From Dehalococcoidia bacterium (GTDB taxonomy: Bacteria > Chloroflexota > Dehalococcoidia > Lucifugimonadales > UBA3495), in assembly GCA_022827095.1 (NCBI GenBank), contig JAJDTP010000021.1:384771-448770 (forward strand): a DNA stretch of 64,000 nt. Reading direction: 5' to 3'. The notes beneath the pieces are model-generated. The model saw only the letters and a program-made list of their open reading frames with translations. It was not told where the DNA came from and ran no database searches. Each line of letters starts with the position of its first letter. The first letter of the stretch is position 1. A program made the translations under genes and the position numbers. This document shows, one piece after another, positions 1-64,000 of the stretch.

Positions 1-369
1 GTTGATGGCCCCCCAGAGGTTGACATCTACTTCCTTACGGTGCTCGTCGCGCTCCTTGTCGACAAAGAGGCGGTCGATGGTCCAGCCCACGTTGTTGACC
101 AGGACGTCCACGCTTCCCAGGCGATCAACGGCCTCGTTCATCATCGTGGAGGTGCGGGCTTGATCGGTCACGTCAGCATCGACCACGATGGCTGACGCCC
201 CGGTCCCGAGGGCGGCGACCTCGGCGGCGACGCGCTTGCCAGCGTCGTGATTTAACTCGGCGATGGCGACGTTGCTGCCTTCAGCGGCAAAGGCGAGCAC
301 AATGGCACGCCCGATATTGTTGCCGCCACCGGTTACCAACACGTTTTTGCCTTTTAGTCCAAGCTCCAA
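1..369 (-). CDS. SDR-family oxidoreductase, N-terminal part (runs off window)
   Basis: This is the first 123 or so residues of a short-chain dehydrogenase/reductase; the C-terminal part lies outside the window. Visible are the Rossmann nucleotide-binding motif in the form TGGGNNIG near residue 13, an acidic D at the end of strand 4 (DADVTD) and the NNVG motif that marks the SDR core. The substrate cannot be told, because the YxxxK active site is not covered. The start chosen is a TTG at 369, which overlaps the end of the preceding exonuclease gene by 16 bp and begins [15 protein letters not shown], the expected distance before the glycine motif. The overlap suggests translational coupling at the tail of the purine array. 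Confidence 0.8.
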
Positions 370-854
370 TTTTCGTCCTCCAATATATTCCGGAGGACGC
401 GCAGGTTTTCCACGTCCTCCCGGTTGTATTCAAGAAGCATATCCAAGGCGTCGTGATTATCTTCACGACGGTATTTGTCCCAAAGCAGCACGGCGTCGTG
501 GCCTGCCATGTCCGGCAGGTTCCGTGCGATGCCCAGCGCCTTCTCGATTGCTTTCAGCCCACCTTTCAGGCCGGCGCGCCGGGACTCTCGCATGAGATCC
601 CGATGTTCAAATCGGCGCCGCAGGTCCACGCCGGGCTTCCAGGCCAGGAACGGCAGATCGAAGCTGGCGCCGTTGAAGGTATAGATGGTGGTCACGCCTT
701 CGAGGACGTGCAGCACTGCATCAGCAGTGATGCCGCTCCCGACCAACTGGCTGGTCGACCAGTCGCTGGGGAAGTCCACGGCGATACCGACGACAGTCGG
801 GTAGGAACTACCACCGATGAAACCGGTGGTCTCGATGTCCAGGTAGGCGTCCAA
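354..854 (-). CDS. RNase H-like 3'-5' exonuclease domain protein (YprB type)
   Basis: About 166 residues forming a DEDD-type ribonuclease H-like domain. The visible motifs are DIET near the N-terminus, [11 protein letters not shown] in the middle, and YNREDVENL near the C-terminus, which supply the acidic metal-binding residues of this family. It resembles the YprB/RNase_H_2 group, whose substrates are not well established. The family motif starts within a few residues of a TTG at 854, so I chose that start; an open frame continues upstream but lies inside purH in another frame and is low in family-like sequence. It sits 8 bp after purH and overlaps the following SDR gene, so it is probably co-transcribed with the purine genes. 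Confidence 0.75.
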
Positions 855-862
855 CGGGACGG

Positions 863-2401
863 TCAGTGCCGGAAGTGGCGGACGCCAGTGAACACCATGG
901 CGATGCCGGCCTGGTTGGCAGCAGCAATCACCTCGTCGTCGCGGATGGAGCCACCGGGCTGCACGATGGCAGTGATCCCGGCCTCGGCCGCGAGTTCGAT
1001 GTTGTCTGGGAACGGGAAGAAAGCATCGGAAGCCAGCACGCATCCGGTCGCCTTTTCGCCCGCCGCACGTTGTGACAGGTGAACGCTCACGACACGGTTG
1101 GGCTGGCCGGCGCCCATCCCGACGAGCGTTCGATCCTTGACGAAGGCAATGGCGTTGGACTTGATATGCTTCACCGCTTTCCAGGCGAACGCCAGGTCGG
1201 CCAATTCCACAGGAGTGGGAGCGCGTTCCGTAGCGGTGTTCCAGGAGTTGGGATTCTCAACAACGGCATCCGGAGTCTGAACCAGGACGCCGCCACTGAG
1301 TGGGCGAACATCGTAATCCGATGAGCCCGGAGCGACAGCAACGGGGGCCACGGTCAGGATGCGCAAGTTGCGTTTTCGACGGAGGATCTCGAGGGCGTCT
1401 TCATCGTAGCCGGGGGCAACGACCACCTCGTAGAACACGGGGTCCATAGCCTCGGCGGCAGCGGCGGTGACGTTGCGGTTGAAACCGACGATACCGCCGA
1501 AAGCCGACACCGGGTCGCCCTCGTAGGCCAATTCGTAGGCCTGCGAGACGTCGTCTCTCGAAGCGAGGCCGCACGGGTTGGCGTGCTTGATCACGCAGAC
1601 CGACGGGTCGGCATAGTCGCTGACCGTGCGCCAAGCCGCGTCGGCATCCATCAGGTTGTTGAAAGACAGCTCGCGGCCATGCAGCTGCGTTGCCCTGGCG
1701 AGTCCGCCTTCGCCTCCGCTGGCGGGCACATACAGGGCGCCACGCTGGTGCGGGTTCTCCCCGTAGCGCAGGCTGGAGACGCGAGTCAGGCCGATGGTGA
1801 CCTGTTGCGGCATCTCCTCCTCGGACGTCGGGTCGTTGGACAGGTAATCGGCCACCGCCGCATCGTAGACTGCCACGTGCTGAAAAGCCTTGGTGGCCAG
1901 GGCGCGGCGCTGTTGAGCGTCCAAGCCGGGTCCGGACAAGGCTTCGGCGACCCATTCGTAGTCGGACGGGTCCACGACGACGGCAACGGACGGGAAATTC
2001 TTGGCTGCGGCCCGCAGCATCGTGGGGCCGCCGATGTCGATATTCTCGAGCGCGTCGTCTAAACTGACACCGGGTTTGCTGATGGTTTCAACGAAGGGAT
2101 ACAGATTGACGACGACCACGTCGATGGCGCCGATGCTGTGCTGTTCCAGCTCCGCCATTTGTGCGGGGGAGTCGCGACGGGCCAGCAAGCCTCCGTGTAT
2201 CACCGGGTGGAGGGTCTTGACGCGGCCGTCCAGGATTTCGGGGGAGCCGGTGACATCGGACACCTGGGTGACGGGGACACCCGCGTCGGCGAGGCTGCGG
2301 TGGGTTCCGCCCGTGCTGATCAGTTCATAGCCGGCATCGGCCAGCGACTTGCCGAAATCCTCGATGCCGGTCTTGTCGAATACGCTGAGTAATGCTTTCA
2401 A
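863..2401 (-). CDS. purH: Bifunctional AICAR transformylase / IMP cyclohydrolase
   Basis: Catalyses the last two steps of de novo purine synthesis: formylation of AICAR with 10-formyl-THF, then ring closure to IMP. The 512-residue length is normal. The N-terminal MGS-like cyclohydrolase domain (about 1-145) shows STGGT and GRVKTLHP; the C-terminal transformylase shows RYGENPHQ, the catalytic KHANPCG segment and [10 protein letters not shown]. It is the third purine gene in the minus-strand array purF-purM-purH, with a small unknown gene between purM and purH. Start ATG at 2401 fits the family N-terminus ([10 protein letters not shown]). No anomaly seen. Confidence 0.97.
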
Positions 2402-2437
2402 CTTGTCTGGATGCTCCTGGTTGAATCGCGGTGGAAT

Positions 2438-2689
2438 CTAGATTGCGCCGCCACCTCCGTCGAAGCCGCCAAAGCCACCACCCATGTCACCGGGTTGATG
2501 GAAATTAGCCGCGTCGCCGGAATGGTGGATTTGTCCGGGGTCAACCGGCGTGTCGGAGTGGTGGCTCCCGTACAACACCAAGCCCAGAGGACCCCACGCC
2601 CACCAGGGACGCATCATGTCAAACACGGGTTCGGATCTGTCATCGGCGTTGTTCCGGGCGTTGCGGCGGAACGGGTTTTTCAGGTTCAT
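2438..2689 (-). CDS. Small glycine-rich protein between purM and purH, unknown function
   Basis: An 83-residue reading frame that I do not recognise. It has a basic, Asn/Arg-rich start (NLKNPFRRNARNN), one short hydrophobic stretch rich in Trp (PWWAWGPLGLVLYG), a His/Asp-rich middle (GSHHSD, QIHHSGD) and a Gly/Phe-rich tail (GGGFGGFDGGGG). A GGAGG ribosome binding site lies 6 bases before the ATG at 2689, which favours this start over a GTG at 2701. It fills the purM-purH gap almost exactly and has the same orientation, so it is likely translated from the same mRNA. Its low complexity makes homology unreliable; a spurious frame is possible but the good RBS argues against it. Confidence 0.55.
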   Translation of the reverse strand: MNLKNPFRRNARNNADDRSEPVFDMMRPWWAWGPLGLVLYGSHHSDTPVDPGQIHHSGDAANFHQPGDMGGGFGGFDGGGGAI

Positions 2690-2731
2690 AACAGCCTCCA
2701 CCTTCTTCCGTGTCGATCGGTCCGGATTGGA

Positions 2732-3784
2732 TCAGGCAGCCCGAAATGCGGTGCGGCTCGGACCGGGGCTCTCGACGATCTGACCAACCTCCACCGCGTC
2801 CGGCAAGCCGGACAGCAACCCGGCGGCGTGCTCCGGGTCGCACACCGCGACCATGCCGAGCCCCATGTTGAACACGCGGTACATCTCCTCGTCACTGATC
2901 TCGCCGGCCCGTTGGATGGCGCCGAATACCGGAGGAACGGGCCAGGTTCCGATGCGGAACTCGGCGGTCACTCCCGGGTGCAGCGATGCCGGCATCTTCG
3001 CCGGCAGACCGCCGCCGGTGATGTGACTCAGTGTCTTGATATTGCCCAGGTAAGGTTCCAGGAGTGGGTAATAGGCCCGGTGCCGCACCATCAATTCGTC
3101 ACCCAGGTTGCGATCCAATCCCGGGCAGGGACGGAACAGAACATCGGGATCATTATCGGTATTGAACACCCGCCGCACCAGCGAAAACCCGTTGGTATGC
3201 ACGCCGCTGGAGGGAATGCCGATGAGCCGGTCGCCGGGCACGACACGGCTACCGTCAAGCAGGTTGTCACGCTCGGTGACGCCCACGACGAAACCGGCGA
3301 GATCGAAATCAGAGTCGGAGTAGACGCCGGGGAGTTGGGCAGTCTCGCCGCCGATCAGAGCGCAGCCGGCTTCCCGGCAGCCCCAGACCATGCCGCGCAT
3401 CAGCATTTCCATTCGATGCTCGTCCAACGCGCTGAAGGACATGTAGTCCAGGAAAAACAGCGGACGCGCGCCCTTGGTGAGGATGTCGTTGACGTTGAGC
3501 GTGACCAGGTCCTGGCCGACGCCTTCGAAGTGACCAAGCTGGGACGCGATTTTGAGCTTGGTGCCCACGCCGTCGGCGCTGGCGACGAGCACGGGGTCCC
3601 GGTACTCTCCCAAGGCGAACAGACCCGCGAAACCGCCGCTGCTGTCCAACACCTCCGGGCCGTGGGTCATCGCGGCGAAGGCTTTGATCCGATCCTTCAG
3701 GCCGTCCATAGCGTCCAGGGCGACGCCGGCGGCCTCGTATTCGGCCGATGCGGGGGCAGCCGCGCCAACCTCGCCAGCGGTCAT
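2732..3784 (-). CDS. purM: Phosphoribosylformylglycinamidine cyclo-ligase (AIR synthetase)
   Basis: Converts FGAM to AIR with ATP in purine synthesis. Its 350 residues are usual for PurM. Visible are the ATP-binding DGVGTKL segment after strand 3, the MSFSALDEHRMEMLMRGMVWGCREAGCALIGGETAQ-type core (GGETAQ near the middle), and the C-terminal HITGGGL and FNMGLGM motifs, all typical of the PurM/HypE superfamily. The start ATG shares its A with the purF stop codon (TGATG), implying translational coupling with purF. Downstream follows a 42-bp gap and the small Gly-rich gene, then purH. Confidence 0.97.
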   Translation of the reverse strand: MTAGEVGAAAPASAEYEAAGVALDAMDGLKDRIKAFAAMTHGPEVLDSSGGFAGLFALGEYRDPVLVASADGVGTKLKIASQLGHFEGVGQDLVTLNVNDILTKGARPLFFLDYMSFSALDEHRMEMLMRGMVWGCREAGCALIGGETAQLPGVYSDSDFDLAGFVVGVTERDNLLDGSRVVPGDRLIGIPSSGVHTNGFSLVRRVFNTDNDPDVLFRPCPGLDRNLGDELMVRHRAYYPLLEPYLGNIKTLSHITGGGLPAKMPASLHPGVTAEFRIGTWPVPPVFGAIQRAGEISDEEMYRVFNMGLGMVAVCDPEHAAGLLSGLPDAVEVGQIVESPGPSRTAFRAA

Positions 3785-5232
3785 CAGGCGGTGGCCCGTT
3801 CCAGCGACTGCTTGGTCAGTTCCAGTTGTACCGGCACCGGGTAGTTGCCGGTGAAACAGGCGTCGCAGAACCCACCCTGCTGGCCATGCACCAGGTCCAT
3901 CAAACCGCGCACACTGAGGTAGCCCAGGGAATCGGCGCCCGTCAAATCGCGGATCTCAGGAATGGACTTGTTGGCGGCGATCAGTTCCTGACGCGTCGCC
4001 ATGTCCACGCCAAGGTAGCAGGGATGCTTGATGGGCGGAGCGCACACCCGCAGGTGCACTTCGGCCGCGCCGGCGCGACGTAGGAGATCCACCACGTGAG
4101 GGGTGGTGGTGCCGCGAACGATACTATCGTCCACGACAACCAAGCGCTTTCCGCCAATTACTGCGGGCATCGGGTTGAACTTCTGGCGAACGCCGCGATC
4201 TCGCCGCTGCTGCTCGGGTTCGATAAAGGTGCGCCCAACGTATCGGTTACGCACCAACCCGTTGGCAAAAGGGACGCCCGATTCGCGGGCGTAACCCACG
4301 GCAGCGGAAGTGGAGGAATCAGGAATGCCGATCACCAGGTCGGCATCGACGGGATGTTCCCGGGCTAACTGGGCGCCCATCTCCTCCCGGACGGTGTGCA
4401 TGAGCCGGCCATCCATGACACTGTCCGGCCGGGCGAAGTAGATCCACTCAAATACGCACAACGCGCGGCTTCTACGGGCGGAGTCCCCGTATATCGCACT
4501 CTCGATACCGTCGTCGGTTATGACGACCACCTCGCCGGGTTCCAGTTCCCGAATGAACTCGGCCTGCATGTGATCCAGGGCGCAGGTTTCAGAGGCGACC
4601 ACCCAACCGTTTTCCAGGCGGCCCAGGCACAAGGGGCGGATACCCAAAGGGTCTCGGACCGCCATGACCGCGTCTGGAGTCAACAACGCCAGGGAGAATG
4701 CCCCCTGCATACGGGGCATGGCGTAGAAGATTTTCTCGGGCCAGGTTTTGCCCGGGGCGTTGGCCAGCAGGTGGGCAATAACCTCGCTATCAGTGCTGGT
4801 CTCGAATGTGGAACCCCACTGGGATTGAACCTGCTCACGCAACTGTCGGGAATTGATGACGTTTCCGTTGTGGGCAACCGCCAGCGGACCGTTCAACCCG
4901 TCGACGAGCAGCGGCTGGGCGTTGGCGCTCCGACTGGCTCCGGTGGTCGAGTATCGGGTGTGCCCGATGGCCATCTCCCCGGTGACACCGTCGATGTCAC
5001 CGTCGCGAAATGCTTCAGACACCAACCCCATGCCAGTGTGTACCTTGATTCGGCCCTGGTCCACGGCGGCGACCCCGGCCGATTCCTGGCCCCGGTGCTG
5101 CAATGCGAACAGGCCGATGGAGGTCATGGTGGCGCTGTGCGAGCCCGGCGCGTACACGCCCACCACCCCGCACTCTTCGCGGGGGTGATCAAAGGGGTCT
5201 GAACCCGTCTTGGTCGTCGGCTGAGCCTTCAT
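3784..5232 (-). CDS. purF: Amidophosphoribosyltransferase (glutamine PRPP amidotransferase)
   Basis: Commits PRPP to purine synthesis by making phosphoribosylamine from glutamine. The 482-residue protein has a 20-residue leader before the nucleophile Cys21 (EECGVVGVY), so it is made as a propeptide. The N-terminal Ntn-hydrolase domain is followed by a phosphoribosyltransferase domain with the PRPP loop VVDDSIVRGTTT. Cysteines in HPCYLG and FCDACFTG match the [4Fe-4S] ligands of the Bacillus-type enzyme, so an oxygen-labile cluster is likely. It is first of the pur genes, 90 bp after jag, and overlaps purM by one base. Confidence 0.97.
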   Translation of the reverse strand: MKAQPTTKTGSDPFDHPREECGVVGVYAPGSHSATMTSIGLFALQHRGQESAGVAAVDQGRIKVHTGMGLVSEAFRDGDIDGVTGEMAIGHTRYSTTGASRSANAQPLLVDGLNGPLAVAHNGNVINSRQLREQVQSQWGSTFETSTDSEVIAHLLANAPGKTWPEKIFYAMPRMQGAFSLALLTPDAVMAVRDPLGIRPLCLGRLENGWVVASETCALDHMQAEFIRELEPGEVVVITDDGIESAIYGDSARRSRALCVFEWIYFARPDSVMDGRLMHTVREEMGAQLAREHPVDADLVIGIPDSSTSAAVGYARESGVPFANGLVRNRYVGRTFIEPEQQRRDRGVRQKFNPMPAVIGGKRLVVVDDSIVRGTTTPHVVDLLRRAGAAEVHLRVCAPPIKHPCYLGVDMATRQELIAANKSIPEIRDLTGADSLGYLSVRGLMDLVHGQQGGFCDACFTGNYPVPVQLELTKQSLERATA

Positions 5233-5322
5233 GGTTGCATTCTATGTTGCAGCCGGAAGCGGGTCAACGAAAACGCAGCCGACAATCGCACCCAATGCCG
5301 AGACGTTGGGTCCCCAGCAGGC

Positions 5323-6084
5323 TCAGTCCCGCTCGGGAATAATCTGAACCTTGCGGGCGTCGCCGTACCCCACGCTCTCGGTGCGTATACCGTCGCGCTC
5401 GCCCAGGTAGAGGTGGATCACCCGGCGGTCGGAAGGGGCCATGGGCTCCAGCGTAATGCTGCGACCGGTCTGCTGGACACGATCCGCGACACGGTCGGCC
5501 ATCTCGCGCAGGGAATCCTCGCGCCGTTGACGGTACTGCTCGACGTCCAACGACACGCGGACCTCCTCCTCGAACTGCTGTCGCACGATGCTCTGGACGA
5601 TGAACTGGAGCGAGTGCAGCGTATTGCCGCGTCTCCCGATCAGGAGCCCGGAGTCGGGACCGTTGATGTCGATCACGGGGCCACCGGCCAACTCATCATG
5701 TTCGGAGCGCAGGGTCACGTCGACGTCCGCGCCCACTGTGGTGAGGATGCGCTGGACGGCTTGGACGGCGGTTCCAGCGGGGGTGTCGGCGGATATTGTT
5801 TGAATCGGCGCGGGTTCGTCGGTCCGGTCCGGCTCATCTACTGAGTCGGGTTCGTCCGCCAGGTCGGGGTCCGTGTCGGGCTCGGCCCGATCCGGTGCGG
5901 CGGATGGCGCAGCGCCGATGCGGGTGACGCGAACCTCGGCCAGTTCTCCGCCGATGCCGAGGAAGCCCTGGCGTCCCCTATTTAGTATTTCGACCTCTAC
6001 CTCGCTGCGGTCGGCGCCGAGAACTGCGAGCGCCTGCTCTTCGGCCTCTTCGACGGTTCTCCCGGTTTGAACTATCTGATCCAT
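5323..6084 (-). CDS. khpB: RNA-binding protein KhpB/Jag (Jag_N-KH-R3H)
   Basis: A cytoplasmic RNA-binding protein of the Jag/KhpB/EloR family, which in Firmicutes works with KhpA in cell elongation and RNA regulation. Order: Jag_N domain (about 1-55, with RGRQGFLGIG), an acidic Pro/Asp/Glu linker with repeated DEPD units (about 65-100), a KH domain with the nucleic-acid loop IGRRGNTL, and a C-terminal R3H-like domain (SDRRVIHLYLGE). Length 253 is normal for versions with a linker. The ATG at 6084 is preceded by GGAG and is required to complete Jag_N, yet this makes its first 107 bases overlap the yidC 3' end in another frame. yidC-jag linkage is conserved in many bacteria. Confidence 0.93.
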   Translation of the reverse strand: MDQIVQTGRTVEEAEEQALAVLGADRSEVEVEILNRGRQGFLGIGGELAEVRVTRIGAAPSAAPDRAEPDTDPDLADEPDSVDEPDRTDEPAPIQTISADTPAGTAVQAVQRILTTVGADVDVTLRSEHDELAGGPVIDINGPDSGLLIGRRGNTLHSLQFIVQSIVRQQFEEEVRVSLDVEQYRQRREDSLREMADRVADRVQQTGRSITLEPMAPSDRRVIHLYLGERDGIRTESVGYGDARKVQIIPERD

Positions 6085-6907
6085 CGGGGCTACTCTCCTG
6101 CGGGTCGGGGGTCGGCGCTTCCAACGTCATCCCTTGGTCGTCCTGACCGCGTCGTGGGAACAGCGGGAACAAGGGCCCCCAACCGGTGATGAAATACTGG
6201 ATCGCGATGCCGATGAGGTTGGAAACCACCCAGTAGAGGGGAAGTCCGCTGGGCCAGCCCAGGGAGAATGCTCCCAGGAAGATGGGCATCATCCACAACA
6301 TCATCGTTTGGCTGGACTGTTGACGCGGGTCCGGAGACGGCATCTGCGTCATTTTCTGCTGCACCCAGGTGGTAACGGCCACCAGGATCGGCATGACGAT
6401 GGGCGACGGGTCCGGCTGGCTCAGGTCGAGCCAGAGGAAGGTGTTGTTGACGGGCGCCGCCGAATGGATCGGCACAAAGTTGATCCATGTGTACAGCTTG
6501 TCGGAAAGGTTCACCAGGTCTTCCGGGTTGTTGAACAGGGTCAGGATCAGCACCCGGAACAGGCCGATGAGGATGGGCATCTGGACGATCAACGGGCCCA
6601 GGCAGCCGATCGGGTTGACACCGCTCTCGCGGTACAGCCTCATGGTCTCCTGGGAGATTCGCTGGCGGTCGCCCTCGTAGCGTTGCTGGATTTCGCGGAC
6701 CCGGGGCTGCATGGCGGTCATCGCGCGCATCTGCCGCAACTGCTTGATGGTAAGCGGGATGGTCACCACCCGCACCAGCACGGTGAACGCGATGATGGCG
6801 ACGCCCATCTGGGAGAAGCACAGCACGTACAACACCAGCAAGGTGTTGAGCATCGGCCGTATGATCACCTCGTTCCAGATGAGGATGAATATGGAGAAAA
6901 ATTCCAC
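5978..6907 (-). CDS. yidC: Membrane protein insertase YidC/Oxa1 family
   Basis: Inserts proteins into the cytoplasmic membrane, alone or with SecYEG. The 309 residues hold about five membrane segments without the large periplasmic domain of proteobacterial YidC. The conserved Arg of the hydrophilic groove is visible in VLVRVVTIPLTIKQ, followed by the cytoplasmic coiled hairpin (LRQMRAMTAMQPRVREIQQRY). The last 45 residues are hydrophilic and end in a strongly basic tail (RRGRRAGARSSRRRPQRGR), like the ribosome-binding tails of some YidC proteins; this tail is encoded in the overlap with jag. Start is a GTG at 6907 with AGGA about 7 bases upstream. Neighbours rnpA, yidD and jag fit the classic cluster. 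Confidence 0.94.
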   Translation of the reverse strand: MEFFSIFILIWNEVIIRPMLNTLLVLYVLCFSQMGVAIIAFTVLVRVVTIPLTIKQLRQMRAMTAMQPRVREIQQRYEGDRQRISQETMRLYRESGVNPIGCLGPLIVQMPILIGLFRVLILTLFNNPEDLVNLSDKLYTWINFVPIHSAAPVNNTFLWLDLSQPDPSPIVMPILVAVTTWVQQKMTQMPSPDPRQQSSQTMMLWMMPIFLGAFSLGWPSGLPLYWVVSNLIGIAIQYFITGWGPLFPLFPRRGQDDQGMTLEAPTPDPQESSPDGSDSSNRENRRRGRRAGARSSRRRPQRGRGRNTK

Positions 6908-6947
6908 TTATTCCTGCCTGTCGCCGCCGGTCAGCAGCTTCGGGTCC

Positions 6948-8192
6948 CTAGTTGCGGGGACACTGCACATTATCCTGGGTGTCGTAGCACCAATGGGGCA
7001 TGAAGCCGGACAACACCTGCAGCCGGCGCACCTTGCCGTCGTCGGTTCCGACGTACACCACTTCCTGCTCGGTGGCGGCGCCGAGGCCGACGCCACCGGC
7101 TTTGACCAGTGGAGCTTTGATTTCACCGTCGCGGATGCTGTAGGAGGCTATTTCCAGGGGCGCTTCCTGGGCGGATGCGGACGCGCGAAGCAATACCACC
7201 CGGCCCTCCCGGGAGGCCACCACCAGACCGCGTTCCACCAGCACTGGATTGGCAACGATGGGAGCGCCCATATCGTACGTCCAGAGCAACACGCCGTTGT
7301 CGTCGACGGCGTACACATTGCCGTCCATGGAGGCGGCGTATATCGCGCGGCCGGAGGAAACCGGGGTTGCCCACCACCAGTTTGCCGCCCCAACCTGCCA
7401 GCGCGGCTGACCGTCATTCAATCCCAGGGCATACAACTGTCGGTCGAAAGACCCAACAATGAGGAGATTCTTGTGAACCAGGGGCGTGGCCACCACGGCG
7501 GCGCCGGTATCGAAACGCCAGACCAGCGCCCCGGTTTCCAAACTAACGGCGTAGACGCTGCCATCCTGTGAACCGAAATAGGCCACTCCGTTACGTAATA
7601 CCGGGGTAGACCAAACCTTGCCGTCAGTGCGGAAGGGAGACCAGTGGAGGTTCTCTCCGGTCAGGGCGTTGTACGCGTAGAGGCCACCGTCTTCGGATCC
7701 CACGGCAATGATGCCGCCGGCCTCGTCCAGTGCGGGGCTTCCGACCAGGGGTGGCATATCTTCGGCCTCGAACTGAGGTTGGCGCCATGCCACCTGTACT
7801 GCGCCGGCGCCTCCGGAACCGTCGAAGGCGTAGAGGAATCCGTCGATTCCCGACACGTAGACGTAGCGGCCCACCGCCGGAGAGCCGTAGGCTCCGCCAA
7901 ATCCGTTTTCGGTTCCGACAGATGACAGCCACCGGGTGCTGACGCCTTCCAACCCGAAGTCGTCCAGGGCGTAGACCTGGCCTGACAGCGTAGTGGCGTA
8001 CACCACTCCATTCGCCACCGCCACGGAACCCCATCCCTTGGTCGACGCCCCCAGATCCCGCCCGCAGCCGCCGACCGCCAGGCACAGAACCGCAAGCGCG
8101 GCGAAGGCCAGCAGCATCCTCAGGGATCGTGATGTGGTGGGGAGGGCCCGGCGGGTCAGGAGATTGCGGGAGGGCGGGAATTGGTGAGTCAT
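6948..8192 (-). CDS. PQQ-like beta-propeller lipoprotein
   Basis: A 414-residue putative lipoprotein made of repeated PQQ-like (BamB-type) propeller blades. After a basic N-terminus (about 1-26) comes a hydrophobic stretch ending in LAVGGC, a plausible lipobox, so the protein is likely anchored outside the cytoplasmic membrane. Blades are recognisable by recurring units such as VYAVDDNG, VYAVSLETGALVWRF and LYALGLNDGQPRW. Blade count looks like seven or eight. It lies 9 bp after yidD and before yidC; a propeller lipoprotein there is not part of the textbook cluster. A role as an assembly scaffold is only inference from BamB. The start could also be TTG at 8198. Confidence 0.85.
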   Translation of the reverse strand: MTHQFPPSRNLLTRRALPTTSRSLRMLLAFAALAVLCLAVGGCGRDLGASTKGWGSVAVANGVVYATTLSGQVYALDDFGLEGVSTRWLSSVGTENGFGGAYGSPAVGRYVYVSGIDGFLYAFDGSGGAGAVQVAWRQPQFEAEDMPPLVGSPALDEAGGIIAVGSEDGGLYAYNALTGENLHWSPFRTDGKVWSTPVLRNGVAYFGSQDGSVYAVSLETGALVWRFDTGAAVVATPLVHKNLLIVGSFDRQLYALGLNDGQPRWQVGAANWWWATPVSSGRAIYAASMDGNVYAVDDNGVLLWTYDMGAPIVANPVLVERGLVVASREGRVVLLRASASAQEAPLEIASYSIRDGEIKAPLVKAGGVGLGAATEQEVVYVGTDDGKVRRLQVLSGFMPHWCYDTQDNVQCPRN

Positions 8193-8201
8193 TGTCAACA
8201 G

Positions 8202-8411
8202 TCAAACGACGGGATCATACCCGTGGCCGCCCACGGGAGTACAGCGTAATATCCGACGGACGCCGAGCCAAGCGCCCCGCAGGACGCCGTATCGGACGAT
8301 TGCGTCCGCGGTGTACTGGGAGCAACTGGGCTGGTAGCGACAAACCCCGGGCAGGTACGGGGACAGCACCTGCTGGTAAAGGCGGATGGCTCCGACGGCG
8401 ACTGCTCTCAT
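8202..8411 (-). CDS. yidD: Membrane protein insertion efficiency factor YidD
   Basis: A 69-residue YidD/Hlp-family protein, thought to assist YidC-dependent membrane insertion. The family signature is clear: IRLYQQVLSPYLPG, then CRYQPSCSQYT and a final segment RILRCTPVGGHGYDPV. The length is typical. Its ATG overlaps the rnpA stop codon by 4 bases (ATGA), indicating coupled translation, and the gene order rpmH-rnpA-yidD is as expected. Confidence 0.96.
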   Translation of the reverse strand: MRAVAVGAIRLYQQVLSPYLPGVCRYQPSCSQYTADAIVRYGVLRGAWLGVRRILRCTPVGGHGYDPVV

Positions 8412-8785
8412 TTGGCGGCGTCCCGCATACCATCCTGACCCTCGGCCGGAGCGGGAGGGGCGTTCAGCCTGGTGCGTCGGATGAGGTTGTGCACGGCACG
8501 TTCCAACTGCTTGAAATCGGCGTCGCCGGCACCTTTACGGGCGATGAGGACGGTGTCCCAACCGGGCGCCGGGGCGGAGTTGCGGACAACCTCCCGCAAC
8601 CGGCGTTTGACACGGTTGCGCACCACCGCTTTTCCGACGCGCTTTCCGGTTACGAAACAGAAACGGCTGCGATCCAGGCCGTTGGGCAGCACCCGCATAA
8701 CCAGCAGGCCGTTGGCAACGCTCCGTCCCCGGCGATGGACTTCGGAGATACGAGCGGCGGCGCCCAGCCTATGTTGCCGTTGCAT
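8408..8785 (-). CDS. rnpA: Ribonuclease P protein component
   Basis: Protein subunit of RNase P, which with the catalytic RNA trims tRNA 5' leaders. The 125-residue product contains the hallmark basic helix VGKAVVRNRVKRRLREVVR and the central FCFVTGKRV strand that contact RNA. I placed the start at the ATG at 8785 (MQRQHRLG), giving a normal length; an open frame runs further upstream but overlaps rpmH. The C-terminus is slightly extended (APPAPAEGQDGMRDAAK). The gene overlaps yidD by 4 bases. Confidence 0.95.
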   Translation of the reverse strand: MQRQHRLGAAARISEVHRRGRSVANGLLVMRVLPNGLDRSRFCFVTGKRVGKAVVRNRVKRRLREVVRNSAPAPGWDTVLIARKGAGDADFKQLERAVHNLIRRTRLNAPPAPAEGQDGMRDAAK

Positions 8786-8832
8786 CGACTGAAGGGAACC
8801 GGCGGCGTTCAAAGCAGCCAACAGGCCGTTGG

Positions 8833-8970
8833 CTATACGGAGAGCCGGTGCCGGCCCTTGAAACGCCGGCGGCGCAGCACCGCCCGACCGTCGGAAGTGC
8901 GTGAACGTGAGCGGAAGCCGTGCACGCGAGCGCGGCGTCGCTTTTTGGGCTGGTAAGTTCGTTTGGGCAT
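8833..8970 (-). CDS. rpmH: 50S ribosomal protein L34
   Basis: A 45-residue, extremely basic protein that starts [20 protein letters not shown] and ends FKGRHRLSV, the unmistakable L34 pattern. It is a component of the large ribosomal subunit. GGAG lies about 8 bases before the ATG at 8970. It heads the minus-strand array and is followed by rnpA after 47 bp, the order found near the replication origin in many bacteria; dnaA is not next to it here. Confidence 0.97.
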
Positions 8971-8993
8971 AGGTAGGTCTCCGACGGCGAATT

Positions 8994-9022
8994 ATGGTAC
9001 TGCGTAACCCGGAATGCGTCAA
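8994..9022 (-). promoter_or_regulatory. Sigma70-type promoter for rpmH operon
   Basis: On the minus strand TTGACG (9022-9017) and TACCAT (8999-8994) are separated by 17 bases, 5/6 and 4/6 matches to consensus. Transcription would start near 8987, leaving a very short leader before rpmH. This is the only convincing promoter seen ahead of the rpmH-to-purH array. Confidence 0.5.
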
Positions 9023-9060
9023 GAAAACGGCGTCTGTAACTCTTCAGGATTCAGAAGGTT

Positions 9061-9168
9061 GTCATTGCGAGGCGCTTGCGCCGCGGCAATCTCGTTAGCG
9101 TAGGGGAGTTCTTCGGGGCATACGTTGCTGCTACGGCGTAGAGATTGCTGCGCTGCGCTCGCAATGAC
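9061..9168. repeat. Imperfect inverted repeat, REP/MITE-like
   Basis: Two arms in opposite orientation, 9061-9093 (GTCATTGCGAGG...GCGGCAATCTC) and 9141-9168 (GAGATTGCTG...CTCGCAATGAC), with partial pairing continuing inward (TTAGCGTAGG against CTACGGCGTAG). The unit resembles the short CATTGCGAG palindromes scattered in many bacterial genomes. It fills the gap between the divergent regions of rpmH and the hydrolase gene. No coding capacity is evident in 8971-9236. Confidence 0.7.
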
Positions 9169-9236
9169 ACTTTCCCCGCAATTCTGAGCGGTTACGCGCC
9201 GCTGGGAGCGGCGGTCCGATGCGCGCCAGGTGCTGG

Positions 9237-9974
9237 CTACGGTGACGCAATGGCGAGCAGGATACCGGCCAGCTCCCGCGGCGTGGTGACCATGGGATCG
9301 TGACCGGTGTCGATATGGTGTACACCCCAACCGGAAGCGGCAGCGCGCTGGGCCACGGGTTCAAAGCCCGATTCGCTGCAGAGGATGAACTCGCGGCGAA
9401 GGGCAGCGGCATCAGGATTGCCCGTTCGAACGGGCTGGGCGAAGGTGAGAGTAGGCTGGGGCGACAGCCGACGCAGCATGAACGCCTGGTCTGATGGGTC
9501 AGTTATGGTCCAACGGCTGGCGATCTCCCCGGGTTCGGTTGGCGCGGGCATGAACGGCGCGCCCTCCGTGATGAACCCACGGATGCGGGCGACGAACTCC
9601 GGGCCGCGGACGGCCTCGAGCTGATCAACCATTGCCTCGCCGTCAGCGGGAGCCACGCCGTTGACGTATACCAGCGTCGAGATGCGTTCGGGAGCCAGTT
9701 CCGCGACGCCGGTGATCACCATTCCCGCGTAAGCGTGGCCGACGAGGATGACATCGGTCAGATCCTCGGCGTTGAGGAGTGAGACGACATCACGAACATG
9801 CAGGTCGAGATTGACCACGGCGGGCGGCATGAGTGCCGCCAGATGCTCCCGCTCCCCCAACCCGGTCAGGCTTGGGGCCAGGACTCTATGGCCGGCCTGT
9901 CGCAACAGCGGAGCGGTCTTCCACCAGGACCATCCACCGTGCCAGGCCCCGTGGATCAGGACGAAAGTCGCCAT
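9237..9974 (-). CDS. Alpha/beta hydrolase (salicylate-esterase-like) with Ala at nucleophile position
   Basis: A 245-residue alpha/beta-hydrolase-fold protein similar in layout to plant-type methylesterase/EstC enzymes: the oxyanion segment FVLIHGAWHGGWSW at the N-terminus, GLGER, and a C-terminal GHDPMVTTP that would carry the catalytic His. The nucleophile elbow reads VGHAYAG, so residue 81 is Ala where the family has Ser (GHSxGG), and one Gly is also Ala. It is therefore either inactive as an ester hydrolase or has a different chemistry. The gene begins 9 bp after the alcohol dehydrogenase gene upstream, same strand, so the two are probably one operon. Confidence 0.85.
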   Translation of the reverse strand: MATFVLIHGAWHGGWSWWKTAPLLRQAGHRVLAPSLTGLGEREHLAALMPPAVVNLDLHVRDVVSLLNAEDLTDVILVGHAYAGMVITGVAELAPERISTLVYVNGVAPADGEAMVDQLEAVRGPEFVARIRGFITEGAPFMPAPTEPGEIASRWTITDPSDQAFMLRRLSPQPTLTFAQPVRTGNPDAAALRREFILCSESGFEPVAQRAAASGWGVHHIDTGHDPMVTTPRELAGILLAIASP

Positions 9975-9983
9975 GGCGCGGGT

Positions 9984-11072
9984 CTACATGACCACCACGG
10001 AGCGAAGGACCTCTCCGCGCTCCATGCTGGCGAAAGCGGCCTCGACATCGCCGATACCGATGCTCTCGCTCACGAAGGCATCCAGATCGAGCCTGCCCTG
10101 CAGGTACAGGTCGATAAGCATCGGGAAATCGCGAGTGGGCAGGCAGTCACCGTACCACGAGGACTTCAATGAACCGCCACGGCCGAACACCTCGATCAGG
10201 GGCAGTTCGATTCTCATGGTGGGATCGGGTACGCCAACCAGGACGACAGTGCCGGCCAGATCACGCGCGTAGAAGGCCTGCTCGTAGGTGGCCGGGTTGC
10301 CCACCGCCTCGATAACTACGTTGGCGCCGTTCCCGCCAGTGAGATCCCGGATCGCCTCGACCGGATCCGTATCGGTGGAGTTGATCGTGTGTGTGGCGCC
10401 CAGTTGGCGGGCCCACTCCAGCTTGCGTTCGTCGATATCGACACCAATGATGGTGTGAGCGCCCGACAGGCGGGAGCCGGCGATGGCCGCGTTACCCACT
10501 CCGCCGCATCCGATGACGGCGACGGAGTCGCCGCGTCCGACGTCGCCGGTGTTCATGGCGGCGCCCAGCCCAGCCATCACTCCGCAGCCGATGAGGCCGG
10601 CAGCCAGTGGGCTGGCGGACGGATCGACCTTGACGGCCTGCAGGGCGTTGACCAGGGTTAACTCGCAAAAGGCGCCGATGCCCAGGGCCGGCGACAATGG
10701 AGAGCCGTCGGTCAGTGTCATCTTTTGCTGGGCGTTGCGGCTGGCGAAACAGTACCACGGCCGACCCCGCAGGCACGACCGGCAGTTTCCACATGGGGCC
10801 CGCCAGGCGAGGATCACGAAATCGCCGGGCGCAACGTTGGTCACGTCCGGGCCGACCTTCTCAACCACGCCGGCCGCCTCGTGGCCCAGCAGGAAGGGGA
10901 AGTCGTCGTTGATCGCTCCCTCACGGTAGTGCAGGTCGGTGTGACAGACACCGCACGCCTGCACGCGCACCAGTGCCTCGCCTTCCCCCGGATCCGGCAC
11001 GAGGATGGAAACCAGCTCGACTGGAGCACCCCGCGCCGGTGATACGACACCATGAACTTCGTTGACCGCCAT
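9984..11072 (-). CDS. Zn-dependent alcohol dehydrogenase, S-(hydroxymethyl)mycothiol dehydrogenase-like
   Basis: A 362-residue medium-chain zinc alcohol dehydrogenase. Visible are the catalytic zinc motif [14 protein letters not shown], the GHEAAGVV motif, four structural-zinc cysteines in [15 protein letters not shown] and the NAD motif [10 protein letters not shown]. The long stretches [30 protein letters not shown] and [11 protein letters not shown] are those of the mycothiol-dependent formaldehyde dehydrogenase (MscR) family, so the likely reaction is oxidation of thiol-formaldehyde adducts. The thiol used here is unknown. The start is ATG at 11072, with GGAGGG 8 bases upstream; an upstream extension is less likely. 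Co-directional with the hydrolase gene. Confidence 0.88.
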
Positions 11073-11228
11073 CAGTTTTCCCTCCGCTTGGGCCGAACCG
11101 GGCGGCCCGCTTAGCGGCAGGTATAATGCCGCAACCAATCACGGACGTCAAAACGGGTCGCAGGGTTGGTGGGCCGCCACCAGCCCAGCAGGACCGTTCC
11201 ATCAGCCGTCAAGGGTCTGAGAACCAAC

Positions 11229-12200
11229 ATGACGAAACGGGTAATAATCGATACGGATCCCGGTGTCGACGACTGCGCAGCCATTTTGCTGGCGTTGGCC
11301 AGCCCCGAACTGCAAGTGGACGCGCTGACGGTGAGCTACGGCAACGGTTCGATGCCGCGGTGCGCGGACAATGCCCGCAGGATCCTCGCAGCGGCCCGAC
11401 GGACGGATATTCCAGTGTATCCGGGAGCCGAGGGGCCGCTGATCCGGCCTCCGACTGCCGGCTGGGCGTCGCATATCCATGGGGGCGACGCTTTGGGGGA
11501 AGTAGCCGATGAATCCCCGGCCCTTGAGCCTGTCGAAAACAGGCCGGCGCGCCGGGCGGCGGTGGAAATAGCGGCCAGGGCGCTGGACACGCCGGGGGAG
11601 ATCACGGTTTTGGCGTTGGGACGGATGACCAACTTGGCGTTGGCCCTGCGACTGGCTCCGGAAATCGCGGACGCGTTGGCCGGCGTGGTCGTCATGGGAG
11701 GCGCGGTGAGGGTTCCCGGCAATGTTTCGCCGGTAGCGACGGCCAACATCCACGAAGACCCGGAAGCGGCGGCAATCCTTTACGATTCAGGCGTGCCGAT
11801 CACTCAAGTAGGGCTGGACGTGTGCGACCGATGCGGATTTTCGGACCATCAATTCGAGCGGCTGCGCGCCAGTTCCGCGCCGGCGGTGCAACTCCTCGTT
11901 TCTGCATCGGCCTACACTCGGGCCGCGTACCGACGGCTGGGTCGTTTGGCGGAAGGAGAAGCGGTGCGCTACAACGACGTGCCGGCCGTAGCCGCGGCGG
12001 TTGATCCGAGCCTGATGACCATGCAACGGTTGCCGGTGGCCGTCGACACTGGAAGCGACCTGACGAGGGGTCAGACGGTGGCGGATTGGTACGGGCTGAT
12101 GGGCAGAGAGGCAAATGTGGACGTGTGTCTCGAAGTGGACGCTGAGCGACTGACGGACATGGTGGTCCAGAGGTTAACCAACCACCCCTGGGCAGCATAG
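11229..12200 (+). CDS. Inosine/uridine-preferring nucleoside hydrolase
   Basis: A 323-residue nucleoside hydrolase that cleaves the N-glycosidic bond of ribonucleosides for base salvage. The N-terminal calcium-binding motif DTDPGVDDCAAI is intact, followed by the family features YGNGSM, HGGDALG and VVMGGAVRVPGN, and a DVCDRCGF segment. I start at the ATG at 11229 (MTKRVIIDTDPG), because the motif must lie near the N-terminus; an in-frame ATG at 11166 would add 21 unrelated residues. The gene is divergent from the alcohol dehydrogenase and convergent with the peroxiredoxin. Confidence 0.93.
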   Translation: MTKRVIIDTDPGVDDCAAILLALASPELQVDALTVSYGNGSMPRCADNARRILAAARRTDIPVYPGAEGPLIRPPTAGWASHIHGGDALGEVADESPALEPVENRPARRAAVEIAARALDTPGEITVLALGRMTNLALALRLAPEIADALAGVVVMGGAVRVPGNVSPVATANIHEDPEAAAILYDSGVPITQVGLDVCDRCGFSDHQFERLRASSAPAVQLLVSASAYTRAAYRRLGRLAEGEAVRYNDVPAVAAAVDPSLMTMQRLPVAVDTGSDLTRGQTVADWYGLMGREANVDVCLEVDAERLTDMVVQRLTNHPWAA

Positions 12201-12225
12201 CGGAACAGCCGCCCGGAACGAGCAA

Positions 12226-12263
12226 CGAAAAGGGGCAACCGAGACGGTCGCCCCTGAGTTTCG
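12226..12263. terminator. Bidirectional terminator-like hairpin
   Basis: GGGGC at 12232-12236 pairs with GCCCC at 12250-12254, extended by ACC/GGT inside and by CGAAA against TTTCG outside. It lies between the convergent nucleoside hydrolase and peroxiredoxin genes. The A-rich left flank gives a U-run for minus-strand transcripts. Confidence 0.6.
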
Positions 12264-12279
12264 AGAGGTGGCCGGCGGA

Positions 12280-12753
12280 TCAGCCCAGAGCGGCGACGGC
12301 GGCCTTGACTTCATCGTAATCTGGCTCGTTGACCGGCGCGTCAGCAACCCAGTGGTAGCGGACGATGCCCTCGCCGTCGACGATGGTCACGGCGCGCTTG
12401 GCGGCAACGTAGCCTTCCATGCCAGCGAGACCAGGCAGGGCAACGTCGTAAGCGTTTACCACCTCACGGTTGTAGTCGCTCAGGAAGGTGTAGTTCACGT
12501 CGTTGGCCGCTTTCCAGGCAGCCTGGGCAAAGGGCGGGTCCACGGTGATGCCGATAACCTCGGCGTTCATGTTCTGGAACTCGCCGATGCTGTCACGCAA
12601 CGTGCACATTTCGGTGGTGCAAACGCCGGTGAAGGCGCCCGGGAAGAAGGCGAGCACCACGTTCTTGCCGCGATAATCGCTCAGACTGTGCCGGGTGGCT
12701 GGATTTTCGTGCAGGGTAAAATCGGGTGCGGGCTGACCGACGGTGATGGCCAT
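12280..12753 (-). CDS. Peroxiredoxin (Bcp/AhpE-like)
   Basis: A 157-residue thiol peroxidase that reduces H2O2 and organic hydroperoxides. The peroxidatic Cys45 lies in FTGVCTTEMC; a second Cys at 50 matches the resolving cysteine of Bcp-type enzymes, while overall length and the AFFPGAFTG stretch resemble AhpE. The start ATG at 12753 (MAITVGQPAPDF) has AGGAGG 8 bases upstream, which excludes the longer open frame. It is transcribed alone, divergently from the gamma-glutamyltransferase gene, with a GACCCC/GGGGTC inverted repeat (12862-12881) in between. Confidence 0.94.
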   Translation of the reverse strand: MAITVGQPAPDFTLHENPATRHSLSDYRGKNVVLAFFPGAFTGVCTTEMCTLRDSIGEFQNMNAEVIGITVDPPFAQAAWKAANDVNYTFLSDYNREVVNAYDVALPGLAGMEGYVAAKRAVTIVDGEGIVRYHWVADAPVNEPDYDEVKAAVAALG

Positions 12754-12920
12754 CAAGGAACCTCCTGGGGGGGTGACAATTAATGGGCTGGTGGGGGTGT
12801 CGCGAGCTGTAGGCAAACAGGCCCGAAGAAACGACGCCAGCATCTTATCATAACGGCGTGGGACCCCACGTTTCCGGGGTCATGCTAAACTGACCGACAC
12901 CCCAACCCGGAGCCAGAAAC

Positions 12921-14522
12921 ATGTTCTTCAACTCACGCCGTTCCACCATTCATGCCACCCACGGGATGGTCGCAACCAGCCAACCCCTGGCGGCCATGGC
13001 CGGCCTCAAGGTCCTGATGGATGGCGGCAACGCCGTTGACGCGGCGGTGGCGACGGCGGCGACGCTGAACGTGGTCGAGCCAATGTCTACCGGCGTGGGC
13101 GGCGACGTGTTCGCGCTGATCTGGAAAGCGGCCGACAAGAACGTTCTGGCTCTGAATGGCAGCGGCCGGGCTCCGAAAGCCGCTTCGATCGAGGACCTGC
13201 ACGGCAAGGGACGCAGCCGGATGCCCGCGTTCGGCCCGTTGTCCATATCGGTTCCCGGTACCGTGCACGGGTGGGAGGTGCTGCTGAAGAGCGAGGGCAC
13301 GATCAGCCTGGCCGAGGCGCTGGCCCCCGCCATAGATTACGCGGAGAACGGTTTTCCGGTCAGCGACATCATCGGGTTCCAATGGAAGCAGCAGGTGGAC
13401 AAACTGGCCGCGCTGCCCTCGGGGCAGGAGTTGCTCGTGAACGGGCGCGCCCCTCGCGAAGGCGAAATCATGCGGCTGCCCACCCTGGCCGACACGCTGC
13501 GGGCAGTTGCCGAGGGCGGAAGCGAGGCGTTCTACACCGGGCGGATAGCGTCGGCCATGGCGCAGTTCGTCCAGGAGCAGGGCGGCTGGCTGGCGGAGGA
13601 CGACCTCGAGTCGCACCACTCGGATTGGGACGAGCCCATCAAGACCGATTACCGGGGCGTCACCTGCTGGGAGTGTCCACCCAACGGACAGGGTATCGTG
13701 GCGCTGGAGGCGCTGAACATCGTCGAGGGATGCGACATTGCCGGGATGGGTCCGCAGAGCGCGGAGCGCTACCACCACCTGATCGAAGCCACCCGGCTGG
13801 GGTTCGCGGATGCATTCGAGTACCTGGCCGATCCACGGTGCGCTGACGTGCCCACTGAGATGTGGACGTCCAAAGAGTACGCGAAAGGCCGGCGCGGCCT
13901 GATCAATCCGGAGCGGGCGATGGACACCGCGCCCTACGGAAAGATGGTTCCGGGAAGCGACACGGTGTACATCAGCGTGGTCGATGGCGCGGGGAATGCC
14001 TGCTCGCTGATCAACAGCGTTTTCGCCAATTTCGGGTCGGGCCTGGTGGTGCCCGGCACCGGGATCGTGATGCACAACCGCGCGTCGTTGTTCAACGTGC
14101 GGCCCGGACACGCCAACTCGCTGGAGGGCGGCAAACGGCCGTTCCACACCATCATCCCAGCCATGGCAACACGAAATGACGAGTTCTGGCTGAGCTACGG
14201 CGTCATGGGTGGGTTCATGCAGCCCCAGGGTCACCTGCAGGTGATCTCAAACATGGTGGACTTCGGCATGGACGCGCAGGGAGCCCTAGACGCCCTGCGG
14301 TTCCAGGTCGCCGGCGATTCCGTGTGGCTGGAAGGGGACGTGGACGACGCGGTGGTGATGGGCCTGCACGAGCGGGGCCACCGGGTCAACGTGATGCACG
14401 GGCCCCAGCGAGGCGGAGCCGGCGGCATGGGCGGCGGTCAGGCGATCAGCCGGGACCCCGAGTCCGGCGTGCTCAGCGGCGGCAGTGAACCCCGCAAGGA
14501 CGGAGCGGCCGTCGGCTGGTAG
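12921..14522 (+). CDS. ggt: Gamma-glutamyltransferase family protein
   Basis: A 533-residue Ntn-hydrolase of the gamma-glutamyltranspeptidase family, which cleaves gamma-glutamyl amides such as glutathione. Family landmarks are GMVATSQPLA, GGNAVDAAVATAATLNVVEP, TGVGGDVFAL and the C-terminal GGFMQPQGHLQV and GGGQAI. The autocleavage/nucleophile Thr348 is present in GSDTVYISVVD, but the usual TTH becomes TVY. No signal peptide is seen, so it is probably cytoplasmic, unlike E. coli Ggt. Substrate is uncertain; cephalosporin-acylase-like members share this layout. It converges with the next small membrane protein gene without a gap. Confidence 0.88.
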   Translation: MFFNSRRSTIHATHGMVATSQPLAAMAGLKVLMDGGNAVDAAVATAATLNVVEPMSTGVGGDVFALIWKAADKNVLALNGSGRAPKAASIEDLHGKGRSRMPAFGPLSISVPGTVHGWEVLLKSEGTISLAEALAPAIDYAENGFPVSDIIGFQWKQQVDKLAALPSGQELLVNGRAPREGEIMRLPTLADTLRAVAEGGSEAFYTGRIASAMAQFVQEQGGWLAEDDLESHHSDWDEPIKTDYRGVTCWECPPNGQGIVALEALNIVEGCDIAGMGPQSAERYHHLIEATRLGFADAFEYLADPRCADVPTEMWTSKEYAKGRRGLINPERAMDTAPYGKMVPGSDTVYISVVDGAGNACSLINSVFANFGSGLVVPGTGIVMHNRASLFNVRPGHANSLEGGKRPFHTIIPAMATRNDEFWLSYGVMGGFMQPQGHLQVISNMVDFGMDAQGALDALRFQVAGDSVWLEGDVDDAVVMGLHERGHRVNVMHGPQRGGAGGMGGGQAISRDPESGVLSGGSEPRKDGAAVGW

Positions 14523-14906
14523 TTACTTGGCCAGCCAACGCCGGAAGCGCTGCCAGGCCCCCCGGGGCTCCGGCTCGATAGGACGCCCGCGCCAATACTG
14601 CTGGCTCCGGTTGCCCATGCGCCGGAAGAACATCCACGCTACGGCTACGGCCATGATCAGCAAGCCGGCCAGGGACAGCATCGGCATCTTCACCAGAACC
14701 AGACCTACCACAGCCACTACGCCGCCGGCGATGGCTAGCTTGGTCGGCGAGATGAGGATCCTTGGCCGTCGCTGACGCGGAGTGAAGGGAGACGGTTGGT
14801 CATCCAACGGTGGAGGCGCATCAGCCGGCGCGGTGGGCGGCTCCGGTACCTCGGATTCCAGCTCGTTGAGCAGCTGCTCGATTTCCTGTTCGTAACGATC
14901 TTTCAT
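14523..14906 (-). CDS. Small two-helix membrane protein, unknown function
   Basis: A 127-residue protein that I do not assign to a family. It has a charged N-terminal helix (KDRYEQEIEQLLNELE), a Pro-rich linker (PEPPTAPADAPPPLDD), two hydrophobic segments near the middle (AIAGGVVAVVGLVLV and LSLAGLLIMAVAVAW) and a basic, Trp/Arg-rich C-terminus. This predicts an inner-membrane protein with both ends in the cytoplasm. Start chosen at ATG 14906; an in-frame start at 14930 would add eight residues. The gene stands alone, between convergent ggt and a divergent haloacid dehalogenase gene. Confidence 0.7.
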   Translation of the reverse strand: MKDRYEQEIEQLLNELESEVPEPPTAPADAPPPLDDQPSPFTPRQRRPRILISPTKLAIAGGVVAVVGLVLVKMPMLSLAGLLIMAVAVAWMFFRRMGNRSQQYWRGRPIEPEPRGAWQRFRRWLAK

Positions 14907-15122
14907 CTTCGCACCTACCCCTGACTGCAACGGAACCGGACATTTGACGCGGATTATAGCGTTTACCGGGCGCGGAAGTAAGCGAGGTTTTCGCGCAAGG
15001 ATTCATTGGCGCCGACCGGTACAAACGAGCGGCATGTTGCCCGGTTCGGAGCGGTCAGGGGGATGTGCTAGGATATTGCGGCCAAGGGCAGGGCGGAACT
15101 GCCGGCAAAGGAGACACACATC

Positions 15123-15848
15123 ATGGCGAATACCCCGTTGGGGCTCGACATCAGAGCCTGCATTTTTGATGTTTTCGGCACGGTGGTCGACTGGCGATCG
15201 AGCATCACCGAGCAGTGCGCGAACATGGGGCGGATCAAGGGGATCGAACGGGACTGGGGCGCGTTCGCGGACGCGTGGCGCAGCAAGTACGGCCCTTACA
15301 TGAACAAGGTGCGAACCGGCGAACTGCCGTGGACCAACCTCGACGCTCTGCACCGCATGTCCCTGGACGAGGTGCTGGACGAATACGAGATCAGCGGGTT
15401 GAACGACGACGAGAAGATGGAAGTGACCTACTTCTGGCACAACCTTCGTCCCTGGTCTGACAGCGTGCCCGGCCTCTATCGGCTCAAGAACAGGTTCGTG
15501 ATCGCCCCCATGTCCAACGGCAACATTGCGCTGATGACCAACATGGCCAAGAACGGCGGGATGCCATGGGACTGCATCCTGGGCGCCGAGGTGGCGCAGC
15601 ACTACAAGCCCGACCCGGAAAGCTACGGAACGGCGGTCAAGCTGCTGGGCCTGAAACCGGAGCAGGTGATGATGGTGGCGGCGCACCAGGGAGACCTGCT
15701 GGCGTCGGCCAAGGTGGGCTTGCGCACGGGGTTCGTGCCGCGCCCTCGGGAGCACGGGCCGGACCGCACGCCGGACCCGACACCGGACCCGTCGTTCAAC
15801 GTGGTGGCGGACAGCTTCGTGGACCTGGCAGCCAAGCTGGGAGGGTAG
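15123..15848 (+). CDS. Haloacid dehalogenase type II family hydrolase
   Basis: A 241-residue HAD-superfamily enzyme resembling L-2-haloacid dehalogenases. The nucleophile Asp16 lies in IFDVFGTVVDW, motif II in MSNGN, motif III Lys in HYKPDPESY and motif IV in AAHQGDLLAS. The cap-domain sequence between them is about 80 residues. Such proteins dehalogenate 2-haloalkanoates or act on phosphoglycolate-like substrates; the sequence alone does not decide. An AAGGAG sequence 11 bases before the ATG supports the start. It is followed by a perfect palindrome and a convergent oxidoreductase gene. Confidence 0.88.
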   Translation: MANTPLGLDIRACIFDVFGTVVDWRSSITEQCANMGRIKGIERDWGAFADAWRSKYGPYMNKVRTGELPWTNLDALHRMSLDEVLDEYEISGLNDDEKMEVTYFWHNLRPWSDSVPGLYRLKNRFVIAPMSNGNIALMTNMAKNGGMPWDCILGAEVAQHYKPDPESYGTAVKLLGLKPEQVMMVAAHQGDLLASAKVGLRTGFVPRPREHGPDRTPDPTPDPSFNVVADSFVDLAAKLGG

Positions 15849-15878
15849 GGCTCAAGCGGCCGTAACCACGATGATGCG

Positions 15879-15900
15879 GGGGCGAATGATCATTCGCCCC
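15879..15900. repeat. Perfect 22-bp palindrome, GGGGCGAATGA arm
   Basis: The arm GGGGCGAATGA (15879-15889) is followed at once by its exact complement. It sits between two convergent genes, and its last base is the last base of the stop codon of the luciferase-like gene. The same palindrome occurs at 42044 and a variant at 27662. It probably serves as a terminator-like repeat. Confidence 0.8.
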
Positions 15901-16934
15901 TAATCGGTTAACGGCTCCAGACCGCAAACCTCGGCGACCAATTCGTAGGAACGAACCCGGTCGGCATAGTGGTAGCAGATAGTGACCACGCTGAGGTCCG
16001 GAGTCTGGTAATCTTCGGCGACCTTTTCCAGCCCGATTTTTACCTGCTCGGGATCGCCGTCGACGCAATTGCGGCTGTACTGCTGAATGAACTGCCATTC
16101 GTTGGCGAGGTACTTGTAGCTGGCGGCCAAGTCCGGGTGTGGAACGCCCTTGGCCCGGCCGGTGACCGACCGCAGGCGCCCCAGGTTCCGGCTGGACGCG
16201 ATGCGGCGAGCCTCTTCCTCGGTGTCGGCGCACAGCACCTGGACGCCCACGTTGACCAACGGTTCCGAGAGGTATTCCGACGCCTCAAAGTTCTGCCGGT
16301 AGGATTCGACGATCCGCGGGCCATCGGTGGCGCCCATCCCGAAGAAGTGGGCGTAGGCGAAAGGAAGGCCCATCTTGGCGGCCATGAAGGCCGATTCGTA
16401 GCGGGAACCGAGGAGCCAGACCTGGGGAACGGTTTCCGACTCCTCGGGCGCGGCCAGCACTTCATTGAAAGGATGGTCGTCGGGTTGGGTATCGTTCAGG
16501 TAGTTGATTACGTCGCGGACCTGCTGGGGGAAGTGCCGAACGTCCTTGGGCATGCTGGGGTAGGCCAGGGCGGCGGCGGTGATCTGGTCGCTGCCGGGAG
16601 CGCGGCCGATACCCAGGTCGATGCGGTCCGGGTACAGCGAGTCCAGGATACGGAAGGTCTCGGCGACCTTGAGCGCGCTGTAGTGGGGCAGCATCACGCC
16701 GCCGGATCCGACGCGGATGCTCCGGGTGTGGGCGGCAATCTGGCCAACCATCACCTCGGGAGCAGTGCCGGCAAAGTTGGGCAGATTGTGATGCTCCGCC
16801 ACCCAGTAACGCTGATATCCCATCTGCTCGGTGGCAACGGCGAGCTGGATGGTTTCCCGGAGCGCGACACCGGCGTTGCTACCCTCTCGCATGGGCGATT
16901 GATCAACCACGCTCAGTTGCAGTTTTTGGCTCAA
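15900..16934 (-). CDS. LLM-class flavin-dependent oxidoreductase (luciferase-like group 1)
   Basis: A 344-residue bacterial-luciferase-like monooxygenase. LSVVDQSPMREG at the start, YWVAEHHNLPNFAGTAPEV, IRVGSGGVMLPHYS and RIDLGIGRAPGSD are signatures of the MsnO8-like 'group 1' family, whose members are FMN- or F420-dependent and have mostly unknown substrates. The start is a TTG at 16934, which lies just before the conserved N-terminus and has a G-rich sequence 7-8 bases upstream; a longer open frame continues upstream but carries no family similarity. The gene is divergent from pstC. Confidence 0.88.
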   Translation of the reverse strand: MSQKLQLSVVDQSPMREGSNAGVALRETIQLAVATEQMGYQRYWVAEHHNLPNFAGTAPEVMVGQIAAHTRSIRVGSGGVMLPHYSALKVAETFRILDSLYPDRIDLGIGRAPGSDQITAAALAYPSMPKDVRHFPQQVRDVINYLNDTQPDDHPFNEVLAAPEESETVPQVWLLGSRYESAFMAAKMGLPFAYAHFFGMGATDGPRIVESYRQNFEASEYLSEPLVNVGVQVLCADTEEEARRIASSRNLGRLRSVTGRAKGVPHPDLAASYKYLANEWQFIQQYSRNCVDGDPEQVKIGLEKVAEDYQTPDLSVVTICYHYADRVRSYELVAEVCGLEPLTD

Positions 16935-17142
16935 GGGACCCCCCACGGTCGGGCCGCAGCACCGGCGCAGCGCGCAATTCGGCCATCCGGCGGCAGCATT
17001 TTCTGTATTATGAGTTTTCGGGTTGCCGGTACCGTCCGGCTGGCCTATTATAATAACGTCCAATATGGAAGGTAGCGGGTTGAGATCAGCGGCATCAAGT
17101 CCGGATAATGGGCTGTACCGCCGGCAGAGAGGGTGAGCCGCT

Positions 17143-18474
17143 TTGCTTTTCGACAAAATAATTGGAGGCAAACCGAGCGTCGACGATGTACCGACGGTCG
17201 GTCCAACGCTTACCGGCAGCGGCAGCAAGTACCTACTTGAACGTATCATCAAGTGGGTACTTTTTCTTTTGGCGTCCGTTTCAGTCCTGACCACGGTTGG
17301 GATCGTGTCGGTGCTGCTCTTTGAAGGCGTGCGTTTCTTCACCTCGGACTTCTACGAACAACGGCCAACGGAGCGAGTGGCAACCGGCGAAGCGGAAGCA
17401 CAGTCGGGAGCCGCGCCGGTAGCCCTGGCTCCGGGCATCATCCCCGAGATGCGCGTCCGGGCGACCACCGACTCCCTGATCTACGTTGACTGGGACGCGC
17501 CGGCAACCGGTCAGACTCCCACCGGGTACGCGGTCTCCGTCCTCCCGAGCCTGAAAGCGGACCTGTCGGACTGCGCGGACCTACCGCCCGAACGCACATC
17601 CTGCGTGATAGCCGGCGCGGCGCCGGGCAGATCCCATAAGGTCTCCGTATCTGCGCTGGCGGGTCCGGTCGCCGGCGTTGCTCTACAGACCCAGTCCTTC
17701 AGCGTGCCGGAAAAAGTCAAGTGGCACCGCTTCCTGACCGATACCAAGTGGCGGACGCTCCTGGTACCCCGCTCCTATGGCATCTGGCCGCTCCTCGTGG
17801 GAACCACCATGATCGCATTGCTGGCAATGGTGGTTGCGGTCCCGCTGGGATTGCTGAGCGCGATCTTCCTCAGCGAATACGCCCATCCCCGCCTGCGGGC
17901 AATCACCAAACCCATCCTTGAAGTGCTGGCCGGAGTGCCAACCGTCGTATACGGCTTCTTCGCTTTGTTCTTCATCACCCCCATCCTGCGCTCCTTCAGC
18001 GACGACGTGGGCATCTTCAACGCGCTGTCGGCCGCAATCGTCATGGGTGTGATGATCATTCCCATGGTGTCCAGCCTGAGCGAGGACGCCATGCGGGCCG
18101 TGCCCAACGCGCTGCGCGAAGCCGCCTACGCCCTGGGAGCGACCAGGGTGGAAGTCGCCACCAGGGTAGTGGTGCCGGCCGCCCTGTCGGGAATCGTAGC
18201 TGCGATCATCCTGGCCACGTCCCGCGCGATTGGCGAGACCATGATTGTGTTCATCGCGGCCGGTCAAAATGACAGCCTGACGTTCAATCCCCTGGATCCA
18301 GTGAACACGATGACCGGCTTCATGGCAACTACCAATTTCAGCGATAACGCCATTCCTGGTACGGCACAGTTCCAGGCGCTGTTCGCGGTGGGCATCACCC
18401 TGTTCATCATCACCCTGTTGATGAATTTGCTCAGCCGATTCGTGGTGGCGAAGTTCCGTGAGGTGTACGAATAA
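17143..18474 (+). CDS. pstC: Phosphate ABC transporter permease PstC with inserted FN3-like domain
   Basis: Membrane subunit of the high-affinity phosphate importer. At 443 residues it is about 130 longer than a usual PstC. After TM1 (about 34-66) there is an inserted segment of roughly 100-190 before the conserved FLTDTKW region and the five-helix permease core (EVLAGVPTVVYGFFALFF; then the EAA loop ALREAAYALGATRVEVATRVVVPAALSGI). The insert reads like a fibronectin type III domain: LIYVDWDAP with Trp117, a TGYAVSV strand, C144/C154 and the closing PGRSHKVSVSAL strand. It would face outside the membrane. The start is TTG 17143 with GAGGGTG upstream. The pstA start overlaps the stop (TAATG). 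Confidence 0.92.
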   Translation: MLFDKIIGGKPSVDDVPTVGPTLTGSGSKYLLERIIKWVLFLLASVSVLTTVGIVSVLLFEGVRFFTSDFYEQRPTERVATGEAEAQSGAAPVALAPGIIPEMRVRATTDSLIYVDWDAPATGQTPTGYAVSVLPSLKADLSDCADLPPERTSCVIAGAAPGRSHKVSVSALAGPVAGVALQTQSFSVPEKVKWHRFLTDTKWRTLLVPRSYGIWPLLVGTTMIALLAMVVAVPLGLLSAIFLSEYAHPRLRAITKPILEVLAGVPTVVYGFFALFFITPILRSFSDDVGIFNALSAAIVMGVMIIPMVSSLSEDAMRAVPNALREAAYALGATRVEVATRVVVPAALSGIVAAIILATSRAIGETMIVFIAAGQNDSLTFNPLDPVNTMTGFMATTNFSDNAIPGTAQFQALFAVGITLFIITLLMNLLSRFVVAKFREVYE

Positions 18475-19394
18475 TGGCGGCCGGCATCGACCCCAGCTAC
18501 CAGCGAAATTTGGCGCGCCGCAAGCGCAATGCGTCGATCTTCTATGCAGTATGCGTGGGGGCGGTGATGATCGCGCTCGTGATGCTCGTCGCGCTGCTCT
18601 ATAGCGTGCTGTCAGAGGCATTCGCTTGGCTCAACCTTGATGGCACGTCGATCAGGACCTTGCTCACGGACATACCTTCCAGCAAGGCGGTGAACTCCGG
18701 GCTGTTCCCGGCGATAGTGGGCACGCTGTGGGTGATGGGAATCTGCATTTTCGTGTCGTTCACCGTGGGCGTGTCGGCAGCCATTTACCTGGAGGAATAT
18801 TCCGGTGGAAGCCGGCTGGCCCAACTGATCCAGACCAACATCCAGAACCTGGCGGCAGTACCGTCGATCGTGTACGGCATCCTGGGATTGTCGATATTCG
18901 TCGCATTCTTCGTGCTGGTCGCTCCCGGCAACGACGGGAAGAATGTTTCCGCGGCCGGCCTGACACTGGCCCTGCTGATCATGCCCGTGGTAATCGTTTC
19001 ATCCCAAGAGGCGATCCGAGCCGTGCCGCCATCCATTAGGGAAGGCGGGTTTGCCCTGGGAGGCACGCGGTGGCAGGTGATCTGGCGTCTGGTTTTGCCG
19101 CAGGCGATGCCAGGCATCCTCACCGGCATCATCCTGGCGGTCAGCCGGGCGATGGGCGAGGCCGCGCCCCTGGTGATCATGGGGGCACTGTCGTTCGTGC
19201 CATTCGCGCCCGCCAGCCCGCTGGACCGTTTTACAGTATTGCCCATCCAGATCTACGTCTGGATTTCGAAGCCGCAGGAAGAATTTCACTACCTGGCGGC
19301 TGCGGGGATCGTGGTCTTGCTGATCATGCTGCTCGGCATGAACGCTTTCGCGATATTCCTGCGCAACCGGCTGCAAAAGGATCTCAGGGGGTAA
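18474..19394 (+). CDS. pstA: Phosphate ABC transporter permease PstA
   Basis: Second membrane subunit of the phosphate importer, 306 residues, with about six transmembrane helices. The loop that docks on the ATPase is visible as SIREGGFALGGTRWQVIWRLVLPQAMPGILTG, and the substrate pathway motif as LAAVPSIVYGILGLSIF. Unlike PstC it has no inserted domain. Start ATG overlaps the pstC stop by one base and the gene ends 6 bp before pstB, so the operon is tightly coupled. Confidence 0.95.
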   Translation: MAAGIDPSYQRNLARRKRNASIFYAVCVGAVMIALVMLVALLYSVLSEAFAWLNLDGTSIRTLLTDIPSSKAVNSGLFPAIVGTLWVMGICIFVSFTVGVSAAIYLEEYSGGSRLAQLIQTNIQNLAAVPSIVYGILGLSIFVAFFVLVAPGNDGKNVSAAGLTLALLIMPVVIVSSQEAIRAVPPSIREGGFALGGTRWQVIWRLVLPQAMPGILTGIILAVSRAMGEAAPLVIMGALSFVPFAPASPLDRFTVLPIQIYVWISKPQEEFHYLAAAGIVVLLIMLLGMNAFAIFLRNRLQKDLRG

Positions 19395-19400
19395 CAGAGA

Positions 19401-20186
19401 ATGGCCGCACCCGGAGTGGCAACGCGATACGCCGTCCGCGCCGTCAACGTGGGGGTCTATTATGGCTCCAACAAGGTGATCGAGGGCGTGACGATGGACA
19501 TGCCGGAAAACGAGATCACCGCGATCATCGGACCGAGCGGCGCCGGCAAGAGCACGTTGCTCCGGTGCATCAACCGCCTGAACGATCTCATCGAGATCTT
19601 CCGGATGGAAGGCAAAATATGGTTTGGCGATTTCGACCTGTACGCGCCGCAATCGGACCCGACCCAGATCAGGTACCGGATCGGAATGGTATTCCAGCGG
19701 CCAAACCCGTTTCCAAAATCGATTTACGACAACATTGCTTTTGGCCCGCGGATCAACGGGTTCAAGGGCAACATGGACGACCTCGTGGAGCAGTCCCTGC
19801 AAGGAGCCGCTTTGTGGGACGAAGTTAAGGACCGGCTGAAAGATTCGGCGCTGTCGCTGTCCGGCGGCCAGCAGCAGCGGCTCTGCATCGCCCGGGCCCT
19901 GGCCGTGGAGCCCAGCGTCATACTGATGGACGAGCCCTGTTCCGCGCTCGATCCAATAGCGACGCTGGCAATCGAAGAACTGATGCAGGAACTCAAGAAA
20001 ACCTACAGCATTGTGATCGTGACCCACAACATGCAGCAGGCCGGTCGGGTGTCCGACAAGACGGCCTTCCTGATGCCGGACGAGAACCGGGTGGCGCACC
20101 TCATCGAGTTTGGCGACACCCGGACGCTGTTCACCAATCCCTCTGACGAACGCACCGAGGCTTACATCACCGGCCGGTTCGGCTAG
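19401..20186 (+). CDS. pstB: Phosphate ABC transporter ATP-binding protein PstB
   Basis: ATPase subunit energising phosphate import, 261 residues. Walker [11 protein letters not shown]-loop in [12 protein letters not shown], signature [15 protein letters not shown], Walker B VILMDEP and switch His in VTHNMQQA are all intact. CINRLNDL after Walker A is typical of PstB. It lies between pstA and phoU on the same strand; an RBS-like ACAGAGA precedes the ATG. No anomaly seen. Confidence 0.97.
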
Positions 20187-20276
20187 TCCACCGCTGCGTG
20201 ACCCACCGACCGTTGGACAGGTTCGGGTCACGGTTAGCGGCGAGCCGAGTTGCCAAAAGGACAAGGAGGCGACGCA

Positions 20277-20957
20277 ATGCTGAGGTCTGATTACGAGCGC
20301 GACCTGGCCAGCCTGGAGGACGATCTCGCCGAAATGGCCAACCTGGTCGAGCAGGCAACTCGCTCCGCGCTGGACGCGCTGGAAAACCAGAACAACGAAC
20401 TGGCCCAGAGGATTGTTGAAGAAGACGACCAGATCGACCGGCTGCAGGACGCGCTGGAGAACAAGTGCGTCGGGATGCTCGCTACCCAGCAGCCCACGGC
20501 CCGTGATCTCCGGCAGGTTCTTTCAGCGGTGCACATAGCGGTGGAACTCGAGCGGATGGGCGACTACGCCGAGGGGATCGCGAAAATATGCCTGCGCATG
20601 GGTGACCAGCCACTGCTCAAGCCGTTGATCGATATCCCGCGGATGGCCGAACTGGCCCTGACCATGCTCCGGGAAAGCCTCCAGGCCTACTCCAACCGGG
20701 ACGAATGGCAAGCCCGCAAGGTCTGCAAAGACGACGACGCGGTGGATGATCTGTACAACCAGATCTACCGTGAACTGCTGACCTACATGCTGCAGGACCC
20801 GCGCAACATCGAGCGGGCGACGTACCTGCTATGGGTTGCACACGACCTGGAGCGGATCGCCGACCGGGCCACCAACATCGCGGAACGGGTGATGTGGCTG
20901 GTTTCCGGGCACACGGTGGGAACCGGGAGCGTAAAATCCGACCGGTCCCTGCGCTGA
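20277..20957 (+). CDS. phoU: Phosphate signalling/uptake regulator PhoU
   Basis: A 226-residue all-helical protein with two PhoU repeats, each with the metal-binding pattern seen here as VELERMGDYAEGI and HDLERIADRATNIAE. PhoU restrains phosphate uptake and signalling by the PhoR-PhoB pair in many bacteria. The start is ATG 20277, with AAGGAGG 8 bases upstream; an in-frame start 27 bases earlier is unlikely. It is 90 bp after pstB and closes the pst operon. No two-component genes are nearby. Confidence 0.95.
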   Translation: MLRSDYERDLASLEDDLAEMANLVEQATRSALDALENQNNELAQRIVEEDDQIDRLQDALENKCVGMLATQQPTARDLRQVLSAVHIAVELERMGDYAEGIAKICLRMGDQPLLKPLIDIPRMAELALTMLRESLQAYSNRDEWQARKVCKDDDAVDDLYNQIYRELLTYMLQDPRNIERATYLLWVAHDLERIADRATNIAERVMWLVSGHTVGTGSVKSDRSLR

Positions 20958-21010
20958 TTGGCGCCAGTCAGGATCATCAAAATCCGCAGAATCTGGCCCG
21001 GATTCCGTCG

Positions 21011-21039
21011 TTGACAATTCCCGACCTCGGCAGTATAGT
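21011..21039 (+). promoter_or_regulatory. Consensus sigma70 promoter ahead of sulfite reductase leader
   Basis: TTGACA at 21011-21016, a 17-base spacer, and TATAGT at 21034-21039, a near-perfect housekeeping promoter. Transcription should start near 21046, about 165 bases before the sulfite reductase start codon. Confidence 0.75.
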
Positions 21040-21045
21040 TTTCGC

Positions 21046-21184
21046 AAATGCATAGTACTTGCAAAAGCGTTTGCATCTGCACATGTACCTGTCCCCCGAA
21101 ATCGGGGGCGGGATAGACCTGACCGGACATTTCAGGTTCGCGCCTGCGCCCACCGATTTGCCACGCGGCAGCGGTGGGTTTTTT
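21046..21184 (+). promoter_or_regulatory. Structured 5' leader, candidate riboswitch or attenuator
   Basis: The leader folds into several clear hairpins: TGCAAA/TTTGCA (21060-21075), CCCCCGA/TCGGGGG with a two-base loop (21093-21108), ACCTGA/TCAGGT (21117-21137), then an intrinsic terminator. I could not match it to a riboswitch class known to me (SAM, TPP, FMN, cobalamin, Moco and T-box signatures are absent). Its place before siroheme-dependent sulfur or nitrogen reduction suggests control by a related metabolite, which is inference. Confidence 0.5.
21149..21184 (+). terminator. Intrinsic terminator in the sulfite reductase leader
   Basis: CCCACCG (21149-21155) pairs with CGGTGGG (21172-21178), enclosing an inner TGCC/GGCA hairpin, and is followed directly by TTTTTT (21179-21184). 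It stands between the promoter and the gene on the same strand, the arrangement of transcription attenuation. Confidence 0.75.
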
Positions 21185-21211
21185 CGTGCAAGATCGCCGA
21201 GGAGGGATCTC

Positions 21212-23047
21212 TTGACCAGCCAGACACAAAACCCCAGCCAGGAAGACATCCACGCGTCCAGTATGCGCTTGGCGTCCGACGCCGGTACCATCATCCCGTT
21301 CATGGAGGATGAGATCCAGCGTTTCGACGCCGAAGTTGACCGGTTCCGCACCGGGGAACTGGACAACACTGTGTTCACGCCCTTCCGCCTCCGGCAGGGC
21401 GTGTACGGTCAGCGGCAGGCCGACGTGCAGATGATCCGGGTCAAGCTGCCCGGCGGGATCATTTCGGCGGACATGCTGGACAGCTTCGGCGACATCACCG
21501 AAAAGTACGCGCCGCTGCAGAAGGGGCACATCACCACCCGGGAGAACATCCAACTGCACCACATCCCGCTGGAACAGACCTCGGAAGTGCTTCGCATCCT
21601 GGGCAACGTGGGCCTGTCCACCCGGGAGGCGTGCGGGAACACGGTGCGAAACGTGGTTGGACCACCGACGGCCGGCGTGAGCCCGGAGGAAGTGTTCGAC
21701 CCGACCCCGTACCTCACCGCGTACGTCCGCTTCGGTGTGCGCCATCCCATCACCCAGAACTTCCCCCGCAAGTTCAAGTCCGCGTTCACCGGCAACGACC
21801 AGCGGGACGAGGTGGCGGCAGCGATCCAGGACCTGACCTTCGTGTCGCAGTACAACGAAATGGACGGCGAGCAGCGCAAGGGGTTCAAGGTCTACTGCGG
21901 CGGCGGCACGTCGATCATGCCGCGACTGGCCAAGCCACTTTACGAGTGGGTATCCGAGGATGACTACCTGCGCGTCGCCTTGGCGGTGTGGACGGTATTC
22001 AACAACGCCGAAATGCTGCGCAAGAACCGTATGATGGCGCGGCTCAAGGTGCTGATCGACCGCATCGGCCTGGACGAGTTCCGGGACATGGTGGATGCCG
22101 AGCTGGCAAACATCGGTCCCATCGATTTCCGGTCGCTGATGTCCGCAGAAGACATCCAGCGCGAGGATCCCCCAGCGCAGCCTTCCGCCGGGAATGGCGA
22201 CCACAGCGATCCCGAATACCAGGAGTGGCTAAGCTCGAACGTAGAGGCGCAGCGGCAGGACGGTTACCACGTCGTGTACATCAAGACAGTGCGCGGAGAT
22301 CTGGGCCCAGAGCAGTTCCGCGGGCTGGCCGACATCGTCCGCGAGTACACCGGCGGCAAGGCGCGCACGACCCAGGAGCAGAACCTGGTGTTGCGCTGGG
22401 TCCCGACGGGCCATCTGCACAACGTTTGGTCGGCTTTGCAGCCGCTGGAACTGGCGGAGGCGGGTCACAGCCACATCAGCAACGTGGTGTCCTGCCCGGG
22501 CACGGACAGTTGCAAACTGGGGATCACCTCGTCGATGGGACTGGCCAAAGCGCTGCGGACCGAAATGGCCGACTGGAATGGTCTTTCCGAGGACAAGGGC
22601 GTGGGCGATATCCGCATCAAGATGAGCGGCTGTCCGAACGGGTGCGGCCTGCATCACATCGCCAACATCGGGTTCCACGGAGCCGCGGTCAAGGGCGTTG
22701 AGGGCCAGCAGATACCATCCTACGAACTGTTCCTGGGCGGCAACTACGGCGACAACCAGGTGGAGGACTCCCGCATCGGGACCCGGGTGCCCAAGGTCAA
22801 GGTGCCGGCCAAGCTGGTTCCGTCGGTGCTGAAGGACATCGTCACGTACTACAAGGACAACCGCACCGACGAAACCGAGCGGTTCAACGACTTCATTGAT
22901 CGCGTGGGCCTGGAGGAGATGACCTCCGTGGCGGCCCGCGCCCAGGAGGTGGGCCACGAGGCCGAGGGCGGTGGCGAGATGTACTTCGACTGGGAGCGGA
23001 CCAACCAGTACGTGCTGGAGCGCGGCGAAGGCGAGTGCGCCGTTTAA
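21212..23047 (+). CDS. Siroheme-[4Fe-4S] sulfite/nitrite reductase
   Basis: A 611-residue assimilatory reductase that takes sulfite to sulfide or nitrite to ammonia, with siroheme coupled to an iron-sulfur cluster. Cysteine ligands are seen in SCPGTDSCKLG and SGCPNGCGLH. The two ferredoxin-like half-domains are present (TTRENIQLHHI with THE conserved Arg; TTQEQNLVLRWV). I start at TTG 21212, which has GAGGAGGG 5 bases upstream; an in-frame ATG at 21059 would lie in the leader before the terminator. The 70-residue C-terminal part after the core (MYFDWERTNQYV) is not diagnostic. hemD follows 18 bp later and would supply the siroheme precursor. Confidence 0.92.
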   Translation: MTSQTQNPSQEDIHASSMRLASDAGTIIPFMEDEIQRFDAEVDRFRTGELDNTVFTPFRLRQGVYGQRQADVQMIRVKLPGGIISADMLDSFGDITEKYAPLQKGHITTRENIQLHHIPLEQTSEVLRILGNVGLSTREACGNTVRNVVGPPTAGVSPEEVFDPTPYLTAYVRFGVRHPITQNFPRKFKSAFTGNDQRDEVAAAIQDLTFVSQYNEMDGEQRKGFKVYCGGGTSIMPRLAKPLYEWVSEDDYLRVALAVWTVFNNAEMLRKNRMMARLKVLIDRIGLDEFRDMVDAELANIGPIDFRSLMSAEDIQREDPPAQPSAGNGDHSDPEYQEWLSSNVEAQRQDGYHVVYIKTVRGDLGPEQFRGLADIVREYTGGKARTTQEQNLVLRWVPTGHLHNVWSALQPLELAEAGHSHISNVVSCPGTDSCKLGITSSMGLAKALRTEMADWNGLSEDKGVGDIRIKMSGCPNGCGLHHIANIGFHGAAVKGVEGQQIPSYELFLGGNYGDNQVEDSRIGTRVPKVKVPAKLVPSVLKDIVTYYKDNRTDETERFNDFIDRVGLEEMTSVAARAQEVGHEAEGGGEMYFDWERTNQYVLERGEGECAV

Positions 23048-23065
23048 CGGCTTCTCAACGTCGCA

Positions 23066-23890
23066 ATGGCTAAGGCATCGCTTAACGGGAGAGTGCTGGC
23101 CTTCGTCGAGGCGCGCATGCCCGACGAAATGGCCGGCCTCATCCGGCGGCATGGAGGCGTCCCTGTCGGTGCGCCGGTCATGCAGGAACACTACCTGCAG
23201 GATAGCCCGCAAGTGCAGCGGGCTATCCTCGACGTATGTGCAGGGCGCGTTGACACCACCATCTTCCTGACCGGCGTTGGCGCAAACGCGATGATGGGCA
23301 TCGCAGAAGGGATGGGCCGCCTTTCGGAGTTCGAAGAGGCGCTTCGAAGCATAACCGTGGTGGCGCGCAGCCCGAAACCTGGTCGCATCCTGCGCCGCCA
23401 TAAAATTCCCATCGATATCATGCCTCCGGAGCCGTACACCTCGAGCGATCTGATTGCATCGATGCGCGACCTGGACCTCGCAAGCAAGCGAGTGATCTTC
23501 CAGCGTTACGGGGGCCCGGACTCCGAGCTCCCCACCTACCTGCGCGAACAGCGGGCCGATTATGAAGAGCTGACGCTGTATGACTGGGGGTTACCCGATG
23601 ACACCGCGCCGGTGGTCGACTTAATCGACCGCATGGAGCAGGGCTCCATCGACGCCCTGGCCTTCACCAGCCGGCCGCAGGTTCCGAACCTGATCACCAT
23701 CGCCGCCGAAGCCGGACGCGAAGAATCACTGCGGGCGAGCCTCGGCGGACCGGTGGCAGTTGCGTCCGTGGGTCCGGTATGCACTCAGAAGTTGCAGGAG
23801 TTCGGCATCCCGGTGGACGTGGAGCCGGACCACCCGCACATGGGAAACCTGGTGATGGCGGTGGCGGAATATTTCGGCGACGACGCCTAA
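23066..23890 (+). CDS. hemD: Uroporphyrinogen-III synthase
   Basis: A 274-residue HemD-family protein that closes hydroxymethylbilane to uroporphyrinogen III, the branch point to siroheme and heme. The family is poorly conserved, but the layout fits: LNGRVLAFVEAR at the start, TIFLTGVGANAMM, a middle RVIFQRYGGPDSELPTYLRE, and the C-terminal ALAFTSRPQVPNLI and VASVGPVCTQKLQEFGI. It shares the transcript with the siroheme-containing reductase, so its role here is probably cofactor supply. It converges with the cupin gene and their ends overlap by 4 bases. Confidence 0.88.
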   Translation: MAKASLNGRVLAFVEARMPDEMAGLIRRHGGVPVGAPVMQEHYLQDSPQVQRAILDVCAGRVDTTIFLTGVGANAMMGIAEGMGRLSEFEEALRSITVVARSPKPGRILRRHKIPIDIMPPEPYTSSDLIASMRDLDLASKRVIFQRYGGPDSELPTYLREQRADYEELTLYDWGLPDDTAPVVDLIDRMEQGSIDALAFTSRPQVPNLITIAAEAGREESLRASLGGPVAVASVGPVCTQKLQEFGIPVDVEPDHPHMGNLVMAVAEYFGDDA

Positions 23891-24219
23891 TACTTGAACT
23901 CCTCGCGCACCGGGCTGAATATGTCCAGCGCGATGGCCTTGGTTCCCTGGCCCCGCGCATAGTGCTCAACGTCGCCGGGGATGATGTACATGTCCCCCGG
24001 CTTGAGGACGCGCACCTCGCCGCCGATGCCCATTTCCAGCTCGCCCTCGACGATGATGCCGCCCTGCTCATGGGGATGGGTGTGCAGCGGCACCAGGGCA
24101 CCGGCTTCAACCTCCACCAGTGAGAACAGCATCTGGGCCCCCCAGAAGGTGCGAGTGCGGGCGCCTTCGGCAAGTTCCTTGTAGCCGCGGCTCTCAGGAT
24201 TGAGGAAGTAATCGCTCAT
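23887..24219 (-). CDS. Cupin-domain protein
   Basis: A 110-residue single-domain cupin. The first metal-binding motif is seen as PLHTHPHEQGGIIVEGELEMGIGG and the second as PGDMYIIPGDVEHYARG, so a bound metal is likely. Such small cupins range from sugar isomerases to sensor domains; nothing here decides between them. Its stop codon overlaps that of hemD on the opposite strand, and radC follows upstream on the same strand only 25 bp away in the transcript direction, so radC-cupin may be one unit. Confidence 0.85.
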   Translation of the reverse strand: MSDYFLNPESRGYKELAEGARTRTFWGAQMLFSLVEVEAGALVPLHTHPHEQGGIIVEGELEMGIGGEVRVLKPGDMYIIPGDVEHYARGQGTKAIALDIFSPVREEFKY

Positions 24220-24244
24220 CGCCTTGTCTCCTTGTTGTGCGAGT

Positions 24245-25123
24245 CTAATCGAACCCCAAACGTTTTTCCTTCAGGCTGGTGAACCGTCCGCCGTGTCCGA
24301 TGACGAGGTGGTCCAGCAACTCTATGTCCATGAGTTTCCCGGCGGCGGCCAGGTCGCGGGTGACGGAGATGTCCTCCGGGCTGGGCGTCGGATCACCGGA
24401 CGGGTGGTTGTGGGCCACGATGATCGACGGAGCGTTTTCCCGGATGGCAGGACGCAGCACCTCGGCGGGACGTACCGCGCTGCTGTTCACCGTCCCGATG
24501 TAGATTGTTCGGCGGGCGACGACCTGGTTACGGGTGTTGAGCAGCAGGACGACGAGGTTCTCCTGCACCAGCGGCTCCATCTCCGCGATGAGCAGGCTGG
24601 CCGCGTCCTGCGGACAGGATATCTGGGAGCGTTCCTCGGGGGCAAGCGAAGCGATGCGGCGACCAAGCTCCAGGGCGGCCATGATCTCGCTGGATTTGGC
24701 GTGGTTGAGCCCGCGCTGCTCGCAAAGCTCCGCGTACCCGGCCCGGGCCAACCCGGCAATGCCGTCAAACTCGGCGAGAATTCGCATCGCCACGTTGATC
24801 GCGTTTTCGCCGGCCACGCCGGAGCGTAACAGTATGGCGACGAGTTCGGCGTTGTTCAGGTATCGCGGGCCGTGCTCGCGCAGACGTTCCCGAGGGCGCT
24901 CGCCAGGTGGCAGGTCCAGGATGGTCGGCTGGTAAGAGACCGTAGCAACGTCGTGAGATGAGACTTGTTCGTCCGCGTGCTCAACGTCAGCTTGGCCAGA
25001 AGGACCCGGTGGAACCCGGTCCGGCGCTGCAATGGGAACGGTAGAGCCGGCGATGATGCGCTCGAGTTCGGCCCGGAAGGCATCGAGGTCGGCAGGCTCC
25101 GCCGGTGGTCCGGTGACGGTCAT
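24245..25123 (-). CDS. radC: RadC/JAMM-domain DNA repair protein
   Basis: A 292-residue RadC-family protein with an unusually long N-terminal region (about 65 low-similarity residues) before the helix-hairpin-helix part (YLNNAELVAILLRSG). The C-terminal MPN+ domain holds the metal motif HNHPSGDPTPSPED (His, His, Ser, Asp). The role of RadC is unsettled; links to recombination and mobile elements have been proposed. The ATG at 25123 has GGAG 7 bases upstream; an earlier start at 25186 is possible but less likely. Confidence 0.92.
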   Translation of the reverse strand: MTVTGPPAEPADLDAFRAELERIIAGSTVPIAAPDRVPPGPSGQADVEHADEQVSSHDVATVSYQPTILDLPPGERPRERLREHGPRYLNNAELVAILLRSGVAGENAINVAMRILAEFDGIAGLARAGYAELCEQRGLNHAKSSEIMAALELGRRIASLAPEERSQISCPQDAASLLIAEMEPLVQENLVVLLLNTRNQVVARRTIYIGTVNSSAVRPAEVLRPAIRENAPSIIVAHNHPSGDPTPSPEDISVTRDLAAAGKLMDIELLDHLVIGHGGRFTSLKEKRLGFD

Positions 25124-25247
25124 CGTTGACTCCGTTGGTCGAGAACTCAGCCGCAAGTCTAAACGGCTGATTGATGATCCCGCCATCGAATGGTGTCAGC
25201 GATTGACGGGATGGGATGAGAATTCAGTCCCCGAGGATTCTCCGGCC

Positions 25248-26441
25248 TTAGCCGCGGCGCCGGTTGCCGATTCTACGGTACGCGCGCATCGCGTCCGCCG
25301 AGAGCGCGGAGGCTGCGTTGCCTACGCTGAATGCGCGAGGACGGTTCGGCAGAAACTCCTCCGCGTTCAACTCTTCAACGGCAGCCAGGGTGCGGCTGAG
25401 GCCGATTTCCACAGTGCGGCGGCTGGCCTCATCGCGGAAATCCAGGCTGCCGCAGATGAAAACCGGGCCGATCAGACAGCTCAGCATGACCTGGCGATAG
25501 TCACCCCAACAATCCTCAAGTGAGTACCCGCTGACGCCGGCGGCAAGAAGGGCATCGTGGTATTCGGCGACGATATCCCGCTCAATCGCGCGCCGCTTCT
25601 CCGGCGTCACACTGGTGGACAGGAAATAGGTGACGTCGCGCAACCCGGAATGGATGCCGCTGTTTTGCCAGTCGACCGCTGCGACATCATCGGCTCCCTG
25701 GTTGCCGAAAAAGAGGTTGTCCAGCCGGAAATCACCGTGAGTGAAGGTCTTGGGTCCCGTGGATATGTGAGTCAGGTGATCGGCGATCCGGGGGCCGTAG
25801 GTTTCGGCGAGACGACGCATTCGGGGTGTGAACCGGTTTCCAAACCGGTCGAGGGCGGGCGCCAGGTTGAACATATAGCCAATCTGAGCCAGGCGTCGGT
25901 ATTTTTTCGTGTAGTCCGGCACTCCCCTCAAAGCGGGCTGGTTGAAGTCGTTCCAGTAGCGGCCGTGCATCCTGGCCAGCGCACGGATCGCGCGACACGC
26001 CTGAACTTGGCTGGCCCCGTGTGTCTGTGAAGTCGATTGCAAACCGCCCAGGTCTTCCAAAACCATCACGAACCGGTGGCTGAAGGGAGCGAAATCCGAG
26101 TACAACAACTCGGGCGTGCGGATACCCGCGAGTGGGCGGATTCGGTGGTAGAAATCGTATTCCTGGCGGTACAGTTTGAGGATTCGCGCGAGTTGGAACG
26201 TTTTGCGATCCCGGCTGTGAAGCTTGACGATCACGCTGCCGGGCTGCTGCGGAGCGTCTGCGGACCATGCTAGACGGCAGCGGACCACTGCGCTGAGGAG
26301 CCCTCGGCCGGCACCGACCGGTTCGATACTTACGGCTCGCAACTGCTCGGGCTCGAAAGCACCGGAGAAGGCCAACGCCTTTCGGAGCCAGTCGGCGGTT
26401 ATGTCATCTGGACGCTGGGGTATGGCGGGACGCCTTGCCAT
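25248..26441 (-). CDS. APH/ecdysteroid-kinase-like phosphotransferase, copy 1
   Basis: A 397-residue protein of the aminoglycoside-phosphotransferase/ecdysteroid-kinase-like (EcKL) fold. It has a nucleotide-binding VIVKLH, the Brenner motif FTHGDFRLDNLFF with the catalytic Asp, and the metal Asp in VAAVDWQNSG. Such enzymes phosphorylate small hydroxylated molecules. It is followed in the transcript by nothing close, and preceded 27 bp upstream by a clear paralogue with the same domain order. The substrate is unknown. The C-terminal 30 residues (ALSADAMRAYRRIGNRRRG) are extra compared with copy 2. Confidence 0.85.
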   Translation of the reverse strand: MARRPAIPQRPDDITADWLRKALAFSGAFEPEQLRAVSIEPVGAGRGLLSAVVRCRLAWSADAPQQPGSVIVKLHSRDRKTFQLARILKLYRQEYDFYHRIRPLAGIRTPELLYSDFAPFSHRFVMVLEDLGGLQSTSQTHGASQVQACRAIRALARMHGRYWNDFNQPALRGVPDYTKKYRRLAQIGYMFNLAPALDRFGNRFTPRMRRLAETYGPRIADHLTHISTGPKTFTHGDFRLDNLFFGNQGADDVAAVDWQNSGIHSGLRDVTYFLSTSVTPEKRRAIERDIVAEYHDALLAAGVSGYSLEDCWGDYRQVMLSCLIGPVFICGSLDFRDEASRRTVEIGLSRTLAAVEELNAEEFLPNRPRAFSVGNAASALSADAMRAYRRIGNRRRG

Positions 26442-26468
26442 TTGGATGCACTCAGGTCGTTCCGTCTC

Positions 26469-27584
26469 CTATGGAGAGGTGCTGTCGGGCAGAAACTCCT
26501 CCGCGTCCAGGTCATCTATGGCCGTCAGCGTGCGGGTTAGAAATACATCGGCCAATTGCCGGCCCCGGGCGTCGCTGAAGTCCAGTTGCCCTCCGGCGAT
26601 TACGGGAGTCTGGAAGCAACCGAGCATATTCTGCCGGTAGCTGCGCCAGCACTCTTCGAAGGTGAAGTCCCGCACTCCCATGCCCATGAGGACACGGTGG
26701 TATTCGGACACCGCTTCAGCCTCAATCTCCCGGCGCACAGCGACGGGTACGCTGGAGGAAAGGAAATAGGCCACGTCGTAGAGCCCGCTGCGCACGCCGC
26801 AGACCTGCCAGTCAACGATGGCGAAATCATCACTGCCGTCGGCGCCAAAGAACATATTGTCCAGACGGAAATCGCCGTGGCAGAAAGTCAGCGGGCCGGC
26901 GGCGACAGCCTCGGTGTGCTCCACGATGCGGTGGCCGTAAGATTCGGCGAGTCGTCGCATTGGTTCCGGGAACAGGCTACCCAAGCGCTCGAACGCGGAC
27001 GGCAGGCTGGCCTGATAAACTTGCTGTACCAACCGACGGCGCTGCAAAGTGGCAGCATCGTTGAAACCGGCCACGGGCGGCTGATCCACTCGATTCCAGT
27101 AGGTCCCGTGCATCCGGGCAATCGCCCGCACTGCCGTTATCGCTTGCGCCGCGCTGGCTCCTTCAATCTGGTCCACTGAAGCCATGCCGCGAAGGTCTTC
27201 CAGCACCAAGACAAATCTGTGGTCACGGTCGTCGAAATCCCCGTAGAGGAGAGCAGGAGAACGCAGAGGAACGTCGGGAGCCATTTGCCGGTAGAACGCG
27301 TACTCCCGCATGTAAAGCTGAAGCGCACGGGCGGTCGCTACGGTCTCGGCATGCGAACTGTGCAGCTTGACGATTACTGACTCGGGTACGTCGGCGCCAT
27401 CTCCCCGACAGGACAAACGGCAGCGCAGTATGGTTCCCACCAGCCCAACGCCGGCACCGATGTCTTCGACGTCCACCGCTGCGACAGCCGGGGACGCCGA
27501 CAGACCGCCGGCAGTCAACGCCTGCTGCATCCAGTCGGCGGTTATGTCGTCGGCGGTAGCAGGTATAAGGGGTCGAGATGCCAT
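26469..27584 (-). CDS. APH/ecdysteroid-kinase-like phosphotransferase, copy 2
   Basis: A 371-residue paralogue of the neighbouring gene. The starts are alike (PxIPxxADDITADWxxxAL), as are VIVKLHS, LEDLRGM, RAIARMHGTYWN, FCHGDFRLDNMFF and FAIVDWQVCG. The strong similarity over the full length points to tandem duplication followed by divergence of the substrate side. It is the upstream gene of the pair, with the same orientation and a 27-bp gap. No transporter or regulator lies alongside to indicate a substrate. Confidence 0.85.
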   Translation of the reverse strand: MASRPLIPATADDITADWMQQALTAGGLSASPAVAAVDVEDIGAGVGLVGTILRCRLSCRGDGADVPESVIVKLHSSHAETVATARALQLYMREYAFYRQMAPDVPLRSPALLYGDFDDRDHRFVLVLEDLRGMASVDQIEGASAAQAITAVRAIARMHGTYWNRVDQPPVAGFNDAATLQRRRLVQQVYQASLPSAFERLGSLFPEPMRRLAESYGHRIVEHTEAVAAGPLTFCHGDFRLDNMFFGADGSDDFAIVDWQVCGVRSGLYDVAYFLSSSVPVAVRREIEAEAVSEYHRVLMGMGVRDFTFEECWRSYRQNMLGCFQTPVIAGGQLDFSDARGRQLADVFLTRTLTAIDDLDAEEFLPDSTSP

Positions 27585-27661
27585 GGTTATATTGTACGGG
27601 ACGCGGCGGTAGGACGGCGAACGGCTCAGTCAATCCGGGTGCACATCGCGGGCAAAACGAT

Positions 27662-27685
27662 AGGGGCGAATGACCACTCGCCCCT
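27662..27685. repeat. Imperfect palindrome, AGGGGCGA arm
   Basis: AGGGGCGA (27662-27669) and TCGCCCCT (27678-27685) flank an 8-base centre. It is a variant of the palindrome at 15879 and 42044 and lies between two minus-strand genes, just after the stop of the ThDP enzyme gene's downstream neighbour region. It may act as a terminator. Confidence 0.65.
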
Positions 27686-27721
27686 GCGGAAATGAACTCC
27701 GGGTGACCAGTCACCAGCACG

Positions 27722-29368
27722 CTAGTCGAAGCGGAATTTGGAGAAGGTGCCCTCTTCCTTGGTGATGAATTCGAGGAGGGCCGGGCGGCCGTCGGAGTTC
27801 GCCTGCATAGCGCGCTGCATGGCTGGCTTGATCTCGTCGGGAGTGGTGATCTGCTCGGCGTAGGCGCCCAGTGCAAGGGCTACCTGGTAGAAATCGCCGC
27901 TGAGATCCTTCAGGCCGTAGCGTTCCACCGCAGTGGGGATGCGGCTGTCCGGATAAATAGCCATGGTGTAGTTGTTCATAACCACGGTGGTGATCGGAAT
28001 GTTGGCCCGCACGGCGGTCTCAACGTCGAGGCCTACCATGCCAAAGGCGGCATCCCCCATGAAATTGATTACCATCTTCTCTGGTGCGGCCATCTTGGCG
28101 CCCATGGCGAGGCCGAGGCTGTAGCCCAGCTGAGTTGACTTGCCCCATCCGATGAAACTGCGCGGAGCCCGGGCCTCCCAGAAGGGCGACACCTGCTCGC
28201 GGGGGCTGCCGGACTCGTGGGTGACGATGGTGTTGTCGAGATCGACGGTGTGCATGATGTCCCAGACCACGCGGTATGGGTTCAATGGGACTTCATCGCT
28301 GGTGAGCCTGGGCAACCACTCGGCCATCCAGGCCTCGCGGCTGGAGGTGATCTCGTCAGCGAGTTCCTGATTTGGCGACCGCTGCTGGGCTCCCTGGGCT
28401 TTCAGCTCGTCAATGAACTGCCGCAGGGCGAGCTTGGCGTCGCCGAGGATGGGGTAGTCGGTGCGGGAATCCTTGTTCACGTCCCCTTCGCCGTTAGTGA
28501 GGTGGATCAACGTCTTGCCGGCGGGCATGGGAACAGTGAACCCGCTCTTGGTGAAACTGACGCCAACGCCAAAGACCACGTCGGCATTGGTCAGGAAGCG
28601 GTGCACCGGGCCAGTCTGGCTGGACCCGCCAACGCCCAGGGAGAGGGGATGGTTCTCCGGGAAGGCGCTCTTGCCCTCCAGGGTGGTCATCACGGGGACC
28701 TGCAGGAACTCCGCCAGCTCCATCAACTCGTCGGTGGCCTCGGCGTAGAGGACCCCCTGGCCGGCGTGGATGACCGGACGGTGGGCGGACATCAGGGCGC
28801 GGACGCCACGGGTGATGGCCGCGGGGTCGGCGGCAACGCGCATCCTGGTCGGCGGCACGTAATCAAAGTCCTCCTCGCTGATCTGGTCGGACACCAGGTC
28901 TGAGGGGATTTCCAGGAGCACCGGGCCGGGCTTGCCGGACCGGAGCTTGGTGAAAGCCTGGCGGAAGAGCTCAGGAACCCGATCGGCGAAGTTGACGTGG
29001 CCGGCCCACTTGGTGATGGTCGAGTAGGCCTGGACGGGATGGAAGTTCGGCTCCACGCCCAGGCGATTGCGAGCGACGCCGGCCGGAAGCACGAGGATGG
29101 GCACGGAGTCGGCATAGGCCTGGGCGACACCACCGAAGGAGTTCTCGGCGCCGGGACCGTTCTGGGCCAGGAAGATGCCGATCTTGTTGCCGTTGTTGAT
29201 CCGTGAGAACCCGTCGGCCATGTGCACGCCGGTGCGTTCCTGGCGACAAACCACGGGGCGGATGCCGGCGATGGCCGCCGCCTCGATGAGCGGATTGGAG
29301 GGCATGACGGCGATCCAGTCCACGCCCTCCATTTTCAATACGTTAGCTACTGCGGTAACTCCGTCCAC
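27722..29368 (-). CDS. Thiamine diphosphate-dependent enzyme, acetolactate synthase-like
   Basis: A 548-residue ThDP enzyme with the usual three domains: N-terminal pyrimidine-binding domain with catalytic Glu44 (CRQERTGVHMADG), a central domain (about 190-330), and a C-terminal pyrophosphate-binding domain with GDAAFGMVGLDVETAVRANIPITTVVMNN, where the usual GDG is GDA. No FAD-binding or small subunit is apparent, so it is probably not a true acetolactate synthase; oxalyl-CoA decarboxylase, benzoylformate decarboxylase-like and sulfoacetaldehyde-type activities are alternatives. It is the downstream neighbour of an alpha/beta hydrolase gene on the same strand. Confidence 0.85.
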   Translation of the reverse strand: MDGVTAVANVLKMEGVDWIAVMPSNPLIEAAAIAGIRPVVCRQERTGVHMADGFSRINNGNKIGIFLAQNGPGAENSFGGVAQAYADSVPILVLPAGVARNRLGVEPNFHPVQAYSTITKWAGHVNFADRVPELFRQAFTKLRSGKPGPVLLEIPSDLVSDQISEEDFDYVPPTRMRVAADPAAITRGVRALMSAHRPVIHAGQGVLYAEATDELMELAEFLQVPVMTTLEGKSAFPENHPLSLGVGGSSQTGPVHRFLTNADVVFGVGVSFTKSGFTVPMPAGKTLIHLTNGEGDVNKDSRTDYPILGDAKLALRQFIDELKAQGAQQRSPNQELADEITSSREAWMAEWLPRLTSDEVPLNPYRVVWDIMHTVDLDNTIVTHESGSPREQVSPFWEARAPRSFIGWGKSTQLGYSLGLAMGAKMAAPEKMVINFMGDAAFGMVGLDVETAVRANIPITTVVMNNYTMAIYPDSRIPTAVERYGLKDLSGDFYQVALALGAYAEQITTPDEIKPAMQRAMQANSDGRPALLEFITKEEGTFSKFRFD

Positions 29369-29416
29369 GTCTGTATTCCTCCAGGTTGGATTGCCAATTG
29401 GGGCGTTGTCTCGCCA

Positions 29417-30130
29417 TCAGCCGATTTCGTTCAGGAAGCCGTCGAGGGCGGCGTTGAATTCGTCCGGCTTGTCCACCATTGGGAAATGGCCGGCGTCTTT
29501 CATCTTGATCAGTTTTGATCCAGGCACGGCGCGATGAATCTCTTCTTCGTAGTCGCCGGTCGCAAGGGGGTCGTCGACGCCCTGGATCAACAGCAGGGGC
29601 ACCCTGAGCGTATGGATCCGGTCGCGCACGTCGAATCGGTCAATGACCACCAGGTCGCGGTGTTGAGCGACCGGCCCGACTTCGCGGTGTCGCTGCAACA
29701 GCCGGGCGCGCAAATTTGGCTCGATAAAGTGCATGGCGCCGTCCATCATGCCGAGCCATTGCTCGTACGTCTCCGGGTTCTCGGCGGCGTCCAGCCGGAA
29801 CTGCAGATCCTGGGGCCGGCGGCGCTTGGGGCGCATGGCGATGGTCATGAGCGCCAAGGCTTTGACCTCGTCGGGGTAGTCCAGGGCGTACTGCAGGGCA
29901 ACACAGGCGCCGAGGGTAAAGCCGCTCAGCACCAGGTCCTCGTGGTGTCCGCGCGCGTGCAGCCATCCCCGCAGCCACTCGGTGTAACGTTCCACGCTGC
30001 TGCACGGCGCGCCATCCAGGTGGCCCGGCAGGTTGGGAGCGAGGCTGCTGGGGTAATGGTAAAGCTGGTTGATATAGGAGTCAGCGCAGCCGCCGGCGCC
30101 GGGGCCATGGATGAAAACAAGCTGGGTCAT
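29417..30130 (-). CDS. Alpha/beta hydrolase with Thr at nucleophile position
   Basis: A 237-residue alpha/beta-hydrolase-fold protein: LVFIHGPGAGG at the start, LPGHLDG, and a C-terminal DDPLATGDY (acid) with DAGHFPMVDKPDEF (His). The nucleophile elbow reads LSGFTLGACVAL, so Thr72 stands where Ser, Cys or Asp is expected (GxSxG). A Thr nucleophile is rare in this fold, so activity is in doubt. I start at ATG 30130 because the oxyanion strand must lie close to the N-terminus. It is 48 bp upstream of the ThDP enzyme, probably co-transcribed. Confidence 0.85.
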   Translation of the reverse strand: MTQLVFIHGPGAGGCADSYINQLYHYPSSLAPNLPGHLDGAPCSSVERYTEWLRGWLHARGHHEDLVLSGFTLGACVALQYALDYPDEVKALALMTIAMRPKRRRPQDLQFRLDAAENPETYEQWLGMMDGAMHFIEPNLRARLLQRHREVGPVAQHRDLVVIDRFDVRDRIHTLRVPLLLIQGVDDPLATGDYEEEIHRAVPGSKLIKMKDAGHFPMVDKPDEFNAALDGFLNEIG

Positions 30131-30216
30131 GCAAACCTGCAAAAGACGGCCCTTTGGGCCGGGTGCCGGCATTCTAGGGTGCGGCGGCTATGGGGTCAAG
30201 GCAAGAGTGCGACGGT

Positions 30217-30642
30217 TCAGCTGCCGGACCAGCCGGTGACGCGCTCGGGAGTGATCCGTATTACCGGATTGCCATCCAGAGGCATAGCCCGGTATTGGGG
30301 GTATTTGTCGCGCAGGCGGGCGATGGCCGCCGCAGGATCGGGGCCGTCTTCGACCAGCTCCGCTCTGCCCTGGACCAACAGATACCAGAGTTGGGTCCAA
30401 TCCTCGTCGTAGTGGTCGATGACCAACGAGACCTGCGGGTTGGCGAGGATGTTGCGCACCCGACGGAGGCCGGTGAGCCTGCCGCGCTTGGGCTTGGCGT
30501 CGAGGACGGAATAGATATGCTGGCCGTCGTAGGCGAAGCAGACCGGAATCACGTGGGGCCGCCCGTTGGCGTCAGCGGTGGCCAGGTGACCCACCGGGGT
30601 TGCGGACAGACGATGCGCCTGCTCCGGGCTCAGGCTAATCAC
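30217..30642 (-). CDS. PPOX-class, F420-type split-barrel oxidoreductase
   Basis: A 141-residue split-barrel flavin/F420-binding protein of the pyridoxamine-oxidase-like class. VGHLATADANGRPHVIPVCFAYDG at the start and RLTGLRRVRNILANPQVSLVIDHYDEDWTQLWYLLVQGRA in the middle match the Rv0121-like F420-dependent group. The reaction is unknown; members reduce or oxidise cofactors and xenobiotics. The start is GTG 30642, overlapping the nnr stop by 8 bases. The C-terminal RITPERVTGWSG is typical. Confidence 0.85.
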   Translation of the reverse strand: MISLSPEQAHRLSATPVGHLATADANGRPHVIPVCFAYDGQHIYSVLDAKPKRGRLTGLRRVRNILANPQVSLVIDHYDEDWTQLWYLLVQGRAELVEDGPDPAAAIARLRDKYPQYRAMPLDGNPVIRITPERVTGWSGS

Positions 30643-32227
30643 GGGTTGCCTCCGGCCCACGAAGGGCGGCCATGATGGCGGGGATTCGATCCAAGAGGTC
30701 GCTGGCAACGACGCCGGCGTCGCCGTATTTGGAGCGCACCTGCTCGGCTGCCGTCCCGTGGAGGAACCCGCCCAATCGCGCGGCGTCGTACGGGGCAACC
30801 CCCTGAGCCAAAAGGCCGCCGATGATGCCGGTAAGAACGTCTCCGGTGCCGCCGGCGGCAAGCGCCGAGTTTGCAAAGGGAAGGACGCACCGCTTGCCAC
30901 ACGGAGCGACGACCACGCTGTGCGCCCCTTTAAGCAGCACGGTCTGCCGCCAACTTGCGGCCGACCGGCTCGTGATGCCGATGCGATCAGACTGCACCTG
31001 CGAGGTGGTCTGACCGGTTAGGGTGGCCATCTCGCCCGGGTGAGGCGTCAGGACGGCAGAGGCGCGCAAGCGGTCGGCCCAATCCGGGCATCTCGAAAGG
31101 TTGTTCAACCCGTCGGCGTCAATTGCCATCGACATTGAAGGGCGGTCTTCACCGGCCAAAAGGAGACGATCCATCAGAGCAGTGGTGCCGCTCGCCCAGC
31201 CCAGGCCGCAGCCTACCGCCATGGCGGAATAGTTGTCGATGCGTGCGCGTATCACATCAGCGGCCGACGCATCTACGCGCCCGTCGGCATCTTCGGGCAG
31301 GGGCAGGTGGATGGTCTCGGTGAGCCGGGAGGCGGCGATCCGATAGACCGATTCAGGGGCGGCGAGAGTGACCAGGCCGGCGCCAGACCGGTGGGCTCCC
31401 CGGGCAGCCAGGAAAGCGGCGCCGACGAAATTCCGGGAGCCGGCAACGATCAACAAATGACCGAAAGTTCCCTTGTGAGAAGTGAGCGGCCTGGCGGGCA
31501 GCAATGCGCGGACTGATTCCGGGGTCATCCACTCGGTGGGCAGGTCCGCGTCGGCGGACGCGGATACTTCGTCAGGCAAGCCGATGCCCAGCACCTTGAT
31601 CCGTCCGGCATGGCCGGCCCCGGGAAAGTTGGCGATCCCATACTTGGGATGGCAAAGGGCGAGCGTCTCGTCAGCAATGAGCGTGCGCGGGTCAGAGTCC
31701 CCGGTGTCGGGGTTGACACCGGTGGGCAGGTCTACGGCGATAACGGGCAGGTTCGGCTTACTGGAGCGGATCTCATTGACCAAGGCCGTGACATCGCCAA
31801 CGAGGCCATCCAGAGGACGATAGCGGCCGGCGCCAAGGATTGCGTCGACGACCGCGTCGCACCCGCGAAGCAAACGCGCCAGATCGGGCAACCCGACGGC
31901 GGCGGCCGCGTCAATTACCGCGACGCCGTAAGCCAGCGCGTCGGCCTTCTTCGGGTCATCTGAAGGGCGGCCGCGTACGATGTAGCAACACACATCGGCC
32001 CCCCAGCGGGCCAGATGTCGGGCCAGGACAAAGCCGTCCGCGCCGTTGTTGCCGGGTCCGACCAGGACGACAACACGGCGGCCGGCCGCTCCACCCAAGC
32101 GCTGCCGGATGCGCAGGGCGCAGGCCAGGCCGGCGTTTTCCATCAGGGTGTCGGTGCTGACCCCGGCGGCTTCCGAGGCCGCCTCCAGGGCCTGCATCTC
32201 GGCAACGGTGACCACCTTAACGGTCAT
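30635..32227 (-). CDS. nnr: Bifunctional NAD(P)H-hydrate epimerase / ADP-dependent dehydratase
   Basis: Repairs damaged NADHX and NADPHX. The 530-residue protein fuses the N-terminal epimerase (MENAGLACALRIRQR, then VGPGNNGADGFVLARHL) with a C-terminal ribokinase-like dehydratase (GHLLIVAGSRNFVGAA, LTPHPGEMATL, and the NSALAAGGTGDVLTGIIGGLL catalytic segment). Fusions of this kind are usual in bacteria. It follows acpS by 8 bp and overlaps the PPOX gene, so metF-acpS-nnr-PPOX read as one operon. Confidence 0.95.
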   Translation of the reverse strand: MTVKVVTVAEMQALEAASEAAGVSTDTLMENAGLACALRIRQRLGGAAGRRVVVLVGPGNNGADGFVLARHLARWGADVCCYIVRGRPSDDPKKADALAYGVAVIDAAAAVGLPDLARLLRGCDAVVDAILGAGRYRPLDGLVGDVTALVNEIRSSKPNLPVIAVDLPTGVNPDTGDSDPRTLIADETLALCHPKYGIANFPGAGHAGRIKVLGIGLPDEVSASADADLPTEWMTPESVRALLPARPLTSHKGTFGHLLIVAGSRNFVGAAFLAARGAHRSGAGLVTLAAPESVYRIAASRLTETIHLPLPEDADGRVDASAADVIRARIDNYSAMAVGCGLGWASGTTALMDRLLLAGEDRPSMSMAIDADGLNNLSRCPDWADRLRASAVLTPHPGEMATLTGQTTSQVQSDRIGITSRSAASWRQTVLLKGAHSVVVAPCGKRCVLPFANSALAAGGTGDVLTGIIGGLLAQGVAPYDAARLGGFLHGTAAEQVRSKYGDAGVVASDLLDRIPAIMAALRGPEATRD

Positions 32228-32235
32228 GGGATCAA

Positions 32236-32667
32236 TCAGCCCCGGGGCGCCAGATCATCGCCCCAAAGCGTGGCCCGGGCCGCTTCCACGGATTCCGGGG
32301 TGTCGGGCCGCACCGCCACGGCGACCACCATGGCGAATCCCCGGGAGTGGGAGAGGCTGATAGCGATCTCAGTTACGCCCAATCGCTCGGCGCGACGGCG
32401 GGCCCGCCCGTGGAGTCGCGGGCTGGGGGCGCCGCTGGGAGCGCGGACCACCTCCACATCCCTCCAGCCAACTCCACGAAAACCAGTGCCCAGGGATTTC
32501 ATGACCGCCTCTTTAGCCGCGAAACGCGCCGCCAGATTGGGGGCCCGACCACGGCAGTAGGCAATTTCCCCAGGGGTGAACACCCGGCGCAGGAACCGAT
32601 CGCCGTACCGGTCCAGGACACCGGCCACGCGGTCAATCTCTATGAAGTCAACGCCGGTGGAGAGCAT
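32236..32667 (-). CDS. acpS: Holo-[acyl-carrier-protein] synthase
   Basis: A 143-residue 4'-phosphopantetheinyl transferase that activates acyl carrier protein from CoA. The motifs STGVDFIEIDRV, with the metal Asp, and LAARFAAKEAVMKSLGTG, with Glu and Lys, are intact. The C-terminal SLSHSRGFAMVVAVAV is typical, followed by about 25 extra residues. The acpS-nnr gene order is common in bacteria. Start ATG 32667. Confidence 0.95.
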   Translation of the reverse strand: MLSTGVDFIEIDRVAGVLDRYGDRFLRRVFTPGEIAYCRGRAPNLAARFAAKEAVMKSLGTGFRGVGWRDVEVVRAPSGAPSPRLHGRARRRAERLGVTEIAISLSHSRGFAMVVAVAVRPDTPESVEAARATLWGDDLAPRG

Positions 32668-32690
32668 GGGCGATCAGCGGCCGGACGGGA

Positions 32691-33569
32691 TCAATTGCCG
32701 TCGTGACCCCCGATGTGCAAGTCGCTGAGTATGTGCGATACCGAGTATGTGCGATTGAGGACGTAGAAATGGATGCCCGGCACGCCGTTGCCCCACAGGT
32801 CTTCGGCCTGACGCGTGGCGTGCTCGATGCCGATTTCACGCACGGCCCGATTGTCTTCGGCGAAGCGCTCGAGGCGAGCGTCCAGTTGGGCCGGGATGGT
32901 TGCGCCACAGAGGGATGTGAACCGCCGGATCTGGGGAGTGCTCAAGATGGGTAGAACGCCAGGGATGATGGGGATGGTAATCCCGGCGGCGGCGGCCCGC
33001 TCCTGCAGCCCGTAAAAATAGTCGTTGTCGTAAAAGAGTTGGGTGATCAGGAAATCCGCGCCTAGATCCTGTTTCATGCGGGCATAGGCGATATCCGAAT
33101 CAAGGTCGTCCGACTCGGTGTGGCCTTCGGGATAGCAGGCACCAGCGATGCCAAAGTCGAAATTGGCTCCGATGTGCTGGATGAGATCGGTGGCGTGGGC
33201 GAATTCGTCCTCGCCGGGCGGCTCGTCCTCGGTTCCCGGGGGACGATCACCCCGGAGAGCGATGACATTCTCGATATCGGCGGCCTGGAGTCGTTGGAGC
33301 ACACCGTGAACTTCCTCACGGCTCTGAGCCACGCAGGTCAGGTGTGCCATCACTTCCATGTCGCCACGGCGCTTGAGTCGCATGGTGATCTCTTCGGTGA
33401 AGGCCCGCGTACCGCCACCAGCGCCATAGGTCACGGACACGAAGTCGGGGGAGAACCGTTGCAGGCGACTGGCGACGTCGACCACGCTCGGAACTCCATC
33501 CGCCTCGCGAGGCGGAAAAAATTCGAAGGAGATCGTTCGTCGGTTGGTGAGGATGTCCTTGATTTTCAA
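32691..33569 (-). CDS. metF: 5,10-methylenetetrahydrofolate reductase
   Basis: A 292-residue FAD enzyme that makes 5-methyl-THF for methionine synthesis. Expected features are SFEFFPPRE at the N-terminus (catalytic Glu), SVTYGAGGGTR, NVIALRGDRPPG, ACYPEGHTES, and FLITQLFYDND with the folate-contacting segment PGVLPI. The length is typical of bacterial MetF. It leads the metF-acpS-nnr group; no promoter was identified in the 77 bp before the enoyl-CoA hydratase gene. Confidence 0.96.
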   Translation of the reverse strand: MKIKDILTNRRTISFEFFPPREADGVPSVVDVASRLQRFSPDFVSVTYGAGGGTRAFTEEITMRLKRRGDMEVMAHLTCVAQSREEVHGVLQRLQAADIENVIALRGDRPPGTEDEPPGEDEFAHATDLIQHIGANFDFGIAGACYPEGHTESDDLDSDIAYARMKQDLGADFLITQLFYDNDYFYGLQERAAAAGITIPIIPGVLPILSTPQIRRFTSLCGATIPAQLDARLERFAEDNRAVREIGIEHATRQAEDLWGNGVPGIHFYVLNRTYSVSHILSDLHIGGHDGN

Positions 33570-33646
33570 ACCAATAATTCCTAAACGGCCAAAATGGTTA
33601 TAGGCCGTACCAATACGGTCAGGGACCGCGTAACGGCGTCGGGGTT

Positions 33647-34426
33647 TCAGAACTCGGGCTGACGCTTTTCCTTGAACGCCTGGATGCCCTCGCGGGGATG
33701 GCTCGACGTGGCGAACACGTGTGTGAAAGTCGCGCCTTCCAGTGCGACACCATCTTTCAGCGGAAGATCCTGGCTCCGGCGAGCCAAACTTTTCATGAGG
33801 CTCAACCCCACACGGCTTTTGCCCCGTAGGCCATAGAGCATGGATTCCAGTTCGTCTTCAAGATTTTCGGGCGGCGCGGCTCGAAGGGCCAGGCCCCACT
33901 CCACGGCTTCCCGGCCGTTCAGCCATCGTCCCGTGGTCAACAGCTCCATGGCCCGAGGCATGCCCACGCGGCGCGGGAGGCGTTGGGTAGAACCGCCGCC
34001 CGGGATCAACCCGAAGTTCGCGTGCTGATCCCCGATGCGCGCGTCCTCGGCGACAAGGGCCATATCGCACGCCATCATGAGCTCCATGCCACCGGCCAGA
34101 GCGTAGCCATGCACTACTGCGATGGTAGGAATGGGCATTGCCTCCAAGGCGAAGAAGGCGTCGTTGAGGTCTTTGACGTAATCGGGCATCAGGGACAGGT
34201 CGTCGAAAACCTGGTCGAAATACAACAGGTCGGCTCCGGCGCAAAACCCCCGGCCTTCGCCGCGCACCACCAGCGCCTTGACGGAAGAGTCCTCGCCAAC
34301 GACAGCGACTGCGTGGGCGAACTCGGAGAGCAGGTCCGGGTTGAGGGCGTTGAGGGCGTCCGGTCGGTTGAGACGGAGCGTGGCGACGCGGTCTCCCACC
34401 GAAAGCGTAATGTTGCTATACTCCAT
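33647..34426 (-). CDS. Enoyl-CoA hydratase/isomerase family protein
   Basis: A 259-residue crotonase-fold protein. The oxyanion-hole segments VVRGEGRGFCAGADL and VHGYALAGGMELMMACDMAL are present, and the second carries one catalytic Glu (ME). The other Glu of true hydratases (in the family motif GxPE) appears as His in GDQHANFGLIPGGGSTQR, so classical hydration is doubtful; isomerase, hydrolase or decarboxylase-type members remain possible. The ATG at 34426 has GGGAG 7 bases upstream. The gene is divergent from the DUF167 gene. Confidence 0.88.
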   Translation of the reverse strand: MEYSNITLSVGDRVATLRLNRPDALNALNPDLLSEFAHAVAVVGEDSSVKALVVRGEGRGFCAGADLLYFDQVFDDLSLMPDYVKDLNDAFFALEAMPIPTIAVVHGYALAGGMELMMACDMALVAEDARIGDQHANFGLIPGGGSTQRLPRRVGMPRAMELLTTGRWLNGREAVEWGLALRAAPPENLEDELESMLYGLRGKSRVGLSLMKSLARRSQDLPLKDGVALEGATFTHVFATSSHPREGIQAFKEKRQPEF

Positions 34427-34503
34427 TCGATCTCCCGCCAAATTGCAACGGTTCACATGGCCGTCGGCGTCCATACTATACCAGACCCATTATCACGTGA
34501 TTG

Positions 34504-34815
34504 ATGACCGAGCCGGCCACATGTCGCCTGCGGGTCAGGGTGCAACCAAATGCCACCCGCACCGAGATCGTGGGTTGGAGTGGCGGAGCGCTGAGGGTGC
34601 GAACCACTGCGCCTCCCGTTGACGGCAAAGCCAATCGGGCGGCGGTGGATGTGTTGGCCCGCTCCCTGGATATCCCGCGTACCGGCGTTAACGTCATCCG
34701 AGGCCATGGATCCAGGGATAAGGTTATGGAAATAGTTGGTATCGACGAACCGGAACTGCACCGCCGCCTGAAAATTCCGGTGGCACCCGATACGCCGGCG
34801 GCAACGGCCCGCTGA
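34504..34815 (+). CDS. DUF167 (YggU-like) protein
   Basis: A 103-residue YggU/DUF167 protein with the family pattern: LRVRVQPNATRTEIVGW at the start, then VDGKANRAAVDVLARSL and RGHGSRDKVMEI. The fold is known but not the function. A TTG at 34501 is an alternative start. The gene is followed 34 bp later by a phosphatase on the same strand, so the two may be co-transcribed, though DUF167 is usually found next to yggT or proC. Confidence 0.9.
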   Translation: MTEPATCRLRVRVQPNATRTEIVGWSGGALRVRTTAPPVDGKANRAAVDVLARSLDIPRTGVNVIRGHGSRDKVMEIVGIDEPELHRRLKIPVAPDTPAATAR

Positions 34816-34849
34816 GCGCGGAGCGGTTGGCCGGAACACGGAGCAACCC

Positions 34850-35329
34850 ATGCAAGACAATTTTCGGAACTTCAGCTGGATTTTGCCCGGCGCGCTGGCG
34901 GGAGCCATGGGGCCAATGGAACGCCGGCACCTGATCTACTTCGAGCTCAACGACATCACCGCGTTGGTGCGGATGGAAGAGCAGACAATCTCGGGTGAGC
35001 CGTGGGGCTTCGAGGAACTGTTCGAGCCGGTGCCGGATTTCGAAGCGCCTTCAGTGGAGCAGATTGACCGCATCGTAACTTTCACGGAGCAGCAAATCGA
35101 GACTTGGGAACGGCCCACGGTGGTAACCTGCGCCGCGGGGATTGGCCGGACGGGAACGATTCTAGCGTCATACCTTGTGAACACCGGATGGGAAGCGGAT
35201 GAGGCGATTGACTACATCCGGCAACTGCGCCCCGGCTCGATCCAGACGCCCTCCCAGGAAGAGGCGGTAAGGCAATACGCCGTGTTCGTCAAGGACCGGA
35301 ATGACAACATGCCCCGCCGGTTCCGCTGA
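34850..35329 (+). CDS. Dual-specificity/tyrosine protein phosphatase
   Basis: A 159-residue cysteine-based phosphatase. The P-loop VTCAAGIGRTG gives nucleophile Cys94 and Arg100, and Asp63 in VPDFEAPS is well placed as the general acid, matching archaeal and bacterial dual-specificity phosphatases. The His normally before the Cys is Thr here. The target could be phosphotyrosine proteins, polyphosphate-type substrates or RNA ends; this is not decided by the sequence. A strong hairpin terminator follows. Confidence 0.85.
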   Translation: MQDNFRNFSWILPGALAGAMGPMERRHLIYFELNDITALVRMEEQTISGEPWGFEELFEPVPDFEAPSVEQIDRIVTFTEQQIETWERPTVVTCAAGIGRTGTILASYLVNTGWEADEAIDYIRQLRPGSIQTPSQEEAVRQYAVFVKDRNDNMPRRFR

Positions 35330-35362
35330 TCAGCTGGTCGCCAACGCAATTGAGCTGGAAAA

Positions 35363-35391
35363 CGGGGTCCGAGTTTTGAACTCGGACCCCG
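35363..35391. terminator. Strong hairpin between convergent genes
   Basis: CGGGGTCCGAG (35363-35373) pairs perfectly with CTCGGACCCCG (35381-35391) around a 7-base loop. It lies between the phosphatase gene (plus) and the zinc-ribbon gene (minus), so it can end transcription from both sides; TGTTTA follows on the plus strand. Confidence 0.75.
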
Positions 35392-35417
35392 CAGTGTTTA
35401 ACTGAAGTGTCAGGGGA

Positions 35418-35657
35418 TCAGGCGACCAGCAATTCGTCGGAATTCGGCGCCGCAGGCCAGGCCCCAGGCGCGGTCTGCGTCATCGGAGCCGCATCCGCAG
35501 GGATTTCCCGGCTGCACTGCAGGCACTGGCGGTAATCGCCGTAAATGTCGCGGACCTGGCGTACGTCGCCGCCGCAATGGGGGCAGGAGCCCAGATCCAT
35601 GCGCCGGCGGCGTACGCCCTGAACAGAGCGGGCCCGATTCAGTGTGCTCTCCATCAT
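35418..35657 (-). CDS. Short zinc-ribbon protein 1
   Basis: A 79-residue basic protein with one putative zinc site of two CxxC knuckles: CPHCGG and CLQCSRE, spaced by about 17 residues (DVRQVRDIYGDYRQ). Flanks are low-complexity. It closely resembles the gene at 35832 in the ribbon, the short Arg/Lys-rich N-terminus and the position of VRDxYGxYxQC. Function unknown; nucleic-acid binding is plausible for such a ribbon but unproven. GGAG lies before the ATG pair at 35657/35654. Confidence 0.7.
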   Translation of the reverse strand: MMESTLNRARSVQGVRRRRMDLGSCPHCGGDVRQVRDIYGDYRQCLQCSREIPADAAPMTQTAPGAWPAAPNSDELLVA

Positions 35658-35761
35658 CTCATCTCCTTGACCCGACGGCGTGTGGCCGTCGCCGGTCGTG
35701 ACTGCGCGTACTCGGCTGACAGTGGTGTGATGTCGGTTGTCGCTACGGTCGAGATGCGGTG

Positions 35762-35800
35762 TTAAAAATATTGCGGCCTCGGAGCCAAGTCCGAGGCCGC
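35762..35800 (-). terminator. Intrinsic terminator after zinc-ribbon gene 2
   Basis: On the minus strand GCGGCCTCGGA pairs with its complement (35800-35773, loop of 6) and is followed by AATATTTTTAA. It lies 31 bp after the stop codon of the zinc-ribbon gene at 35832. Confidence 0.75.
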
Positions 35801-35831
35801 CGCCTACGGTTGCTTGTGCTCGGTATCTTGA

Positions 35832-36050
35832 TCAGGCCGTGACCTTCTCGCGATGGTGGGTCGGATTTGATGGCATGTCCACGGCGGCAATGGTTGTGGC
35901 CGGTACGGGGCTGGTAGCCACGCGTCGGATTTCGCGACCGCATTGGGCGCACTGGTGGTAGACTCCGAACGTGTCCCTCATGCGACAGACATCGCCGCCA
36001 CAGCGGGGACACGCTTTGAGCTTCAACGATTTGCGGGTTAGGGTCTGCAT
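35832..36050 (-). CDS. Short zinc-ribbon protein 2
   Basis: A 72-residue paralogue of the zinc-ribbon protein at 35418. CPRCGG and CAQCGRE form the putative zinc site; the linker DVCRMRDTFGVYHQ matches copy 1 closely. The N-terminus is Lys-rich (RKSLKLKA), the C-terminus low complexity with several Pro/Thr and HHREK. It is followed by its own terminator, so each copy seems to be a separate transcription unit. The function is unknown. Confidence 0.7.
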   Translation of the reverse strand: MQTLTRKSLKLKACPRCGGDVCRMRDTFGVYHQCAQCGREIRRVATSPVPATTIAAVDMPSNPTHHREKVTA

Positions 36051-36208
36051 TTCTCCATCCTGTTTGCGATTGTCGCCGTAGCGGGCGGGGGGGTTGTCAG
36101 TTTGCGATTTCAGTTTACCGCTACTGTATTACCGGAGTGTTACGGCAACCAGTCAAATCACGGCCGAATTAGAATATCAGGTTACGGTTTTCGTAACAAG
36201 GGGGTTTA

Positions 36209-36721
36209 ATGACCAATTTTGCGGATCCACTGCAGATTCCGGAAGAGTTCATGCAGGCCGTGTTCCGTCAGGCGCGAGAAGCCTTTCCTGCCGAGTGCTG
36301 CGGATGGCTCAGCGGGCCGGCAGGCGGTGCGTCGGTTAACGGAATACGCCCCGTGGACAACGACCAGGCATCAGGCAATCACCCCACCGCGGCGGAACGG
36401 ACGGCCGAGTCGGCCTACGTTTTCAGCACGGCGGACCTGCTGGAACTCAACAACAGCCTGGATACGGAGACCCCGGCGCGGATCATCTACCACTCTCATC
36501 CCAACGGCCAGGCCTACCTGTCGGAAACGGACCGGACCGTAGCCACCAGCCCCTGGGGGGACGGCCCGGCCTATCCGGTACAGCAACTGGTGGTTGGTAT
36601 CGACGGCGAGCGGGTGGTGGAAGCGGCGCTGTTCGACTGGTTCGATGATGACGGCTGGAGCATGTTTGGTATTCCGGGGGGGTTCGGGAAAATAGCCCAC
36701 TACAGCGGCGCCGACATTTAA
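36209..36721 (+). CDS. Stand-alone JAMM/MPN+ domain protein
   Basis: A 170-residue putative metalloprotease of the prokaryotic JAB family. Glu29 (FPAECCGWL), His95 and His97 (YHSHPNG), Ser105 and Asp108 (SETD) complete the zinc motif HxHx7SxxD. Such proteins cut isopeptide or C-terminal tails of ubiquitin-like sulfur carriers (ThiS/MoaD) or remove them from protein. None of the usual partner genes (E1-like, cysteine synthase, ThiS) is adjacent. GGGGG stands before the ATG. Confidence 0.88.
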   Translation: MTNFADPLQIPEEFMQAVFRQAREAFPAECCGWLSGPAGGASVNGIRPVDNDQASGNHPTAAERTAESAYVFSTADLLELNNSLDTETPARIIYHSHPNGQAYLSETDRTVATSPWGDGPAYPVQQLVVGIDGERVVEAALFDWFDDDGWSMFGIPGGFGKIAHYSGADI

Positions 36722-36731
36722 GGCGTGTCTA

Positions 36732-36764
36732 TCCTGGATTCCCGCTTTCGCGGGAATGACGGGA
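36732..36764. repeat. GGGAATC-type palindromic repeat
   Basis: The hairpin TTCCCGC-TTTC-GCGGGAA (36739-36756) with flanks CCTGGA and TGACGGGA matches the common interspersed repeat of many bacteria. It lies between the convergent JAMM and Na/Ca exchanger genes. A related copy is at 39136. Confidence 0.75.
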
Positions 36765-36784
36765 TAATTTGACGGCTCGGAAAT

Positions 36785-37801
36785 CTAGTGCGAGGGCGCT
36801 CCCAGGAACGCCACCCAAACAGATCCCGCGACGGTGACCAACAGCATCAGGGATAACCCGCTCAGTATTAGCGGTTGAGGCAGGCGGTAGCGGCCCCAGA
36901 GCAGCAATCCTCCCCAGACGATCAGCCCCATGGCGATTATCCCGGCGATGTAATGCTCGGTCCCCGCGCTGTTGACCACGACGCCTTTGCGATAGAAGAA
37001 ATCAGCGTAGGCCAGGATGGTTATATTGAATACGCAACTGCCGTACACCCCGGCAAACCCGAGATCAGCCGCACCCAGGCGCGCCGCCGCGAACGTCGCT
37101 GAGATTTCCGGCATACTGGTGACCAGGGCCACCGCCAAAATGCCCAGGACACCTGAGGATACTCCCGTGATGTGAGCGATCCGGTCCACGCTCTGGGCCA
37201 ACAGCACGCCGGAAATGATGACCCCTATGGATACCAGGATGAACATTATCCAGGCGCGGCGCAGCGTGATTCCGGCGTCTTCTTCCCTTTCTTCTCCGTC
37301 AGTGGAGGGTCGGCGGTTATACACGAGCCACATCCCGACCAGATATACGGCGATGACGATGATGGAAGAGATGCCAACCTGCCACACACTCACTCCGCTC
37401 TTGAAGAGCGCAAAAAGAACCGCCATACCGGTGAGCAGGGCCGCCAGGACGATGAGATAGCCCTGTTCCGGAGCGACGCGCTGCACGAACCGCTTGCCCC
37501 CAAAAAGCAACGCGACGACCGCCAGGATCAGCATGTTGAACATGTTGGACCCGAGCACGTCCCCCAGGGCCAACTGCGGGTTGTCGATGCGGACAGCGGT
37601 GATGTTGTTGGACACCTCCGGCAGTGAAGTCGCCAGCGCGACCAGGATGCTGCCGACGAACATCCGGCCCAAACCCGTGAGCGAGGCAAGGGCGTCGCCA
37701 TACTTGGCGAGATAGGTCCCCAGGAACACCACCGAGACCGCACTGGCCAGAAAAATAACAATGGCGACGGCAAGGCCGACGCCGGAAAGAACGTTCAGCA
37801 C
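36785..37801 (-). CDS. Sodium/calcium exchanger family protein
   Basis: A 338-residue integral membrane antiporter with about ten helices and the two inverted alpha repeats of the CaCA family: GSILVALATSLPEVSNNI in the first half and ALVTSMPEISATFAAARLGAADLGF in the second. Both repeats keep the ion-binding Glu after the Pro. Members exchange Ca2+ (sometimes with K+) for Na+ or H+. The cytosolic middle linker is short and charged (DGEEREEDAG). Downstream of leuB by 16 bp, on the same strand. Confidence 0.93.
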   Translation of the reverse strand: MLNVLSGVGLAVAIVIFLASAVSVVFLGTYLAKYGDALASLTGLGRMFVGSILVALATSLPEVSNNITAVRIDNPQLALGDVLGSNMFNMLILAVVALLFGGKRFVQRVAPEQGYLIVLAALLTGMAVLFALFKSGVSVWQVGISSIIVIAVYLVGMWLVYNRRPSTDGEEREEDAGITLRRAWIMFILVSIGVIISGVLLAQSVDRIAHITGVSSGVLGILAVALVTSMPEISATFAAARLGAADLGFAGVYGSCVFNITILAYADFFYRKGVVVNSAGTEHYIAGIIAMGLIVWGGLLLWGRYRLPQPLILSGLSLMLLVTVAGSVWVAFLGAPSH

Positions 37802-37817
37802 GCGGGTTCGGTCCGCC

Positions 37818-38909
37818 CTAGCCGATAGCGTTGGCGATGAGGTCGCCCATTTGCGTGGTAGCCGTTGCAGTATCCCCGGCGGTGGCGATGTCAGCGGTGC
37901 GGTAGCCCTGCTCCAGGACGCTCTGGACCGCGCGCTCGATGGCGGCCGCTTCTTCGGTAAGGCCGAGGGAGTAGCGCAGCATCATGGCCGCGCTGAGGAT
38001 GGAGCCGCAGGGGTTGGCGATGCCCTGTCCGGCAATGTCCGGAGCAGTACCGTGGATTGGCTCGTAGAACCCTGGAGTTCGGGCGCCGTCCTGGGGCACG
38101 CCGGAAAGGCTGGCCGAGGGCAGAAGGCCCATGGACGCGGCGAGGATGGCCGCTTCGTCGGTGAGGATGTCGCCGAAGGTGTTCTCGGCAACGATCACGT
38201 CGTAGGAAGCTGGACGCAGGACGATCTGCATGGCGCAGGCGTCAACCAGGGCGTGCTCCAGTTCAACGTCGGGATATTCGTCGGCGAGGCGAGTGGCGGT
38301 AGCGCGCCAGAGCCTGGAGGTTTCGAGCACGTTGGCCTTGTCCACGGAGGTCAGCTTGCCGCGCCGACCGCGAGCCAGCTCGAACCCAACCCGAAGCACG
38401 CGCTCGATTTCCGATTCGGAGTAGCGCATGGTATCGACGCCGACGACACCCTGGGGGGTTTCGGTGCGGCCCTTGGGCTGGGCGTAATACAGGCCGCCGG
38501 TGAGTTCGCGCACCACCACCATGTCAACACCTTCCAGCACGTGAGGCTTCAACACGCTGGAGTCGGTGAGCTGGGGATAGACCTTGACCGGGCGGATGTT
38601 GGCGAAAACGTTGAGGTGCGCCCGCAGCGCGAGCAGTCCGTCCTCGGGTCGCGTGGGAGCGGAAGGATCGTCCCATTTGGGACCGCCCACCGCGCCGAAC
38701 AGCACGGCGTCTGCCGAGGTAGCGAGATCGCGCACGCCGTCGGTCAGCGGCGTGCCGTGTTTGTCGATGGATATGCCGCCGACGTCCCCGTATTCGAGGA
38801 CGAAATTGTGCCCGAAGGCGCGACCCACGGCCTCCATGGCCTTGACACCTTCGGCGGTAACCTCGGGTCCAATGCCGTCGCCGGCCAACACGGCTATGTT
38901 GAAATCCAT
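37818..38909 (-). CDS. leuB: 3-isopropylmalate dehydrogenase
   Basis: A 363-residue beta-decarboxylating dehydrogenase of leucine synthesis. Expected elements are [13 protein letters not shown] at the start, [33 protein letters not shown] with the catalytic Lys, [14 protein letters not shown] (metal Asp), and [17 protein letters not shown]. The length is typical. No other leu genes are nearby, so the pathway is scattered here. Start ATG 38909 follows an AAAATGG-rich context; no clear SD. Confidence 0.96.
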
Positions 38910-39018
38910 TTTGCCAACGGCTCCGATTGGTAGTGCGTCCCCATTGCCCGGCGTCGAATCGGGCCAAACATGGGGCGGCGGGTAGTATAGCCTATGGTCG
39001 GTGGGGCATCAAACACGA

Positions 39019-39212
39019 TAGCACCGACGCCAGGGCAATCGCATTTCAACTGCTACTACCCGTCACTCCTGCGAAAGCAGGAGACCAGGAACCGAGAAGT
39101 AATCGTATTCTGGACGAAACTACCGAATTGCGACCTCCTGGATTCCCGCTTTCGCGGGAATGACGCATAGGTGTGATCTCAAATGCGACTGCCCTGGCAC
39201 CGACGTCGTCAC
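39019..39212. repeat. Long inverted repeat with GGGAATC units (MITE-like), in a gene-free gap
   Basis: The gene-free stretch 38910-39418 holds a nearly symmetric element. A left arm from about 39026 (GCCAGGGCAATCGCATTT, then CCTGCGAAAGCAGGAGACC) is repeated inverted in the right arm 39136-39206 (CTGGATTCCCGCTTTCGCGGGA, then AAATGCGACTGCCCTGGC). The arms are roughly 65-70 bp and imperfect, the centre about 45 bp. No gene, RNA or transposase is evident in this stretch; only a promoter for the DUF1501 gene is seen at its end. Confidence 0.65.
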
Positions 39213-39325
39213 GAAACGCGGCGATCCACGGGTTGCTCAAACCACACGGAGGCGGGGACCATCATCAGAGGCTGCTTATCGTATTCACCGAGCGCTGTTT
39301 GTGCGCTCCGGCGGTGGGTTCCACG

Positions 39326-39354
39326 TTGACACGCCGGGGTGCACACTTTAAACT
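39326..39354 (+). promoter_or_regulatory. Sigma70-type promoter before DUF1501 operon
   Basis: TTGACA (39326-39331) and TAAACT (39349-39354) are separated by 17 bases, a full and a 4/6 match. Transcription would begin near 39361, about 58 bases before the DUF1501 start codon. Confidence 0.5.
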
Positions 39355-39418
39355 GCCAACATCAGCTAAGCCTGCGCTGGCGCTTTGCGTTGCGCCCGGA
39401 TAAGGAGGCCCATCCGCG

Positions 39419-40549
39419 ATGACCACCACCAATAATGACCGGTCTCTGGTCGTAGTCCAGTTGACCGGGGCCAACGATCCGCTCAATACCGTGATCCCCT
39501 ATGCTGACGGGCATTACTATGATTTCCGGCCCAACGTTGGCATTCCCACCGACCAGGTGATACCGCTGGACGGACAGCTTGGTCTCAACCCCAACATGGC
39601 TCCAATCAAGGCCCTGTGGGACGAGGGCAAGGTCGCCATCGTCAACGGCATCGGATACCCGAACCCGACGCGTTCCCACTTCCGCAGCATGGACATCTGG
39701 CACACCTGCGAGCCGGAAAAGATCGCCACCGAGGGGTGGCTGGGCCGCGTCATCCGCGACCTCGACCCCTCCGGGCAGAACGTGATCACCGGCGTGAACT
39801 TTGGCCGCGGCCTGCCGCGTTCCATGGGCGCCTCCGGCGTTCCGGTTGCCTCTGTCGGCAACCTGGAGACCTACGGCCTGTTCCCCGACGTGGAGGAAGA
39901 GCGCATCCGCGGCCTGTGCCTGGACGCCTTTGGCAAGATGTACGGCGGGTCCATCCAGGACGCCGTGATGGACTACCTGGGGCAGACCGGGCGGGACGCG
40001 CTGAAGGGCGCGGACATCCTGCGCACCGCTCCCGAGCAGTATTCCTCCTCCGTGGAGTATGCGGACAATCCCATCGCGCAATCCCTCAAGAACGTGGCGC
40101 AAGTGATGACCGCTGATCTGGGCACCCGCATCTACTACACCCAGCACGGCAGCTTTGACACCCACGGCGACGAGATCAAAGTTCACGGCGGGCTGTGGAC
40201 CCAGGTTTCCGGCGCTATCAGCGACTTCCTGGCCGACCTGGACGAGCACGGCCGCGGCGACGACGCCATCGTGCTGGTTTGGACCGAGTTCGGGCGCCGC
40301 ATCCGCGACAACGGCACCGGCACCGACCACGGCTCCGGCGGAACCGCCTTCATCATCGGCAATCAGGTCAACGGCGGCTTCTACGGGCAGTACCCGTCGC
40401 TGGCCGAGCGCGACCAACTGGACGGCGACCTGCACTGGAACAACGACTTCCGCTCGACCTACTCGACCATTGCTGACAAGTGGCTGGGCCTGGACCCGGT
40501 TAACATCGTCAACGGCCAGTTCGAGCAGTGGGATTTCATCGGCAACTAG
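39419..40549 (+). CDS. DUF1501 (alkaline-phosphatase-fold) protein without export signal
   Basis: A 376-residue DUF1501 protein, related to the sulfatase/phosphatase fold. Recognisable parts are LTGANDPLNTVIPYAD, GIGYPNPTRSHFRSMDIWHT, YYTQHGSFDTHGDEIKVHGGLW and VWTEFGRRIRDNGTGTDHGSGG. Most family members start with a twin-arginine signal; this one begins directly at the domain (TTTNNDRSLVVVQLTG), so it may be cytoplasmic. AAGGAGG precedes the ATG. It is paired with the DUF1800 gene 48 bp downstream, as in many genomes; the joint role is unknown. Confidence 0.9.
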   Translation: MTTTNNDRSLVVVQLTGANDPLNTVIPYADGHYYDFRPNVGIPTDQVIPLDGQLGLNPNMAPIKALWDEGKVAIVNGIGYPNPTRSHFRSMDIWHTCEPEKIATEGWLGRVIRDLDPSGQNVITGVNFGRGLPRSMGASGVPVASVGNLETYGLFPDVEEERIRGLCLDAFGKMYGGSIQDAVMDYLGQTGRDALKGADILRTAPEQYSSSVEYADNPIAQSLKNVAQVMTADLGTRIYYTQHGSFDTHGDEIKVHGGLWTQVSGAISDFLADLDEHGRGDDAIVLVWTEFGRRIRDNGTGTDHGSGGTAFIIGNQVNGGFYGQYPSLAERDQLDGDLHWNNDFRSTYSTIADKWLGLDPVNIVNGQFEQWDFIGN

Positions 40550-40597
40550 CCCGACCGGTCATTCCCATCATTTGACAGAGAACTTGCGGAGGCAATT

Positions 40598-42013
40598 ATG
40601 AGCAATGCCGATATTGCCCTGATGGCTCACCTGATGCGTAGGGCCGGTTTCGGGGCAACCCGCGATGAGCTGGAGCAGCTGGTCGAGCAGGGTTACGAAA
40701 ACGTGGTTGAAGACCTGATCAATCCCGGCGACCCCGGGGTGATGCCGGACGACGTGATCCGAAGGTACCACTCGGAAATGGCCGAGATGCGGGAACTGAA
40801 CAGCGCCGGCGCGTACTGGATGTACCGGATGGTCACGACCCGTAACCAGTTGGAAGAGAAGCTGGCCCTGTTCTGGCACGGCCTCTTCGCCACCGGCTAC
40901 TCCAAGCTGAACCAGGCCAGCGCCCTGGTCAACCAGATCAACACTTTCCGCCGTCACTCCCTGGGTTCCTACAAGACGATGCTGGTGGAACTGTCCAAGG
41001 ACCCGGCCATGATCATCTGGCTGGACAACCACGACAACCATCGCGACAACATCAACGAGAACTACGGGCGGGAGTTGCTGGAGCTCTTCTCAATGGGCGT
41101 GGGCAACTACACCGAGGACGATATCAAGGAGTGCGCGCGGGCTTTCACCGGATGGACGCTGGGCAACGCCGAGTACATGTCCACCCGGGCCAGCCGCGAC
41201 TCCATCTGGCCGTACAGCCGCATCAACTGGCACTTCAACTACCGAGACTACGACCACGACGACGGCGAAAAGACTTTCCTGGGGCACACCGGAAACTTCA
41301 ACGGCGAGGACATCGTCGAGATCATCGTGCAGCAGGAAGCCACGGCGCGGTTCATCTGCACCCGCCTGTTCCAGTTCTTCGCCGCGGATGAGGTGGACGA
41401 AGCCGGTGAAGCGGTCATCAACGACATGATGGCCTCCTACTTCGAATCGGGATACGAGATCCGCTCCATCATGCGAACCATGTTCAATTCCGACTACTTT
41501 AAGTCGGAAGACGCCCGGTTCGCTCGGGTCAAGGGCCCGGTGGAACTGGTTGTGGGCGCGGTCCGCATGGCCGGCACCTACCAGGAGCCGACTTTCGGCG
41601 CCGACCAGCTGGCGCGCCAGACCATGTACATGGGTCAGGGCATCTTCCAGCCGCCCAGCGTGGAAGGCTGGCACGAAGGCGCCGAGTGGATCGACAGCGG
41701 CGCGCTGGTGGAACGGGTCAACTTCGTAGGTAAGGAGTTGGGCGACCCGGGCAACCCGGGCGTCAAGGCGATCATCGACCGCATGGCCCGGCAGGGTCAG
41801 GCAGTGCTGTCCCCCGAGGAACAGGTTGCCGCCTGCGCGGACCTGATCGGGCCGCTGGAACTCTCGGAAGCAACCACCACGTCCATTCGCGAGTTCGCCA
41901 ACGAGCAGGGTCCCGCCGACCTTCGGGAAGGCACCCGCACCGAGGCCGACGAGCAGCGCATCGCGAACCTGCTGCGGCTGCTTACGGCCACGCGGGAATA
42001 CCAGCTCGCTTAG
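40598..42013 (+). CDS. DUF1800 protein
   Basis: A 471-residue DUF1800 protein. Diagnostic stretches are HLMRRAGFGATRDELE, ALFWHGLFATGYSKL, GRELLELFSMGVGNYTEDDIKECARAFTGW, and PPSVEGWHEGAEWIDSGAL near the C-terminus. The family is of unknown function and almost always encoded next to DUF1501. No signal peptide is seen. RBS GGAGG lies 8 bases before the ATG at 40598. The gene is followed by the palindrome at 42044 and then an NHL-repeat gene. Confidence 0.92.
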   Translation: MSNADIALMAHLMRRAGFGATRDELEQLVEQGYENVVEDLINPGDPGVMPDDVIRRYHSEMAEMRELNSAGAYWMYRMVTTRNQLEEKLALFWHGLFATGYSKLNQASALVNQINTFRRHSLGSYKTMLVELSKDPAMIIWLDNHDNHRDNINENYGRELLELFSMGVGNYTEDDIKECARAFTGWTLGNAEYMSTRASRDSIWPYSRINWHFNYRDYDHDDGEKTFLGHTGNFNGEDIVEIIVQQEATARFICTRLFQFFAADEVDEAGEAVINDMMASYFESGYEIRSIMRTMFNSDYFKSEDARFARVKGPVELVVGAVRMAGTYQEPTFGADQLARQTMYMGQGIFQPPSVEGWHEGAEWIDSGALVERVNFVGKELGDPGNPGVKAIIDRMARQGQAVLSPEEQVAACADLIGPLELSEATTTSIREFANEQGPADLREGTRTEADEQRIANLLRLLTATREYQLA

Positions 42014-42043
42014 GGCCGCAAACAACGCTAGACGGACGATTGC

Positions 42044-42067
42044 AGGGGCGAATGATCATTCGCCCCT
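42044..42067. repeat. Perfect 24-bp palindrome, AGGGGCGAATGA arm
   Basis: The AGGGGCGAATGA arm (42044-42055) is followed directly by its complement. It stands between the DUF1800 gene and the NHL-repeat gene on the same strand, 23 bp before the latter start, and may terminate or attenuate the transcript. It is the same sequence as at 15879 with one extra pair. Confidence 0.8.
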
Positions 42068-42089
42068 ATGCAAAACAGGAGAGGCTGCA

Positions 42090-43124
42090 ATGACTACCGC
42101 GACTGCTGTCAGCGCGGGCCCGGTGGAATACGTCAAAACCATCGGTGTCACGACCAACCAGAGCGGTCGAGGGTTCATCAACCCGTACGACTGCGCCTTC
42201 ACCAACGACGGACGCATCCTGGTGCTCAATCATGCTGACGCGGCCCGACAGGCGTTGATCCGCATTGGCGTCCTGAACTGGGATGAGGATTACCTGGGCG
42301 AGTTCAGCAAGGGCACCGGGCGCGGGGAAGGGCAGTGGACGCTGCCCATCGGCATGACGATCAGCGCCGACCAGCGCATCCACGTGACCGACGAGCATCT
42401 GCATCGCGTCACTGTGTTCGACACAGACGGCGAATTCGTAAGGATGTGGGGAGAAAAAGGCGAAGGAGCCGGGCAGTTGAACGGCCCCGCCGGCATCGCC
42501 GTGGCTGCTGACGGAACGGTGTACGTCGCTGAACAGTACAACAACCGGGTGCAGGTGTTCACCGCCGAAGGCGAGTCGGTATCCACCTGGGGCGAATACG
42601 GAGACGGAGCGGGCCAGTTCAACATGCCCTGGGGATTGACCCTGGACGGAGCTGGCGACGTTTACGTTGCGGACTGGCGCAACGATCGGGTCCAGAAGTT
42701 CACCGGGACCGGGCAGCACCTGGCCACCTACGGGTCCTCCGGCGCTGGGGACGGAGAGTTCAGCCGGCCTTCGGCGGTTGCCGTGGACTCCGATGGTTAC
42801 ATCTACGTGGCCGATTGGGGCAACGAACGGATTCAGCTGTTGGATCCGGACGGGAACTTCGTTCAATTGTTGCGGGGCCAGGCTACGCTCTCCAAGTGGG
42901 CGCAGGACTTCATGTCCGTGAACCCCGACGAATACAACACGCGTCAGATAGCCAACCTGGTGCCGGATCTGCCGGACCACCTGGACACGCCATATCTGAT
43001 TTCGGCGCAAACGGAACCCTACTTCTGGGGCCCAGTGTCGCTAAGGCTCGACCACGAAGAAAGGTTGTTCGTCGTGGAAGCCAACCGGCACCGCATCCAG
43101 GTGTACCAGCGCCGGAAGGACTGA
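42090..43124 (+). CDS. NHL-repeat beta-propeller protein
   Basis: A 344-residue NHL-repeat protein, predicted to be a six-bladed propeller. Repeats of the form GxFxxPxGIAVAADGTVYVAExxNNRVQVF are clear, for example VAADGTVYVAEQYNNRVQVF, LDGAGDVYVADWRNDRVQKF and VDSDGYIYVADWGNERIQLL. Each repeat carries a Gly-Gln-Phe edge (GAGQLNGPAG). No signal peptide or lipobox is present. Such propellers bind partners or small molecules; here it sits between DUF1800 and the glycolate-oxidase genes, suggesting a functional link that is not proven. AGGAG lies 9 bases before the ATG. Confidence 0.92.
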   Translation: MTTATAVSAGPVEYVKTIGVTTNQSGRGFINPYDCAFTNDGRILVLNHADAARQALIRIGVLNWDEDYLGEFSKGTGRGEGQWTLPIGMTISADQRIHVTDEHLHRVTVFDTDGEFVRMWGEKGEGAGQLNGPAGIAVAADGTVYVAEQYNNRVQVFTAEGESVSTWGEYGDGAGQFNMPWGLTLDGAGDVYVADWRNDRVQKFTGTGQHLATYGSSGAGDGEFSRPSAVAVDSDGYIYVADWGNERIQLLDPDGNFVQLLRGQATLSKWAQDFMSVNPDEYNTRQIANLVPDLPDHLDTPYLISAQTEPYFWGPVSLRLDHEERLFVVEANRHRIQVYQRRKD

Positions 43125-43131
43125 CCTGACT

Positions 43132-44565
43132 GTGACCAGCTACGAATTTCTGGAAAACATTCGAACCGTCGTTGGTGACGATTATGTAATCGCGCACCAG
43201 GAGGACCTGCTGGTCTACGAGTACGACGGTTCTGTCGACCGCTCGATGCCCGGGGCGGTCGTTTTGCCAGCCGACACGGACCAAGTCAGTCGAGTGATGA
43301 GGATCGCCTACGAGGCAGGCTTAACCGTGGTCGGCCGGGGAAGCGGCACCGGCCTCAGTGGCGGGGCGATCACGCCGCCGGAAGGACTGCAGATCGCATT
43401 CCCACGAATGAACCGCATCCTGGATGTGGACACGGTAAACCGCACCGCGCTGGTGGAGCCCGGAGTGATTAACCTGGACCTGGACAATCACGTGCGCGGG
43501 TTCGGAATGCGTTACGCGCCCGACCCATCGAGCCAGAGGGCGTGCAGTCTTGGGGGAAATATCGCCGAGAACGCCGGCGGCCCGCACTGCCTGGCGTACG
43601 GGGCGACCACCAACCACGTCATCGGAATGGAAGTGGTCCTGGAAGACGGCGAGGTGGTCCACCTTGGAGGTCTGGCGAGGGAGGCTGCCGGATACGACCT
43701 GAGAGGGGCGTTTGTGGGTTCCGAGGGGACGTTCGGGATCACCACCAAGATACTGGTCCGGTTGCTGCCGCTGCCGGAAACGGTGCGAACCTTCCTGGGC
43801 ATCTTCCCCGACATCGACTCGGCGTGCACCGCGGTGTCGGCAGTGATCGGCCACGGAATCGTTCCCGCGGCGCTGGAGATGATTGACGCGCTGAGCATCA
43901 AGGCGGTCCAAAACGTCACCGACGCGGGATACCCCAACGACGCCGGGGCGGTGCTGTTGATTGAACTCGAGGGCCTGAACGAAGAGGTTGACGAGGTCAG
44001 CGGTGAGGTGGAGGCCGCGCTGTGGGATACCGGCGCCGCCGACGTGCGGGTCGCCGAGGATGACGCCGAACGGGAACGCCTCTGGGTGGGCCGAAAGACG
44101 GCATTTGGCGCATTCGGAACCATCGCGCCGAACTATTACCTGGTTGACGGGGTGGTGCCTCGGACTCGCTTGACGCAGATGCTGCGCAAGGTCAGCGAGG
44201 TCAGCGAGCGTTACGGCATTACCATCGCCAACGTATTCCATGCCGGCGACGGGAACCTGCACCCCTGCATGCTGTTCGACGCCCGCGAGCCCGGCGTTAT
44301 GGAAAACGCGATGGCCGCGGCGGCGGAGCTGATGGAAGAGTGCGCGTTATTGGGCGGCACACTGAGCGGGGAGCATGGCATCGGCCTGGAAAAGAAGGAG
44401 TTCATGCCGCTGGTGTACACCGACGCGGACATGGCAGCAATGCAGCGGGTACGAGAGGCTTTTGCCCCTGAAAACCGGTTGAACCCCGGCAAGATATTCC
44501 CCGACGGGAGCTATTGGCGGCCGGCGGCGCATCCGGCGGCGCTTACCGTCGGAATATACGCCTGA
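43132..44565 (+). CDS. glcD: FAD-linked oxidase, GlcD-like subunit
   Basis: A 477-residue FAD-binding oxidase of the GlcD/lactate dehydrogenase type that oxidises 2-hydroxyacids such as glycolate or D-lactate. The PCMH flavin-binding domain shows VVGRGSGTGLSGGA and SLGGNIAENAGGPHCLAYGAT; the C-terminal cap shows HAGDGNLHPCML and GTLSGEHGIGLEKKEFM. Substrate is not certain. The start is GTG 43132, 7 bases after the NHL gene stop, so coupling with it is likely. It forms a set with the next two genes. Confidence 0.92.
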   Translation: MTSYEFLENIRTVVGDDYVIAHQEDLLVYEYDGSVDRSMPGAVVLPADTDQVSRVMRIAYEAGLTVVGRGSGTGLSGGAITPPEGLQIAFPRMNRILDVDTVNRTALVEPGVINLDLDNHVRGFGMRYAPDPSSQRACSLGGNIAENAGGPHCLAYGATTNHVIGMEVVLEDGEVVHLGGLAREAAGYDLRGAFVGSEGTFGITTKILVRLLPLPETVRTFLGIFPDIDSACTAVSAVIGHGIVPAALEMIDALSIKAVQNVTDAGYPNDAGAVLLIELEGLNEEVDEVSGEVEAALWDTGAADVRVAEDDAERERLWVGRKTAFGAFGTIAPNYYLVDGVVPRTRLTQMLRKVSEVSERYGITIANVFHAGDGNLHPCMLFDAREPGVMENAMAAAAELMEECALLGGTLSGEHGIGLEKKEFMPLVYTDADMAAMQRVREAFAPENRLNPGKIFPDGSYWRPAAHPAALTVGIYA

Positions 44566-44611
44566 ACACCGCAGCGGTGTTCTTCGGTGTCCGAGCGGCG
44601 CCACTCTGGGC

Positions 44612-45946
44612 ATGACCACAACCCCTTCCATCGCTGGACAACTGGCGGAGCTGATTGGTCCGAGCGCAATCGTCGACGCGGGGGATTTGGGAGGATATGC
44701 CATCGGGCAGTGGTTGCCCGTGGTCGCAGCGAAACCGCCCAACGCCGATGAGGTGGCCGAGGTAATGTCCTGGGCGCATCGCACGGGAGTTGCCGTGTAC
44801 CCGTCCGCCGGGCGCACATCCACGCAACTGGGTAATGCTCCGGCGCGTCCGGGCATCGCGCTGGATCTGGCTGGCCTGAACCGGCTGGTGGATTTTCAGC
44901 CCGCCGACCTGACCGTGAGCGTCGAAGCCGGCGCAACCATAGCTCAGCTGGATGAGGCTCTGGCGCAAGACGGAAAACATGTTCCCATCGCGGCGCCGAT
45001 AGCGGATCGCGCAACCATCGGTGGCACCCTGGCGACGGGGATCAGCGGTCCACTGCGATCTGCCTACGGCCTGCCCAGGGATTGGCTGATAGGGATCAGC
45101 GTCGTGGGGGCGGACGGAACCCAGACCAAGGCGGGCGGCAAAGTGGTCAAGAACGTCACCGGCTACGACCTGAACCGCCTCTACACGGGATCACTGGGCA
45201 CGCTGGCGGTCATCACTGAAGCAACTTTCAAGCTGGCTCCGGCGCCGACGGATTGGGCCGTGATTCTGGCAGCATTCGACGGTGTCGATTCCGCAGCCAA
45301 CGCGGCGCAGAACCTGCAGAGCCAATACTACGCTCCGCTGGGATTGCACATCCTGACCGGCGAGGCAGCGCAGCGGATAGATCCCTCAATGGGAGAGAGC
45401 GCACTGGCCGTCGCCGTGTCCGGCGGCAGGCCGGCATCGATGAAACGCCGGGTAGAAGACACAGTTGGGCTCTGGTCTCCGGTGGCGGGCACAGTCCGCG
45501 TTGCCAGGGGAGACGAAGCGAACGGGCTGATCCGCACACTTACGGACCTCCCGGCTGACGCCGAAACGCCGCCCTCGATGTGCGTCAGGATCAATGCGCC
45601 GCCATCGGCGTTGCCGGAAGTTTTGGCTTTCGCCAACGTGCCTATGGGAAACTTACCGCCACCATCGGTGGTGGCGGACGTCGGATTCGGTGGAGGTCGG
45701 CTGCTGTGGTGGGGCGACCCGGAGTCCGCTGATCCCGAAAATGTGGCTACCGGGCTGCGTGGCATCCAGTCAGCGGCTGGGCGCTTGGGCGGCGCAGCGA
45801 TCATTGAGCGATGCCCGGATGACGCAAAGGTACATTTCGACGTTTGGGGTGAGCAACCGTCGGGTATGCAGATCATGCGCCGGCTGAAGCGGCAGTTTGA
45901 TCCCCAGAACATCCTGAACCCCGGCCGCTTCGTTGGAGGATTGTGA
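44612..45946 (+). CDS. glcE: FAD-binding subunit, GlcE-like
   Basis: A 444-residue GlcE-type FAD-binding protein. The flavin domain is visible in VYPSAGRTSTQLGNAPARPG, IADRATIGGTLATGISGPLRSAYG and KVVKNVTGYDLNRLYTGSLGTLAVITEATFKL. Compared with E. coli GlcE (350 residues) it is longer, from an added C-terminal part that ends QFDPQNILNPGRFVGGL, a typical oxidase C-terminus. It acts with GlcD and GlcF as a membrane-associated 2-hydroxyacid dehydrogenase. The stop overlaps the glcF start by 1 base (TGATG). Confidence 0.9.
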   Translation: MTTTPSIAGQLAELIGPSAIVDAGDLGGYAIGQWLPVVAAKPPNADEVAEVMSWAHRTGVAVYPSAGRTSTQLGNAPARPGIALDLAGLNRLVDFQPADLTVSVEAGATIAQLDEALAQDGKHVPIAAPIADRATIGGTLATGISGPLRSAYGLPRDWLIGISVVGADGTQTKAGGKVVKNVTGYDLNRLYTGSLGTLAVITEATFKLAPAPTDWAVILAAFDGVDSAANAAQNLQSQYYAPLGLHILTGEAAQRIDPSMGESALAVAVSGGRPASMKRRVEDTVGLWSPVAGTVRVARGDEANGLIRTLTDLPADAETPPSMCVRINAPPSALPEVLAFANVPMGNLPPPSVVADVGFGGGRLLWWGDPESADPENVATGLRGIQSAAGRLGGAAIIERCPDDAKVHFDVWGEQPSGMQIMRRLKRQFDPQNILNPGRFVGGL

Positions 45947-47346
45947 TGGTCAGCGCCCCGGACCGGCATTCGGACGCCGGTGAGCACATGGGCGGCGGCA
46001 TAGATGCCGGGCATGGGTTTCCGTACGGATTGCCCTTCGAAGGCTCGCTGAACGACGGGCCCGGGTTTGCCGGTTCCGACGCGCCGGCCGAGGCGGACCT
46101 TTACCGGTGCGTGCACTGCGGCCTGTGTCTGAGCGCGTGCCCCACCTATGTCGAGACGCGTCTGGAAACCGAATCCCCGCGCGGGCGCATCGCCCTGATG
46201 AAGGCGGTCCACGAAGGGCGCACCGGCATCAGCGACCGGCTGGTGTCCCACTGGGAACTCTGCCTGCAGTGTCGAGCGTGCGAGGCGGTCTGTCCGTCGG
46301 GTGTGCCCTACGGACGCCTCATGGAACACACCAGGGCACAGGTCCAGGACAACGGCCTGCAGAGCCCCGAACTGGGCCGGCTGTCGCGACTGTTCCTGCG
46401 GACAGCGCTGCCGCACAACGGCAGACTGCGCCTGGCCGGACACCTGATGCGGTTTTACCAACGGTCCGGATTGCAGCAGTTGGTACGCAAGTCTCGACTC
46501 CTCAGCCTATTGCCCGGTGATCTGGCGGCAATGGAAGCGCAGATGCCCGTCATGGGGCGTCAGTTTTTCGGTGCCCGCGGCCAGGTATTCCCCGCGCAGG
46601 GCGAAAGGCGGATGACCGTGGGCCTGCTATCCGGATGCGTCATGCCGCTGATGCAAGGCGATGCGATGCGGGCGGCGGTGCGGGTGCTGCAGCGGAACGG
46701 GTGCGACGTTGCGGTTCCGCCGACCCAGGGATGCTGCGGGGCTCTGAACCTACACGCCGGCGATTTGGAATTGGGCCGGCGCATGGCACGCCGGAACATC
46801 GACGCCTTCAAGCAGGCTGGCGTGGATGTGGTTGTAACGGCGTCGGCCGGGTGCGGTTCGTCGATGAAGGAGTACGGCGACCTGCTCCACGATGATCCCC
46901 ACTACGCAGATGCGGCGCACGAGTTTGCGCGCAACACGCGGGACATCACCGAATTCCTGGCCGCATTGCCGCTGGACACGCCACGGGGCCAACTACCCTG
47001 GCGGGTCACCATGCAGGACCCGTGCCACCTGGCGCACGCCCAGCGAATTACCGAGGCGCCGAGGCAGGTTCTACGGAGCATTCCGGGATTGGACTTGGTG
47101 GAGATGGCGGAGTCGTCGCTGTGCTGCGGCTCCGCGGGTTTCTACTCGTTAATCCAACGGGACATGTCGCAGCGATTGCAGAGGCGCAAGATCGACAACG
47201 CAGCGGCGACGGGAGCAGAGGTCATCGCTTCCGCGAACCCGGGATGCATCGGCCAACTGGAACAGGGACTGCGTGATGCCGGCTCCGACGCACGAGTGAT
47301 GCACGTGGTGGAGATATTGGACGCTGCGTATCAGGCGGAACGGTGA
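45946..47346 (+). CDS. glcF: Iron-sulfur subunit, GlcF-like (heterodisulfide reductase-type)
   Basis: A 466-residue electron-transfer subunit. Two [4Fe-4S] ferredoxin motifs are visible, CVHCGLCLSACPTY and CLQCRACEAVCPSG, followed by two CCG domains (QGCCGALNLHAGDLELG, and DPCHLAHAQ with SSLCCGSAGFYS). It passes electrons from GlcD/GlcE to the respiratory chain. A GTG at 45943 is an alternative start. Its 3' end overlaps the convergent DUF2283 gene by 16 bp. The N-terminal 40 residues before the first cluster are not conserved. Confidence 0.93.
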   Translation: MVSAPDRHSDAGEHMGGGIDAGHGFPYGLPFEGSLNDGPGFAGSDAPAEADLYRCVHCGLCLSACPTYVETRLETESPRGRIALMKAVHEGRTGISDRLVSHWELCLQCRACEAVCPSGVPYGRLMEHTRAQVQDNGLQSPELGRLSRLFLRTALPHNGRLRLAGHLMRFYQRSGLQQLVRKSRLLSLLPGDLAAMEAQMPVMGRQFFGARGQVFPAQGERRMTVGLLSGCVMPLMQGDAMRAAVRVLQRNGCDVAVPPTQGCCGALNLHAGDLELGRRMARRNIDAFKQAGVDVVVTASAGCGSSMKEYGDLLHDDPHYADAAHEFARNTRDITEFLAALPLDTPRGQLPWRVTMQDPCHLAHAQRITEAPRQVLRSIPGLDLVEMAESSLCCGSAGFYSLIQRDMSQRLQRRKIDNAAATGAEVIASANPGCIGQLEQGLRDAGSDARVMHVVEILDAAYQAER

Positions 47347-47543
47347 GGTGCGGGGACCTGCTCGAAGGAAAACGCGGGGATATCCATCCTCGCGCTGGCG
47401 TGCTCGATAGTGATGGCGCACAGACAGCCAGAGGCATCCAGGTCCAGTAGCGTGTTTTCGTCCAAGTCGCGGGTTTCGTCGACCGCAGCGGTGTAGAGTT
47501 CGATGTATAGCGTATCAGTGTCTGAAAAATACTTGACCTTCAT
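47331..47543 (-). CDS. DUF2283 protein (possible antitoxin)
   Basis: A 70-residue DUF2283 protein: KVKYFSDTDTLYIEL at the start, then ETRDLDENTLLDLDASGCLCAITIEHAS. This short beta-rich family is of unknown biochemical role and often accompanies small DUF4258-like genes. The ATG overlaps the stop of the upstream partner gene by 4 bases (ATGA). The last bases overlap the glcF 3' end in the opposite direction. Confidence 0.85.
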   Translation of the reverse strand: MKVKYFSDTDTLYIELYTAAVDETRDLDENTLLDLDASGCLCAITIEHASARMDIPAFSFEQVPAPHRSA

Positions 47544-47776
47544 GGCCTGAACCTCCGGTCAAAGAAAGCGTTGTGCACTGTCATTCTATCTGGCAGCAGG
47601 ACAACCCTCAAATACCTTCCATCCATCTCAGGGATTGGGGCCCATAATCTGATACGCCCATCCGCTTGAACTGCCTCATGGGTGGGTCGCTCAATGACTT
47701 GCCTGATCCATTCCAATTCTATGAAGGAACGATCCGGCCGCCGACGAACGGTTTCGAAATATCTGGTGAATCGCAT
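47540..47776 (-). CDS. Small DUF4258-like protein, partner of DUF2283
   Basis: A 78-residue basic protein: RFTRYFETVRRRPDRSFIELEWIRQVIERP at the start, WAPIPEMDGRYLRVVLL in the middle and TVHNAFFDRRFR at the end. It resembles small proteins that occur just upstream of DUF2283 genes and may be a toxin-like partner. An alternative GTG start is at 47782. A palindrome immediately precedes the start, covering the region where a ribosome-binding site would lie. The role is not proven. Confidence 0.65.
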   Translation of the reverse strand: MRFTRYFETVRRRPDRSFIELEWIRQVIERPTHEAVQADGRIRLWAPIPEMDGRYLRVVLLPDRMTVHNAFFDRRFRP

Positions 47777-47781
47777 GATCA

Positions 47782-47804
47782 CAGGGGCGCTAATCGCGCC
47801 CCTG
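47782..47804. repeat. Palindrome immediately before the DUF2283 gene pair
   Basis: CAGGGGCGC (47782-47790) and GCGCCCCTG (47796-47804) flank a 5-base loop. It begins 6 bp upstream of the start codon of the small gene, so it covers its translation-initiation region. It can be an operator, a translation-blocking hairpin, or the terminator of the aminotransferase gene upstream; it is related to the GGGGCGA palindrome family. Confidence 0.6.
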
Positions 47805-47838
47805 GATTGCTGATTGGAGCAGGTTCGGGGTTTACTGG

Positions 47839-49035
47839 TCAGTCGCCGTGGCTGGCAAATCTCCGTTGGGCCGCCGCCACGCTGGCTCCGTAGGCCACCT
47901 CGTAATCCATGTCGCCGAGGATGACTTCCAGGGCGGAGAGAAGCGACAACACGCTGGCTTCGCGGGCGCCGTTGCCCATCATGCCGACGCGCCAGACCCG
48001 GCCGCGGAACTCGCCCAGGCCGCCGCTGACCTCAATGTTGAAATCGTTCAGGAGACGCGCGCGCACATCGGCCTCGTTGACTCCCTCGGGCGCGTTGACC
48101 ACGGTGATGGGGTTGAGCTGGTAGTCGGGGTCGGTAGCCAGTTCCAGGCCCATGGCGGTCAGACCGGCGCGCAAAGCGGCGGCAACCTTGGCGTGACGAT
48201 CATGCTGTTCGTCGAGGCCTTCCTCCATCATCATGCGGAGGGACTCGCGCATGGCATAGATCATGGTGATCGGACTGGTGTGGTGATAGACCCGCTGGGT
48301 CTCATTCCAGTATTCCGCGACGCCCTGGAGGTTGAAGTAGAAGCTTTCGACGGTGGTGTCGCGCTTGTTGATGACGTCCATGGCGCGTTCGCCGAAGCTG
48401 ATGGGAGCCAGGCCCGGAGGGGCGCCCAGGCACTTTTGGCTGGCGCTGTAGCAGACGTCGATATCCCAGCCATCGACTTGAACATCATGGCTGCCCAGGG
48501 AGGTCACCGCGTCGGCGACGACCAGGGCGCCATGCCGGTGAGCGAGGTCTATAGCATCCGTCAGGGGAGTGATCGCGCCGGTAGAAGTTTCGGCGTGGAC
48601 GAGTCCGACCATCTTGGTGCCGGGGTTTGCGTTGAGAGCGTCCTCGAGGGCGTTGAGGTCGGCGGGCTTTCCCCAGGGAGAATCGACCATGACCGTATTC
48701 GCTCCGCAGCGCTGGGCGATGTCGGCGAGACGCACACCAAAATAACCGTTCCGGCAGACTATGGCAGTGTCACCACGTTCAATGACGTTCACGCAGGCGG
48801 TTTCCATGGCCCCCGTTCCGGTGGCGGAGATGGGCATGGTGACGGTGTTGCCGGTGTGGAAAACCTGGCGCAGCATCTCGCACACTTCGTCCATGACCTG
48901 GAAGAACACGGGATCCAGGTGCCCGACCACTGGCTGGGTCATGGCGCGCAGGACCCGGGGATGAACGGTGCATGGGCCGGCGCCCAGCAGGAGTCGGTTC
49001 GGCGCTTCGAATTCGTCTCGATATGATTCGGTCAC
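47839..49035 (-). CDS. Class V PLP aminotransferase (alanine-glyoxylate type)
   Basis: A 398-residue PLP enzyme similar to serine/alanine-glyoxylate or serine-pyruvate aminotransferase. Seen are LLLGAGPCTVHPRVL near the start, VGLVHAETSTGA, VVADAVTSLGSHDVQVDGWDIDVCYSASQKCLGAPPGL, with the PLP-binding Lys in SQKCLG, and GLGEFRGRVWRVGMMG near the end. The nearby glc genes make a glyoxylate-linked role attractive, though they lie on the other strand. The start is GTG 49035 with GGGAG 8 bases upstream; a longer frame upstream has no similarity. Confidence 0.9.
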   Translation of the reverse strand: MTESYRDEFEAPNRLLLGAGPCTVHPRVLRAMTQPVVGHLDPVFFQVMDEVCEMLRQVFHTGNTVTMPISATGTGAMETACVNVIERGDTAIVCRNGYFGVRLADIAQRCGANTVMVDSPWGKPADLNALEDALNANPGTKMVGLVHAETSTGAITPLTDAIDLAHRHGALVVADAVTSLGSHDVQVDGWDIDVCYSASQKCLGAPPGLAPISFGERAMDVINKRDTTVESFYFNLQGVAEYWNETQRVYHHTSPITMIYAMRESLRMMMEEGLDEQHDRHAKVAAALRAGLTAMGLELATDPDYQLNPITVVNAPEGVNEADVRARLLNDFNIEVSGGLGEFRGRVWRVGMMGNGAREASVLSLLSALEVILGDMDYEVAYGASVAAAQRRFASHGD

Positions 49036-49082
49036 GATGATCTCCCTTTCGGATAAACAGGCCCGGATACTGCGACGCGCTA

Positions 49083-49880
49083 CTAGACGACCGCGGATGC
49101 GCCGCCATCGATGTTGATCGCTACACCGGTCAAGTAGCTGGCACGATCGGAGGCCAGGAACGCGATCACATCGCCGGCCTCGGAGCCCTCGCCGACGCGG
49201 CCCAAGGGCACGCCGCGCCCGGCGGCCAACTGGGCGTAAAAGTCGTCCATGTCCAGGTCCGGCTCGTTCACGATGCGGGCATCGTAACGGCGCTGGTGCT
49301 GGCCGCTCTTGATGAGGCCGATGCACACGGTGTTGACGAGGATGTTGTCACTGGCCAGATCCTTGGACAGGCCCTTGGTGATGGCTATGCCGGCCGCGCG
49401 GGAGATTGACGTGGGCATGGAATTGGCGCCCGGGGTTCGTCCTCCCAGATTGGTGACGTTGATGATGCGTCCGCCGCCGACCTTGCGCATCTCTGGAATG
49501 GATGCCCGGATGAGGCGAACCGCGCCCCATACCTTCAACTCGAAGTCCAGCTCCCAGTCGTCGTCGCTGACGTCCTCGAAGCCTTTGGCCATGGAGGTGC
49601 CGGCGTTGTTAACCAGGATGTCGACGCGGCCGTACCGCTCCACCGCGGTGTTGACCACGCGCGCCGCCGTCTCTTTGTCGGTGACGTCTGCGGAGAGGGG
49701 CAGCACCTCACCCTCAGTCGCGGTGCGGATCTCGTCCGCCGCGGCGTCCAGAACCTCCTGACGGCGAGCCACGATGATTACGTTGGCCCCTTCGCCGGCC
49801 ATGCGCTCTGCCGCTGCTTTACCGATGCCCTCGCTACCGCCGGTGACAATGGCTACCTTGCCGTCCAGTCCCATCTCCAT
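49083..49880 (-). CDS. SDR-family protein lacking the YxxxK active site
   Basis: A 265-residue short-chain dehydrogenase-like protein. The nucleotide-binding TGGSEGIG and the NNAG motif are present. At the active site, the expected Tyr-x-x-x-Lys reads T157-S-I-S-R161 (SMPTSISRAAG), and the usual Ser of strand 5 is an Asn/Thr pair (INVTNLGG). A reductase activity of the normal type is therefore unlikely, though relatives with the PTS-x-SRAAG variant may have another chemistry or only bind the nucleotide. AAGGAGG precedes ATG 49880, deciding the start. It is 48 bp upstream of the aminotransferase gene. Confidence 0.85.
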   Translation of the reverse strand: MEMGLDGKVAIVTGGSEGIGKAAAERMAGEGANVIIVARRQEVLDAAADEIRTATEGEVLPLSADVTDKETAARVVNTAVERYGRVDILVNNAGTSMAKGFEDVSDDDWELDFELKVWGAVRLIRASIPEMRKVGGGRIINVTNLGGRTPGANSMPTSISRAAGIAITKGLSKDLASDNILVNTVCIGLIKSGQHQRRYDARIVNEPDLDMDDFYAQLAAGRGVPLGRVGEGSEAGDVIAFLASDRASYLTGVAINIDGGASAVV

Positions 49881-49980
49881 GGCTCGCCTCCTTAGCGTTT
49901 TCGGCCCGAACAACGCGAATAGTTCGGGCAGCAAATTATGTCTACGGGCAACGGGGATTATAGCATAGGGGCCGGATCGT

Positions 49981-50778
49981 TCAGCCGCCCGGAGCACCGG
50001 ACAGGCCCCAAGAAGGATCGTCGTCGCAGGTGGCAAGCATCTTTTCCAGGGCGCCGACTTCAGCGGACGTTACGGTCAAGTCCCAAGTCTTCTTGACGGA
50101 GATCCAATCGGCGGCGTAGCGGCACCAACCGGCGCTCTTTTCGGGTCTCCATTCGTCGGGCGCCTGCTTGCCCTTGGAGCGGTTGACCGGCGCGCTGGTA
50201 GCCTGGAGGCTCGCCGGGTGGGTCAGGTCGTTGGCGTAGGCACGTTTTCGTTCCGGTGACCAATCCCAGCCTCCAGACAGGTGGGCGTGGCCCAGGGGAA
50301 CGTGGTGGTCAATGTCCAAGTCGGATGCGTCGGTGAACACCTGGCCGGTCCACGGGCCCACCCACCGACCGGCTATGACGCGGCACTGGTCGCCATCGTC
50401 CTCCAGCGCGAAAGATACTGGGGCCAAGCTCTCGGAGATGAGCACCTCGGCGCGGGTGTTCTGGCAATCCCGGTCGGCATCAATCCACTGTCCCCAGTCG
50501 CGGCGGTTGTACTCGGTATCGCCGCCACGGGCGGCCACACGAAGGCCGCGAAGGGAGACGAGCAGCGATTGAACTTCAGGGGATTCCGCAGATGGGTCGA
50601 TTGCAGCCGGTGGTTGCTGGCTCGGCTCCGACGGCTCCGTGTCGCTCGCGACGTCGCCGGCCAACTGCCGTGCGGCGTCGATAGTATCGGTTACCTCTGA
50701 CGTGCAGGCGGTGACCAAGAGGGCGGCCACCGCCACAGCCAACAGGGCGGCGATTGCAGGCGCCCGCAAAGGCGTCAC
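49981..50778 (-). CDS. Secreted HNH-type nuclease lipoprotein
   Basis: A 265-residue putative lipoprotein with a C-terminal HNH-like (GmrSD/DUF1524-like) nuclease domain. The N-terminus is a signal with lipobox VTAC. The nuclease core shows DLDIDHHVPLGHAHLSGG, then YANDLTHPASLQATSAPVNRSKG, matching the metal-binding His, Asn and His. A hydrophilic, Ser/Pro/Glu linker follows the lipobox. It begins 13 bp after trpB with a GTG start, in the position where trpA is commonly found. A role in extracellular DNA use is possible but not shown. Confidence 0.85.
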   Translation of the reverse strand: MTPLRAPAIAALLAVAVAALLVTACTSEVTDTIDAARQLAGDVASDTEPSEPSQQPPAAIDPSAESPEVQSLLVSLRGLRVAARGGDTEYNRRDWGQWIDADRDCQNTRAEVLISESLAPVSFALEDDGDQCRVIAGRWVGPWTGQVFTDASDLDIDHHVPLGHAHLSGGWDWSPERKRAYANDLTHPASLQATSAPVNRSKGKQAPDEWRPEKSAGWCRYAADWISVKKTWDLTVTSAEVGALEKMLATCDDDPSWGLSGAPGG

Positions 50779-50791
50779 TCCCCGGTATCCG

Positions 50792-52000
50792 TCAGGAACC
50801 GATGCCCTCGCGCTCCGCTATAGAGGGCACGTCCTTGTCGCCGCGACCGCTGAGGCAGACCACGATGATGTCGTCAGCCGCCATGTTGGCAGCCATGTGA
50901 CTGACATGGTAGATCGCGTGGGCGGACTCCAGGGCCGGGATGATGCCTTCGGTGCGGCAGAGGAGGCGGAAACCCTCCAGGGCCTCTTCGTCCGTTACGG
51001 CCAGGTACTCGCCGCGGCCGGTGGCCTTGAGCCAGCTGTGCTCCGGGCCGACGCCGGGGTAGTCGAGACCGGCGGAGATGCTGTGCGCCTCCTGGATCTG
51101 GCCATTCTCGTCCTGCAGGAGGTAGGACAGCGAGCCGTGGAGCACGCCGGGGCGTCCGGCGGACAGGGTCGCCGAATGCCTACCGGTGTCCACGCCCTCG
51201 CCCGCAGCCTCTACCCCGACCAGGCGCACGCCCTCGTCCCCGATGAACTCGTAGAAGGTGCCGATGGCGTTGCTCCCACCGCCCACGCAGGCGACCACAG
51301 CGCTGGGCAGACGGCCTTCGGCGTCGAGGATCTGCTGACGGGCTTCGCGCCCGATAACCGACTGAAAGTCGCGGACCAGCATGGGATACGGATGTGGCCC
51401 GACCACGCTGCCAATCAGGTAGTGCGTGGTTTCCACGTTGGTCACCCAATCGCGGATCGATTCGTTGATGGCGTCCTTGAGGGTTCGCGTACCGGATTCG
51501 ACGGCGATGACCTCGGCGCCGAGGAGACGCATACGATAGACGTTGAGGGCCTGGCGCACCGTGTCCTCTGCGCCCATGTAGACGATGCACTGGAGCCCGA
51601 GCATGGCGCAGACGGTGGCCGTGGCGACGCCATGCTGACCGGCGCCGGTTTCCGCGATGATGCGCTGCTTGCCCATGCGCTGGGCCAGCAGGCTCTGCCC
51701 GAGCGCGTTGTTGATCTTGTGGGCTCCGGTGTGGGCCAGGTCCTCGCGCTTGAGGTAGATGCGTGCGCCGCCACAGTGCCGGCTCAGGTTTTCGGCGTAG
51801 TACAGAGCGGTGGGGCGGCCGGCGTAGTTGGTCATCAAATGATTGAGTTGTTCGGCGAACCCGGCATCGTCCTGGACGGCGCGATAGGAATCTTCCAGCT
51901 CCGTTAGGGCGGCCATTACCGTTTCGGGGACGAACTTGCCGCCGAAATCGCCGAACCGGCCGCGCTCGTCCGGAAGGTTGGTCTGGGTGGTGACTACCAT
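50792..52000 (-). CDS. trpB: Tryptophan synthase beta chain
   Basis: A 402-residue PLP enzyme that condenses indole with serine. The PLP Lys95 lies in [23 protein letters not shown], the catalytic-site segment and a GSNAIG phosphate-binding region ([11 protein letters not shown]) are intact, as is the C-terminal [11 protein letters not shown]-type end. It is the TrpB1 type usually partnered with TrpA. trpF is 21 bp upstream. No trpA follows; the next gene is the nuclease lipoprotein. Confidence 0.96.
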
Positions 52001-52021
52001 TGATTTACAGCCTCCGGTGGT

Positions 52022-52687
52022 TCAGGCGGGGCGCCGGGCGTTGGCTACGAACTGTTTGATCTTGTCGGGGTCTTTGACGCCGTCCGTTTCCACGCCGCTG
52101 GACACGTCGACGCCCCAGGGACGGACGACGGCCACAGCCTCGGCGACGTTGGCCGGGGTCAACCCACCGGCCAGGAGGAAACGACGTCCGCTGGCCGCCA
52201 GTTGCGCGGCGATGCTCCAGTCGAAAGACTGGCCGGTTCCGCCGTGCAAGCCGACAACCTGGCTGTCCAGGGTGACAGTGCAGCCGGCGGCAGCGAAGGC
52301 GTCGATCCGGTTGGCAACGTCGGCTATAGCGTCGGGACTGTCGTCGTTGGCCACGTGAAGCACCTTGATCACGCCAGCGGGCTCAAGCGCCGCGCGGCAG
52401 TAGTCCAGGGGCTCGTCGCCGCACAGTTGAACGTAGTCCAGGCCAGCCGCAGCGACGGTGTCCAGCACCTCATCCAAGGATTGGTCGCCGAAAAGGCCGA
52501 CGGACTTGGGGCCTTCGAGATCGCCGGCCCTCAACCCATCCGTGATGACCCGGGCGGCCTCAGGCTCGATGCGCCGGCGGCGGCCTGGCACGAACACCAT
52601 ACCCACGTAGTCCGCGCCGGCCTGGGCGGCGACCAGCGCATCGTCGAGGCTGCGCACCCCGCAAATCTTTACGGTTGTGGATTCCAA
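52022..52687 (-). CDS. trpF: Phosphoribosylanthranilate isomerase
   Basis: A 221-residue TIM-barrel isomerase of tryptophan synthesis. The N-terminal STTVKICGVRS holds the catalytic Cys; GADYVGMVFVPGRRR, VQLCGDE and LLAGGLTPANV, with DVSSGVET near the end, are the family features. The start is TTG 52687; the motif must be within a few residues, so a longer frame is excluded. It begins 10 bp after the trpC stop. Confidence 0.95.
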   Translation of the reverse strand: MESTTVKICGVRSLDDALVAAQAGADYVGMVFVPGRRRRIEPEAARVITDGLRAGDLEGPKSVGLFGDQSLDEVLDTVAAAGLDYVQLCGDEPLDYCRAALEPAGVIKVLHVANDDSPDAIADVANRIDAFAAAGCTVTLDSQVVGLHGGTGQSFDWSIAAQLAASGRRFLLAGGLTPANVAEAVAVVRPWGVDVSSGVETDGVKDPDKIKQFVANARRPA

Positions 52688-52697
52688 GATCCGCGAC

Positions 52698-53495
52698 CTA
52701 GACCGGAACGGGCGCGCCGGTGAGGGACCGCACCTTGGCCGCGGTGTCGGCGGCGGTGACCAGGGCCTCGCCAACCAGAACGGCGTTGATTCCAAAGGGT
52801 TCCAGCCGGGCCAGATCTTCGGGCGTGCTGATACCGCTCTCGCTGACTATGACCTTGTCGGATGGGATCAGCGGCGCAAGCGATTCGGTAGTTGCCAGGT
52901 CAGTGACGAAGGTGTGCAGGTCGCGGTTGTTGATGCCAATGACCTCGGCGCCAGCCCCGACTGCTGTGGCAATCTCCTCAGCGTCGTGGGTCTCCACCAA
53001 CGGCGTCATTCCCAATTCGGAGCCAAGATGGATAAGCTCGGCAAGCTGTGACGGGGAAAGAATGTCTACGATCAGCAGGTAGGTGTCGGCGCCGATAGCA
53101 CGGGCTTCGTACACCTGGTAGGGGTCGAACAGGAAGTCCTTGCGCAGCACCGGGGAGGTTCCCGACGCGCCGCTTTCCTTGACCGCGGTCAGGTGCGCCG
53201 GCTCGCCGAGGAAATGGCCGTCGGTGATAACGGAGATTGCGGCCGCGCCGTTGCCCGAGTAGGTCGCCGCCAGTTCCATGGGTTGGAAGTCCTCGCGGAG
53301 CAGGCCCTTGGATGGGGACGCCTTTTTCACCTCGGCGATCAGGCTGATGCTGTCGCCGCGCAAGGCGGCCGGAAAGTCGAGGGGGGACGGTCGCGCTGCT
53401 ATCGCGTCCCGTAACGCCGAAAGCGGAACCGCCGCCATGGAAACGGCGAGCTCCTCTCGTTTCTTGGCGACGATCTGGTCCAGGATGCTGGGCAT
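52698..53495 (-). CDS. trpC: Indole-3-glycerol phosphate synthase
   Basis: A 265-residue TIM-barrel enzyme making indole-3-glycerol phosphate. Seen are LIAEVKKASPSKG with the catalytic Lys, VLRKDFLFDPYQVYEARAIGAD, GINNRDL, and SESGIST followed by GEALV near the end. The Bacillus-like length is normal. It is 12 bp downstream of trpD, the second gene of the trpD-C-F-B group. Confidence 0.96.
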   Translation of the reverse strand: MPSILDQIVAKKREELAVSMAAVPLSALRDAIAARPSPLDFPAALRGDSISLIAEVKKASPSKGLLREDFQPMELAATYSGNGAAAISVITDGHFLGEPAHLTAVKESGASGTSPVLRKDFLFDPYQVYEARAIGADTYLLIVDILSPSQLAELIHLGSELGMTPLVETHDAEEIATAVGAGAEVIGINNRDLHTFVTDLATTESLAPLIPSDKVIVSESGISTPEDLARLEPFGINAVLVGEALVTAADTAAKVRSLTGAPVPV

Positions 53496-53507
53496 GTGCC
53501 GGCTCCT

Positions 53508-54533
53508 TTATTGATCCGATGGGGAGAGATCGCGGGTCAACGACACCATGGCATCCAGCTTTGCGGCGGCCCGGCCGTCGGCAATGGAGGCCGCAGCCAT
53601 TTCGATGCCCTCAGCCAGGGAGTCGGCGACGTCGCCCGCGACCAGAGCAGCGCCGCTGTTCAATACTACGGCGTCGCGAACGGGCCCGCCCACGCCGGAC
53701 AGGATAGCGCGCATGGTTTCTGCGTTGGTTGCCGGGTCGCCGCCACGGAGGTCTTCCGGTGTCGCATGGGGCAGGCCCAGATCCCGGGGACGAACCACGT
53801 AAGGACGGATTTCGCCATCGAGCACTTCCCAACCGGCGGTGTCGCTGCCCAACGATAGTTCGTCCATACCATCGTCGCTGTGGACTATGATGGCGTGGTG
53901 CGTACCGAACAGCCGTAGCGCCTCGGCCATTTTTTCGGCCGCCTCGGGGTATCCCACGCCGATGAGCTGGCAGGGAACGCCAGCCGGGTTGGTCATGGGT
54001 CCGAGGACGTTGAAAACGGTGCGGATGCCGATCTCCCGGCGAACGGGAGCGGCGTAGCGCATGGCGGGATGGTACGCCGGAGCGAACATGAAGCCGATGC
54101 CGATCTCGCGCAGGCAACGTTCCACGGCTTCCGGCGGCAACTCGATCCGCACGCCCAGGGCTTCCAGCACGTCGGCGCTGCCACAGTCCCCGGAGGCGGC
54201 GCGGTTGCCGTGCTTGGCAACGGTCAGCCCCGCTCCGGCAACCACGAACGCCGCGGCGGTGGAGATGTTAAAGGTGCCCTTCCGGTCGCCGCCGGTGCCG
54301 CAGGTGTCGATGGCATTGCCGTCCACGGCGACGCGGAGGGACTTTTCGCGCATAACCGTGGCAAAACCCGCGATCTCCTCGGGGGTCTCGCCCTTGAGCG
54401 CCAGGGCCGTCAGGTACGAACCCAACTGGGCGGGAGTTACCTCCCCCTCCATGACCTCGCGCATCACCGTTACGGCGTCGTCCATGGAAAGAGATTCTCC
54501 GGCGGTTGCCGCCGATATGGCTTCTCGGATCAT
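53508..54533 (-). CDS. trpD: Anthranilate phosphoribosyltransferase
   Basis: A 341-residue enzyme adding phosphoribosyl to anthranilate. The PRPP motif DTCGTGGDRKGTFNIST and the AKHGNRAASG-D segment are intact; the alpha N-terminal domain matches the family. It is the first of the trpD-C-F-B group on the minus strand. trpE and trpG are not upstream; the next gene there is a Uma2-type endonuclease. Confidence 0.96.
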   Translation of the reverse strand: MIREAISAATAGESLSMDDAVTVMREVMEGEVTPAQLGSYLTALALKGETPEEIAGFATVMREKSLRVAVDGNAIDTCGTGGDRKGTFNISTAAAFVVAGAGLTVAKHGNRAASGDCGSADVLEALGVRIELPPEAVERCLREIGIGFMFAPAYHPAMRYAAPVRREIGIRTVFNVLGPMTNPAGVPCQLIGVGYPEAAEKMAEALRLFGTHHAIIVHSDDGMDELSLGSDTAGWEVLDGEIRPYVVRPRDLGLPHATPEDLRGGDPATNAETMRAILSGVGGPVRDAVVLNSGAALVAGDVADSLAEGIEMAAASIADGRAAAKLDAMVSLTRDLSPSDQ

Positions 54534-54561
54534 GTCGATCTTTCACCGATGACGCGACGGG

Positions 54562-55245
54562 CTATTGGCTCTGCAGGCGTTTGAGTTGCTCTTCCAGTTC
54601 CCGGTTACGCGCTTCGGCGGCGATGCGTCCATCGGCTTCTTCGTCATAGGTGGGCAGATAACGCCGCGCCACCGGATCGTAAAAGCGCAACTGTCCATAT
54701 TCCCAGCACACGTCCAAGTTCAGCGCGTCACTGCGCCCCCAATAACGATCATCATCCAGTTGGTTAACGGTGATGGGCCGATACACGCCGTTGACCAACC
54801 GGTCGCCGGACAGCGCCGCCGCGTACAGTTCTCCGCCGGTATGGTCAAATCGCCAGTACTCCGACACCCCGAACGCCGCGTAGCCGACCCGCTTGCCCCT
54901 TTCGTCATTATGCGCGGTGTTCTCCGATGCGATTTCCAGGACGAACTCCGGCGCTTTGTCCCACTCTGAGATGTCGTAACCCTTCCTGGCAATGATGGCC
55001 GCCCGGTCGACCCCGAAGGCGACAAACAAATCCGGCTGTTGCAGGCCCTCCCGCTGGCTGGTATTCCAGCCGATGGGAATTTCGCTGGAGACTATGGTAG
55101 TGTCGAAGTTGCCGTAATGCCGGCGTAGGGCTGGGATGTGGCCCGGCTCATGAAGATATATGACGTTCAGCATATCGTCTCTGGGAGGCAGTTCCTGGAA
55201 CCGGTCTCCCGGAGTGGCGGGCAACGCAGTGGTTTTGGTGGTCAT
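54562..55245 (-). CDS. Uma2-family (DUF820) endonuclease-like protein
   Basis: A 227-residue protein of the Uma2/DUF820 family, with a restriction-endonuclease-like core. Visible are QQPDLFVAFG and PEFVLEIASENT, which supply the Asp and Glu of the PD-(D/E)xK site, then GKRVGYAAFGVSEYWRFD, the typical closing segment, and a C-terminal coiled coil (AEARNRELEEQLKRLQ). Many copies occur in filamentous and Chloroflexota genomes; function is unknown. It is 28 bp upstream of trpD. Confidence 0.85.
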   Translation of the reverse strand: MTTKTTALPATPGDRFQELPPRDDMLNVIYLHEPGHIPALRRHYGNFDTTIVSSEIPIGWNTSQREGLQQPDLFVAFGVDRAAIIARKGYDISEWDKAPEFVLEIASENTAHNDERGKRVGYAAFGVSEYWRFDHTGGELYAAALSGDRLVNGVYRPITVNQLDDDRYWGRSDALNLDVCWEYGQLRFYDPVARRYLPTYDEEADGRIAAEARNRELEEQLKRLQSQ

Positions 55246-55332
55246 GGCGTGCCTCGCTGGGCGGGAATAGGAAGTATGCCGGAAAACCGCCCGTGGTCGA
55301 CTGCTTACGTGCTTCGTCTATGGGCGCGAACG

Positions 55333-55361
55333 TAGCACGAATTTAGCACGGGTAATATAGT
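55333..55361 (+). promoter_or_regulatory. Weak promoter candidate with TAGCACG direct repeats
   Basis: TAGCAC (55333-55338) and TATAGT (55356-55361) are 17 bases apart; the 10-box is good, the 35-box poor. TAGCACG occurs twice (55333 and 55344) and could bind a regulator. It precedes a GGAGG and the first copy of the 32-bp repeat. Confidence 0.3.
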
Positions 55362-55386
55362 AACACGCTCGGAGGAGTTCTCATCG

Positions 55387-55418
55387 ATGCGCGTTGACGT
55401 TCACACCCACATATGGCC
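55387..55418 (+). repeat. 32-bp direct repeat, copy 1 (displaced amidohydrolase 5' end)
   Basis: An exact copy of the first 32 bases of the amidohydrolase gene at 56581, including ATG and the MRVDVHTHIW codons. GGAGG stands 11 bases before its ATG, as if this were the original start of that gene. It is in frame with the LRR-ankyrin lipoprotein frame. Confidence 0.9.
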
Positions 55419-55515
55419 TCTCGTATCATTGGTAACCGCGCGATGGGAAAAGGAAAAGTATGACCGCAATTATAATAGCACGGTGGCAGTCTATTCTTTG
55501 TCCCGGGAGACAACG

Positions 55516-56552
55516 ATGCGCAGAAACTACCCGCGGCTGCGTTGGGCAGTATTGGCAATTATGGTTGTCGTGCTGCTTACTACTGCCGTTGCCTGCGCAC
55601 CGGGGACATCCCCTGAAACGGATCGAGGGGCATTGAGCGCGCTCTATCATGCTACTGACGGCCCCAAGTGGCTCAACAACCGTAGCTGGCTCAGTTCCGC
55701 GCCCATGGATGATTGGTACGGCGTTACTACCAACCGCAGAGGACGGGTCACCGAACTTCACCTTGGCGGAAATGAAATGTCGGGGAAAATACCCCGTGAG
55801 TTGGGTAATCTCGACAAGCTGAAAATTCTTGACATTGGCGATATGCAAAGCATCGATAATGAGGGCAGCGACGCGGGAAAATTCACGCTAGCTATTGTTA
55901 ACCTCGTCACCGTATTCTCGCCTCCTCATCCAAACGAATTGACCGGCTGCATACCAACCAATTTGCGGAGGCAACTGAAGAAGGAGTCAGTCTTGGACGG
56001 GCTACCATTCTGCGATGAGGCCGACACGCTAACGTCGACATCTGACCGCGGTAGCGAGCCACGAACGGAAGGGGCAACAGCACCCCCAAGTGCGACAACG
56101 GGGTTCTCTGCGAAACATAGTCCATGGCCGACCTCGCCCTTAGCGAGCGATACCATAGAAGTATGCGGCGGTCACGATGACCTGATCCGAGCCATCTGGT
56201 CCGGCAATCCAGCAAACGTGCACTGTACGCTAAGAGAGATAAATCCGGACGTGAACGCCAGGGACGACAACGGCAATCCAGCCCTCTTCTGGGCAATCCT
56301 AGAAGACAATTCCGAGATCGTACGGATTCTGGTAGACGCCGGGGCGACGTGAACGCCAAGGACGACAACGGCAATCCAGCCCTGTTCTGGACAATCCTGG
56401 AAGACAATTCCGAGATCGTACGGATTCTGGTAGACGCCGGGGCGGACGTGAACGCCAAGGACGACAACGGCAGATCAATGCTATATTGGGCTAGGATCAA
56501 AGATAACGCTGAAATCGCGGGCCTCCTCACCGAAGCCGGTGCGAAGGAATAA
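55516..56552 (+). pseudogene. LRR-ankyrin lipoprotein gene with one-base frameshift
   Basis: The frame from ATG 55516 (RBS GGGAGA) encodes a lipoprotein: signal ending TTAVAC, a leucine-rich-repeat entry domain (LYHATDGPKWLNNRSWL, then VTELHLGGNEMSGKIPRELGNL, and NELTGCIP... LPFC), a low-complexity linker, and ankyrin repeats. It stops at 56350-56352 in GGGGCGACGTGA. The same spot in the next repeat reads GGGGCGGACGTGAAC, so a single G is missing; reading on in the next frame restores NAKDDNGNPALFW and further ankyrin sequence to a stop at 56552. Real decay, phase variation and a sequencing error remain possible. An upstream in-frame start at 55387 exists in repeat copy 1. Confidence 0.75.
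56248..56444 (+). repeat. Two near-identical ankyrin-coding units in tandem
   Basis: Units begin at GACGTGAACGCC at 56248, 56346 and 56445; the spacing is 98 then 99 bases, the 98 reflecting the missing G. Units 1 and 2 differ at only a few bases, whereas the third is diverged. Recent duplication makes the region prone to slippage. Confidence 0.85.
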
Positions 56553-56580
56553 TCGTTGGCTCGTATCGCTAAGGAATCCA

Positions 56581-56612
56581 ATGCGCGTTGACGTTCACAC
56601 CCACATATGGCC
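56581..56612 (+). repeat. 32-bp direct repeat, copy 2 (start of amidohydrolase gene)
   Basis: Second copy of the repeat at 55387, here continuing into the full amidohydrolase gene. The copies are exactly 1194 bp apart. Confidence 0.9.
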
Positions 56613-57381
56613 GGACCGGATCGCTGACGCGGTGGCGGAGAACATGGAGTCGGAGTTGGGTTTCGAGCCCATCGCGGCGAACACGGTGGCCGGTATCAAG
56701 GCGCATATGGCAGCGTCGGGCGTGGACAAATCCATCGTGCTGGGCGTGGCGGCGCGCGCCGACCAGGTGCGACGGGCCAACGATTGGCTCATCTCGGTAG
56801 CGGACGAAAACCTGGTCCCCTTTGGCGCGGTACATCCCGACCTCGCCGACAAAGCCGGAGAGATACGATACCTGAGAGAAAATGGCGTCAAGGGGATCAA
56901 GATGCACCCGGTAATCAACGGTTTTTACCCCGACGATCCCCAGTGGTTTCCGGTGTATGAAGAACTGGGCGATGACATGACCCTGTCCATACACGCCGGC
57001 CGGCTGCCGCACCAGGGAGCGGACGCGCCCCTATACGCCGCGCCGGAGCGCATTGCCAACATTGTGCGGCGGTTCCCGAGGCTGAATGTCATCGCGCTGC
57101 ACCTGGGTGGGTTCTACATGCTGGACGAGGCGGAACGTCAGCTCATGGGGCACGAAAACGTGCTGGTGGACACGACCTGGCCGCCATCGATTCGTGAACT
57201 GACCGCCGATACGCTCACCGAGATTATCGGCAAGCACGGGGCGCACAAGGTCTGCTTCGGCACCGACTACCCGTTGGTCGACATGGGAACCGAGTCGGAC
57301 TACCTGGCGTCGCTGCCGCTGACCTCGGGTCAGGTAGAGGGCATATTGGGGGAGAACGCCCGAAGGTTCATCGGGCTGTAG
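56581..57381 (+). CDS. Amidohydrolase family protein (metal-dependent, ACMSD-like)
   Basis: A 266-residue TIM-barrel amidohydrolase of the amidohydrolase-2/ACMSD type, whose members decarboxylate or hydrolyse aromatic or lactone substrates. Metal residues are visible in VDVHTHIW, IKMHPVI (after KGI), SIHAG, IALHLGG and FGTDYPL. The length is at the lower end of the family. AAGGA stands 7 bases before the ATG, but the true original 5' region may have been the one at 55387, since the first 32 bases are repeated there. It converges with the peptidase gene. Confidence 0.88.
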   Translation: MRVDVHTHIWPDRIADAVAENMESELGFEPIAANTVAGIKAHMAASGVDKSIVLGVAARADQVRRANDWLISVADENLVPFGAVHPDLADKAGEIRYLRENGVKGIKMHPVINGFYPDDPQWFPVYEELGDDMTLSIHAGRLPHQGADAPLYAAPERIANIVRRFPRLNVIALHLGGFYMLDEAERQLMGHENVLVDTTWPPSIRELTADTLTEIIGKHGAHKVCFGTDYPLVDMGTESDYLASLPLTSGQVEGILGENARRFIGL

Positions 57382-57386
57382 CGGCT

Positions 57387-59462
57387 TCAGCCGGCGGGGT
57401 CGACCATGCCCAAGGCATGCAGTAAGAACGCGTATTCCTCCGCGACCTCCTTGATGCGCTCGAAACGGCCGGAGGCGCCGGCGTGGCCCGAGTCCATGTG
57501 GGTTTTGAGGAGGAGCGGCCGGTCGTCGGTACGCATGGTGCGGAGCTTGGCCACCCACTTGGCCGGTTCCCAGTAGGTGACCCGGGGGTCGCTGATGCCG
57601 GCGGTGACCAGCATGGGCGGATAAGCCTGCTCGCGCACGTTGTCGTAGGGTGAATAGGTACGCATGTAGCGGTAGGACTCTTCGTCGTTGGGATTGCCCC
57701 ACTCGTTGTACTCCATGGTGGTCAGAGGAAGCGTGTCGTCCAGCATCGTGTTCAGCACGTCAACAAAGGGTACATGGGCCGCCACGCAGCCAAAGAGGTC
57801 GGGGCGTTCGTTGATGACCGCCCCCATCAGCATCCCGCCGGCGCTGCCCCCGGCGGCGGCGATGCGGCCGGCGGCGGTGTACTCCTCAGCGACCAGGTAC
57901 TCGGCGCAGTCGATGAAGTCGTTGAAGGTGTTTCGTTTGTTCAGCAGCTTGCCGGTTTCGTACCAGTCCCAGCCCATTTCCATGCCGCCCCGAATGTGGG
58001 CGATGGCAAAAATGAAACCGCGGTCGACCAGGCTCAGCACGGACACGCTGAAGTTGGCGTCCATGTTCAGGCCGTAGCTCCCGTACCCGTACAGATAGAG
58101 CGGAGCGCTACCGTCGACCGGAGTATCAAGGCGCCTCAGCAGGCTGATGGGGACCGCGACCCCATCTCGCGCGGTAGCCCAGACGCGCCGGGTCTCATAC
58201 TGCGCGACATCGTGACCGGAGGGTATTTCCTGCTGCTTGCGCAGGACGCGCTCTCGTGTAGCCATGTCGTAGTCGTATACCGCCGCCGGGGTTTTCAGCG
58301 ACGTGTAACCGAACCGGAGGGTGCTTGTATTGAACTCCCGGCCTCCGCGGGCCGACATGGCAAAGTCGTCCTCGTCCACACCGGAAATGAAGTGGGTGTC
58401 CCCGTCGGCGAGGCGGAGCACCATAACCTGGGGCAGGCCGTCCTGCCGGCACGCAACGACCAGGTGGTCGCGGTAGGCCTGGATACCCCGGATGGGCCGG
58501 CCGGGCTCGTGGGCCATGAAATCGGACCAGTTAGCCCAACCGGGGTTGTCGATCGGGGCGGTGGACAGCATGAAATCCCGGGCGCCTTTGCCGTTGTGCC
58601 GGACGAAGAAAATCTCGCCATGATCTTCCACATCGTATTCAAAATCTGCAGCGCGAGGCTCGATCAGAACGGGCTTGGCAGCAGGATCATCGGCATCCAG
58701 GAAACGGTACTCGGACATGTTGTTGCCGCCGGCGCCGACGTAGATGAACCGCCCGCTGATGGACTTGCCCACCCCAACAAAGAACCGTGGGTCCTCTTCG
58801 TGGTAGACCAGCTCGTCGGTGGAGGGGTCAGCGCCAAGGGTGTGACGGTAGACGGAAACCGGACGATGGTGCTCGTCCAAAACCGAGTAGTAAATGGTGC
58901 GGTTGTCGTTGGCCCACTCAAGACCGTAGTAGGTATTGGGTATCTCGTCCTGAAGGGTATCTCCGGTTTCCAGGTCCAGAACCCGTATCGTGAACTGCTC
59001 CGAGCCGTCGAAATCCACGCCGTACGCGGCCAGGCGGTGGTTGGGGCTGTTTTCGAAACCTGAAACCCGGGTGTATTCGCGGCCCTCCGCCAGGAGGTTC
59101 ACATCCAGAAGTACTTCCTCCGGGCCATCCGGACTGCCAAAGCGGCGGCAATAGATCGGGTATTGTCCGTCTTCCTCGAAGCGAACGAGGTAGTAGTAGT
59201 CACCTTCTTTTTCGGGGACGGTGTTGTCGTCCTCCTTAATACGTCCACGAATCTCTTCGTAGATCCGCTCCTGCAAGGAGCCCAGCGGAGCCAGGAACGC
59301 CTCGGTGTATTCATTCTCGGCGCGCAGGTATTCCATGGTCTCCGGGTCGTCCTGATCCCGGAGCCAATGCCATGGGTCGACTCGGGCGTCGCCATGGATG
59401 GTGTCTGTGTGAGCACGTCGGGGAGCGGAAGGGGGATTGGGCAACCCATTGCCGGTGGTCAT
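57387..59462 (-). CDS. S9 family peptidase, oligopeptidase B-like
   Basis: A 691-residue prolyl-oligopeptidase-family serine peptidase. An N-terminal beta-propeller (about 75-400) covers the C-terminal hydrolase, which has the nucleophile Ser540 in AAAGGSAGGM, and the Asp and His regions (ISDPRVTYWEPAKW; KTHMDSGHAGASGRF). The propeller and the short ARDGVAVPISLL lead-in match oligopeptidase B, which cuts after basic residues in small peptides. No signal peptide, so cytoplasmic. It lies between the amidohydrolase (convergent) and the SRPBCC gene. Confidence 0.93.
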   Translation of the reverse strand: MTTGNGLPNPPSAPRRAHTDTIHGDARVDPWHWLRDQDDPETMEYLRAENEYTEAFLAPLGSLQERIYEEIRGRIKEDDNTVPEKEGDYYYLVRFEEDGQYPIYCRRFGSPDGPEEVLLDVNLLAEGREYTRVSGFENSPNHRLAAYGVDFDGSEQFTIRVLDLETGDTLQDEIPNTYYGLEWANDNRTIYYSVLDEHHRPVSVYRHTLGADPSTDELVYHEEDPRFFVGVGKSISGRFIYVGAGGNNMSEYRFLDADDPAAKPVLIEPRAADFEYDVEDHGEIFFVRHNGKGARDFMLSTAPIDNPGWANWSDFMAHEPGRPIRGIQAYRDHLVVACRQDGLPQVMVLRLADGDTHFISGVDEDDFAMSARGGREFNTSTLRFGYTSLKTPAAVYDYDMATRERVLRKQQEIPSGHDVAQYETRRVWATARDGVAVPISLLRRLDTPVDGSAPLYLYGYGSYGLNMDANFSVSVLSLVDRGFIFAIAHIRGGMEMGWDWYETGKLLNKRNTFNDFIDCAEYLVAEEYTAAGRIAAAGGSAGGMLMGAVINERPDLFGCVAAHVPFVDVLNTMLDDTLPLTTMEYNEWGNPNDEESYRYMRTYSPYDNVREQAYPPMLVTAGISDPRVTYWEPAKWVAKLRTMRTDDRPLLLKTHMDSGHAGASGRFERIKEVAEEYAFLLHALGMVDPAG

Positions 59463-59498
59463 GTCGTCACTCCAGTGAGGAACGCCGGTCTCCCGGCG

Positions 59499-59972
59499 TC
59501 AGTCGACTACAGGTTCCGCGGACACGGATTTGGCGCCGGAATTGATGGCAGCCAATTCGCCGGCCACATAGCGGCGGCAGGCACCGGGCCGCAACCGTGC
59601 GATCAGAGATCCCAGCCAACCGCCATACTCGGCCTGCACGGTGAGATAGGCGTTGCCGTCGTCGTCCGAGGTGTACCCGGGATCCGCGTCCGAACAGAGG
59701 CGGACCCAGTAGGAGAACTCTACGGAGAAGCCTGATCCGACGGTGCGGTGGCTGAACATCTCAGGTTCCTGAACGACGGTCATCAGGCTGGTGAACTTGT
59801 CCCGCCCAATTTGCAACTCGATCCGATTTCCCGGCCTGGGTTCCTTGCCGTCGGGCAGGTCGGAGCGACGGTAGGACGGACCATGGATGGTGCGGGACGG
59901 AAAATCGACCACCGCGTTCCATGCTTCGCCCGGGGTGCAGGGGAGAATCTTACCGAGTTCAAAAGTCCGCAT
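59499..59972 (-). CDS. SRPBCC/START-like domain protein
   Basis: A 157-residue protein that looks like a START/Bet v1-type (SRPBCC) ligand-binding domain: MRTFELGKILPCTPGEAWNAVVDFPSR at the start, GNRIELQIGRDKFTSLMTVVQEPEMFSHRT, then a strand-rich YLTVQAEYGGWLGSL and a closing helix. No family-specific catalytic residues can be named. The ATG at 59972 has AAGGA 8 bases upstream. Its transcript direction is towards the peptidase, 36 bp away, so co-transcription is likely. Confidence 0.7.
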   Translation of the reverse strand: MRTFELGKILPCTPGEAWNAVVDFPSRTIHGPSYRRSDLPDGKEPRPGNRIELQIGRDKFTSLMTVVQEPEMFSHRTVGSGFSVEFSYWVRLCSDADPGYTSDDDGNAYLTVQAEYGGWLGSLIARLRPGACRRYVAGELAAINSGAKSVSAEPVVD

Positions 59973-60162
59973 TCGTTTCCTTGCCCGGGAAGCAACGACC
60001 ATAGGGTTAGTGCCGGTGAGCGCAGGACCGCACGCGCACCGATACCGCCGCTTCAGTGAATGGGTCAAGTCTACACAACGTATGGGTATGCGGACTAGTT
60101 TCCAAGTTGACCGGTACCGGGAATTATGCAATGGTAGCGCATCTGGCGTGACGGACCCACCG

Positions 60163-61434
60163 ATGAATAGTATGCCTCAAGGCGCGCTGGCCGGCCTCAA
60201 AGTACTGGACTTCACCCACTACGTGGCTGGTCCATACTGCACCAAGCTGCTGGCCGATTACGGCGCGGAAGTGATCAAGGTGGAACGGCCGCCCGATGGC
60301 GACGGATCTCGCCGCATGGGGCCGTACCCGGGCGATGAACCTCATCCGGAAAAATGCGCCCAATTCCTGCACCTCAACACCAACAAGCGCGGCATCGCCG
60401 TCGACCTGAAACAGACCGGAGCCGCCGAAATCGTAGAGCGACTGGCCACGTGGGCTGACATCGTCGTTGAGAACTACCGGCCCGGGGTTGCCGACCGGTT
60501 AGGGATCGGATACGAACGCCTGAGCAGCGTCAATCCCGGGATCGTATACACCAGCATCTCGAACTTCGGCCAAACGGGTCCCTATCGGGACTATCGTGGC
60601 TCGGAGATCGTTTTCTACGGCATGGGCGGGGAGATGCACTCCACGGGACTGGCGGACCGCGAGCCGCTGAAGCTGGGCGGCAACGTTGGCCTCTACCAGG
60701 CGGGCGCGGTTGCCGCGGTTGGCACCATGGGAGCGGTGCTAGCGGGTTCCTTCTACATGTATGAAGACGCGGACGAGGCGATTGGGCAGCGCATCGACGT
60801 GTCCATCCTGGAAACGCAGCTGGGGTCGGTTGACCGGCGGCAAAGCGCGTTATTGGCATACCAGTACACCGGGGAGTTGAGCCACCGGCCGGCATCGGGC
60901 GGATCCGGCGGGTACCCGAACGCCGTTTATCCGTGTTCGGACGGGTACCTCCAGATCAACGGCAGCCGGATGTATTTCCCCAGGGCCGTAGCGATGCTGA
61001 GCGATCCGCCGGAGTTGGGCACAGATCGCTGGAAGGACCCAGCTTCCCAGGGCAACACAGAAATGCAGGAAGAGTTCGAAGCGGAATATTTCCTGCCATG
61101 GATACTCGAGCGCACCAAGGCTGATGCCTGGAGCGCGGCCCAGGAGAACCGAGTGCTGTCAGGGCCGATCAACACGATGGCAGACCTGGACGTGGACCCA
61201 TCGTTCAATTCGCGGGGCGTGTTCGCCGAGGGAGACCACCCGGTCGCGGGGCGAATGAGGTACCCGGGCCGTCCCTTCATCATGAACGGTTCGCCGTGGC
61301 GGTTGCGCAGGACGGCGCCGTTGCTGGGGCAGCACACAGCAGAGGTTTTGGAGGAACTCGGCTACGACGACGCCGAAATTACTGCCTTCGTTGATGGCGG
61401 CGTCGCTTTCACGAAATCCAGTCAGACCGACTAG
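60163..61434 (+). CDS. CaiB/BaiF family III CoA-transferase-like, catalytic Asp replaced
   Basis: A 423-residue class III CoA-transferase. The start is normal (ALAGLKVLDFTHYVAGPYCTKLLADYGAEVIKVERP), followed by LNTNKRGIAVDLK, VVENYRPGVADRLGIGY and SISNFGQTGPY. The segment that should carry the catalytic Asp (family GDxxxG) reads LGGNVGLYQAGAVAAVG, with L177 in its place. The active-site Asp forms the acyl anhydride in true transferases, so another activity or loss of activity is possible. ATG 60163 chosen; GTG 60148 is an alternative. Confidence 0.85.
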   Translation: MNSMPQGALAGLKVLDFTHYVAGPYCTKLLADYGAEVIKVERPPDGDGSRRMGPYPGDEPHPEKCAQFLHLNTNKRGIAVDLKQTGAAEIVERLATWADIVVENYRPGVADRLGIGYERLSSVNPGIVYTSISNFGQTGPYRDYRGSEIVFYGMGGEMHSTGLADREPLKLGGNVGLYQAGAVAAVGTMGAVLAGSFYMYEDADEAIGQRIDVSILETQLGSVDRRQSALLAYQYTGELSHRPASGGSGGYPNAVYPCSDGYLQINGSRMYFPRAVAMLSDPPELGTDRWKDPASQGNTEMQEEFEAEYFLPWILERTKADAWSAAQENRVLSGPINTMADLDVDPSFNSRGVFAEGDHPVAGRMRYPGRPFIMNGSPWRLRRTAPLLGQHTAEVLEELGYDDAEITAFVDGGVAFTKSSQTD

Positions 61435-61485
61435 CCAACTCGCACTTTTCGCCAACGGCGTGGCATACGAAGGGGACATCATCAA

Positions 61486-61899
61486 ATGGAAATAGCAGTC
61501 ACCATCGCAGCCGTCGCGGTAACCGTGTTGTGCGGCGTGATTGCCATCGCTGTAATCGTCACGCTGCCCAAGGTATGGCGCATCCTCGGCAACGTAGAAA
61601 CCGCCTCTGCATCTGCCGCCAAAGTGACGGCCGATTTGGCGGATGTTTCCCCAAGCATCGCAGCCAATCTGGACGCTGCTGCGACTGATACTGCCAAAGC
61701 CGCGTCAAATGCAGAGAAAACAACCGGCGATTTCGCTGTAGCGGCCGCTAACATAAGAGCCCTATCATCCCTTGATGTAAGAGCAATCGTGATGGCCGTC
61801 GCACAAGGCAATCTTTCGTCAGTAAAAGACTTGGCACGGCTGGTTGCAGAAAAGGGGTGGGTGAACTTGCCCAATCCTTTCCGACGTGGCGGGAACTAG
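61486..61899 (+). CDS. Small membrane-anchored coiled-coil protein
   Basis: A 137-residue protein with one N-terminal membrane segment (VTIAAVAVTVLCGVIAIAVIVTL) followed by an Ala/Thr/Asp-rich, heptad-like stretch (ASASAAKVTADLADVSPSIAANLDAAATDTAKAASNAEK), and a short basic tail. This resembles DUF948-type proteins of unknown function. It lies between two CoA-transferase genes on the same strand. Confidence 0.7.
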   Translation: MEIAVTIAAVAVTVLCGVIAIAVIVTLPKVWRILGNVETASASAAKVTADLADVSPSIAANLDAAATDTAKAASNAEKTTGDFAVAAANIRALSSLDVRAIVMAVAQGNLSSVKDLARLVAEKGWVNLPNPFRRGGN

Positions 61900-61963
61900 C
61901 CCTTGTCGGGCGTCAGTTCTATGACGAGTTTCACGTCCCCCCAACACTAACCATAACGCCGAT

Positions 61964-63274
61964 ATGGAATCGACTATGCCTCGCCTGCCGCTGGAAAGTC
62001 TGCGCGTCCTGGAAATCACCGTGGTGTGGGCGGGTCCCTACTGCGGCTCGTTCCTAGCCGACCTGGGAGCGGAGGTGATCCGCGTCGAGTCCACCAAGAC
62101 CTTCGTGCCCTTGACACGAGGGGCCGCGCCGCACCTGTCCCAGGCGGTGATCGACAACCTGCCGCTGTACTCGGGCGGCACGCCGGGACGAGTACCGGGC
62201 GATCGGCCTTTCAACCGCTCGCCGATGTTCAACTCCCACGCCCGCAACAAGAAGAGCATGACCGTGAACCTGCTGGATCCTGGAGGACGCGAGATCTTCG
62301 ACCGGCTGGTGGCGATCAGCGACGTGCTGATCGAGAACAACCCCACCGAAACGATGGAAAAGCTCGGCATCTCCTACGAATCGCTGCGCGCGGTCAAGGA
62401 CGACATCATCATGCTCCGGATGCCGGCTTACGGAAGCGACGGCCCCTATCGTGACTACCGGGCCCACGGCGTGCACATCGAAGGCGTCGTCGGGCACACT
62501 ATGTTGCGAGGATACGAGGACACCGATCCGTCCTACAACACCACCGTACTGATGTCCGACGCGGCTGGAGGAGCGCAGGGAGCGTTTGCGGTGCTGGCCG
62601 CGCTCCGGCACCGAAAAAGGACGGGTGAGGGCCAACTGGTGGAACTGGGCCAGGCGGAGAACGTGTTCCCGTTCCTCGGCGAGTACTACCTGGATTACGC
62701 GATGAACGGCCGCATTCACGGGACGCTGGGCAACCGCCACCCCCGGGCCTTGCAGAACTGCTATCCGTGCGCCGGTGAGAACCGGTGGGTGGTCATCACG
62801 GTTTACGACAGCGACCAATGGATGGCGCTGTGCGACGTGATCGGCGCGACGAACCTGAAGAGCGACCCGGAGCTGGCGAGCGCGGAGGGGCGGCACGCCC
62901 GGCAAGCCGAAATCGATCCGGTGATCGAAACGTGGACGCGCGGCCGTTCGCCGGAAGCCGCGATGCGCGCCCTGCAGGATCAGGGTATCGCCGCGGGGAT
63001 CGTGATGAACCAGGCCGACGCTTTCGCCGACCCGCACATCAAATCGCGCGAGTTCTTCCGCGAAGCATACCAGGAGGACTGCGGCACCCATCTATATCCC
63101 GGCCCGTTGTACAAGATGTCGGAGACGCCATTGGGAATCCACCGTGGCCCGGTGATGTTCGGGCAGGACAATGAGTACGTCTATCGCGAACTGCTGGGCT
63201 ACTCTGCTGCGGAGTACGAGGAGTTCGTGGCAGCCGGGCACGTGGGAACGGACTACGCGCCCGGGGTTGGCTGA
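61964..63274 (+). CDS. CaiB/BaiF family III CoA-transferase
   Basis: A 436-residue class III CoA-transferase. Visible are LRVLEITVVWAGPYCGSFLADLGAEVIRVE, ARNKKSMTVNLLDPGGREIF, VLIENNPTETMEKLGISYE and MLRMPAYGSDGPY. The catalytic Asp is well placed as D199 in LMSDAAGGAQGAFAV. Substrate unknown. An in-frame ATG at 61976 is an alternative start. Unlike its neighbour at 60163, the active site is complete. A hairpin follows the gene. Confidence 0.9.
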   Translation: MESTMPRLPLESLRVLEITVVWAGPYCGSFLADLGAEVIRVESTKTFVPLTRGAAPHLSQAVIDNLPLYSGGTPGRVPGDRPFNRSPMFNSHARNKKSMTVNLLDPGGREIFDRLVAISDVLIENNPTETMEKLGISYESLRAVKDDIIMLRMPAYGSDGPYRDYRAHGVHIEGVVGHTMLRGYEDTDPSYNTTVLMSDAAGGAQGAFAVLAALRHRKRTGEGQLVELGQAENVFPFLGEYYLDYAMNGRIHGTLGNRHPRALQNCYPCAGENRWVVITVYDSDQWMALCDVIGATNLKSDPELASAEGRHARQAEIDPVIETWTRGRSPEAAMRALQDQGIAAGIVMNQADAFADPHIKSREFFREAYQEDCGTHLYPGPLYKMSETPLGIHRGPVMFGQDNEYVYRELLGYSAAEYEEFVAAGHVGTDYAPGVG

Positions 63275-63304
63275 TCTTTCGGGGTTAACTGCCGCGGGAA
63301 CGAC

Positions 63305-63332
63305 AGAGGACGGGATGGTAACCCCGTCCTCT
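63305..63332. terminator. Hairpin after CoA-transferase gene
   Basis: AGAGGACGGG (63305-63314) pairs with CCCGTCCTCT (63323-63332) around an 8-base loop, 31 bp after the stop codon. There is no U-run, so termination is only likely. Confidence 0.55.
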
Positions 63333-63395
63333 ACAAATTCCATGGCCGGTGTTAGGATAATGCGAAACCCGGAACCCCCGGAACGAGGTATTGCC

Positions 63396-64000
63396 ATGCC
63401 TACCAAACGGATCGGCATCCACGCGGGAGCGCCGAACGCCGAAGCCTCACTGGATCTCATGCGCCGCGCCGAAGCGGCCGGCGCTCACGCTGCCTGGCTC
63501 ACCACCGGCGGCACCGGCCTCGACGCGCTGACCCTGTTCGCGGCGGCGGCGGTGCAGACGGACAGCATCGTGTTCGGGACGTCCATTGTCCCGACCTACC
63601 CCCGGCATCCCATCGTGGCGGCCCAGCAAGTACAGGTGCTGGACCAGTTGGCGCCCGGACGGCTGCGCCTGGGAGTAGGGCCGAGCCACCGGCCGACCAT
63701 GCGGTCGATGTTCGGCTTCAACCTCCGCGCTCCGCTGACCAACCTGCGCGAGTACCTGCAGATCCTGCGGGCGCTGTTGCACGAAGGATCGGTGGACTTC
63801 GACGGCCAGGAATATACGGCCCACGCCAGCATTCCCCGCCCGGTGGACGTGCCCGTGATGGCTTCGGCGCTTCAGGAAGGCTCGTACGAACTGTGCGGAG
63901 AGCTCGCCGACGGCGCAATCAGCTGGGTGAGCCCGGCGGTTTACCTGCGGGACAAGGCGTTGCCGGCCATGCGCCGGGGATCGGACCAGGCCGGGCGGGA
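63396..64000 (+). CDS. LLM-class flavin-dependent oxidoreductase, N-terminal part (runs off window)
   Basis: The first 201 residues of a luciferase-like monooxygenase-fold protein. Its frame is open to the window end. Expected landmarks are GIHAGAPNAEASLDLMRRAEAAG, FGTSIVPTYPRHPIVAAQQ, LDQLAPGRLRLGVGPSH and LREYLQILRALLHEG. Such enzymes use reduced flavin or F420; the substrate cannot be told. ATG 63396 has GAGGT 7 bases upstream. Confidence 0.85.
   Translation, partial: MPTKRIGIHAGAPNAEASLDLMRRAEAAGAHAAWLTTGGTGLDALTLFAAAAVQTDSIVFGTSIVPTYPRHPIVAAQQVQVLDQLAPGRLRLGVGPSHRPTMRSMFGFNLRAPLTNLREYLQILRALLHEGSVDFDGQEYTAHASIPRPVDVPVMASALQEGSYELCGELADGAISWVSPAVYLRDKALPAMRRGSDQAGR

Follow-up and report, generated by a model that had tools for sequence, protein, structure and literature searches.

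A 32-bp direct repeat beside an LRR-ankyrin gene as a probable recombination scar in the trpD/amidohydrolase spacer of a SAR202-like Dehalococcoidia bacterium

Homology-facilitated illegitimate recombination (HFIR) has been described in naturally competent species and in Escherichia coli conjugation (PMC3240628). One side of the incoming segment is seamless within a homologous gene, the other is closed at a short match, and native remnants remain beside the segment. In Vibrio, displacement of T6SS effector-immunity modules leaves orphan immunity genes, the incoming segment being anchored in shared sequence and the native remnant pushed outward (PMC5361080). For restriction-modification genes of Helicobacter pylori, the account of Nobusato et al. 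(2000) relayed in PMC1643837 tells of insertion with a long target duplication. Flanking direct repeats, mostly <30 bp, accompany 10-18% of the small variable segments surveyed within E. coli, S. aureus and S. pyogenes (PMC2884548).

The locus described here lies in a 64,000-nucleotide stretch of DNA (G000:C11:384771-448770; hereafter the window), whose genome was compared with those of 13 congeners, i.e. 14 genomes of different species of one Dehalococcoidia/SAR202-like genus. It shares with the HFIR cases the closure at a short match and the native remnants, and the seamless side would here lie in trpD, although in our case the event is deduced from one assembled genome. As in Vibrio, the incoming segment would be anchored in shared sequence with a native remnant pushed outward; however, the remnants are gene starts of 19-32 bp, the cargo is a Uma2-family gene and there is no effector system. 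The H. pylori case, as far as it is related in PMC1643837, has in common with ours a nuclease-family cargo associated with partial duplication of a neighbouring gene, and an empty site in relatives; unlike that case as relayed there, two gene starts overlap here at one junction, the duplicated spacers differ, and Uma2 genes show no enrichment of flanking repeats over control genes. The repeat-flanked segments surveyed in PMC2884548 are likewise small, strain-variable and intergenic, but that survey was made within species, whereas ours is between species of one genus.

An exact 32-bp direct repeat, ATGCGCGTTGACGTTCACACCCACATATGGCC, was identified at positions 55387-55418 and 56581-56612 (100% identity, spacing 1194 bp). 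Copy 2 comprises the first 32 bases of an intact amidohydrolase gene (56581..57381, plus strand; Amidohydro_2, Pfam E 2.2e-26). Copy 1, on the same strand, is a truncated start of this gene with GGAGGAG 9 nt upstream. These observations bear out the earlier note, which had reported both the recurrence of the first 32 bases 1194 bp upstream and the ribosome binding site before them; it was also right that no transposase is present among the ORFs of the window that lie between the copies. The length of the repeat far exceeds chance expectation: among 20 composition-matched 64-kb simulations, the longest direct repeat no more than 2 kb apart was 13-15 bp. With up to 3 mismatches allowed, the 32-mer occurs in the whole genome at these two places only, and in the congeners as one copy in 10 and none in 3, the gene itself being present in all 13. 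Other repeats of the window include a 30-bp interspersed repeat, TCCTGGATTCCCGCTTTCGCGGGAATGACG, at 36732-36761 and 39136-39165, and exact repeats of 18-19 bp, separated by about 1140 bp, within 25348-27548, which probably belong to neighbouring paralogous genes.

Comparison with the congeners revealed the native state of the locus. The amidohydrolase orthologues of all 13 share 80-96% identity, and orthologues of trpD, intact in the window at 53508..54533 (minus strand, predicted as an ORF), were located by tblastn. Nine congeners (G001, G002, G003, G004, G006, G008, G011, G012 and G013) have an empty site with a single copy of the amidohydrolase start, as the earlier note had predicted for relatives; the site is interrupted by a contig end in G005 and carries cargo in G007, G009 and G010. 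At the empty sites trpD (minus) and the amidohydrolase gene (plus) diverge from a spacer of 59-168 bp that holds a near-invariant box of the TATAATAGCACG type. Spacers of related genomes are 74-82% identical, and the 32-mer, a coding start, differs between them at 2-4 sites. The trpD start reads ATATGGC in most congeners, and the amidohydrolase start of the window genome contains ATATGGCC. Congeners including G006 and G008 have a palindromic sequence related to TCCTGGATTCCCGCTTTCGCGGGAATGACG in their spacers.

Directly 3′ of copy 1 stands TCTCGTATCAT; joined to the final 8 bases of that copy, it reads as a trpD start on the minus strand. This 19-bp relic, ATGATACGAGAGGCCATAT (55411..55429), was recognized by sequence comparison; it differs from the intact trpD start, ATGATCCGAGAAGCCATAT, at two positions, both synonymous. 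The junction is thus an 8-bp overlap, ATATGGCC (55411..55418), common to both gene starts. The relic is followed by spacer copy b (55430..55505, plus strand), which a profile of the congeners' spacers identifies as the native trpD/amidohydrolase spacer (nhmmer E 3.5e-8), with its TATAATAGCACG box at 55471-55482. The order after copy 1, a trpD start and then the spacer, is therefore the native one. At the other end, copy 2 is preceded by the amidohydrolase gene's native 5′ leader, CTCGTATCGCTAAGGAATCCA (56560..56580, plus strand); by-eye comparison shows this leader to be similar to congener leaders such as CCCGTCGCGGAGGCAATC. The octamer CTCGTATC, noted earlier inside both ends of the repeat-bounded region, is indeed present twice (55420-55427 and 56560-56567). 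One copy belongs to the trpD-start relic and the other to the native leader, so the two are of separate origin; they are unrelated ends, and CTCGTATC as the termini of an element was ruled out by the relic, the native spacer and the leader.

The DNA to the left of copy 1 contains a Uma2-family gene encoding a putative nuclease (54562..55245, minus strand; PF05685, E 1.4e-12), inserted between trpD and its spacer and missing from all nine empty sites. Between this gene and copy 1 lies spacer copy a (55344..55386, plus strand), predicted to be the amidohydrolase promoter region in a second, diverged version, with TATAGTAACACG at 55356-55367 and GGAGGAG at 55371-55377. The stretch 55344-55374, directly before copy 1, ranks second among the window's matches to the profile of congener spacers (E 0.11 per 64 kb, for a short stretch of homology; the value becomes much smaller if just the 140 bp beside copy 1 are counted). 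This stretch also holds the sole additional TATAATAGCACG-like site of the window within 2 mismatches; a plain scan for promoter consensus sequences was uninformative. Copy 1 thus appears, on weaker support, to be preceded by an amidohydrolase promoter of its own that has diverged.

We consider it probable that two divergent versions of the trpD/amidohydrolase spacer were joined head to tail by microhomology-mediated recombination of the HFIR type. The left version comprises trpD, Uma2, promoter and amidohydrolase start, and the right version trpD start, promoter, LRR/Ank gene, leader and amidohydrolase gene. The left version would have been cut within codon 11 of the amidohydrolase gene and fused, via the 8-bp ATATGGCC, to the right version within codon 7 of trpD, which would leave the 32-bp amidohydrolase-start relic and the 19-bp trpD-start relic with 8 bases in common. 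Most likely, a DNA fragment from a related cell would have been taken up, anchored in trpD by homologous recombination and closed on its other side by illegitimate recombination at the microhomology. The Uma2-bearing segment left of copy 1 would be the part that came with copy 1, and the LRR-ankyrin gene would be a separate acquisition, placed downstream of the native promoter and ahead of the amidohydrolase gene's native leader. The allelic donor, the uptake of DNA and the order of events are what we infer here. The microhomology expected of HFIR is found in ATATGGCC, which the two gene starts have in common, and on the anchor side trpD is intact and adjoins the incoming segment, with no step in identity marking a crossover. 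Compared with the congeners, neither trpD nor the amidohydrolase gene shows a foreign segment, which suits a closely related donor; the idea that foreign sequence in trpD would prove a distant one was accordingly dropped.

Alternatively, the duplication could have arisen in place: a slip between the two ATATGGCC matches would have doubled the tract from the trpD start to the amidohydrolase start, with Uma2 and the LRR-ankyrin gene later inserted into the two resulting spacers. This single step uses the same 8-bp microhomology and accounts for both relics, but it is at odds with the spacer copies, which are only about 65% identical while the start copies are 100% identical. In the core, 20 of 31 positions match between spacers a and b, as against 32 of 32 between the adjacent 32-mers; had both drifted jointly after duplication in place, a perfect match of the 32-mers would have a probability of about 8e-7 (0.001 when the upper 95% bound is taken for spacer identity). 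An origin in place would also call for gene conversion, or for selection acting on a 32-bp fragment with nothing encoded downstream, and we regard it as unlikely. Because this pattern is improbable under drift, a join between two alleles is favoured. Divergence predating the join fits the congeners, in which spacers are 74-82% identical and the coding start differs at 2-4 sites; against a join of alleles, the 32-mers of two alleles should differ at about 2-4 sites when their spacers have diverged this far, and they do not differ at all.

The exact repeat and the single-copy target at the nine empty sites are also what insertion of a repeat-flanked element with duplication of its target would leave, and other cargo in the genus is flanked by partial duplications (34-158 bp) of neighbouring gene ends. 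The supposed element, however, has a trpD start and native spacer at its left end and the native leader of the amidohydrolase gene at its right, so the 32-mers enclose more than a duplicated target and foreign DNA. Since the trpD start and native spacer directly follow copy 1, the 32-mers are not a target-site duplication flanking the LRR-ankyrin gene, and such an element was rejected. There is no transposase ORF, the same element was found at no other site in the 14 genus genomes, the cargo is absent elsewhere in the genus and its left end is single-copy in the genome, and the cargo of G009 and G010 sits at this site without any duplication. We therefore hold insertion of an element to be improbable; of the earlier proposal (insertion with target-site duplication, or duplication followed by acquisition), the duplication and the acquisition stand, but the LRR-ankyrin gene is not a repeat-bounded unit. 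It is very improbable that two strain variants were misjoined at the 32-bp repeat during metagenome assembly. The genus genomes of stated origin are all metagenome assemblies, so the window very likely is one too, and its genome is in 35 contigs with 4.2% contamination; yet at 8 bp the overlap at the decisive junction is too small for assemblers to bridge, the contig measures 455 kb, and similar relics are present in the single-contig genomes G007 and G011.

The LRR-ankyrin lipoprotein-like gene was identified by ORF and Pfam analysis inside spacer b (55516..56552, plus strand). The earlier note placed it correctly between the copies, but its frame is broken near 56344-56352 and its LRR match is weak (E 0.027). 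The ORF ends at a stop codon at 56350-56352, and a second frame carries the ankyrin repeats on as far as 56552 (Ank_2 with E 2e-4 for the first of these frames, 2.7e-10 for the other). The ankyrin units at 56248-56542 are spaced by 98 and then 99 nt, the break falling between two units of 96% identity; it reflects either decay, phase switching or a sequencing error. The gene is probably transcribed from the old amidohydrolase promoter. No closely related copy was found in the congeners, which makes it species-specific among the 14 genus genomes. A search for the same cargo at other loci, as the earlier note had advised, gave in these genomes short matches of 67-85% identity only, mostly to other LRR genes; its left end was not found elsewhere in its own genome. 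Sponge-symbiont Chloroflexi commonly have LRR and ankyrin proteins (PMC6306507).

The trpD/amidohydrolase spacer is an insertion hot spot, with cargo in 4 of 13 readable genomes and a different set in each. Besides Uma2 and the LRR-ankyrin gene in the window, the site holds five Uma2 genes in tandem, with trpD on one side and the amidohydrolase gene on the other, in G007 (L042 6924-11194), a nucleotidyltransferase/HEPN-like gene, named from sequence reading, in G009 (L039 5092-5955), and an ankyrin gene, also split between frames, with a minus-strand gene in G010 (L037 3847-5981). In the G007 array every Uma2 unit has a copy of the trpD start, and the trpD-start relic measures 34 bp; this occupation of one site by Uma2 in two genomes, each with such a relic, counts in favour of the HFIR reading. 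The ankyrin genes of the window and G010 show no homology past weak repeat similarity, which points to independent arrivals.

Uma2 genes are multicopy throughout the genus (36 matches in the window genome, 81 in G007), often in tandem arrays. Some other copies are also accompanied by duplicated gene ends. One in the window genome (L177 2340-3420, C31:56400-62100) is inserted at the 3′ end of an aminotransferase gene (named from sequence reading), with a 57-bp copy of that end beyond Uma2, running into the native downstream sequence seen in G011. In G011 (L123) 98-bp direct repeats represent a 3′ gene end, and in G009 (L113, G009:C66) direct repeats of about 158 bp hold a promoter and a start that reads like NAD synthase. 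In a first set, flanking duplications were found at 6 of 64 Uma2 genes and 3 of 140 control genes (p 0.03), but the larger set gave no excess (7/114 versus 3/89 control genes, p 0.29) and a special link with Uma2 was rejected. It is highly unlikely that Uma2 genes act as a mobility factor of the restriction-modification type, inserting themselves at gene borders by their own mechanism and regularly leaving the neighbouring gene's end duplicated over 20-160 bp. As the Uma2 rate does not exceed that of controls, and 10-18% of variable segments have flanking repeats, the scar is of a known kind; the supposedly unusual mechanism would come down to microhomology at ATATGGCC.

The repeat is an ordinary scar of bacterial recombination, and its striking appearance is explained without a new mobile element. 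Cargo genes can gather at a divergent promoter without a visible transposase, and the trpD/amidohydrolase spacer is a useful marked hot spot for the study of gene exchange in uncultured SAR202-like bacteria.
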